From: Candidatus Sulfotelmatobacter sp.
Lineage (GTDB): Bacteria; Acidobacteriota; Terriglobia; Terriglobales; Acidobacteriaceae
DNA length: 36,062 nucleotides
Direction of reading: 5' to 3'
Assembly: GCA_030040965.1 (NCBI GenBank)
Contig: JASHOT010000385.1
Coordinates: 1 to 36,062 of the forward strand
Shown: piece after piece, positions 1 to 36,062 of the stretch
Position numbering within the stretch: the stretch's first letter is position 1
How the letters are laid out: each line of letters begins with the position of its first letter
The notes under the pieces: generated by a model
Database searches by the model: none
The model's input: only the letters and a program-made list of their open reading frames with translations
What the model was told of the DNA's origin: nothing
Translations under genes and position numbers: made by a program

Positions 1-313
1 CCAGCCATTGACCGATCGCGCCGCCCATTGACAGTCCGCAGAAGGCGAACTGGCGAATTTTGAGGGCGTCAGCTAACGCCATAACATCCTGGCCCAATTG
101 TTCGATCGAATATTCTCCCGGGACAGCGTCGCTTGCGCCGTGACCGCGCGTGTCGTAGCGAAGCACCTGAAAATAAGGAAGCAGTTCCTGAACCTGCGGA
201 TCCCACATGGAGTGGTCTGTGCCGATCGAATGGGACAGAATCAGAACTGGGAGCCCGTCGTTTCCTTGGAGCCGATAAAAGTTGCGGATCTGGTTAGCGG
301 TGATGAATGGCAT
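1..313 (-). CDS. pcaD: 3-oxoadipate enol-lactonase, N-terminal part (cut by window edge)
   Basis: Reading leftward from the ATG at 313, the frame is open to the window edge and gives 104 residues. It begins MPFITANQIRNFYRL, contains LSHSIGTDHSMWDPQ and YDTRGHGASD, and ends with the nucleophile elbow GLSMGG near residues 94-99. These are the landmarks of alpha/beta-hydrolase 3-oxoadipate enol-lactonases, which hydrolyse 3-oxoadipate enol-lactone to 3-oxoadipate. The catalytic Asp and His lie beyond the edge. The start is 5 bases after the pcaB stop, so the two genes are almost certainly cotranscribed and probably coupled. Family membership is clear from motifs; the exact substrate is inferred from the pobA-pcaB context. 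Confidence 0.88.
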   Translation of the reverse strand, partial: MPFITANQIRNFYRLQGNDGLPVLILSHSIGTDHSMWDPQVQELLPYFQVLRYDTRGHGASDAVPGEYSIEQLGQDVMALADALKIRQFAFCGLSMGGAIGQWL

Positions 314-318
314 GGAGC

Positions 319-1692
319 TCAGTCTTTTTCCGGATGTTTGGAGTGAGTTTGTGACCCGGACGGTTGCGAAAGCCGTTGACGAAAAATCTCTGCCGATCCC
401 AGATAGCTTTCGGGGTGGTTAAGTTGCTCGAGAGCAGTCCGATCCAAATGCTTCGCTACGTCTGGCATTTCAGCGAGCACCTCCGCAAGGGGCCGCTTTT
501 GCTGGATCGCTTGCCGGGACGCCTGATCCAAAACTTTATGCGCCGCATCGCGGCCGACTTTTGCGCTCAGCAGCATTGCGGCTTTCTCGGCAAAAATCGT
601 GCCGTGCGTCGCGGCGATGTTCTGCGCCATGCGCCCCGAATCGATGGAGAGGCCCGCCGCAATTTCAGCAACGGAAGCAGCAGCCAGTCCGGTGGATTGC
701 ACGATGTCTGCAAGCGTAGACCACTCCGCCTGAATTCCTCCGACGGAACGTTGGTGTTCCTGAACCATGGAAGATAGATAAGATGCAACCAACCCAGGCA
801 CACGATAAGATGCGGCGATGGCAACAGCGCAACCAATCGGATTCCGCTTATGGGGCATGGTCGAAGAACCGCCACGACCGGGAGAATCATGCTCGGCCGC
901 TTCCGCGACTTCGCTCTGCATTAGCAAACTGACATCGCGCCCGATCTTGCCTAATGATCCGGTCACCATCCCACAGGCGCACGCGAACGCTGCCAGGCGA
1001 TCGCGATGCGTATGCCACGGCGCGTCGGGGCAGTTAAGTTTAAGTTCGCGTGCGAGTTGTTCGGCAACTTCGAGTCCGCGATTACCCAAAACCGAGAGCG
1101 TGCCCACGGCTCCTCCAAATTGCAGCAGCTTGGCATTTTGGAATTCTGCGGACAGGCGTTCGCGACCGCGCCGGATCGCTGCCAGCCAACCGGCAGCTTT
1201 CAGTCCTAACGTGATCGGAGGCGCTGCTTGCAGCAGCGTTCGGCCGAGCATCACGGTGTTTTTATGCTGCTCGGAAAATGCGCGCAGAGACTGTTCCGCT
1301 GACTTCAAGTCCGCTTCGATGAAGGCTTCCGCGCGCGTGAGAAGAAGAATCAGAGCTGTATCGGAAATGTCCTGGCTGGTTGCGCCGAAGTGAACGAATG
1401 CGGCAGCAGCAGCATCGCGCGCACGGACGAGTTCCGTCAGGCGCTTGACCAACGGAATGCCTGGAGTTCCGGCGCGCAGAGCGTCGTGCGATAAGGCAGG
1501 CAAATCGAACGCGGCAGGATCGGCAGCGGCCGCGATGCCATCAGCGGCTGCCTGGGGAATGATTCCAGCCCTTGCTTCGGCGCGCGCCAAAGCGATTTCG
1601 AAATCGAGCATGGCGCGCAGAATCGACGGGTCGGAAAACAACTCGGACAGCGCTTCCGTGCCCGCCAGACAGTCAATCAGAGGAACCGGCAT
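319..1692 (-). CDS. pcaB: 3-carboxy-cis,cis-muconate cycloisomerase
   Basis: This is a fumarase/argininosuccinate-lyase superfamily protein of 457 residues. The superfamily signature appears as GGSSTMPHKRNP in the middle third. The N-terminus LIDCLAGTEALSELFSD, followed by MLDFEIALARAEARAG, is typical of PcaB, which converts beta-carboxymuconate to gamma-carboxymuconolactone in the protocatechuate branch. I start it at the ATG at 1692 because GGGAG lies 8 bases upstream and the family start falls there. An in-frame ATG at 1734 would add 14 residues (MVVLDGHTSVAGAW) that do not look family-like. It lies between pobA, 132 bases upstream, and pcaD, 5 bases downstream. The adenylosuccinate lyase-like subfamily is the main alternative, but the operon argues for PcaB. 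Confidence 0.93.
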   Translation of the reverse strand: MPVPLIDCLAGTEALSELFSDPSILRAMLDFEIALARAEARAGIIPQAAADGIAAAADPAAFDLPALSHDALRAGTPGIPLVKRLTELVRARDAAAAAFVHFGATSQDISDTALILLLTRAEAFIEADLKSAEQSLRAFSEQHKNTVMLGRTLLQAAPPITLGLKAAGWLAAIRRGRERLSAEFQNAKLLQFGGAVGTLSVLGNRGLEVAEQLARELKLNCPDAPWHTHRDRLAAFACACGMVTGSLGKIGRDVSLLMQSEVAEAAEHDSPGRGGSSTMPHKRNPIGCAVAIAASYRVPGLVASYLSSMVQEHQRSVGGIQAEWSTLADIVQSTGLAAASVAEIAAGLSIDSGRMAQNIAATHGTIFAEKAAMLLSAKVGRDAAHKVLDQASRQAIQQKRPLAEVLAEMPDVAKHLDRTALEQLNHPESYLGSAEIFRQRLSQPSGSQTHSKHPEKD

Positions 1693-1824
1693 CCACGCTC
1701 CCGCCACGGATGTGTGGCCGTCCAGAACGACCACTCACATCGGGACGCACCTTTATACATCAACGGAGACGATCTCATCGGTTTGGGCGCTGCGGTAAGG
1801 CATTACATAACATGCGATTCGTTC

Positions 1825-3057
<1,233 letters not shown>

Positions 3058-3531
3058 TCAATGCTCGTTTGAGCTGCGGGCAGCCTTGCGCGAAGGCCTG
3101 CGGTCAGAAAATTTCGCCATCACTTCCGCTGGAATCGGCGTACTCTCAATCTTCTCGGAGTTTTTCAGGGATGCCCGCGCCCAGACGCGGGTCTCAAAAC
3201 ATTCGACCGCCAGGTTGTCTTGATTGAAGAGCTGATGCCGAACCAGAAAGCTGCTGCCCCGGAATTCGGTGATCTCGGAAACAACTTCAACTTCGTCCCC
3301 GAAGCGCGAAGGCGCGCGAAACGAAGCCCGCACGTCGACCATGGGGATGCCAATGATTCCGTATTTCTGGAGCATCTCGCGCTTAGCCAGACCGGCTTTC
3401 TTGAACAGCGCAGTCGTGCAGGCATCGAAGAAAGCGAAGTAGCGAGGGAAATGAACGATGCGTGCAGGATCGCAATCGCCCCATTCGATCACGATCGACT
3501 TACGGTTTGTCAGGCGCGGATTCTTGCTCAC
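3058..3531 (-). CDS. 4-hydroxybenzoyl-CoA thioesterase-like hotdog protein
   Basis: This is a 157-residue single hotdog-fold acyl-CoA thioesterase. The segment EWGDCDPARIVHFPRYF at residues 16-32 matches the active-site helix of Pseudomonas-type 4-hydroxybenzoyl-CoA thioesterase, with Asp21 in the position of the catalytic Asp. It is first in an operon with pobA, pcaB and pcaD, so it most likely releases 4-hydroxybenzoate from its CoA thioester and hands it to PobA. The start is a GTG at 3531 without a clear ribosome binding site. The C-terminal ~20 residues are basic and look disordered. YbgC-type thioesterases share the motif, so the substrate is inferred from context. Confidence 0.85.
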   Translation of the reverse strand: MSKNPRLTNRKSIVIEWGDCDPARIVHFPRYFAFFDACTTALFKKAGLAKREMLQKYGIIGIPMVDVRASFRAPSRFGDEVEVVSEITEFRGSSFLVRHQLFNQDNLAVECFETRVWARASLKNSEKIESTPIPAEVMAKFSDRRPSRKAARSSNEH

Positions 3532-3557
3532 TAAACAAACAGATTACCAGTTTCTGA

Positions 3558-3588
3558 ATTGTAGTGAATACGACACACGTCGTATTCA
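3558..3588 (-). promoter_or_regulatory. Palindromic operator with adjacent -10-like box, upstream of the pob/pca operon
   Basis: Positions 3565-3574 (TGAATACGAC) and 3579-3588 (GTCGTATTCA) form a perfect 10-bp inverted repeat around ACAC. On the minus strand it is followed directly by TACAAT (3563-3558), a 5/6 match to a -10 box, but there is no TTGACA-like -35 box at 17 bases. A palindrome in place of a -35 element suggests a site for a dimeric activator or repressor of the aromatic operon starting at 3531. It could also fold as an RNA hairpin. No regulator gene is adjacent except, possibly, one outside the window. Confidence 0.55.
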
Positions 3589-3699
3589 GAGTCCCCAATC
3601 ATAATTTCAAGCTCAATGCCGGCAACGTTCACAGTTGACGTGGCGAGGTCATTTCGTAATTGCACAAACTGAAATTCGCGCTTACCTGCGGGCATTGAG

Positions 3700-4452
3700 A
3701 TGTTAGATTTTTCTCGAGATCGGATCATGGGCGAAATCCTATACCGGACGGAGGAAACGCGAGCGATCGAGCAGCGCCTTGTGAAGAAGAAGTCTTTCTT
3801 GCTGCATGGGCCAACTGGAGTGGGCAAGACGCTCGTTCTTGGTTGCGTGGTGGCGAAAATTCCGGCCCTGCTCTATTGCCAGAATTCAGCAAGCAGCCAA
3901 GAGATGTTTCGCGGCATTGCGCAGGGCTTGTTGCACGGCGGTGCTTCACGAATTCGTCAGGCTTGCCGAAATGACGAGGGAATTCGGTCGAAGTCCGCCG
4001 TCGCGCTGAAGGGCATCGTGATGGATGCTCTGCGCGAGGGGAGCTTTTCGATTGTGCTGGATCACGTCAGCCAGCCTTCGCAAAGCTTTGCTACCGCTGT
4101 CCGCGAGATCATGGGGTGGTGCTCCACACCCGTGATTGCCGTCGCGCGCTCGATCCACATGGAAGACGCCGGGTTTCTCCAGCCGCTCTATTCCGACCGG
4201 CATGACAGGTACGAATTGAAAAACTTCGACGCCGCAACTGCGGGCCGGTTCATTCATGAAATGGCGGAACGCCAGAAGTTGTCGGCGTCCAACATGTCCG
4301 AATTCCTGAGCAAAGTGCTGGACTTTAGTGAAGGGAATCCGGCGGCGATTCTTTCCATGCTCCGCATGTCGACGTTGGCCAAGTACCGCTCCCAGGAGCA
4401 CATCAAGATCTCGCCGCTGTACATCGATTTCCGTATGAACCGGTCCCATTGA
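3700..4452 (+). CDS. AAA-type P-loop ATPase of unknown role
   Basis: This 250-residue protein has Walker A GPTGVGKT near residues 37-44. A Walker B-like strand (FSIVLDHV) lies near residue 115, with His after the Asp in place of the usual Glu. A sensor-1-like segment VIAVARS and a sensor-2-like EGNPAAILSML lie near the C-terminus. The layout resembles ORC/Cdc6- or TniB-like AAA ATPases without a DNA-binding tail. It may start at the ATG at 3700 or at 3727 (MGEILYRTEET); neither has a strong ribosome binding site. No partner gene is adjacent. It is divergent from the pob/pca operon, and its stop codon overlaps the -35 box of the fluoride operon promoter. The substrate and role cannot be told from the sequence. 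Confidence 0.8.
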   Translation: MLDFSRDRIMGEILYRTEETRAIEQRLVKKKSFLLHGPTGVGKTLVLGCVVAKIPALLYCQNSASSQEMFRGIAQGLLHGGASRIRQACRNDEGIRSKSAVALKGIVMDALREGSFSIVLDHVSQPSQSFATAVREIMGWCSTPVIAVARSIHMEDAGFLQPLYSDRHDRYELKNFDAATAGRFIHEMAERQKLSASNMSEFLSKVLDFSEGNPAAILSMLRMSTLAKYRSQEHIKISPLYIDFRMNRSH

Positions 4453-4477
4453 CTTCAAAATGCAGCATTGTCATAAT
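4449..4477 (+). promoter_or_regulatory. Sigma70-like promoter of the fluoride operon
   Basis: TTGACT at 4449-4454 and CATAAT at 4472-4477 are spaced by exactly 17 bases, and each matches 5 of 6 consensus positions. The predicted transcription start, near 4484, falls on the first base of the riboswitch aptamer. The -35 box includes the TGA stop codon of the ATPase gene (4450-4452), so the fluoride unit has its own promoter overlapping the end of the upstream gene. Confidence 0.75.
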
Positions 4478-4483
4478 CTTCCT

Positions 4484-4533
4484 GGGTGTTGGAGTTCACC
4501 TTTAATCGCCCGCCATGGGCAGATGACTCCTAC
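4484..4533 (+). promoter_or_regulatory. Fluoride riboswitch (crcB motif) aptamer
   Basis: The core fits the crcB-motif fold. GGTG (4485-4488) pairs with CACC (4497-4500), enclosing TTGGAGTT. GCCC (4508-4511) pairs with GGGC (4517-4520). GGAG (4491-4494) can form the pseudoknot with CTCC (4527-4530), which lies in the typical GATGACTCCTAC 3' end. The linker TTTAAT after CACC also fits. The aptamer sits 5' of a helical protein gene and crcB, the classic target. The class is established knowledge; the match was made by eye and is strong. Confidence 0.92.
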
Positions 4534-4561
4534 GAAGAAGAAGGAATTCTCTTGGTAGGAG
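4527..4561 (+). promoter_or_regulatory. Riboswitch expression-platform hairpin
   Basis: CTCCTAC (4527-4533), the 3' side of the aptamer pseudoknot, is perfectly complementary to GTAGGAG (4555-4561). AAGA and TCTT just inside can extend the stem past a G-G mismatch. This hairpin and the fluoride-bound pseudoknot exclude each other, so it is the likely switch. The downstream bases CTTACTTTC are only weakly U-rich. It may therefore be an imperfect intrinsic terminator, or may act through another fold. The first start codon is almost 100 bases further on, so it does not directly hide that ribosome binding site. Confidence 0.7.
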
Positions 4562-4655
4562 CTTACTTTCACACTCCTTCCGTCTTTTGATCCAAGAGAT
4601 TCCGCAGTAGTCTGAGCACAAGAGAAACAGGAATTGTGCCTCGGCGGGAGCTTTT

Positions 4656-5126
4656 ATGTCGGAGGAGTCTCTCAATCCGAATCATGCGCGACGGTTGGCG
4701 GTGACGTGTCGGCATATCGATAAACTTCTCGCCGATATGGAGAACGCTCTCAGCGTCCGCGACTCGAAGCAGGCATTTCCTGAATATTCTCCTGACGTCG
4801 AGCCCGCGCAACGGCGAATCATTGAAGACTACATCGCTCGCATTCGAGCTCAGTTGATTCGCACGCTCGACCGCCAGGGGATTGAGCGTCCTGCACCGTC
4901 GATTCCGGTCAGCCGCATGCTTCATACACTCCTGACCTTTATTACAATCGCCGCCGAAGAGTTGCGCCCGAGATACATGCGTGGCTATGGAGAAATCCTG
5001 CCTGCGGCGGGCGTGGAATTGAATGAGATTGCCGATGAACTGCTGGCGTTAAGCAATCAACTGGATCGCTCGATCGTTCAATGGGAACGAGAGAATCTGC
5101 CGGAACGTCCGCTTCGGTTGGGATAG
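4656..5126 (+). CDS. Helical protein of unknown function, first gene of the fluoride operon
   Basis: This 156-residue protein has no signal peptide, no long membrane segment and no motif I recognise. It is rich in Leu, Arg and Glu and reads as a chain of amphipathic helices, for example RHIDKLLADMENAL, RRIIEDYIARIRAQLIRTL and ELNEIADELLALSNQLDRSI. A good ribosome binding site (GGGAG, 6 bases) precedes the ATG at 4656. Its 5' leader carries the fluoride riboswitch and a small GCACAA/TTGTGC hairpin, and crcB follows after 70 bases. It is thus the first gene controlled by the riboswitch. A role in fluoride resistance is inferred from position only. Confidence 0.8.
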   Translation: MSEESLNPNHARRLAVTCRHIDKLLADMENALSVRDSKQAFPEYSPDVEPAQRRIIEDYIARIRAQLIRTLDRQGIERPAPSIPVSRMLHTLLTFITIAAEELRPRYMRGYGEILPAAGVELNEIADELLALSNQLDRSIVQWERENLPERPLRLG

Positions 5127-5196
5127 TCGGCAGACGAGTTGGAAGCATCATCGCGAGCCGGAAAACGGTCTGTGATGGGGAAAGGAACAGAACGAC

Positions 5197-5574
5197 TTGC
5201 TTAAGTACGGGATGGTTGGCATTGGAGGAGCTTTAGGCTCTATTCTGCGATTCTGGCTGGGAAGCTACGTCGGTGGCCGGTTCGGAAGCCGGTTTCCTTA
5301 TGGCACGTTTGTCATCAACGTCACCGGCTCGTTCCTGATCGGTGTGATTCTTACGATCCTGGCCGAAAAATCCAACTTGAGCCCGAACTGGCGCTATCTG
5401 ATTCCCATCGGGTTCATCGGAGGGTACACAACCTTCTCGACATTCGAATATGAGACCCTTCGGCTTTTTCAGGATGGTCAGGTCTTGAGTGCCGTGCTCA
5501 ACGTAGCACTGAGCGTGATCGTCGGTTTTGTCGGGGTTTGGATCGGGGCAGTCGCGGGGCGGGCAATCCCGTGA
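5197..5574 (+). CDS. crcB: Fluoride ion exporter CrcB/Fluc
   Basis: This 125-residue membrane protein has four predicted transmembrane helices, the usual size for a Fluc/CrcB subunit that works as an antiparallel dimer exporting fluoride. Hallmarks are GGALGSILRFWLG at the N-terminus, GTFVINVTGSFLIG with the conserved pore Asn, and GFIGGYTTFSTFEYET with the Thr-Thr-Phe-Ser segment that lines the ion path. The start is a TTG at 5197 with AGGA about 10 bases upstream. The in-frame ATG of GMVG lies inside the first helix and would truncate it. The gene lies in the operon led by the fluoride riboswitch and is followed by DUF190 genes, a common pairing. Confidence 0.96.
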   Translation: MLKYGMVGIGGALGSILRFWLGSYVGGRFGSRFPYGTFVINVTGSFLIGVILTILAEKSNLSPNWRYLIPIGFIGGYTTFSTFEYETLRLFQDGQVLSAVLNVALSVIVGFVGVWIGAVAGRAIP

Positions 5575-5695
5575 ATCGGTATGTCCTCACGTCAGGTGTG
5601 GGCGAACCGGCAATCGCAGGAGGAAGCGGGGATCTTCGCAGCGGTGGGATACTGGGCAGTACAGCCGAGTTTTGGTTTAAACAGGAGAAGAGAAA

Positions 5696-6430
5696 GTGCT
5701 CACTTCAGGGCCTGCAAAGAAAGTCGCCATCTATGTGGCGGAAGACCAGCAGTATCACGGCAGCGCCGCTTATGCCGCCGTTCTGGATTTCCTGTTCTTC
5801 CGCGGCGTTTCGGGCGCAACGGTAACGCGCGGGATTGCGGGATTTGGCGCCGACCATCACATGCATACGACTCGTCTGGTCGATGTCGCCACTCGGTTGC
5901 CGGTGAAGATCGAGTTTATTGAATCTCCCGAGAAGGTGCAGGAACTGCTGCCGAAACTTCAATCCATGGTGGGCAGCGGCCTGATCGAGATGCACGATAC
6001 GACGATCGTGAAGCCGGCGGAAAACAAGAAAGAGCAAGCAGCCATGATCGGCAAGCCTGCGCTCAAGCGGGAAGGCAAGGCGAAGTTGATGCGCATCTAC
6101 GTAGGAGAAAACGACAAGTGGAATGGCAAACCGCTGTACGAAGCGATCGTTGGTGGCTTGCGAGCCCATGACATTGCCGGCGTCACGGTATATCGCGGCA
6201 TCCTCGGATATGGCGCCAATCGAAGGATTCACAAGGATGCGGCTCTGAGCCTTTCGCATGACCGTCCCATCCTGCTCTCCATCGTCGACACGGAAGAAAA
6301 ACTTCGCGGCTTCATGCCTATTCTCGACGAAATGGTGCAGCAGGGACTGGTGGTGCTCTCCGACGTCGACGTCATCAAGTATTCCCACAACTACGAAGCC
6401 AAAGAACGCCGTCAGGAGACACGGGCATGA
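5696..6430 (+). CDS. Tandem DUF190 protein (two fused domains)
   Basis: This 244-residue protein consists of two DUF190 domains, at about residues 7-105 and 127-235, joined by a charged linker. Both repeat the family pattern: KVAIYVAEDQQYHGSAAYAAV then GATVTRGIAGFGADHHMHT in the first, and LMRIYVGENDKWNGKPLYEAI then GVTVYRGILGYGANRRIH in the second. The fold is PII/ferredoxin-like; the function is unknown, though the family is often found beside crcB. It starts at a GTG with AGGAGAAGAG upstream. It overlaps the next DUF190 gene by ATGA. The first domain has diverged from the usual DKWxGKPLY segment (DQQYHGSAAY), so the two halves may bind different ligands. Confidence 0.9.
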   Translation: MLTSGPAKKVAIYVAEDQQYHGSAAYAAVLDFLFFRGVSGATVTRGIAGFGADHHMHTTRLVDVATRLPVKIEFIESPEKVQELLPKLQSMVGSGLIEMHDTTIVKPAENKKEQAAMIGKPALKREGKAKLMRIYVGENDKWNGKPLYEAIVGGLRAHDIAGVTVYRGILGYGANRRIHKDAALSLSHDRPILLSIVDTEEKLRGFMPILDEMVQQGLVVLSDVDVIKYSHNYEAKERRQETRA

Positions 6431-6777
6431 AACTCGAAGGCAAAGCCAAGATGCTGCGGATTCATTTCGGAGAAGATGACAAGTGGCGCGGCAAGCCACT
6501 CTACGAGGCCATCGTTGAGAAATGCCGCGAACTCGATCTGGCGGGAGCGACGGTCTACCGCGGAATTGAAGGTTACGGCGCCAGCACGCTGATCCACAAA
6601 GCACATTTTCTGCGATCCTCGGACCGGCCGATCATGGTTTCGGTTGTGGATACTCAGGAAAATATCAACAAGCTTTTGCCCGTCCTTGACCAGATGGTCG
6701 ACGAGGGCCTGATCGCCGTCTCAGACGTGGAAGTGATCAAGTACGTCCATCAGGATGGAGTCCGGTCGCAGGCTTAA
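6427..6777 (+). CDS. Single-domain DUF190 protein
   Basis: This 116-residue stand-alone DUF190 protein has the family landmarks KMLRIHFGEDDKWRGKPLYEA, GATVYRGIEGYGASTLIH and VDTQENINKLLPVLDQMV. It resembles the second domain of the preceding tandem protein most closely, so the three copies probably arose by local duplication. Its ATG overlaps the preceding stop as ATGA, which implies translational coupling and a fixed ratio of the two proteins. A small regulatory or ligand-binding role linked to fluoride export is inferred from the neighbourhood. Confidence 0.9.
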   Translation: MKLEGKAKMLRIHFGEDDKWRGKPLYEAIVEKCRELDLAGATVYRGIEGYGASTLIHKAHFLRSSDRPIMVSVVDTQENINKLLPVLDQMVDEGLIAVSDVEVIKYVHQDGVRSQA

Positions 6778-6790
6778 CACCAGGCTTAAC
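6769..6790 (+). repeat. 10-base direct repeat spanning the DUF190 stop
   Basis: CAGGCTTAAC occurs at 6769-6778 and again at 6781-6790 with period 12. The first copy holds the TAA stop of the DUF190 gene. The second lies just before the ATG at 6795 and leaves no clear ribosome binding site there. It looks like a short slippage duplication. Confidence 0.7.
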
Positions 6791-6794
6791 TGAA

Positions 6795-8573
6795 ATGGCG
6801 GAGGATCGCGGCAATCCGAGCACTGCACCGCTGGGGTCGGTTGGAGTCAAGTCACCGGCAGCGACCGATGACGATCCAAACGATGGTGCGGGCCGGTTGC
6901 TCCGGCGGGCTTCGTTGGCGGAGAATCTCGGATCGCTCCGCCTTCAAGATGAGGCAAGGGAGCTCGCGGATCGAATCGCGGAAGGCCGCTTCTACGTAGC
7001 CTGCGTTGGCCAATTTAAACGCGGCAAATCCACTCTCATCAATGCCCTGATCGGCGAGTCTATCCTTCCGGTTGGTTTCACTCCGGTGACGGCAGTGCCG
7101 ACTGTGGTGAGATATGGAAGACGGGCGGCTCGGGTCCAGACACACGACGGCTCGTGGCAGGAAGTCGGCATATCCGCACTGGAGCCGTACGTCTCTGAGG
7201 AGTGCAATCCCGAAAACACGAAACGAATTCGTGGAGTCGAAGTTTTTGTGCCGAGTCCTCTGCTGTCGGCCGGGATGTGTTTCGTCGATACTCCAGGACT
7301 GGGTTCCGTGTTTACCGGCAATACCGCGGCAACTCAGGCTTTCATACCCCACATCGATGCAGCTTTGGTCGTCGTCGGCGCTGACCCGCCACTGGCCGGC
7401 GAGGAATTGGCGCTCGTCGAGGCGATCGGGAGGCTGGTGCACAACGTTGTCGTCGTGCTTAATAAGGCAGATCGGACTACTGCGGAGGAGAAAGCGGCCG
7501 CGATTGCTTTCGCCCAGAGGCAGCTTCGCGCGCGCCTTGGACGAGATCCGGGGCCGATTTTCGAGATCAGCGCCGCGGAGCGCCTTAACCAGGAGGAAAC
7601 GGAGCGCGATTGGCCAAAGCTGATCGGCGCGCTTCACAACTTAGTCGACAGCTCGGGGCGCGAGCTGGTTCACTCAGCCTGCGAACGCGGCATCAGCCGG
7701 CTGAGCGAACAGTTGTTGGCCATCATTGCCGAGGAGCGGCAGGCGTTGCAGCGCCCGCTGGAGGAATCTGAGCAGCGCATTGCCGCGATGAAGGCCACAA
7801 TTGTTGCGGCGGAACGCTCGATGCGAGAACTCGGATATTTGTTCATGGCTGAACAGCGCAGCATTTCGGACTTGTTCGTGGATCGCCATAAGGCGTTCAT
7901 TGCTATCGTTCTGCCCCGCGCGAATCAAGAATTCGATCGTGCCATTATTTCGCTGCAGCATGGATCTGGCCCAGCTTACCGCCGGCGCGTCATGAAAGAG
8001 GCGCAGCAGATCGCAAGAGCACACGTGCTTCCGTGGTTGAGGCCCGAGCAAAAAGAGGCGGAACGCCAATATCGCAGGCTATCTCATCGCTTTGTCGAGA
8101 TGGCCAACAGTTTTCTTCGGCAATGGGCGGACGCGGGTATGCCGGAGTTGACGCGAATGCCGCGTGCCCTCGACCCGGAGATCGGATTTCGGGTCCGATC
8201 GAGATTCACCTTCCGGGATTTCATTGAAGTCGCGCAACCTGCGTCTCCTTTGCGATGGCTCGCCGATCTCATCCTCCCGCTGGTGGGCGCGCGCAACCGG
8301 ATCGCCCGGCAGGCCCGCTCGTTTCTCGAAAATCTGCTGGAAGTGAACAGCACCAGAGTGCAAAGCGACATCCTCGAGAGAGTTCAGGAAAGTCGCAGCT
8401 GCCTTGAAACAGAAATCCGCAAACTGCTCCACGAAGTGAGCCGCGTCGCGCAACAAGCGCTCGACCACGCCAAGAGCGCTCGGGAAAAAGGCGCGCCCGC
8501 CGTAGAATCGGCCCTCGGACGCCTATCCACTCTGGAATGCAAAATTGTAAGCCTCAGTTCTTTTGTTGCCTGA
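6795..8573 (+). CDS. Dynamin-family GTPase
   Basis: This 592-residue protein has a dynamin-like GTPase domain. G1 is GQFKRGKST (residues 72-80), followed by LINALIGESILPVG. A switch Thr lies in TPVTAVPT, G3 is DTPG (165-168) and G4 is NKAD (223-226). The rest is long helical stalk with charged repeats, and a hydrophobic stretch (PLRWLADLILPLVGAR, about residue 490) could be a membrane paddle. Bacterial dynamin-like proteins remodel or protect membranes. The gene begins 17 bases after the DUF190 stop and no terminator is visible between them, so it is probably in the fluoride operon. Whether fluoride controls it is an inference. The residues before ~35 look disordered. Confidence 0.9.
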   Translation: MAEDRGNPSTAPLGSVGVKSPAATDDDPNDGAGRLLRRASLAENLGSLRLQDEARELADRIAEGRFYVACVGQFKRGKSTLINALIGESILPVGFTPVTAVPTVVRYGRRAARVQTHDGSWQEVGISALEPYVSEECNPENTKRIRGVEVFVPSPLLSAGMCFVDTPGLGSVFTGNTAATQAFIPHIDAALVVVGADPPLAGEELALVEAIGRLVHNVVVVLNKADRTTAEEKAAAIAFAQRQLRARLGRDPGPIFEISAAERLNQEETERDWPKLIGALHNLVDSSGRELVHSACERGISRLSEQLLAIIAEERQALQRPLEESEQRIAAMKATIVAAERSMRELGYLFMAEQRSISDLFVDRHKAFIAIVLPRANQEFDRAIISLQHGSGPAYRRRVMKEAQQIARAHVLPWLRPEQKEAERQYRRLSHRFVEMANSFLRQWADAGMPELTRMPRALDPEIGFRVRSRFTFRDFIEVAQPASPLRWLADLILPLVGARNRIARQARSFLENLLEVNSTRVQSDILERVQESRSCLETEIRKLLHEVSRVAQQALDHAKSAREKGAPAVESALGRLSTLECKIVSLSSFVA

Positions 8574-8628
8574 AATTTGGGCGCGGGAAGTTGCAGAGGC
8601 TGCGCAGAAATCTGATATCTTTCCCGCC

Positions 8629-11154
8629 ATGGAAAGAAACAGGCCGTTGCCCATCTCCCGCCGCGATCTTCTCAGTTCCGGTCTTGCACTGTCGGCCTCA
8701 TCGCTCGTGGCTCGATTGCCTTTGGCGCGGGCCGCCGCGACCCTCGCCGGTTATCAAGGTGCTGCGTCCGACGCGGCCATCGCTCCGCGCGAGCGCCTGC
8801 TTTTTGATTTTGGCTGGAAGTTTCAGTTCGGCCACGGTAGCGATCCCGCGCGGGACCTGGGTTTTGGCCTGGGCCAGGGCGATTTTTCCAAATCCGGCGA
8901 TTTCGATTTTGCGACCGCGAAGTTCGACGACTCGAAATGGCGATCCCTGAATCTGCCGCATGACTGGGCCGTCGAATTGCCATTCGTCCACGACGAGGAG
9001 CAGCAATCGCACGGCTATAAACCGCTCGGCCGGCGCTATCCGGAGACCAGCATTGGCTGGTATCGACGCACGTTCGACATTCCGAAAGAAGACGCTGGCC
9101 GCCGCATCGCGATCGAATTCGACGGCGCTTTCCGCGACGCGCTGGTTTTTCTCAACGGATATTTCATCGATCGAAACGACAACGGCTACGCGCCTTTCAA
9201 CTTCGATGTCAGCGACTTTGTGAATTACGGTGGAAAGAATTTTCTGGTGGTGCGCATGGACGCCAGCTTCGGCGATGGCTGGTTCTACGAGGGCGCGGGA
9301 ATTTATCGCCATGTGTGGCTGACGAAGATGGATGCGCTGCACCTCGGGCAATGGGAGAGCTATGTGCGCACAGCGCGACAAACACGTGGAACGGGCGGAT
9401 GGCTGGACGTCGGGACTACAGTTCAAAACCAGGGCACCAAACCGGAAAGTTGCATGGTTCGCTGGGAAGTCCGCGACGCCGACGGAAAGGTTGTTGCGAC
9501 CACTGAGTCGAAGCCTCAATCGATTTCCGCCGATAGCTCGATGACGTTTACAGCCAGCGCGAACATACCCAATCCATCGAGATGGTCGCCGGAAACACCT
9601 TATCTTTACTCCGCTATTGTCAGCGTCGAGTCCCCCGAAAAAACACGCGATGCCGAGCGCATCACCTTCGGTATTCGCGATATCAAGTGGGATGTCGACC
9701 ACGGCTTCTTCCTCAACGGCAAGCGCGTCGAGCTGAAAGGCACCTGCAACCATCAGGACCACGCCGGAGTGGGCGCGGCGCTGCCCGACCGCCTACAGTC
9801 GTATCGGCTCGGCGTACTCAAAGACATGGGCGGCAATGCTATCCGCACATCGCACAACATGCCGACGCCCGAATTGGTCGAAGCCTGCGACAGGCTGGGC
9901 ATGATGATGATGTGCGAGACACGGCTGATGAGCGCGAATCCCGAAGGCATGGCGCAACTGGAAGTCATGATCAAGCGCTACCGCAACTCGCCATCCATCA
10001 TTCTGTGGTCGATGGGCAACGAAGAGTGGATCATGATGTATCAACCGCAGGGCGAACGCGTGATGGACGACATGATTGCTCGCACGCACGAACTCGATCC
10101 TACGCGCCTGTGCACAGCCGCCGTCAACACCGCTTTCGACACTCATTTCCCCGAGCACCTCGACGTGATGGGATACAACTACAACCTGAAAGTGATTGAC
10201 GATTGGCATAAGAAACATCCCAAGATTCCGTGCGTAGGTTCGGAGACTGCGAGCACCGTCTCTACTCGCGGCATCTACTCAACCGATAAGCTGCGCAACT
10301 GGGTGAGCGCCTACGATGTAAACACCACCTCATGGTCGGAGCGGGCCGAGGAATGGTGGAAATTCTATGCGGCGCGCGAATGGCTCGCCGGCGGCTTCGC
10401 TTGGACGGGTTTCGACTATCGCGGCGAGCCGACGCCTTACGGATGGCCGTCGATCAACTCGCAGTTCGGCATCGTCGATATATGTGGTTTTCCCAAGGAC
10501 AATTTTTTCTATTACAAAGCATGGTGGGGATCGGATCCGGTGCTGCACTTGTTTCCGCACTGGAATTGGGAAGGGCGCGAAGGTGAGCCCATCTCCGTGT
10601 GGGTGCATTCCAATGTCGATTCCGTCGAAGTGTTTCTGAACGGCAAGAGTCAGGGATCGCAGAACGTCACACCTTTTACGCATCTGGAGTGGAAAGTGAA
10701 ATATGAACCGGGTACTCTCGAAGCGCGCGGCACCAAAGATGGAAAAGTAGTGCTGGTTGAAAAGCGCGAAACGACGGGCGTTCCCGCGGCCGTTCGCCTG
10801 ACCGCCGACCGCACCGAAATTAACGCTGATGGCGAAGATGTGGCGGTTCTAAGCGTCGAGATGCTCGACGGCCAGGGCCGCGCCATTCCCACCGCTGATC
10901 GCATGATCTATTTCAATGTGAGCGGCGAAGGCGCGCTCATCGGCGTCGGCAACGGCGATCCAAACTGTCAGGAGTCCGACAAAGATCCGCAGCGCAGTTT
11001 GTTCAACGGCCTGGCACAGGCAATCGTACAGTCAACGCGAACTCCGGGCACGATCACGATTGAAGCGCTGACCAAGGGTCGGTCGCAACAGCCCTCGCCT
11101 GCGAGCGTAACCATCACAACCAAAAAAGTTGATTTGCGTCTGGCGGTGGCCTAA
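8629..11154 (+). CDS. Tat-exported GH2 beta-galactosidase-like enzyme
   Basis: This 841-residue glycoside hydrolase family 2 protein starts at the ATG at 8629, giving MERNRPLPISRRDLLSSG: a twin-arginine signal followed by a hydrophobic segment. An upstream in-frame TTG at 8563 would bury the signal. The sugar-binding jelly roll (IGWYRRTFDIP) comes first, then the Ig-like domain, then the TIM barrel with acid/base Glu465 in SMGNEEW and probable nucleophile Glu539 in GSETAST. C-terminal DUF4982-like (LHLFPHWNWEGREGEPI) and Ig-like domains follow. Family members release terminal beta-galactose or related sugars. Nearby galT supports galactose, but beta-glucuronidase or mannosidase activity cannot be excluded. 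Confidence 0.9.
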   Translation: MERNRPLPISRRDLLSSGLALSASSLVARLPLARAAATLAGYQGAASDAAIAPRERLLFDFGWKFQFGHGSDPARDLGFGLGQGDFSKSGDFDFATAKFDDSKWRSLNLPHDWAVELPFVHDEEQQSHGYKPLGRRYPETSIGWYRRTFDIPKEDAGRRIAIEFDGAFRDALVFLNGYFIDRNDNGYAPFNFDVSDFVNYGGKNFLVVRMDASFGDGWFYEGAGIYRHVWLTKMDALHLGQWESYVRTARQTRGTGGWLDVGTTVQNQGTKPESCMVRWEVRDADGKVVATTESKPQSISADSSMTFTASANIPNPSRWSPETPYLYSAIVSVESPEKTRDAERITFGIRDIKWDVDHGFFLNGKRVELKGTCNHQDHAGVGAALPDRLQSYRLGVLKDMGGNAIRTSHNMPTPELVEACDRLGMMMMCETRLMSANPEGMAQLEVMIKRYRNSPSIILWSMGNEEWIMMYQPQGERVMDDMIARTHELDPTRLCTAAVNTAFDTHFPEHLDVMGYNYNLKVIDDWHKKHPKIPCVGSETASTVSTRGIYSTDKLRNWVSAYDVNTTSWSERAEEWWKFYAAREWLAGGFAWTGFDYRGEPTPYGWPSINSQFGIVDICGFPKDNFFYYKAWWGSDPVLHLFPHWNWEGREGEPISVWVHSNVDSVEVFLNGKSQGSQNVTPFTHLEWKVKYEPGTLEARGTKDGKVVLVEKRETTGVPAAVRLTADRTEINADGEDVAVLSVEMLDGQGRAIPTADRMIYFNVSGEGALIGVGNGDPNCQESDKDPQRSLFNGLAQAIVQSTRTPGTITIEALTKGRSQQPSPASVTITTKKVDLRLAVA

Positions 11155-11322
11155 GAAGAGGTTCTGCTGGCGCTTTGTAAAATTCTGCAGCGGCATCGTG
11201 CAAAGCGCTTCCCGGCAGTTAGAATCCCTGTGATCGTGTGGCCCCACTTGTCCGCGCGGCCGACCCAGACCTGAACGTTCGTGTCTGCAGAAATGAGCGG
11301 TAGTTGGATAGGATCATTCATT

Positions 11323-14070
11323 ATGGTCAGCCGGAAAATATTCGCCCGATTGAGCATGCCGTTTGCTTTGTCGATTGCTCTTCTTTTTCAAGGCTGCGGA
11401 GGCTCGTCTTCGTCTGGCGGAGGCGGAGGTACGGGCAATCCTCCTGCCGCTCCGACGGGCTTGACCGCAACGCCGGGAAACGCGCAGGTCAGCCTTTCCT
11501 GGATGGCGAGTAGCGGCGCAACCAGTTACAACATTTTGCGCGGCACAACGAGCGGAGGTCCTTACACGCAGACCGGTTCATCTACAACCACGAGTTATGT
11601 CGACACCAGCGTGACTAACGGCACGACTTACTACTACGTTGTGACTGCGGTTAACGGTGCTGGACAAAGCGGCAACTCGAACCAGGCATCCGCCATGCCT
11701 GCCACACCGCCGACCAACATCACTGTGAATATCAATGTGCTGGCCAACCGGCACGCAATCAGTCCTTATATCTACGGCGGTTCGTTTCCCAACTCCACTT
11801 CTACTATCACCGATAGCGGCCTGACCCTGGTGCGCTGGGGTGGCAACGCCTCGTCGACTTACAACTGGCAGATCTTCACCGACAACGCCGACAACGACTA
11901 CTATTTCGAGGATTTCACTTTTTGCGGCCTCGGCGTATCTCCGACGTGCACCGATAGCAATTCCACCCAGTTCATCACCGACGTACAGAATGCGGGCAGC
12001 AATCCTTTGATGACGATGGTCATGATGAATTTCGTGGCACAGAGTCCGGAAACTTCAGCACAACAGGGAACGGGAGCCGACAACTATCATTGGAGTTATC
12101 CCAGCACGAGTTGGCCCAGCCAGTGCGCCTTCGATCCCTACAACTCGAGCGCCGGAGATGGCATTCAGTCGGGGACGAATTGCCTGGGTAGCACCGCGTA
12201 CATTGCTGCAAATGCGTCCGACATTAACAACACGTACTTCGCGTTGCTCGACGATTCCAGCCAAACGTGCCCGCCAGCCACGACTCCGTCCGGCGGCACT
12301 CCCTGCGTCTACCGGAACACGTGGGCCCAGGCGCTGGCCGCTGCATTTAACACTCCGACTCCTGTACCCACCTGTCCCATCCCGTATTCGACCATCGCGT
12401 CCTGCCACTTCTACGACATGGACAACGAAATTGACATTTGGGGTGGAACCCACCACGACATCCATCCCAATCCTTCAGGCTATGATGAGTTAGCCAACGT
12501 TTATCTCACGGAGGCCGGCAATCTGAAGGGGTGGGACCCGCAGGCGGTTCGACTTGGCCCGGTGAGTTGCTGCTGGTGGTATTACTGGAATGGCGCCAAT
12601 AGCGCGGACAAAGGCAATCACGCCGGCATTGACTTCCTGCCCTGGTGGCTCAATCAAGTTTACTGGCAAGATCAAATCTCAGGCGCGCGCACACTCGATG
12701 TGTTCGATCTCCACGCCTATCCCGACGCCCTCACCAGCGGCCTCACCCAAACGCAACTTCAGGCGCTGGCCGTGAGCATTTATCGCGACTATTGGGATCC
12801 CACGTATCAATCCACGGAGTGCTCGAGCGAATTTCAATACGCGACCAGCATGCAGCCCATGAACTGCATCCCCTTCCGCATTCCTCGCATGCGTGCGATC
12901 GCCAACATGATTTACCCGGGAACGCCAATGAGCTTCACCGAATGGAGTGCCGCATTCGCCGGCGAGTCTGATTTTTCCACCGCGCTCGGCGATGCCGATG
13001 CTTACGGCATGCTTGGCCGCGAGCGCATGTCAATGGCATCGCGCTGGACCGCGCCTCAGTCCGCCAATCCCAATTATCTTGCTCTGAAGCTCTACACCAA
13101 CTATGACGGCTCGCACGATAAGTTCGGGATCACGTCAGTTTCCGACACCAACACCGGTAATCCAAATCTATTCAGCAGTTACGCCGCGCTCAATTCCACG
13201 GGCACGGCGATGACCGTGATGGTGCTCAACAAAGATCCACAGAACTCCGTGCAGGTGCAGTTCGCACTTACGGGCTTCACTCCGACCTCGTTCGTGAGCT
13301 ATACCTTGGCTGCGAGTGCTCCGACGTCGATCGTGTCCTCCTCTTCTCAGTCGTGGTCGGGGACGCAGATCTTCGCCCCATACAGCGCGACATTGCTGGT
13401 CATCTCGGGCAGTCTGGCGAATGCGCCGGCGTCCGATTGGGACTTGAATCCCGACACCATCATGGTGCCGGCCAGCGGCAGCGTCACGTTGCAGCCGAAA
13501 ATTACCAGTGGCACTGCGAACGTGACCCTGTCGTCGGCAGTTTTCGACAGCTATGAAGGCGCAACGGCGTGCAGCGGATCACTAACGATCAACACATCCA
13601 CGATCACGCCCACCACGACCGGCGAAATCACGGTGAATGCCGGCAGCACTCCCGGCTTTTGTCATTTCACCGTGACCGGCAGCGATGGAACTGTTACGCA
13701 GACCGAAGGCGGATGGATCGTTGTCGGCAATCCTCCGGCGAGTCTTGCCGTAAGCGGTGGAAACTCGCAAACCGGCGGAGTGGGAACCACGTTGCCTCAG
13801 TCGCTCGCCGTGACACTCAGTCCCGGCCAATCGGGAGGTGCGTCCTCTGGCGCCAGCATCCTGTTCACAACGAATGCCGGCACCGTTACGTATACCCCCA
13901 GCAGCGGCCCAGCAGTCACGGGAACAAAAGTGATTGCGGTGACGAATTCCTCGGGCGTCGCCTCAGTTACGCTCATGTTGCCGAGCACGGCCCAGACCGT
14001 CAGCGTTCAGGCCGAAGCGCCCTACGCACTTGGGAATGCCATCGCGAACTTCAGCGAAACCGCGCAGTGA
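11323..14070 (+). CDS. GH44 endoglucanase/xyloglucanase lipoprotein with FnIII domain
   Basis: This protein of 915 residues begins at the ATG at 11323, giving MVSRKIFARL, a hydrophobic core and the lipobox LFQGC. A GTG at 11281 would add 14 unlikely residues. A Ser/Gly linker leads to a fibronectin type III domain (about 40-125). The GH44 catalytic domain follows, with acid/base Glu369 in YDMDNEIDIWGGTHHDIHP and nucleophile Glu540 in SFTEWSA. A C-terminal beta-rich region (about 690-915) resembles bacterial Ig-like domains. GH44 enzymes cut cellulose, xyloglucan or mixed-link glucans. The lipidated anchor would hold it at the cell surface or periplasm. A DNE motif with Ile where most members have Pro is slightly unusual. 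Confidence 0.88.
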   Translation: MVSRKIFARLSMPFALSIALLFQGCGGSSSSGGGGGTGNPPAAPTGLTATPGNAQVSLSWMASSGATSYNILRGTTSGGPYTQTGSSTTTSYVDTSVTNGTTYYYVVTAVNGAGQSGNSNQASAMPATPPTNITVNINVLANRHAISPYIYGGSFPNSTSTITDSGLTLVRWGGNASSTYNWQIFTDNADNDYYFEDFTFCGLGVSPTCTDSNSTQFITDVQNAGSNPLMTMVMMNFVAQSPETSAQQGTGADNYHWSYPSTSWPSQCAFDPYNSSAGDGIQSGTNCLGSTAYIAANASDINNTYFALLDDSSQTCPPATTPSGGTPCVYRNTWAQALAAAFNTPTPVPTCPIPYSTIASCHFYDMDNEIDIWGGTHHDIHPNPSGYDELANVYLTEAGNLKGWDPQAVRLGPVSCCWWYYWNGANSADKGNHAGIDFLPWWLNQVYWQDQISGARTLDVFDLHAYPDALTSGLTQTQLQALAVSIYRDYWDPTYQSTECSSEFQYATSMQPMNCIPFRIPRMRAIANMIYPGTPMSFTEWSAAFAGESDFSTALGDADAYGMLGRERMSMASRWTAPQSANPNYLALKLYTNYDGSHDKFGITSVSDTNTGNPNLFSSYAALNSTGTAMTVMVLNKDPQNSVQVQFALTGFTPTSFVSYTLAASAPTSIVSSSSQSWSGTQIFAPYSATLLVISGSLANAPASDWDLNPDTIMVPASGSVTLQPKITSGTANVTLSSAVFDSYEGATACSGSLTINTSTITPTTTGEITVNAGSTPGFCHFTVTGSDGTVTQTEGGWIVVGNPPASLAVSGGNSQTGGVGTTLPQSLAVTLSPGQSGGASSGASILFTTNAGTVTYTPSSGPAVTGTKVIAVTNSSGVASVTLMLPSTAQTVSVQAEAPYALGNAIANFSETAQ

Positions 14071-14088
14071 TTTCAGATAGTTGGGCGT

Positions 14089-15141
14089 TTATTTTCTGAG
14101 CTCTCGCAGCCGCGCGGCGGCGCTTTCGGCTGTGATGTCGCGCTGCGGCATGCCCAGCATTTCAAAGCCGACCATGAACTTCCGGATTGTGGCCGAGCGC
14201 AGCAGCGGTGGATAGAAGTGCGCATGGAAATGCCATTCCGCATGCGACCCTCCGTCGGTTGGCGCCGGATGAAACCCCATGGAATACGGAAAGGGAACGG
14301 AGAAGACGCGGTCGTAGATGGAAGTGATCGTGTGCAGGATCTCGCCCAATGCGTCGGCTTCGTTGGCGGTGAAATCGTTCATACTCGCAAAGTGCCGGCA
14401 ACTGCACAGCAAAATCTCAAACGGCCACACCGCCCAGAACGGCACCATGGCGACGAAGCCGGAGTTTTCCGAGACCAGCCGTTCTTGCGCACTCTGTTCG
14501 AGCGCGATGTAGTCACATAGAAGGCATCTGCCGTGCAAACGGGAATATGCCTGCTGCGAAGCGAGTTCCTTCGCCGGTTCCTGGGGAACGGATTTCGTCG
14601 CCCACACCTGGCAATGTGGATGCGGGTTACTCGCGCCCATCATGGCGCCGCGATTTTCGAAAATCTGCACGTAGTTGATATCCGGCCGTTCGCTCAACTC
14701 GCGGAACTGTCCCATCCAGGTGTGCACGACCGGCTTGATGTCGGAGAGACTCATGGTCGCGAGTGTCAGGTCGTGCCGTGGCGAAAAACAGATGACGCGG
14801 CATATTCCCGGCTCGGCTTCCGCGACGATCAATCCTTTGTTCTCAAGATCGATCCGGTCGCTTCGACCAGGCGCCGTTGCCGGATGCAGCGCCGCAAAGT
14901 CGTTTTCGAATACGAAGGTCGAAGCGTAAGCGGGATTCCGCACTCCTCCGGCGCGCGCGTTGCCCGGGCACAAATAGCACTGCGGATCATATTCCGGCTC
15001 CGGCACGGTTCGCAGCTCGGCTACTTCTCCCTGCCACGGACGCGTTGCGCGATGCGGAGAAACCAGAATCCACTCCTTGGTGAGGATGTTCAGCCTTCGA
15101 TGCGGGTCTTCGGTGAGCTTCAATTTCTCCCCCGCCCGCAT
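14089..15141 (-). CDS. galT: Galactose-1-phosphate uridylyltransferase
   Basis: This 350-residue HIT-superfamily enzyme exchanges UMP between UDP-glucose and galactose-1-phosphate in the Leloir pathway. Zn ligands are in CYLC (Cys55, Cys58). The active-site triad is in SNPHPHCQVW (His174, His176), and the C-terminal SMGFHPAP plus WHFHAHFYPPLLRS motif is intact. The N-terminal LTKEWILVSPHRATRPWQG is typical. It is convergent with the GH44 gene, only 18 bases apart. The ATG at 15141 lacks a clear ribosome binding site, and a palindrome lies 31 bases further upstream. It would use galactose released by the GH2 enzyme. Confidence 0.96.
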   Translation of the reverse strand: MRAGEKLKLTEDPHRRLNILTKEWILVSPHRATRPWQGEVAELRTVPEPEYDPQCYLCPGNARAGGVRNPAYASTFVFENDFAALHPATAPGRSDRIDLENKGLIVAEAEPGICRVICFSPRHDLTLATMSLSDIKPVVHTWMGQFRELSERPDINYVQIFENRGAMMGASNPHPHCQVWATKSVPQEPAKELASQQAYSRLHGRCLLCDYIALEQSAQERLVSENSGFVAMVPFWAVWPFEILLCSCRHFASMNDFTANEADALGEILHTITSIYDRVFSVPFPYSMGFHPAPTDGGSHAEWHFHAHFYPPLLRSATIRKFMVGFEMLGMPQRDITAESAAARLRELRK

Positions 15142-15172
15142 TGTATGACGAGCGCCGATCTTGGCGATTTAG

Positions 15173-15189
15173 TTTAGCTTTAAGCTAAA
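15173..15189. promoter_or_regulatory. Palindromic operator upstream of galT
   Basis: TTTAGCTT (15173-15180) and AAGCTAAA (15182-15189) form a perfect 8-bp inverted repeat around one T. It lies 31 bases upstream of the galT start. An AT-rich 17-bp palindrome of this kind resembles sites of MarR-family repressors, but no such gene is in the window. It could also be a weak hairpin after ctaB. Confidence 0.5.
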
Positions 15190-15260
15190 GAGTGAATCGG
15201 GGGCGACGAGGAACTCCATGCGGGGAACGAGATCGACGAAGCCCTGCTTAGAACGTGAGT

Positions 15261-16196
15261 TTACGGGCGAATCGAGTTGCCCATCATCAGGGCAAACAAC
15301 AGAGGAAGGTAAATCACCGTTGCCTGCAACACATGGCGCGCACGCATCTTAGAAGGCGCGCTGGCGAGCGGTTGCCGCAGAAACGCGAGGCGGATTCCGA
15401 AATAGAGAAGAGCGAAACCCAGCGTCACGGCTCCAGCAAAATAAATCCTGCCCGCCATTCCCATCAGGCTGGGCAAAAGGCTTATCGGAATCAGCGCCAC
15501 GGAATACACGAGAATTCTTTTGGCTGTCGAGCGACCATCTTGTTCGACCACCGGCAGCATGCGTACGCCGCCTTTGGCGTAGTCCTCGCGATACAACCAT
15601 GCAATCGAAAAGAAGTGCGGAAATTGCCACACAAAGAGGATGGCGAACAGTACGAGCGTCCCGAATTCCAGTCGCCCGCGAACCGCGGTCCAGCCGAGAA
15701 CCCCCGGCATCGCTCCGGGGAACGCCCCCACCAATGTACAGATCGGTGAGATACGCTTGAGCGGCGTGTACGCCGCCAGGTAAACCACGGAGGTGAGCAG
15801 CGTCAGAAGTCCGGTCAGCGGGTTGGTGAAGACTGCCAGATAAATGGATCCGCCCACAGCAGCTAGCACGCCGACGACGGTCGCGTGCATCAGACTCATT
15901 CGTCCCGCCGGAATCGGTCGCTGTGCGGTCCGCCGCATGTGGGCATCGACATCGTGCTCCATGACTTCATTCAGCGCGGCGGTGCCGCTCGAAACCAGTC
16001 CGATTCCGACCAGCGCGTGCAATAGCCCCCAGCTAATCCATGCCACGCCCGCCTGATGCGCTCCAAAAAAATATCCGCACCACGCCGTCATTACGATCAG
16101 CGTGGTCACGCGAAGCTTGGTCAGTTCGGCATAGTCTCGCAAAAGAATGCTGGCGCGCGTCCGCAACCCGGAGAAAGGAATTGTCATCGTGCTCAT
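15261..16196 (-). CDS. ctaB: Protoheme IX farnesyltransferase (heme O synthase)
   Basis: This UbiA-family prenyltransferase adds a farnesyl group to heme B to make heme O, needed by aa3/bo3 oxidases. It has about nine hydrophobic segments. The Asp-rich site NEVMEHDVDAHMRRTAQRPIP and the second conserved stretch YAAYTPLKR-like (YLAAYTPLKRISP) are present, followed by GAFPGAMPGVLGW. I start it at the ATG at 16196 (MSTMTIPF), which gives 311 residues; a GTG at 16265 would add 23 residues and neither has an ideal ribosome binding site. The oxidase genes it serves begin 3 kb away on the other strand. A heme A synthase (ctaA) is not seen here. Confidence 0.94.
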   Translation of the reverse strand: MSTMTIPFSGLRTRASILLRDYAELTKLRVTTLIVMTAWCGYFFGAHQAGVAWISWGLLHALVGIGLVSSGTAALNEVMEHDVDAHMRRTAQRPIPAGRMSLMHATVVGVLAAVGGSIYLAVFTNPLTGLLTLLTSVVYLAAYTPLKRISPICTLVGAFPGAMPGVLGWTAVRGRLEFGTLVLFAILFVWQFPHFFSIAWLYREDYAKGGVRMLPVVEQDGRSTAKRILVYSVALIPISLLPSLMGMAGRIYFAGAVTLGFALLYFGIRLAFLRQPLASAPSKMRARHVLQATVIYLPLLFALMMGNSIRP

Positions 16197-16373
16197 GAAT
16201 TCGGCCGTGTCAACGCTGTTAGAAGTTTCCTGGGTTGCTTTGAGAAAGCCACGCGCGGACCCCACTCCGCCGCGTGCTCAAGGAATGCATAAATATTCCG
16301 AACCAACTTGAAAGTCAAGCGAAAACCAAATTGCAATGGTCAGGGTCAGCCTATCACAATCACTCTGACGGGT

Positions 16374-17789
16374 TCAGCGGCTCGCTCCCGAGCCAGTGGA
16401 ATCAAACGTTTCAGGCGGATCAAAAAAACTTTTGTGCCACAGCGCTGAATCCGACAATGTGCCCGCCCGCCATTGCTCGAGCGCCGGTAGCGTGGCGCCA
16501 ATCATTCCGCCGTCTGCCGAATCAAAGATCACCACAATGCCGGCAAGTCCGGAGGTTTTCTTGTCTACTTCGTCGAAGTTCTTGTCGAACAGAAACTTCA
16601 CGTATTCCAGCCGCTCTTTTAAGCCCGCGTCCTTCGCGTTCTCGTCAATCTTCTGCACGGTCACGATCTTGACGCTTTTGCCCTTCAGCGGCTCCCAATC
16701 TCCGGGGAACTGGGCGGTTTCCTCACGTACCACGTGGAACAAATCGGCGGCTGTGCCTTGCGTATTCTCTGGCGCTGCTTCTGTGTCCGGGACGCCATCT
16801 GGCATTTCAACACTATTACGCCAGATCCACCCCCGCGACAGGCCGGAGATGCGCACGTGCACCCAGTCCTGGTTGAAGTTCAGCAGCTCGAATTCGTCGT
16901 GAAGGCTGGCGAGAAAAAGCGGTTTCGCTGTAAGGCTGGGAGACTCTACCACCGGTGTTCCCGATTTCTTGACCGCGACCAGGTTTTTGGGATGCGCCTG
17001 GTTTTTGAGAATTTCTTCCAGGCCATCGATCTCCGCTTGCAGCTCTCTCGAAACCTTTTCGTTTCTTGGCCGATTTTCCGCGTTGGCGCCATTGGGCGGA
17101 GCCAATCCATTCCCCGCGATCCCACGACTCACGGAGGTCGAAAAAGTCTCGTCGTTGTTCGGAAACCGAGGTGAAGGCGCGGAAACCGTCGGTGATTGTG
17201 AGTTTTCCTCCATAGAGGTTGCCTGCGGCTTCCCTTTGGCTGGAGACGGCTGTGGTGCCGACCGTGGTGCCACTGGTGATAAAGTCGCTTGCGCCCCTGC
17301 GACCGCAGGTCCGGAACTTACTGTGTTTGATTCCGTCGCGACCGTCGCATTTCCGCCGCGGCCGGCCAGGTTCACCAGTTGGTCCGATAATTGGTCAAGA
17401 AGGTCGCCTTCCAGTCGGCCATTCGACGGAAGCAACTGATATCCGGAATGCCCGGTGGGATCGTTGTACCACGCGGTCACTTTCATGGTGACCCGCACCA
17501 GCGAGCCTCCGCCTGGGTTGGCGGTTACCTGCACCGATGCCTGGTAGTAGCCTCGCTGGTAGCGTTCGAGCGGATGCGCGCCGGCGTTGGCGAATCCATC
17601 GAGCACCGGCAAGCGCCCCGCCATCGCAGCTTGCAGATTTTTCAACGCCTGTTCCACCGCAGCCTTGGATTGCGGAAACGTCCGTTCATAAGTATTGGCC
17701 TGAGGCACTGAAGTGGCCTGCCCGGCGCACAAATTCGACAGTGCAGCCGCCAACACCAACAGCGCCACTCTCTGAAGTCGCGAGATCAC
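16374..17789 (-). CDS. Exported protein with SH3-like domain, unknown function
   Basis: This 471-residue protein has a signal peptide (MISRLQRVALLVLAAALSNLC, cleaved near AGQA). A folded N-terminal domain (about 30-150, with YQRGYYQASVQVTANPGGG) is followed by a Pro/Ser-rich linker. An SH3-like domain at about 270-335 (ELLNFNQDWVHVRISGLSRG) ends in WIWRNSVEMP. A C-terminal alpha/beta region with LAGIVVIFDSADGGMIGA completes it. It starts at a GTG that overlaps the stop of the upstream gene as GTGA, with GGAG 8 bases before. Both proteins share an N-terminal domain plus linker plus SH3 plan, so they probably act together in the envelope. I do not recognise the family. Confidence 0.78.
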   Translation of the reverse strand: MISRLQRVALLVLAAALSNLCAGQATSVPQANTYERTFPQSKAAVEQALKNLQAAMAGRLPVLDGFANAGAHPLERYQRGYYQASVQVTANPGGGSLVRVTMKVTAWYNDPTGHSGYQLLPSNGRLEGDLLDQLSDQLVNLAGRGGNATVATESNTVSSGPAVAGAQATLSPVAPRSAPQPSPAKGKPQATSMEENSQSPTVSAPSPRFPNNDETFSTSVSRGIAGNGLAPPNGANAENRPRNEKVSRELQAEIDGLEEILKNQAHPKNLVAVKKSGTPVVESPSLTAKPLFLASLHDEFELLNFNQDWVHVRISGLSRGWIWRNSVEMPDGVPDTEAAPENTQGTAADLFHVVREETAQFPGDWEPLKGKSVKIVTVQKIDENAKDAGLKERLEYVKFLFDKNFDEVDKKTSGLAGIVVIFDSADGGMIGATLPALEQWRAGTLSDSALWHKSFFDPPETFDSTGSGASR

Positions 17790-18979
17790 GGCATTTGCTC
17801 CAATTGATCGCGAAGAATCCAGCCATGCTGCCCTTCGTGTGTCTCCACGCCCAGCCAGTAAGGGGTCGAAACCAGGATCAGCACCTCGGTTCCCGTCGGC
17901 AACGATTGCAGTGTGCTTGCGGTGTGAAACGGCGCGGACTTCAGTGGCGCCCCCGGGGACTTCACTTTCCGCTCGATCTGCTGCCGAAGATACTGCAGGC
18001 GCTCATCAGCCGTTTGACCCGCAGGTGGCCGCTCTGGACTCGGCGAAATCGGATCCGCGGTTGTCCGATTGGATGTGGGCTGACTGGACGTTGTCGGATT
18101 GGACGTCGCCTGGCTTGAAAATGCCTGGCGCGGCGAGATTGGCTCGGACTCGGAGGAATTCTGCGCCGGCTGATTTTGGGGAATCTGACTTGATGCCGCG
18201 GAGTTCGTGCTCTCTGCATTTTGCGAGGGTGGATTTCCCGAGCCCGTGCCTGATGAATCCTGACTGGCAAGCGTGCTCTGCGCCTCGCGTGAAGACGAAG
18301 ATCCTTCTCGGGAAGACGACGATCCCTCCTCGATGAGAGGTGTCGCCCCACTCTTGGCGGCCAATTTTCGCTGCTTTACCTTCAGCGCCTCTGCCGTTTG
18401 TTCCTTCATTGCCTCGATCGCATCGAGGTGATCGTGAATATCCTTGTATTCGGCGCCTTCCACCGAACCATCCGAAGCGTGCGCGATGCGCCGGAAGTCC
18501 TCGACGAATACCGCGTCAATGCGCAGCACGCAGTTCTTATCGGTTTGCGGCTGAAGAACGTACCGGACCGCAATCGTGCCTACGTCCTGGCTGTCTTTGA
18601 AGTTTCTGGGATCGAGGGTGTTCGGTTTCACTTTGTAGAAAACCTTGCCCCCTGCGTTCCATACCGGAAACACTTTGGTCGATTCGACCGCCTCGGCACC
18701 GGTGATGTATTCATCTCTGTTGTATTCCTTGGTTCCACGGATGATGCCGTTCTGCGCCACATCCTGCAAAACCTGTTCGACCTCGCTGGCTGGAAATGGC
18801 AGGTTGACGATCAGGCCCATTCCGTACTGAATGCCTTTCTTGTCGTGAGCTGCAAGCCGGAGGGTAGCTGCCGCCAGTAAAACCAGCAAGATCGCCAAGA
18901 CGCGTCTTGTGGTGGATTTCCGCAGTTTCGACACGGAGTTGGCCGCAGTGGTTCCACGTTGGCCTTTCGATCCCGCCAT
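17786..18979 (-). CDS. Exported protein with SH3-like C-terminus, unknown function
   Basis: This 397-residue protein starts at the ATG at 18979, chosen because GGAGG lies 7 bases upstream. The frame stays open to 19114 but without a good site. A basic N-tail is followed by a hydrophobic segment (RRVLAILLVLLAAATLRLA), a signal or anchor. A conserved-looking domain (about 50-190, KGIQYGMGLIVNLPFPASEVEQ) comes next. A low-complexity linker holds a 7-residue tandem repeat (GSSSSRE twice) and Ser/Thr/Asn/Pro-rich repeats. A C-terminal SH3-like domain has TGTEVLILVSTPYWLGVET and HGWILRDQLEQMP. It is cotranscribed with the next gene through a GTGA overlap. Function unknown. Confidence 0.78.
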   Translation of the reverse strand: MAGSKGQRGTTAANSVSKLRKSTTRRVLAILLVLLAAATLRLAAHDKKGIQYGMGLIVNLPFPASEVEQVLQDVAQNGIIRGTKEYNRDEYITGAEAVESTKVFPVWNAGGKVFYKVKPNTLDPRNFKDSQDVGTIAVRYVLQPQTDKNCVLRIDAVFVEDFRRIAHASDGSVEGAEYKDIHDHLDAIEAMKEQTAEALKVKQRKLAAKSGATPLIEEGSSSSREGSSSSREAQSTLASQDSSGTGSGNPPSQNAESTNSAASSQIPQNQPAQNSSESEPISPRQAFSSQATSNPTTSSQPTSNRTTADPISPSPERPPAGQTADERLQYLRQQIERKVKSPGAPLKSAPFHTASTLQSLPTGTEVLILVSTPYWLGVETHEGQHGWILRDQLEQMP

Positions 18980-19379
18980 GATCGATCCTCCGGAGGTCAA
19001 GAGTCTCAACTCCGGGTTGGCCCTGTCAACTGCCGCAGGAATCCGCGAATTTGGCGCGCTGTCATCGCGCGCGTTTACGCTGAATGACCAAACGGAGACA
19101 GACTGGGACACCAAATTGTAAAAGCTTTGTCAAAAATATCTTGCAACCCCCCCTTGCAAATTATTGCAGAGCCGTAGTAGTATTCCGCCCCGGTACGGTG
19201 GTAAGACCATAACTACTTGTAACCGGTCCATCACCAGCTTGTAAAAGGTTTGCCATTTTGTTCGCCGGCAAGCACGTGGAAATAGTTTCACATGCTACAG
19301 TCTGCTGGCATCTCGCCATTGAATTTGTGGGAATGCAGCTTTTTGTTCAACACAAAAAAGTTGGCTTGAAGGAGTCGAC
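18980..19379. other. Divergent intergenic region between the SH3 genes and the cytochrome/oxidase operon
   Basis: These 400 bases have no gene I can support. The region is more AT-rich than its flanks and must hold the promoters of both outward-facing units. It contains a 14-base direct repeat (19116-19129 and 19239-19252), three TTGCA boxes around a C7 run (19141-19170), and a strong ribosome binding site AAGGAG just before the ATG at 19380. On the minus strand TTGACA occurs near 19131-19136, but no -10 box stands at the right distance. Confidence 0.6.
19116..19252 (+). repeat. Paired 14-base direct repeat upstream of the oxidase operon
   Basis: TTGTAAAAGCTTTG at 19116-19129 and TTGTAAAAGGTTTG at 19239-19252 differ at one base and are 123 bases apart in the same orientation. 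A partial copy (CTTGTAAC) lies near 19216. The spacing and position suit a regulator binding at two sites, but this is inference. Confidence 0.5.
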
Positions 19380-20924
19380 ATGCGTATGCCGAAGCAGTCT
19401 CGCTTGTGTGGGATTTCGCTCTGCTTTCATTCCGCTTTGACCACGGCTCTGGTTCTGATCTTTCTGGTCCTGAGCGGTAGTCAGAGGGCAAATGCGCTAC
19501 CGGCCTTTGCCAGAAAGTATGGCCTGCGCTGTTCGGCGTGCCACGAAACCTGGCCCATCCTGAACAATTTCGGATTGAAGTTCAGAGACAACGGCTATCA
19601 GATCATGAACGACCACGACGCGCCGATCTGGCAGAATCCGGGCTATTGGCCGGTTACCTTCCGCATCACGCCGATCTGGCACCGGGTTAGCGCGGTCAGT
19701 GACGTCGACACCTATCAAAACGTCGGCGCCACACTGCCCTTTGGAACAACCGCCTTGCAGCGCATCACCACGACCGGTTTCGACCTCAGCGGTCTGGACT
19801 TCCACACCGGCGGAACGCTGGAAAAGAACATCTCGTTTTACGTCCTGCCATCTTCCGATCCGACGGCTGCCTTCCACTTCGAAACCGTCATGGGGCGGTT
19901 CGATAACTTGTTTGGCTCGCCGTGGCTGAACATCAAGATGGGACGCTTCGAATTGAACAATCTGCTATCGGAAAAGCGTATGGTCGGCCTGACAGGGAAT
20001 GGCGGCATCTACCAGACCTACCATTTCATTCCGCAAGCTGACGGCAACATCTTCGGACAAATGGGCGACAACCAGTTGGGCATGGAATACGTGGGGCACT
20101 CCTATGACGACCGCACCCGTATCTCGGCCGCGCTGTTGAGTTCCGCCGATGGCAATGTGAACCTCACATTCGGCAACGCCTACAGTGGTTTCTTCACGTT
20201 CGACCAAGGTGTCGATATGGGGAAGTTAGGGGTTGACCGCTTAGGCTTCTACGCCTTTGTGGGACAAGCGTCAACGTACTTCCGAACGTCGGGAGGCGCG
20301 CCGATTGCCGGCTCTGGTCTCGGCAATAAGGGATTCAGCCGTGTCGGCTTTACGGGCCAGTTTTACTTTGGCCCACACTTCGATGTGAACGTAGTGACGC
20401 AGCATGGCAACGATAACGCGTGGTTTGGGCAGGGCTATGGCAATGCCATCGCCACCGATGGCAATGGCGGCGTGACCTGCACGGGTCCGCAGCTAACTCC
20501 TGGCTGCCCGCCAAACAACACTCCCGGAACAGTTCTGCCGGCCGGAGCGCAGGCCCCGATATGGAACGGTGTCACCGTTGAGTCCCGCTATGTCTACAGC
20601 CCGCAGCTCATCTTTATCGCTGTCTATGAGGCGGAGCGCATGTCGCAGCAAGCCAACGGAGCGGGATGCGCGACCTCCTTGGCATGTTTCGGCACGAATG
20701 GGACGTATACGAACGGGCAGTCTACGTCGAACTTGGGCAACATCAACAACTACGACTTCATCATTCGCTATAACCCGTTCATGACGAATCGGGCGGGGAT
20801 GGCGCTGCAAAGCGAATTCAACATTTTCCATCAGATCGGTACGGGAGCGACTTCACCGATCACCGGAGTCAACACCAATCTCAACTCAAGCGAGCTTTTG
20901 CTGGGACTGGACTTCGATTTCTAA
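19380..20924 (+). CDS. Exported outer-membrane-type beta-barrel with one N-terminal heme c site
   Basis: This 514-residue protein has a signal peptide (hydrophobic 19-33, likely cleaved after Ala39). A single heme c motif CSACH (51-55) follows in FARKYGLRCSACHETWP, then NNFGLKFRDNGYQI. This start is typical of a family in which a short cytochrome c segment precedes a beta barrel. The remaining ~430 residues alternate polar and aromatic residues in strand-like runs and end in LLLGLDFDF, an outer-membrane-type C-terminal Phe. It heads the oxidase operon with ribosome binding site AAGGAG. It may carry electrons at or across the outer membrane; the exact role is unknown. An ATG two codons downstream is an alternative start. 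Confidence 0.82.
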   Translation: MRMPKQSRLCGISLCFHSALTTALVLIFLVLSGSQRANALPAFARKYGLRCSACHETWPILNNFGLKFRDNGYQIMNDHDAPIWQNPGYWPVTFRITPIWHRVSAVSDVDTYQNVGATLPFGTTALQRITTTGFDLSGLDFHTGGTLEKNISFYVLPSSDPTAAFHFETVMGRFDNLFGSPWLNIKMGRFELNNLLSEKRMVGLTGNGGIYQTYHFIPQADGNIFGQMGDNQLGMEYVGHSYDDRTRISAALLSSADGNVNLTFGNAYSGFFTFDQGVDMGKLGVDRLGFYAFVGQASTYFRTSGGAPIAGSGLGNKGFSRVGFTGQFYFGPHFDVNVVTQHGNDNAWFGQGYGNAIATDGNGGVTCTGPQLTPGCPPNNTPGTVLPAGAQAPIWNGVTVESRYVYSPQLIFIAVYEAERMSQQANGAGCATSLACFGTNGTYTNGQSTSNLGNINNYDFIIRYNPFMTNRAGMALQSEFNIFHQIGTGATSPITGVNTNLNSSELLLGLDFDF

Positions 20925-20937
20925 GCGAGGGATTGAC

Positions 20938-21807
20938 ATGCGAAGAAACTGGATGAAGTGGTCGTTGTGGGTGGTCGCGGTGGTGGTCCTTTCGCTCCCT
21001 GTTGCTTCTTGGGCGCAACTTACGACCCAAGACATCGCGGCTCGCGACAACATGGAGGCGCACGTCGGAAATCTGACGGGGCACGCCAACTCCGGTCAGG
21101 CGAAATATGACTACCGTCGCTATTGCGTCGGCTGCCACGGGGATCTGGGAGACGGCAACGGCGAAGTCGCGCAGTGGCTGGATCCGCCGATGTGGCCCAA
21201 GCCGCGTGATTTTCAGTTGGGTATTTTCAAGTGCCGTTCCACCCCGACGGGAACGCTGCCCACTGATCAGGATTTGTACGACGCGATCAGCCGTGGTTTT
21301 GATCGTTCTGCCATGCCCATCTGGAACGTCTTCACGAAACAACAGCGCGTCGATCTGGTCGCCTTCGTGAAGCACTTTTCTCCCCGTTTTGTCAGCGAGA
21401 AACCCGGAACTCCGATTCAGATACCACCGGAGCCGGAAGTCACCGCGGATCGAGTCAAGAACGGACGGGAAATCTTTGCTCGCGTCCAGTGCTGGAAGTG
21501 TCACGGCGTGACCGGGCAGGCCAATGGACCGTCGGCATCCACGCTGCAGGACGACCTGGGCCGGCCGATTGCAGCCTTCAACTTTACCGAAGGAGCCCGG
21601 CCGAAATGCGGATCGACGGACCAGGATATCTATCGCATCTTCATGACCGGCCTCGACGGCACACCGATGCCGTCCTTCGCCGACAACATCAAGCCAGACG
21701 AGGCATGGGATCTGGTTTTCTATCTGCGAACGCTGATGGCACAGCCGAGTAAGGAAAAGGATATTGCCAGGCAGCTTGGCCTGAAGCCGGTGAGCCCGAA
21801 TCCCTAA
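20938..21807 (+). CDS. Periplasmic diheme cytochrome c
   Basis: This 289-residue protein has a signal sequence (WSLWVVAVVVLSLPVASWA) that may be cleaved before Gln27. Two cytochrome c domains follow, with heme sites CVGCH (63-67) and CWKCH (185-189), each continuing in the GDGNG or GQANGPSA manner of class I cytochromes. Candidate distal Met ligands are in DRSAMPIW and GTPMPSFA. It begins 13 bases after the preceding stop with GAGGG as ribosome binding site, so it belongs to the operon. It probably carries electrons between the heme barrel protein or cupredoxin and the CuA site of CoxB. Confidence 0.92.
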   Translation: MRRNWMKWSLWVVAVVVLSLPVASWAQLTTQDIAARDNMEAHVGNLTGHANSGQAKYDYRRYCVGCHGDLGDGNGEVAQWLDPPMWPKPRDFQLGIFKCRSTPTGTLPTDQDLYDAISRGFDRSAMPIWNVFTKQQRVDLVAFVKHFSPRFVSEKPGTPIQIPPEPEVTADRVKNGREIFARVQCWKCHGVTGQANGPSASTLQDDLGRPIAAFNFTEGARPKCGSTDQDIYRIFMTGLDGTPMPSFADNIKPDEAWDLVFYLRTLMAQPSKEKDIARQLGLKPVSPNP

Positions 21808-21890
21808 GCGCATGTATCAGGGACTGGAAGGCACCAAGACTTCGGCTTGGAAGAATCCACCACGTTTCAACGACGAAAGGTTGAAGGATT

Positions 21891-22622
21891 ATGAACAGAC
21901 AACAGGTGTTTGTCTCCGTACTAGCCATAACAGTTCTGGTTTGTTGTGGCAGCTTGCTTCTGAATAAAACGGTCAGCGCCGCTGGCGAAGGAAAAATCAC
22001 GGGCACCGTGAAACTCGATGGCGAAGCTCCCCACATGAAGCCCATCGACATGTCGAAGGATCCCTACTGCGTAAAGGCGAACCCAACGCCGCAGAAATTC
22101 CAGAATGTGGTGGCTGGCTCCGGCGGCGGACTGGAAAATGTCGTTCTGTACATCTCCGACGGCTTGAGTAATCCAACGGAATCGACGGCCGTGCAAGTAT
22201 TTGATCAGAAGAACTGCATGTACTCGCCGCACGTGCTGGCCATGGATATTGGCCAGACTTTCAAAGTGCAGACCAGCGATCAGACGGCTCACAACATTCA
22301 TCCCAATCCAAATCCCATGACCGGCAACATCCCGTGGAACCAGTCTCAGCCTCCGGGTGCGCCTCCGGTTGAGAAGAGCTGGAAGGCTACGGAGTTTATC
22401 GAGGTGAAGTGCAATATCCATCCCTGGATGCACGGCTGGTTTGCGGTGGTTAAAGGACCCTACGCGGTTACGGATGAGAACGGCAACTTCACCATCCAAA
22501 ACGTGCCCCCAGGAAGCTACACGGTATCTGCGTGGCAGGAAGTCTACGGAACCCAGACGGCAAAAGTCACGGTGGCCGCGGGCGGTTCGGCGAAGGCAGA
22601 CTTCACCTTCAAAGCAAAGTAG
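21891..22622 (+). CDS. Exported cupredoxin-like copper protein
   Basis: This 243-residue protein has an N-terminal signal or anchor (VFVSVLAITVLVCCGSLLL). The middle resembles a plastocyanin-type cupredoxin: a His in TAHNIHPNPNP and then CNIHPWMHGW, where Cys, His and Met are each three residues apart, the pattern of a type 1 copper site. A C-terminal carboxypeptidase-regulatory-like beta sandwich follows (VTDENGNFTIQNVPPGSYTVSAWQEVYG). An extra Cys pair earlier (DPYC, KNC) may form a disulfide. Ribosome binding site GAAGGA. It lies between the cytochrome c gene and coxB, so an electron-shuttling role toward the oxidase is likely. A pure copper carrier for CuA assembly is the alternative. Confidence 0.84.
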   Translation: MNRQQVFVSVLAITVLVCCGSLLLNKTVSAAGEGKITGTVKLDGEAPHMKPIDMSKDPYCVKANPTPQKFQNVVAGSGGGLENVVLYISDGLSNPTESTAVQVFDQKNCMYSPHVLAMDIGQTFKVQTSDQTAHNIHPNPNPMTGNIPWNQSQPPGAPPVEKSWKATEFIEVKCNIHPWMHGWFAVVKGPYAVTDENGNFTIQNVPPGSYTVSAWQEVYGTQTAKVTVAAGGSAKADFTFKAK

Positions 22623-22643
22623 TTTCTAAGCCAAATAACCAAC

Positions 22644-22668
22644 CGGTCGTCCGTTATTTGGACGACCG
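22644..22668 (+). terminator. Intercistronic hairpin between cupredoxin gene and coxB
   Basis: CGGTCGTCC (22644-22652) and GGACGACCG (22660-22668) form a perfect 9-bp stem with loop GTTATTT, followed by TTTGAATT. The stem is strong but the T run is only three bases, so it may be a partial terminator, an attenuator or an mRNA-stabilising element that sets the ratio of the redox carriers to the oxidase subunits. Confidence 0.6.
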
Positions 22669-22719
22669 TTTGAATTACAGAGCTACGCTTCGAACAGATT
22701 GGGGCGGGAGCGAGGGAAC

Positions 22720-23529
22720 ATGAGCAGCAAGATATTTGCAGTTCTGGTGATCGTAATCGCCTTGGCGTCGGCGGTCCCTATCATCCACCACTCTTTCCTG
22801 GGAGCGACGGTCGCGCCCCCGCAGGACATCTCCACGCATGGCTATGAGATCGATAAGCAGATGGACGAGACCATGCTCGAGGCCGGCCTGTCGTTCCTCG
22901 CTGCGCAGCTGGTGCTGGGATTCTTTGTCTGGCAGTTCGGCGGGCGCAAGGATGGCGTGCTGAAGAATTTTCCTGGCGGGGCCAAGTATCTCGTGCTGGC
23001 TGCTGTGCTGCTGGTTGGAGCCGAGGTGATCGCTCTGGGTGCAATGGGCACCAAGGCCTGGGCCAAAGTGTATTTCGACAAGCCCTCGGCGGATGCCATG
23101 CCCGTTCAGGTGCAAGCCGGACAGTTCGCCTTTTACTTTCACTATCCCGGTCCCGATGGAAAATTCGGCACGATCCATCCGGAAAAAATCGATGAAGGAA
23201 GCGGCAACTATTTCGGTCTTGCCGACGACGATCCTGCCGCCAAAGATGACATTCAATCCGGCGAGTTCGTCATTCCTGTGAACCGCGAAATCCACCTGAT
23301 GATGCACGGGAAGGATGTGGGCCACTCATTCTACGTACGGGAGCTTCGCATCCAGCAGGATTTCGTTCCGGGCATTGATCTCTCGATGCATTTCACCGCG
23401 ACAAAGATCGGGCGATACGAGATCGTTTGTACCCAGCTCTGCGGCCTGGGGCACTACAACATGAAAGCCTATTTAAATGTGATGTCGCAGGAAGATTTCG
23501 ATAAGTGGTTGAAGTCGCAAGCGGGTTAG
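22720..23529 (+). CDS. coxB: Cytochrome c oxidase subunit II
   Basis: This 269-residue protein carries the CuA domain. The ligands are His202 in GHSFYV, Cys237, Cys241, His245 and Met248 in CTQLCGLGHYNM. The residue that is Glu in the canonical CxExC motif (carbonyl ligand and Mg contact) is Gln239 here. Three hydrophobic segments precede the domain (about 5-25, 52-70, 85-105); most family members have two, so the first may be an uncleaved signal. There is no C-terminal cytochrome c domain. I start at the ATG at 22720 (GAGGGAAC upstream); a GTG-type start at 22699 would add seven residues. It precedes coxA. Confidence 0.95.
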   Translation: MSSKIFAVLVIVIALASAVPIIHHSFLGATVAPPQDISTHGYEIDKQMDETMLEAGLSFLAAQLVLGFFVWQFGGRKDGVLKNFPGGAKYLVLAAVLLVGAEVIALGAMGTKAWAKVYFDKPSADAMPVQVQAGQFAFYFHYPGPDGKFGTIHPEKIDEGSGNYFGLADDDPAAKDDIQSGEFVIPVNREIHLMMHGKDVGHSFYVRELRIQQDFVPGIDLSMHFTATKIGRYEIVCTQLCGLGHYNMKAYLNVMSQEDFDKWLKSQAG

Positions 23530-23663
23530 AAATCCCGTCGTCGAAGAAGACTGAGACTGCCGGCTTGGGGAGAATCGACGATGACCGAAGGGCCGGCGAC
23601 CAACAGCCGGGCGGCTAGCGACCAACGATAAACGATCAGAGACTGAAAAAAGGGGTGAGGGCA

Positions 23664-25433
23664 ATGCCGGAACAAGCGGTCCACGTACATCAGGCGCCTA
23701 CAGGATTTATCCGCAAGTACGTTTTCAGCCTCGACCATAAAATTATCGGGCTGCAGTACTACGCGCTCGCCTTCGTTGCCGTGTTCACGGGCATGGTCTT
23801 GTCGTGGCTCATGCGAATCCATCTGGTTTGGCCGAACGCTCCGATTCCGGGTCTTGGTCTGCTCTCGAAGACCGGTGCGCCGGGAGGAATAGTCACGCCG
23901 GAGTACTACCTGCAATTGATGACCATGCACGGCACACTGATGGTCTTCTTTGTTCTGACCAACGCGCCCTTTGCTGCTTTCGGCAACTACTTCCTGCCCA
24001 TCCAGATCGGCGCGGAAGATATGGCGTTTCCCCGGTTCAATATGATGTCGTTCTGGACGACGTTCATTGCTTTCTGCGTTCTGGTGTCGGCCTTCTTTGT
24101 GGGCGATGGTCCGCCACTTTCCGGCTGGACGGCCTACGCACCACTCAGCGCGGTTGGCGGCGATCCCGGTCCCGGTCAGGCCGTTGGTCAGACCTTGTGG
24201 GGCCTTTCGATTTTCATTTTCTGTATCGCGTCGCTGCTGGGCTCATTGAATTTCATTGCCACCACACTGGATCTGCGGACCAAGGGCATGACGCTTTCGC
24301 GCATGCCGATTGTGAGCTGGGCTTGGTTCATCACTTCGTGCATCGCGCTGCTGGCATTCGCCGTTTTGCTGCCGGCTTGCCTGCTGCTCATTCTCGATCG
24401 CGTTGCCGGCACGAGCTTCTTCGTCCCGTCTGGGCTAAACATCAGTGATCATATGCAGCCCCATCAGGGCGGTTCGCCGCTGCTGTGGCAGCATCTTTTC
24501 TGGTTCTTCGGGCATCCCGAGGTCTACATTGCCATCCTGCCCGCGATCGGCATTGTCAGCCACATTCTGATCTGCAACATGCGCAAGGACATGTTGAGCC
24601 ACAAGGTCCTCGTTTATTGCATGATGGCCATCGGATTCCTCAGCTACATGGTCTGGGGGCATCACATGTTCCTGAGCGGTATGAATCCGTTCTCGGCGCT
24701 GGTGTTCTCCTTCCCCACACTGGTGATCACCATTCCCGCGACCATCATGACTTTGATCTGGCTGGGCAGTCTGTACGGATCGAACTTGCGCATCAACTCC
24801 GCATCGCTGTTCTGCCTGGGCTTTATTTCGATGTTCGTCTCCGGCGGGGTGAGCGGATTCTTCCTGGCGCAGCCTTCGATCGACATCTATCTGCACGCGA
24901 CTTACTTCGTGGTCGGGCACTTCCACATGGTGATGGGCGTGGCCGCGATTATGGGGGTCTTTGCCGGAACCTACTTCTGGTTCCCCAAGATGACCGGGCG
25001 CATGATGAATGAAACTCTGGGGAAATGGCATTTCTTCCTGACCTTCATCGGCACCTATGCGATCTTCATGCCATTCCACTATCTGGGTCTGGCGGGAAAC
25101 GTTCGGCGCTATTCCGCGTTCACCGATGATTACCTGGTCCCGCTGGTCCCGGTGCACAAGTTCATTACTTTTGCCGCGCTTTTCACTGGTGCGGCACAAC
25201 TGATTTTTATCTTCAACCTTTTCTATAGCCGCTTCAAGGGAGCGCCCGCACCTGCGAATCCTTGGGAGTGCACGTCGCTGGAGTGGTCGACACCTTCCTC
25301 GCCGCCGCCGTTCGATAACTTCGGCGGCAAGCATCCCGTTGTCTACCACGATCCTTATCAGTATGGCGTGAAGAGTTCGACCGGCGACTATCTCATGCAG
25401 ACGTCGCCTGAACAGGCAGGGCAAACGCCGTAG
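23664..25433 (+). CDS. coxA: Cytochrome c oxidase subunit I (K-channel Lys replaced by Met)
   Basis: This 589-residue heme-copper oxidase catalytic subunit has about 12 helices. It has the D-channel entrance GAEDMAFPRFN, and GHPEVY with Glu286 and the crosslinking Tyr288. CuB ligands are in GHHMF, and heme ligands in HATYFVVGHFHMV. Starting at the ATG at 23664 (GAGG upstream), the numbering coincides with that of Rhodobacter sphaeroides subunit I. By gapless alignment from memory, residue 362 is Met where the K-channel Lys is expected (IPATIM for VPTGIK). Residue 412 is Ala where the Mg-ligand Asp is expected (HAT for HDT). The arginine pair near the heme propionates (VRRY) is kept. It is an A-type oxidase of an atypical branch; reduction of O2 to water is still expected. 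Confidence 0.96.
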   Translation: MPEQAVHVHQAPTGFIRKYVFSLDHKIIGLQYYALAFVAVFTGMVLSWLMRIHLVWPNAPIPGLGLLSKTGAPGGIVTPEYYLQLMTMHGTLMVFFVLTNAPFAAFGNYFLPIQIGAEDMAFPRFNMMSFWTTFIAFCVLVSAFFVGDGPPLSGWTAYAPLSAVGGDPGPGQAVGQTLWGLSIFIFCIASLLGSLNFIATTLDLRTKGMTLSRMPIVSWAWFITSCIALLAFAVLLPACLLLILDRVAGTSFFVPSGLNISDHMQPHQGGSPLLWQHLFWFFGHPEVYIAILPAIGIVSHILICNMRKDMLSHKVLVYCMMAIGFLSYMVWGHHMFLSGMNPFSALVFSFPTLVITIPATIMTLIWLGSLYGSNLRINSASLFCLGFISMFVSGGVSGFFLAQPSIDIYLHATYFVVGHFHMVMGVAAIMGVFAGTYFWFPKMTGRMMNETLGKWHFFLTFIGTYAIFMPFHYLGLAGNVRRYSAFTDDYLVPLVPVHKFITFAALFTGAAQLIFIFNLFYSRFKGAPAPANPWECTSLEWSTPSSPPPFDNFGGKHPVVYHDPYQYGVKSSTGDYLMQTSPEQAGQTP

Positions 25434-25534
25434 CAAGGAAGCACGCCGGACACGCTAAGTTCGTCCGCAAAGAACGCGGACGATTCGCGCGGCTCGTCAG
25501 GATGACAGCCAGCAGGGAAGGGACCTCAGAGGTC

Positions 25535-26221
25535 ATGGCAACAACGTTACCGCCGCCAGTCCAACACGAAGAAGAAAAGAGGGAACGCCCGTACGACGGA
25601 GGCGGCGGATTCCGCAATCTTGTTCCCGCGAACGGTGACCGGCGTGTGGTTGCCGATCCCAAGGGAGAGCCCACCCGCACCGGAATTTGGGTAGCGTTGG
25701 CGGCAATCGCGATGACATTTGCCGCCTTGAGTTCAGCGTTATTCGTTCGTGAGGGATCGTCAAGCTCCGATTGGCACCACATCGTCCTGCCCCGCATTCT
25801 CTTCTTTAATACCGCGGCGTTGGTGGCCAGCAGCATCGCGCTCGAGATGGCGCGGCATCGAGTGGCAGCTTTCATGCGTGGACAGGCGCCGAAGCGCTCT
25901 GCGGCCATGCTCTGGCTCAACGGGACTATGCTGCTCGGTCTGGTTTTTGTCGCTGGCCAGTACATGGCGTGGCTTCAGCTGAGAGCGCAAGGGCTGTATT
26001 TGCCGACCAATCCCAACAGCTCGTTCTTTTATCTCTTCACCGGTGTGCACGTGATTCACGTGCTTGGCGGGCTGGGTGGGCTGACGCGAGTGATGGTTCT
26101 ATTCAGCGGACGTTTCGGTTGGCGGCTGCGTCGCAGCACCCTGGACGCGACGTCCTACTACTGGCATTTCATGGGAGCGCTTTGGATTTACCTGCTCTTT
26201 CTTTTATGGCTGAAGCTGTAG
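25535..26221 (+). CDS. coxC: Cytochrome c oxidase subunit III, first copy
   Basis: This 228-residue membrane protein begins with a ~55-residue soluble, Gly- and Pro-rich tail (MATTLPPPVQHEEEK). Five hydrophobic helices follow, including the subunit III pattern FLFTGVHVIHVLGGLGGL (as FYLFTGVHVIHVLGG) and the final SYYWHFMGALWIYLLFLLWL. The start is unclear: the ATG at 25535 fits relatives, and one at 25502 would add 11 residues; both sites are weak. It is the first of two subunit III-type genes in a row. Subunit III supports proton uptake and stability of the oxidase. Confidence 0.9.
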   Translation: MATTLPPPVQHEEEKRERPYDGGGGFRNLVPANGDRRVVADPKGEPTRTGIWVALAAIAMTFAALSSALFVREGSSSSDWHHIVLPRILFFNTAALVASSIALEMARHRVAAFMRGQAPKRSAAMLWLNGTMLLGLVFVAGQYMAWLQLRAQGLYLPTNPNSSFFYLFTGVHVIHVLGGLGGLTRVMVLFSGRFGWRLRRSTLDATSYYWHFMGALWIYLLFLLWLKL

Positions 26222-26252
26222 TCGCCGATTTCGGAAAAGCAACGGAGGCACT

Positions 26253-26879
26253 GTGAGCGAAGCAACTCTGGATCGTGCGTCACATGGCGCGGAGGTGATG
26301 GAAGCGAGCCCGTTTGCCATCCCTTCCAGCAAACTGGTGATGTGGCTGTTCATAATCTCTGACGCCTGCACGTTCGGAGCCATGCTGTTCGCCTATGGCT
26401 ATATCCGCAACTCCGCAGCGGATTGGCCTCTGGTCTTCGAGTCGGCGAGCATCTGGAATGCGCTGTTGATGACGTTCATTCTGGTCACCAGCAGCCTGAC
26501 GGTGCTGTTGGCGGTGCGCGACGCGGCCAATGAGAACCGTGCCGGCGCTTTCAAGTGGGCGATGATCACCGCCGGGTTGGGGGTGGTCTTCACCATCCTG
26601 CACCTGCGAGAGTGGATGAGCCTGATCGGCGAGGGCGTACGGCCTTTCCAGAATCCCTGGGGCGCGCCCATGTTCGGCGCGTCATTCTTTGCCGTTACCG
26701 GCCTCCATATGGCGCACGTGGCGGGCGGAGTTGTGGCGCTGGTGGTGGTTGGGCTCGGCTTCAAGGCCGGTCGTTATGCTTTCCGCCACATCGAGATCTG
26801 GGCTTTGTACTGGCATTTCGTTGATCTGGTTTGGATGTTTGTCGTGCCACTGATCTATCTGTTGAACATGAAGCGCTAG
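26253..26879 (+). CDS. coxC: Cytochrome c oxidase subunit III, second copy
   Basis: This 208-residue protein with about five helices has the subunit III signatures KLVMWLFIISDACTFGAMLFAY, FAVTGLHMAHVAGGVVAL and EIWALYWHFVDLVWMFVVPLIYL. It starts at a GTG with ACGGAGG upstream. It fits the classic subunit III consensus better than the preceding gene. Having two adjacent and divergent copies suggests both are built into one complex, or that each supports a different form. Confidence 0.93.
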   Translation: MSEATLDRASHGAEVMEASPFAIPSSKLVMWLFIISDACTFGAMLFAYGYIRNSAADWPLVFESASIWNALLMTFILVTSSLTVLLAVRDAANENRAGAFKWAMITAGLGVVFTILHLREWMSLIGEGVRPFQNPWGAPMFGASFFAVTGLHMAHVAGGVVALVVVGLGFKAGRYAFRHIEIWALYWHFVDLVWMFVVPLIYLLNMKR

Positions 26880-26907
26880 TTCGAATACACAGAACAGGGA
26901 GTCGCAG

Positions 26908-27204
26908 ATGAGCGCACCAAATTCTGAGGGCATGGGCACGACGTTCATTGTTTATGGAGCGATTCTCGCCATCGCGGTGGTTCAGGTTCTCGTTGCGATG
27001 AGCATGGGACCGTCGCTCGGGCGGATGCTGATTCTGGCGGCGATCCAGGCCTATCTGGCCGTCATGTTTTTCATGCACCTGCGCGATGAAAAACCCACCT
27101 TGCGCCTGGCGCTGATCCCGGGCACGATCTTTGTCCTGGTCATGATGAATATGATCTGGGCCGACAGCTTCCGGCTTGCGCTGCTGCGGTCGTTTGCCAA
27201 GTAG
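26908..27204 (+). CDS. Prokaryotic cytochrome c oxidase subunit IV
   Basis: This 98-residue membrane protein has three hydrophobic helices with the subunit IV pattern (AAIQAYLAVMFFMHLRDEKPTLRLALIPG). The central FMHLR stretch after helix two is typical of the bacterial COX4-type subunit. The ATG at 26908 has GGGAG 6 bases upstream. It directly follows the second subunit III gene and completes the I-II-III-IV set. Confidence 0.9.
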   Translation: MSAPNSEGMGTTFIVYGAILAIAVVQVLVAMSMGPSLGRMLILAAIQAYLAVMFFMHLRDEKPTLRLALIPGTIFVLVMMNMIWADSFRLALLRSFAK

Positions 27205-27239
27205 GCTTGGCTGTGGCAGCAGTTGATGAGGAGTGAATT

Positions 27240-27524
27240 ATGGTTGGGCAATCGATCTCAAGATTCTCGCGATGCGCGAAGGTCGCGCTCACTGGCGTCG
27301 TGGTGTTGACGGCGAATGCAGTCGGCTACGCGCAAAGCTGCGCGCTGTGCTATACGCAGGCCGCCGGCTCTGGGCACAAGATGATCCAGGGATTGCGTAC
27401 CGGGATTCTAGTTCTCATCGTTCCTCCGATGTTTATGTCTCTGGGCATCACCTGGCTGGCCTACATAAAGCGCAACCGCACCAATGACCTGGCGGAATCG
27501 GAAAAACCGAATAACGACTGGTAG
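27240..27524 (+). CDS. Small membrane protein with Cys-pair segment, end of the oxidase operon
   Basis: This 94-residue protein has a signal-like N-terminus (VALTGVVVLTANAVGYA), then QSCALCYTQAAGSGHKM with a CxxC pair, one hydrophobic helix (LVLIVPPMFMSLGITWLAYI) and a short charged tail. The mature protein would put the cysteines on the periplasmic side beside the helix. GAGGAG lies upstream of the ATG at 27240, and only 35 bases separate it from subunit IV. A role in the oxidase, for instance copper delivery or redox tuning of the cysteines, is inferred from place and motif. I do not recognise a named family. Confidence 0.75.
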   Translation: MVGQSISRFSRCAKVALTGVVVLTANAVGYAQSCALCYTQAAGSGHKMIQGLRTGILVLIVPPMFMSLGITWLAYIKRNRTNDLAESEKPNNDW

Positions 27525-27563
27525 ACAAATACTCGGTTCTCTCAGCTCCTCCTCTTCAGAGCA

Positions 27564-27612
27564 TTGCCATCCGGAGGCGACATCCTACGTCGCCGAAGGA
27601 CTTTACGCACCT
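27564..27612 (+). repeat. Hairpin-bearing intergenic element
   Basis: GGCGAC (27576-27581) and GTCGCC (27589-27594) form a perfect 6-bp stem with loop ATCCTAC. The context CCATCCGGAGG and CCGAAGGACTT resembles a repeated extragenic element common in related genomes (CATCCTGAG and GAAGGAC types). A degenerate run of GGACT/CGACT words follows at 27657-27704. No other copy is evident in this window, so the repeat status is from memory of similar sequences. Confidence 0.4.
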
Positions 27613-27693
27613 CTTCCACTAGCATTGCGGTCTCCGACTTGCACTTTGCTGACAGCCGAGGACTAAGAACTGCTCACGACTTGCGACTCAGGA

Positions 27694-27723
27694 CTGACGA
27701 CTGCCTGCTGATCGTGGCATAAT
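27694..27723 (+). promoter_or_regulatory. Possible sigma70 promoter of the MBL hydrolase gene
   Basis: CTGACG (27694-27699) and CATAAT (27718-27723) are spaced by 18 bases; the -10 box matches 5 of 6 and the -35 box 4 of 6 positions. The predicted start near 27730 gives a short leader before the ATG at 27756. Confidence 0.35.
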
Positions 27724-27755
27724 CTTCGGCAACGTTTCCCGATCAGGTGCCAACC

Positions 27756-28796
27756 ATGCGTCGAGTCCTGCTTGCCGCTGTTTGCTTTTGTGTCTGTCTT
27801 ATCAGTCTGCAATCCGTCAGTTTTCCGTCCGCGGCCGTTGTTGCCAAACCTCTGCAGATTTACTTCATCGATGTTGAAGGCGGCCAATCTACGTTGCTCG
27901 TGAGCCCGTCCGGTCAATCCTTGCTCATCGACACCGGTTGGCCCGGATACGAAGGACGCGATGCCGATCGCATCAAGGCCGCCGCCAATCAGGCTGGAAT
28001 CACGCAGATCGACTACGTTCTCATCACGCACTATCATCGCGACCATGTCGGGGGAGTGCCGCAATTGGTCGACGGCATGAGAGTGGGCACTTTCATCGAC
28101 CACGGACCGAATCTCGAAGATTCCGAAGTCACGCGCACGGACTATGCCGCCTACGAAAAGGCGATTGCCGGCCACACGCACGTCGTAGTCAAGCCGGGGT
28201 GGGTTGTGCCCATCAAGGGCATGGAAGTCCGTGTGCTCACCGCTGCCGGGGATCACATCACCAAGCCGCTGGCCGATGCGGGAGATGCCAATCCACTGTG
28301 CGCGAAGGAGTCCTCCGCGCCCGAGGACACCAGCGAGAATGCCCGCTCCGTCGGGGTTTTGATCACCTATGGTCAGTTTCGGTTTCTTGATCTTGGAGAT
28401 CTCACAAAGAAAAAGGAACTTGAGCTGGCCTGTCCCAACAATCTTCTCGGCACGGTCGATCTTTTTCTTGTCACGCATCACGGATTGGATCAATCGAATA
28501 CCAAAGCCCTCGATTGGGCGCTGCATCCGCGCGTGGCCATCATCGATAATGGCCCGCGCAAAGGGTCGAGCCCTGCGGCCTGGCAGACTGTGAAGGATTC
28601 TCCAGGGCTTGAAGATTTGTGGCAGTTGCATTATGCGGAAGAATCCGATCGCGACCACAATGTCGCCGACGATCACATTGCCAACGTGAAGGAAAACTGC
28701 GAAGGCAAGTATTTGAAGGTTGAGGCGCAGAAAGACGGTTCTTTCACCGTGACCAACAGCCGCACCGGCGAGCAGAAAACCTACGCGAAGAAGTAG
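27756..28796 (+). CDS. Secreted ComEC-like metallo-beta-lactamase-fold hydrolase
   Basis: This 346-residue protein has a signal peptide (VLLAAVCFCVCLISLQS, then SAAVVAKP). The MBL fold follows. It has the ComEC/Rec2-like beginning YFIDVEGGQSTLLVSP and LLIDTGWPG, the metal site HYHRDHVGG, and later VTHHGLDQSN and IIDNGPRKGSS. The metal ligands of HxHxDH are intact. The protein lacks the membrane part of ComEC, so it is probably an exported hydrolase or nuclease. The start is the ATG at 27756 (AGGTG upstream); a GTG at 27747 would add three residues. The substrate cannot be told. Confidence 0.88.
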   Translation: MRRVLLAAVCFCVCLISLQSVSFPSAAVVAKPLQIYFIDVEGGQSTLLVSPSGQSLLIDTGWPGYEGRDADRIKAAANQAGITQIDYVLITHYHRDHVGGVPQLVDGMRVGTFIDHGPNLEDSEVTRTDYAAYEKAIAGHTHVVVKPGWVVPIKGMEVRVLTAAGDHITKPLADAGDANPLCAKESSAPEDTSENARSVGVLITYGQFRFLDLGDLTKKKELELACPNNLLGTVDLFLVTHHGLDQSNTKALDWALHPRVAIIDNGPRKGSSPAAWQTVKDSPGLEDLWQLHYAEESDRDHNVADDHIANVKENCEGKYLKVEAQKDGSFTVTNSRTGEQKTYAKK

Positions 28797-28803
28797 TCGA
28801 GCT

Positions 28804-29073
28804 ATGGATTGGGCGCTTCACCAGCATCGAGTGCGCTTCGATATCCGCGCTGAGCGCGAAGAATATGAGCGTTTGTTCGCGCATCAGGCAAGAGTGCTGC
28901 ACGACCGCATGGCACGGCGGGGAGATACGGATCGAACCAGACATCCGGCGACTCCGGAGTGGGAAAAGGTCTACCGGGAGTTGGCACAGGAACGTAGAGT
29001 GCTGCATCAGGCGAGGGTGCTAAGCTGGGGCAAGGAAAAGCTGTACTATTACGCCCACAAACTTGCCAGTTGA
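28804..29073 (+). CDS. Small charged protein, unknown function
   Basis: This 89-residue protein is rich in Arg, Glu, His and Tyr and probably helical (RVRFDIRAEREEYERLFAHQARVLHDRM, EWEKVYRELAQERRVLHQARVL). It begins 7 bases after the MBL stop, which favours cotranscription, but there is no strong ribosome binding site. The motif HQARVLHDR and later HQARVLSWG look like an internal repeat. It may be a real small protein or a chance frame; no family is recognised. Confidence 0.5.
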   Translation: MDWALHQHRVRFDIRAEREEYERLFAHQARVLHDRMARRGDTDRTRHPATPEWEKVYRELAQERRVLHQARVLSWGKEKLYYYAHKLAS

Positions 29074-29157
29074 ACTGCTACCCGTGCCCCAAGCCGGGCA
29101 AAGAGTCTGCACAGAGGTGATCGAGCAACAACGCCGATGTGAAACTCTGTGGCGTGC

Positions 29158-30621
29158 CTACTGCACAACCTGAAAAGAACCTTTGCTATTCAGCGTTCCA
29201 CTTGAGGTTGTAACTACGATCGTGCCGGTCGCGGCTCCAGTCGGCACGGTTGCCCGGATGTAGGCATCAGAAACAACAGTGAAGGTTGCTGGCGTCCCGT
29301 TAAACGTGACGCTCGTCGTTCCCGTCAAACCGTCGCCAAGAATCTTCACCTCCGACCCAACCGTCCCGTAATTTGGGTTGAGCGTCACGAACGGAGGCAG
29401 TCCCGTTGTTACTTTGTAGATGGTTCCACACCCTGCCAGGCCAAAACAGTTCAGCAGACCGCCTGCATTCATCACACCGTAGAAGTTTCCGTCGGTCGCT
29501 TGCATCAGTCCTCCTGGGGCGAAGCCGCTCGGGCAACTCGATTCGGTATTGCATTCGGGGAAGTTCAGATAGGTCGTGACCTTGCCCCCCGGGGTCATTT
29601 TGTAAATTCCGCCATTGAAGTTGGCTCCGCCTTCGCCCGCAATCCCGTAGAAGTTTCCGTCACTCGCCTGGATCAAGCCGCCGGGATCGGAAAATTGCGT
29701 TTGGGAGATGCAGGCACAGAAGGAATACAGGATAGCGAACTTGCCCGTTTGGGTCAGTTCAAAAATCTCTCCGGCGCCGTTGTTGAGGTTTAGGGCCGTC
29801 CCATAATAATTGCCGTTGCTGGCCTGAACCGAAATGGCCCCGCCCGCATCGCCATTGATACCGGTGAAGTTGTGCAGGGTGGTCAATTGGCCTGAGGGAG
29901 TGATCTCAAAAATCGTGCCGAGCCCGTTCTTTCCGAAAAATGCAGTAGAGCCAAAGAAATTGCCATTGCTGCCTCGCAAAAGTCCGCCGGGATTGGAACC
30001 GTCGGCGCAATTGGCCTGCGAACAGAAAGTATAGAGAGTCGAGAACGTGCCGTCGGCGGCAATTTCGTAAATGATCCCATCGCTATTGGCTCCGCCCACC
30101 AGGCCCATTGCGCCGTAAAAATTGCCATCCGCCTCGACCGGCAGCGTTGCCGGAAAATAACCGTCGGTGCAATTGGGTTGCGAGCAGAAGTTGTAGAGCG
30201 TGGTGAGTTCGCCTGCAGTCGTAATCTCAAACAATGTTCCACAGGTGTTGGCCTGTGTGCAGAAACTGCCGTTGCCGCCCTCGGTTGTGACTCCCACGAA
30301 CGAACCGTTTGCCATTTGCATGACCGGAGCGTAGGGCTGTCTCCCATCGTCGCAGTTTGCCAGAGAGCAGAAGTCGTAGCGGAGCGGCATCTGGCCGGAA
30401 GGCGTCATCTCAAAGACGGTGCCTCCACCTTTGAGAGTGCCCTCTGAGGTGGTGCCGTAAAGGTTACCGTTCGTGCTCTGGACGAGAGGCCCAAATGGGC
30501 TGTTGCCGTTGAAATCGTTAAAGGTGACGATTGTGGTAAAGGTCTGGGACGGTGAGGCAACGGCGGCGGCCAAGCAAAACAAGGCGAGGGCAGCCATCCT
30601 TATGAAACCGGTTTTTGTCAC
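29158..30621 (-). CDS. Secreted GloVer-repeat protein with IPT/TIG tail (downstream copy)
   Basis: This 487-residue protein has a signal peptide (MAALALFCLAAAVASPSQ). About seven repeats carry the pattern of GGTVFEMTPSGQ, then TLYNFCSQPNCTDGY, then a Gly- and Asn-rich link NGNFYGA, the TIGR03803 (GloVer) type repeat, likely a beta propeller. The last ~85 residues (PPFVTLNPNYGTVGSEVKILG, then TSVTFNGTPATFTVVS) are an IPT/TIG immunoglobulin-like domain. It starts at a GTG with AGGGGG upstream and lies 36 bases after the paralogue, so they form an operon. The role of these surface proteins is not known. Confidence 0.9.
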   Translation of the reverse strand: MTKTGFIRMAALALFCLAAAVASPSQTFTTIVTFNDFNGNSPFGPLVQSTNGNLYGTTSEGTLKGGGTVFEMTPSGQMPLRYDFCSLANCDDGRQPYAPVMQMANGSFVGVTTEGGNGSFCTQANTCGTLFEITTAGELTTLYNFCSQPNCTDGYFPATLPVEADGNFYGAMGLVGGANSDGIIYEIAADGTFSTLYTFCSQANCADGSNPGGLLRGSNGNFFGSTAFFGKNGLGTIFEITPSGQLTTLHNFTGINGDAGGAISVQASNGNYYGTALNLNNGAGEIFELTQTGKFAILYSFCACISQTQFSDPGGLIQASDGNFYGIAGEGGANFNGGIYKMTPGGKVTTYLNFPECNTESSCPSGFAPGGLMQATDGNFYGVMNAGGLLNCFGLAGCGTIYKVTTGLPPFVTLNPNYGTVGSEVKILGDGLTGTTSVTFNGTPATFTVVSDAYIRATVPTGAATGTIVVTTSSGTLNSKGSFQVVQ

Positions 30622-30657
30622 AAGACCCCCTATTTTGCAGGTTCCTCACGATCACCT

Positions 30658-32265
30658 TCACGGCAAAACTTGAAATGCGATGTTGCTGTCGAGCGTCCCG
30701 CTCGGCGTTGTGACTTCGATCGTGCCGGTCGTCGCGCCGGTGGGGACTTCCGCCTCAATATAGGTGTCGAATGCCTTGAATGTCGTCGCCCCGACGCCAT
30801 TAAACGTCACGCTAGTTGCTCCGGTCAGGTTGTTCCCGAGGATGGTCACAACGCGCCCAGCCCTGGCACCGTTCGGATTTGCCGTGACGAAGGGGCCGAG
30901 CCCCATTTCCATGGTGAAAACCACGCCACAGCCCCCGCCTGGGTAGCAGTCCGCGCGCCCGCCTTTATTGGCAATCCCATAGAACGTCCCGCTCGTGGCT
31001 TGTGTAAAACCCTCGGCACCTTCCCCGTCGGCTGCCCCTTGCGTGCACTTGTTTTCGGGACAGAAAGTGTAGAGATTGCTGAACTGACCGCTCGGACTGA
31101 ATGCGAATGCGACTCCGCAGCCGAACGGAATGCCTCCGCACGGGGGATAGATCCCACCACCGATTGTGATTCCATAGAAGTTCCCGTCAGTACCGAGCGA
31201 CAGGGAAGCTGGGTTGCTTCCGTCAGGGCAGGGGCTGCTATCTGAAAAGCAGAAGCTATAGAGTGTGGTCAACTGGCCGGATGGAGTCATCACAAAGAAG
31301 GTGCCGCCGCCGTTGACTCCGGCGCTTCCCGTAGTGCCGTAGAAGTTCCCACCCGCGGCTTGCACCAACTGTCCGCCCGGATCTCTCTGGATGCCGTCCG
31401 AGCAATTCGGCTGCGAGCAGAAGCTGTAGATTTGCGTGAATTTGCCGTCTGGCGTAATTTCGAAAACGTCGCCCCATCCGCTCGTGCCACCGTACAAAGT
31501 TGTGCCGTAGAACTTTCCGTTGGTGGCCTGCGTCAGGCCTGCCACTGGAATCATTCCGTCGAGGCAGGCTCCGTTTTCATTCACCTTGCTGCAGAATGTG
31601 TAGATAGTAGTGAACTCACCCGAAGGCGTGATTTTGAAGACGGTTCCACATCCAGATTGACAAGGGCTGTTTAATGGCGACGAACCGCCTGACGTGGTGG
31701 TTCCATAAAGATTCCCGTCGTAGCCAAGCACCAGGTTGTTCGCGAACACGCCATCCGTACAACTATCGAGAGCGCAAAAGTTGTGGAGGACAGTGAGCTT
31801 TCCTGCGGGTGTGATCTCGAACACCGTACCGCATCCCAAATCGTTGCATGTCCCTCCGCTCACGACGTTGTTGGCTCCTCCGGTCGAGGTTGTTCCGTAG
31901 AGATTGCCGTTTGCGCCCAGCGTCAGACCTGCCAGCGGCTGCCCGCCATCGGCGCAACTGGCCTGGGAGCAGAAGCTGTAGAGAGCGGTGATTTTGCCTG
32001 CGGGAGTGACCCGGAACACCGTCCCACATCCGTGGCTGTTGTCAACCCCGCCGCAGTACTGCTCAATAGCATTGCTTCCGCCGATGAAGGTCGTACCGTA
32101 AAAGTTACCGTCGGTGCCCTGCACCAGCGGGCTCTGGGGCACCTCGCCGGCCGCCGGGCTAAATCCTGCCACGGCCGTGTAGGTTTGTGCCAACGAAGCA
32201 ACCGCAGTTGTGAGGCAGAATAAGGCGACGATGCTGGCGAGTGATCCCCGGGTGAGCTTTTTCAC
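30658..32265 (-). CDS. Secreted GloVer-repeat protein with IPT/TIG tail (upstream copy)
   Basis: This 535-residue protein begins at a GTG at 32265 with GAGAGGAT upstream, giving MKKLTRGSLASIVALFCLTT, a signal peptide. The frame is open further upstream, but that part overlaps gntK on the other strand and does not look like protein. Eight or so GloVer repeats follow (GCGTVFRVTPAGKITALYSF, CADGGQPLAGLTLGANGNLYG), then an IPT/TIG domain (ILGNNLTGATSVTFNGVGAT). It is paralogous to the next gene but has more repeats. A near-consensus promoter lies about 110 bases upstream. Confidence 0.9.
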   Translation of the reverse strand: MKKLTRGSLASIVALFCLTTAVASLAQTYTAVAGFSPAAGEVPQSPLVQGTDGNFYGTTFIGGSNAIEQYCGGVDNSHGCGTVFRVTPAGKITALYSFCSQASCADGGQPLAGLTLGANGNLYGTTSTGGANNVVSGGTCNDLGCGTVFEITPAGKLTVLHNFCALDSCTDGVFANNLVLGYDGNLYGTTTSGGSSPLNSPCQSGCGTVFKITPSGEFTTIYTFCSKVNENGACLDGMIPVAGLTQATNGKFYGTTLYGGTSGWGDVFEITPDGKFTQIYSFCSQPNCSDGIQRDPGGQLVQAAGGNFYGTTGSAGVNGGGTFFVMTPSGQLTTLYSFCFSDSSPCPDGSNPASLSLGTDGNFYGITIGGGIYPPCGGIPFGCGVAFAFSPSGQFSNLYTFCPENKCTQGAADGEGAEGFTQATSGTFYGIANKGGRADCYPGGGCGVVFTMEMGLGPFVTANPNGARAGRVVTILGNNLTGATSVTFNGVGATTFKAFDTYIEAEVPTGATTGTIEVTTPSGTLDSNIAFQVLP

Positions 32266-32374
32266 AGATCCTCTCTGACGCTGTGGCGGGTGCGTGTGTT
32301 TAAGTGCAATCCAGGGTGAAGCAGGCGCCGGACTAACTCGGAGCAAATAAGGGGAGGGCAACCGAATGCGCAGT

Positions 32375-32403
32375 ATTATCAGAAAGCCCAATCCGCTTGT
32401 CAA
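32375..32403 (-). promoter_or_regulatory. Sigma70-like promoter of the GloVer operon
   Basis: On the minus strand, TTGACA (32403-32398) is a perfect -35 box. GATAAT (32380-32375) matches the -10 box at 5 of 6 positions, and the spacer is exactly 17 bases. The predicted start near 32368 leaves a leader of about 100 bases before the GTG at 32265. Confidence 0.75.
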
Positions 32404-32457
32404 TGTGAAGAATCTTGCAACGGCAACAGCGATCGGAGCAGGTAAAATCTTCCACGC

Positions 32458-32943
32458 ATGATCGTGATTGTGATGGGCGTGACCGGGTCGGGGAAGACGA
32501 CGACCGGACGTCTGCTTGCCGAGCAACTGGGATGGCTGTTTGCCGATGCTGACGATTTTCATCCTGGGGTGAATGTGGAAAAGATGCGGCGCGGCATCCC
32601 GCTTGACGACGATGATCGCAGGCCGTGGCTGGAGCGACTTCGCGAAAAGATCGATGCTTGGATTGCGGCGAATGAAAATGTCGTGCTCGCTTGTTCCGCC
32701 TTGAAACGCAGCTATCGCGAGGAGCTTGACGCGGGGCCGCAAGTGCGATTCGTGTATCTGAAGGGACGCGCGGAATTGATCGCAAAACGCCTGGCGGCGC
32801 GCCATGGCCATTTTGCTGGAGCGCAGATTCTCCCCGGCCAGTTCGCCGATTTGGAGGAGCCGAAGGATGCCGTGACGGTCGACATCTCGCCCGCCCCGAC
32901 GGAAATCGTCACTGAAATTCGGGCGAAGCTTGGTGTGGCGTAG
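32458..32943 (+). CDS. gntK: Gluconokinase
   Basis: This 161-residue P-loop kinase phosphorylates gluconate to 6-phosphogluconate. Walker A is GVTGSGKTT (residues 7-15). The family stretch DADDFHPGVNVEKMRRGIPL, then DDDRRPWL, ACSALKRSYREELD and LKGRAELIAKRLAARHGHF, with LLPGQF-like ILPGQFADLE, are intact, and the length is typical. It is followed by an MFS transporter in the same reading frame, separated by one TAG and 22 open codons, which suggests sugar-acid uptake and phosphorylation in one unit. Confidence 0.96.
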   Translation: MIVIVMGVTGSGKTTTGRLLAEQLGWLFADADDFHPGVNVEKMRRGIPLDDDDRRPWLERLREKIDAWIAANENVVLACSALKRSYREELDAGPQVRFVYLKGRAELIAKRLAARHGHFAGAQILPGQFADLEEPKDAVTVDISPAPTEIVTEIRAKLGVA

Positions 32944-33009
32944 AATCCCTCCATCGCTCTCCCCCAATCCACCGACGATCGACTCGAATCCGCCGTCGTC
33001 TCGCGACTG

Positions 33010-34272
33010 ATGTGGCGGCTGATGCCATTCCTCTTCCTTCTTTATATCGTCGCTTACCTCGACCGCATCAACGTCAGCTTCGCCGTCCTGCAGATGCGTG
33101 GCCAATTAGGACTCAGTGAACGCGTCATCGGGCGCGCCAGCGGAATGTTCTTCATCGGATATTTCTTCTTTCAGCTGCCCAGCAACCTGCTGTTGGATAA
33201 ATTCGGCGTTCGGCGCTGGATTGCGGGCCTCATGGGCGTTTGGGGAGTGATCTCATGCCTGATGATCTTCGTCCATGGGCCGGTCGATTTCTACTTTATG
33301 CGATTCCTGCTGGGCGCCGCCGAGGCCGGATTTTTCCCCGGCATCATCCTTTATATGAAGCGCTGGTTTCCGCCGCGAGCGCGGGCCCGCGCTGTGGCAT
33401 GGTTCATGACGGCGAATCCGATCGCGGGGATTGTCGGCAGCCCAATCTCGGGCGCTCTGCTCGGGTTGCATGGCGCTCGCCTGGCCGGTTGGCAATGGAT
33501 GTTTCTGATCGAAGGAGTCCCGGCAATCGTTTTAGGAGTTGTGGTCTATCGCTTGCTCTCGGAAAGTCCCGAACAGGCTGTGTGGCTTGGGGACGAGGAA
33601 CGAGCCTGGCTGATGAAGGAGCTGGCGAACGAACAGCGCAGCGATTCAACAGCCTCGCACGGGAGCATTTGGAAGGTGATCTTCAGCGGCCGCATCTGGA
33701 TGCTCTCGGCGGTGTATTTCGCGGTTTCGACCACAACCTACGGGCTAATGCTGTGGCTACCGAGCGTGATCCGCGAGTTGGCGGGTTTGAGTTACTTTAT
33801 GACCGGCATAGTCGCGGTGATTCCATTCGTGGTGACGACGGCTGCCATGGTGCTGGCCGGGATGCACTCGGACCGTACCGGCGAGCGCCGCTGGCATACG
33901 GCGATTGCGGCCTTTATTTGCGCGCTTTCGCTGGTGTGTGCCGCGTACGCGGGATCGGCCGTGCTCGTCGTTGGCTGTCTCACTCTGAGCCTGGCCAGCG
34001 CCGAGGCAATGGTCGGGCCTTTCTGGGCTATGGCGACCTCGCGCATGGCAGGCCTTTCGGCAGCAGCAGGGATTGCCGTGATCAACTCCCTGGCGAATTT
34101 GGGCGGATATTTCGGACCCGATATTATCGGTTTTTTCCGCAGCGCCAACGCCGGGTTCGGCAGAGGGTTCCTCGCGATCGCGGCCACGGTCACGATTAGT
34201 GGCTTGATGGCTTTGATTGTCGGGCGGCAGAAAGCCGATCAACGTGAAGTGCGCAAAGAGACCTTGCGCTAA
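33010..34272 (+). CDS. MFS transporter, anion:cation symporter-type (sugar acid)
   Basis: This 420-residue membrane protein has about 12 helices. The ACS-family N-terminus LMPFLFLLYIVAYLDRINVSFA, the motif GFGVRRW-like loop (LDKFGVRRW) and EAGFFPGIILYMKRWFPPRARARA are typical of glucarate, tartrate or galactonate porters. The only standard start is the ATG at 33010, right at helix 1. The 22 codons before it stay open and read IALPQSTDDRLESAVVSRL, which looks like a natural family N-terminus but has no ATG, GTG or TTG. A nonstandard start (ATC at 32953, or CTG at 33007) or TAG readthrough from gntK is possible. Gluconate or a related acid is the likely substrate. Confidence 0.88.
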   Translation: MWRLMPFLFLLYIVAYLDRINVSFAVLQMRGQLGLSERVIGRASGMFFIGYFFFQLPSNLLLDKFGVRRWIAGLMGVWGVISCLMIFVHGPVDFYFMRFLLGAAEAGFFPGIILYMKRWFPPRARARAVAWFMTANPIAGIVGSPISGALLGLHGARLAGWQWMFLIEGVPAIVLGVVVYRLLSESPEQAVWLGDEERAWLMKELANEQRSDSTASHGSIWKVIFSGRIWMLSAVYFAVSTTTYGLMLWLPSVIRELAGLSYFMTGIVAVIPFVVTTAAMVLAGMHSDRTGERRWHTAIAAFICALSLVCAAYAGSAVLVVGCLTLSLASAEAMVGPFWAMATSRMAGLSAAAGIAVINSLANLGGYFGPDIIGFFRSANAGFGRGFLAIAATVTISGLMALIVGRQKADQREVRKETLR

Positions 34273-34419
34273 AAGCGCCTCACGAAGATCGCGAAGAAAA
34301 ACCGTGGGCTGGCGATGAAAGAGCGAAGCTACCTCCGGGGCTCCGGGATCATCAGAGTTATTCGAACTTGGGCGGAAGCTGCTGAATTACACTGACTTTC
34401 ACTTCGTTCCCCGGGCACG

Positions 34420-34448
34420 ATTGTTTACAATACTTGAGCTGCTTATAC
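34420..34448 (+). promoter_or_regulatory. Possible promoter of the acyl-CoA-reductase-like gene
   Basis: TTGTTT (34420-34425) and TATACG (34443-34448) are spaced by 17 bases. The -35 box is weak. The predicted start lies near 34455, about 20 bases before the TTG start codon at 34476. The rest of the 203-base gap after the MFS gene shows nothing else. Confidence 0.35.
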
Positions 34449-34475
34449 GGAATGTTGTAAGGCGAACGGCAAAAT

Positions 34476-36062
34476 TTGGAATCTTCCAATCACAGTGTCA
34501 GCCCCTCCCCGACCGTCTACTGGCGGGTAGAGGGCAGCCTGCTGGACCTGACCGTGGTCCGGCCGGTAGCGTTTTTCACCTGGAATGCGCAGACGTTCAG
34601 CGAACGCTTCCGGCGGCGCGGACTCATTTTTCTGATGGCGGTGCTGCGCCCGGTTCTTTACTCCACCAATCGCAAATTTGCCACGCGGGTGGTGCACGCC
34701 GTGCTGCGCGGGATCTCGCGCGACCGCTTGGACCTGCTCGGGGAAGAGTTCTTCCAGTACAAGTTGAAGCCGCGCCTGAAGCCGGAAGGGGTGCAGAAGG
34801 TGCAGGAACTGGTGCAATCGGGCGCGGACGTGGTGCTGGTGAGCCAGGCGCTGGAGCACATTATGCGGCCGCTGGCGCAGGATCTGGGCGTGCGGCACAT
34901 TGTGGCCAACCGGCTGGAGTTTCGTGACGGCATTGCCACTGGCCGCCTGCTCGATCCGGTGATTCGGCCGCGCGGTGCTTTTGCTCCATTTCGCGAGAAC
35001 ATGCCCGACGGCCGCCGCGCTCCCAAGACGCTGGCCCGGCATCTCGATATCTCTTTGGACGAATTGCACGCGGCTACCGTGCCAGCGGAACGGCCGACAG
35101 CGCCTCCGCCCCGGCCGATGGTACACTTCGACGGCCGAAAACAGTCAGGGGGATTCTCCGTGCGCCGCGCCTTTGCCGGCAAGCAGGTCATGCTGATCGG
35201 CGTGACCGGATTCATCGGTAAGGTCTGGCTGGCGAACCTGTTGCTCGATCTGGCAGATATCAAGCGCGTCTATCTGCTGATCCGAAGGCAAAAGTCGAGT
35301 ACGGCGGAACGCCGTTTCGAAAAGATGATCGAAGATTCGCCCGTGTTCGATCCGTTGTTCGCACGCCACGGCGATCAACTGGGCGATTTCCTGCGCGAGA
35401 AAATTGAGATAGTCGAGGGCGACGTGACACGCGAAGACTTGGGATTGCCAGCCGCGACAGCGCGCCGCCTGCAGAAAAATCTTGACCTTGTCATCAACAG
35501 CTCAGGGTTGACCGATTTCAATCCCGACCTGCGCGATGCGTTGGCGACCAATACCGACGCGGCCGTTAACATTCTGGAATTCGTTCGCGGATGCGATCAT
35601 GCCGGGCTGCTTCATCTTTCCACGTGCTACGTCGCGGGCGAGCAGGATGGACGCGTCAGTGAGAAGCTCACGCCGAACTACAATCCGCACGGACTCGCCA
35701 GTTTCGACGCCGAAGAAGAATGGCGATTGCTACACGAGTTGATCAAGCAAGCCGAAGATCGATCGGAAAGCGAAGAAGTGACTGCGGGGCTTCGCCTGCA
35801 GGCCCGCGCGAAGGAGCATGCGGCCAAGGATTTGCAGGGCGCTGCGCTGGAAAATCAGATTCGTAAGAATCGCGTGCGCTGGCTCAAAACATATTTGACC
35901 GAAGCCGGCACTCGACGTGCTAAAGAACTGGGCTGGCCCAATACTTACACGCTCAGCAAGAGTCTGGCCGAATCGCTGATTGCCAAGCGGGGCGCGGGAT
36001 TGCCCATCGCCGTGGTGCGTCCCGCCATCGTCGAAACCTCAGTGGAAAAGCCGTTTCTGGGA
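34476..36062 (+). CDS. Fatty-acyl-CoA-reductase-like protein with degenerate HAD N-domain (cut by window edge)
   Basis: The frame is open from 34461 to the edge (529 codons from the start). The best start is a TTG at 34476, as no ATG or GTG precedes the conserved part. Residues ~13-170 resemble a HAD-IB phosphatase, but the catalytic DxDGT is RVEGS (Arg17, Glu19), and the motif IV GD is absent. A second domain is an extended NAD(P)-binding reductase: GVTGFIGK (242-249), EGDVTREDLGL, NSSGLTDFN, and YTLSK (Tyr491, Lys495). This matches acyl-CoA reductases that make fatty alcohols for lipids. It may have further domains beyond the edge. Confidence 0.85.
   Translation, partial: MESSNHSVSPSPTVYWRVEGSLLDLTVVRPVAFFTWNAQTFSERFRRRGLIFLMAVLRPVLYSTNRKFATRVVHAVLRGISRDRLDLLGEEFFQYKLKPRLKPEGVQKVQELVQSGADVVLVSQALEHIMRPLAQDLGVRHIVANRLEFRDGIATGRLLDPVIRPRGAFAPFRENMPDGRRAPKTLARHLDISLDELHAATVPAERPTAPPPRPMVHFDGRKQSGGFSVRRAFAGKQVMLIGVTGFIGKVWLANLLLDLADIKRVYLLIRRQKSSTAERRFEKMIEDSPVFDPLFARHGDQLGDFLREKIEIVEGDVTREDLGLPAATARRLQKNLDLVINSSGLTDFNPDLRDALATNTDAAVNILEFVRGCDHAGLLHLSTCYVAGEQDGRVSEKLTPNYNPHGLASFDAEEEWRLLHELIKQAEDRSESEEVTAGLRLQARAKEHAAKDLQGAALENQIRKNRVRWLKTYLTEAGTRRAKELGWPNTYTLSKSLAESLIAKRGAGLPIAVVRPAIVETSVEKPFLG

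Follow-up and report, generated by a model that had tools for sequence, protein, structure and literature searches.

The locus raises the question of how a cytochrome c oxidase of the A family could supply its K-pathway with protons when subunit I carries Met in place of the K-channel lysine, a residue that serves as a fingerprint of the family and whose change to Met (K362M) leaves the Rhodobacter sphaeroides enzyme nearly inactive. The window, the whole 36,062-nucleotide stretch of Candidatus Sulfotelmatobacter DNA that was analysed, encodes this A-family subunit I in coxA (23655..25433, + strand; 592 aa from a GTG start, with an in-frame ATG at 23664), whose product scored 433 bits against COX1 PF00115 and 555 bits against TIGR02891, the latter under that model's cut-off of 670.75. 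Aligned by phmmer to PDB 1m56_A, the product ran ungapped from HPEVY through helix VIII ('iPatiMtliw' over 'vPtgiKifsw'), and, counted from ATG 23664, its numbering coincided with that of R. sphaeroides from Glu286 to position 412. The first-pass annotation had assumed this ungapped shared numbering, and had placed Met at the K362 position (codon ATG, 24747..24749, +) and Ala at the T359 position (24738..24740, +); all three readings were borne out.

The residues that it had listed as retained were all present, namely Glu286 at the D-channel end (24519..24521, +), Tyr288, the active-site Tyr at the end of the K-pathway (24525..24527, +), Ser299 (24558..24560, +), and the D-channel Asp (D132; GAT, 24018-24020), and N121 and N139 were also kept. 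Position 365, Ser in the canonical enzyme, was Ile. Read against the A-family K-channel fingerprint Lys362/Thr359/Ser299, the window gives Met/Ala/Ser, with only Ser299 kept, and by this fingerprint the enzyme is not a canonical A type; its position in the tree and its fold place it within the A family. An AlphaFold model of subunit I (38 sequences, pLDDT 88.2, pTM 0.91) showed helix VIII broken near the conserved Pro, with the Met (361 in model numbering) within helix 355-369. The best Foldseek match of this model was R. sphaeroides 2gsm_A (TM 0.83 and 0.91), and the second was 3om3, the engineered K362M mutant; for one subunit I each of clade 3 and the Myxococcota-type clade, described below, the nearest solved structures were the same canonical enzymes. 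Like the A1 oxidases (R. sphaeroides, P. denitrificans, bovine aa3), the window enzyme has the fold, the histidines, Tyr288, Glu286, the D-channel and the CuA ligands, but it lacks Lys362, T359 and subunit II Glu101, and has a Glu in helix 2 of subunit II and Thr at position 356 of subunit I.

Relatives were gathered by searching with subunit I through 199 genomes from the phylum and 300 from the family, and by an alignment scan of GTDB contigs (best 80). After leaving out three double fetches (L004, L008, L036) and two loci with the gene in two pieces (L048, L196), 198 usable subunit I rows were aligned as a first set, with subunit II found beside coxA in 184 of them; the subunit II state was set by hand in six rows (L033, L035, L120, L122, L179, L197). 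Later, 18 repeated loci, 2 more repeats, and 4 identical sequences (L124, L125, L126, L212) were removed, and the final set comprised 295 distinct A-family subunit I rows, 283 with a usable subunit II, the other 12 being 6 with Lys362 and 6 without. The first loci added after the rule described below had been seen were 30 drawn from 40 genomes in other phyla, together with 11 from plasmids.

The clade holding the window (70 rows, 67 distinct) never had Lys at 362, where it carried I in 26 rows, V in 19, L in 11, M in 6, A in 5, and T in 3; the named contigs within it, L124-L126, were labelled as Acidobacteriaceae, Acidobacteriota and Terriglobia MAGs. The suggestion that the Met pattern defines a clade therefore held for the absence of lysine, which is common to all of these acidobacteriotal rows, and failed for Met itself, only one of six residues found there (6/70). 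Lysine was also missing from clade 2 (6 rows; V, Y, F, I at 362), clade 3 (40 rows; I 37, L 2, V 1), a Myxococcota-type clade (M362 in 9/9, E361 in 7/9), L154 (Binatota, I362), and L185 (Bdellovibrionota, F362), as well as from two lone rows, L144 (V362) and L035 (E362). A sharing of the pattern between Acidobacteria and Deltaproteobacteria, which had been surmised, stands insofar as the Myxococcota-type rows also lack the lysine, but they form a separate lineage. Compared with a 91%-identical relative (L103), coxA of the window gave dN 0.062 and dS 1.44, and is under strong purifying selection; since the clade never has Lys at 362 and dN is low against dS, Met362 is not a product of chance or decay.

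The first-pass annotation had also argued that an oxidase with Met here must use another residue or proton route, and the comparisons below support this. Around 362 in subunit I, one of the two places proposed, the window clade showed no Lys, Glu or Asp that could compensate; in the other, subunit II, Glu109 of helix 2 was found as the probable compensation, with Thr356 as its putative partner in subunit I. Subunit II is encoded by coxB (22699..23529, +; 276 aa from a TTG start, with an ATG at 22720), which matched COX2 PF00116 and CoxB TIGR02866, the latter with 105 bits, under its cut-off of 147.7. Glu109 (GAG, 23023..23025, +), the proposed replacement of Lys362, lies mid helix 2 at about R. 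sphaeroides II-111, and in a model of subunit II from the ATG start (pLDDT 89.9) it is residue 102, at the centre of a helix predicted for 89-118. It was Glu in 70/70 window-clade rows, while position 362 drifts over six residues. Thr356, the proposed partner of this acid, is encoded by ACC (24729..24731, +), two residues before Pro358. The missing lysine is a real and meaningful feature, and what is added here is its partners, the subunit II carboxylate and Ser/Thr356 of subunit I.

In the first set, no Asp or Glu lay inside helix 2 in 61/61 Lys362 rows, and one was present in 122/123 Lys-less rows. All 122 acids sat 11 or 12 residues before an aligned Trp, and the distance from acid to outer helix end was constant over the six Lys-less lineages, in which the helix 2 segment was 24, 25, 21, 28, 28, and 29 residues long. 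The letter was E in the window clade and clades 2 and 3, and D in the other three lineages. All columns of both subunits were then scanned for residue classes that occurred in 60% or more of a Lys-less lineage and in no more than 10% of Lys362 rows, with polar or charged gains only considered, and position 356 was the only subunit I column to gain a class in all six lineages (Ser or Thr in Lys-less rows; Ala or Gly in 69/69 Lys362 rows), the next best columns doing so in three. This automatic scan spreads the acid over several gapped columns of subunit II, and counting from the Trp was the analyst's choice.

Across the 283 final-set rows with subunit II, those with a hydrophobic residue or Thr at 362 had both the helix 2 acid and Ser/Thr356 in 155/156 cases, and those with Lys362 had the acid in 0/115, with Ala/Gly at 356 in 113 and Ser/Thr in 2; the acid was found in 0/11 rows with Gln362 and 0/1 with Glu362. 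The window, with Met362, Thr356 and Glu109, belongs with the first of these groups. A last set of 80 loci (the best 30 matches of each of two further phylum searches, plus 20 chosen regions; 77 with a readable subunit II) gave the same picture, with 38/38 Lys362 rows lacking the acid and having A/G356, 36/36 hydrophobic rows having the acid and S356 (two of them repeating earlier loci), and 3/3 Gln362 rows lacking the acid; 30 of the 36 hydrophobic rows fall in the Bdellovibrionota-type clade of which L185 was already a member, and 6 in clade 3. Covariation of position 362, position 356 and the subunit II acid is shown by these counts. By record label, the acid-bearing rows came from ten phyla (Acidobacteriota, Planctomycetota, Omnitrophota, Gemmatimonadota, Binatota, Fidelibacterota, Verrucomicrobiota, Myxococcota, Bdellovibrionota, and Hydrogenedentota). 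An eleventh label, Pseudomonadota, belongs to L192 (titled Klebsiella pneumoniae), which was taken as a mislabelled MAG, and the labels of L168 (Akkermansia muciniphila) and L129 (Acidimicrobiia) seem not to fit their genes, these also probably being mislabelled MAGs.

Exceptions were few. L144 (V362, A356, no acid) has Gln in place of both CuB histidines 284 and 333, and is probably not a working oxidase, since two CuB ligands are lost. L035, from the family of the window, has Glu at 362, has lost D132, and carries no acid in subunit II helix 2. Eleven rows with Gln362 (L210, L236, L238-L243, L321-L323), seven of them on alphaproteobacterial plasmids and one from the Pelagicoccus genome that also carries L191, group in a single clade with full SH-aLRT support; they have neither Lys nor acid, and 10/11 lack S/T356. 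A protonatable group at either place is thus not universal, a simple 'Lys or acid' rule was dropped on account of these rows, and the Gln362 clade must use another solution.

Some other candidate correlates were tried and rejected. E361 as a substitute in the Myxococcota-type clade was set aside, since in L191 (Pelagicoccus sp. SDUM812002) and L194 (Puniceicoccaceae K14) the position is Ile and the subunit II Asp is unchanged. Loss of the Mg site was rejected as a cause, Asp412 being found in 0/70 rows of the window clade (Ala in the window, 24897..24899, +), but also lost in 10/69 Lys362 rows (Asp in 59/69) and kept in 40/40 rows of clade 3. Gln at the place of subunit II Glu254 (Gln246 in the window, 23434..23436, +; Gln in 69/70 window-clade rows), a position that we take to belong to the CuA/Mg site, does not track Lys362, as Gln was also found in 10/61 Lys362 rows. 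As a separate observation, a Mg site like that of the canonical enzyme looks altered in the window clade, with Ala or Gly at 412 in 70/70 rows and Gln at subunit II 254 in 69/70; the CuA ligands of subunit II (217, 252, 256, 260, 263) were present in the window and in 69-70/70 clade rows.

The number of origins was examined by parsimony, which gave 4 changes between Lys and non-Lys on a 119-row tree, 6 on 198 rows, and 7 on 299 rows, lone oddities and Gln362 counted, and by AU tests of three groupings on 90 representatives, using a quick tree and a single-matrix model. Holding all Lys-less rows together as one clade cost 365 log units (p-AU 1.5e-48), holding the window clade with clade 2 cost 198 (p-AU 1.3e-25), and holding it with clade 3 cost 164 (p-AU 2.9e-6); a single origin of the Lys-less state is rejected by these tests, and there was more than one. 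In a tree of subunit II built without helix 2, which had 6 changes of acid state, the window clade and clade 2 fell among the subunit II sequences of Lys362 relatives, and the acid was therefore probably gained in place rather than brought in with a foreign subunit II. One could still read the association as shared ancestry, a few old events with no functional link, and a comparison of independent pairs on supported branches leaves room for it, with only 4 usable pairs (3 agreeing, 0 disagreeing, 1 without difference; sign test p 0.25), and with the same outcome for position 356, where 2 pairs agreed in 4/200 pairings. We give this reading the least credence of all, as two further sites change at the exact position, with different letters, in lineages that the AU tests keep apart; it is on this repeated, position-exact change that the case rests, not on the sign test. 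The pattern suggests repeated evolutionary rebuilding of this proton route.

The explanation that we consider probable is an O2-reducing A-family oxidase whose K-pathway has its protonatable group in subunit II, shifted there from subunit I. In such an enzyme, a hydrophobic residue would take the place of Lys362, the Glu109 carboxylate would be buried mid helix 2 of subunit II, probably hydrogen-bonded to Ser/Thr356 of subunit I, and this carboxylate would, during the reductive phase, hand protons on to Tyr288 and the binuclear centre, with the D-channel presumably doing its usual work. We infer the proximity of the acid to 356, its role in carrying protons, and the cytoplasmic origin of these protons. 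The geometry is compatible with this: A356 is among the residues bounding the K-channel in a simulation, which, in the part of that account consulted, puts E101 at 21.5-23.1 Å from Tyr288 (PMC9687966), and since ten helix residues rise about 15 Å (an estimate that ignores tilt), II-111 should lie near the level of Tyr288 and T359. Excerpts of another account describe an O2 channel that approaches from the side of subunit II, follows the farnesyl tail of haem a3, counts V107 of subunit II among its residues, and ends below Tyr288, overlapping the end of the K-pathway (PMC4256069).

Counted against the Glu109 explanation is the lower part of the pathway. The K-channel entrance Glu101, Glu in 61/61 Lys362 rows, was found in 0/70 window-clade rows (Val99 in the window, 22993..22995, +), and no new polar chain toward the cytoplasmic side was seen in the clade. 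The same absence of a new entrance residue is what one would expect if the K-pathway were gone and all protons came through the D-channel, the acid and Ser/Thr356 then having a structural role, as a pair filling the disused channel, and the D-channel is indeed well preserved in the window clade (D132 as D in 66 rows and E in 4, N139 in 70/70, N121 in 69/70, and Glu286 in 70/70). We hold this to be unlikely, since a neutral residue would pack equally well, yet the acid is kept in 155/156 rows, and since the laboratory K362M change stops haem a3 reduction despite an intact D-channel, as described in a portion of PMC12901375, where K319M (bovine numbering) is the change that blocks this step.

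The acid might instead open a periplasmic route, with K-type protons taken from outside and less charge separated. In the window clade, acids have been gained around the outer portion of helix 1 of subunit II (E61 in 58/70 rows, E/D57 in 60/70) and Asp412 has been lost, both of which fit such a route, but clade 3 keeps Asp412 throughout and keeps the entrance Glu101 in 33/37 rows, seven residues below its own acid, and we regard an outside source as very improbable. As to the helix 1 residue itself, Glu61 (22879-22881) is absent from Lys362 rows and may serve an outer proton route.

It was also considered that the enzyme may be something other than a normal O2 reductase, one that either reduces NO or peroxide or is slow and does not pump, a thought that the genome encourages in that its 5.87 Mb hold four other COX1 genes, all four with Lys362. 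This seems to us highly doubtful, because the mapped histidines 284, 333, 334, 419, and 421 and Tyr288 are kept in 70/70 window-clade rows, and because the Lys-less gene was the sole CtaD-type match in 12 of 40 genomes reached via named loci (many of them incomplete MAGs, with CtaD-type genes searched). An NO reductase would be recognised by absence of the active-site Tyr, and Tyr288 is present in the window.

Taking the Lys-less lineages together, we lean towards a K-pathway that exists in two interchangeable designs, one relying on a subunit I lysine, the other on a carboxylate in helix 2 of subunit II with Ser/Thr356, between which enzymes have switched at least three or four times, under ten phylum labels. 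If so, what the pathway essentially requires would be a protonatable group close to its upper end rather than a positive charge at 362. The role of Lys362 as proton carrier or as positive charge would become testable if the acid replaces it, since a carboxylate cannot supply a positive charge. The R. sphaeroides K362M mutant (3om3) is like the window in having Met at 362, and presumably has neither the helix 2 acid nor S/T356.

Departures from the canonical channel are already in print. Loss of the K-channel, several times, in archaeal family A oxidases is reported in PMC8239418, which, in the portion consulted, deals with archaea and mentions no acid in subunit II. The K-pathway of B-type (ba3) oxidases has no lysine and is built of Thr, Ser, and Tyr, according to Table 2 of PMC3084760, and in an extract of the same paper a classifier of 1216 sequences found only 4 without the channel residues of their type, which were assigned to the B type. 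B types differ from the window in having no D-channel, which the window keeps, together with Ala, Met, and Ile at 359, 362, and 365, and by phmmer the subunit I of the window scored 42.8 bits to ba3 1ehk versus 349 to 1m56. No account of an acid in subunit II standing in for Lys362 was found in the parts consulted of the open-access literature, which takes in few subscription journals and no supplements. For annotating bacterial oxidases, residues 362 and 356 with helix 2 of subunit II provide a quick sequence test.

Some further observations were made on the related loci. Five acidobacteriotal rows (L031, L033, L104, L116, L139) keep Lys362 and have D132 replaced by Arg, Ser, or Gln, with Asn at 412 where mapped; from their sequences they may represent a lineage with an altered D-channel. 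In-frame fusions of CoxB to CoxA were not found among the loci, the long open reading frames in L179 and L197 merely overlapping, and the long coxA frames of L189 (7938-10730) and L236-L243 appear, by length and sequence reading, to be COX1-3 fusions with a subunit III-like tail.

In the window, the oxidase operon lies on the + strand and consists of a c-type cytochrome gene (20938..21807; PF13442, PF00034), a gene for a small protein with a C-terminal carboxypeptidase-regulatory-like domain (21891..22622; PF13620), coxB, coxA, two subunit III-like genes (25502..26221, PF00510, 34.0 bits; 26253..26879, PF00510, 51.2 bits), and a small subunit IV-like gene (26908..27204; PF03626 COX4_pro, 45.2 bits). 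The protein encoded between the cytochrome c gene and coxB has a Cys-His-Met stretch that by eye resembles a blue-copper site, and is perhaps an electron donor. A UbiA-family prenyltransferase gene (PF01040; 15261-16265, - strand) lies near the oxidase genes, and could be that of a haem O synthase.
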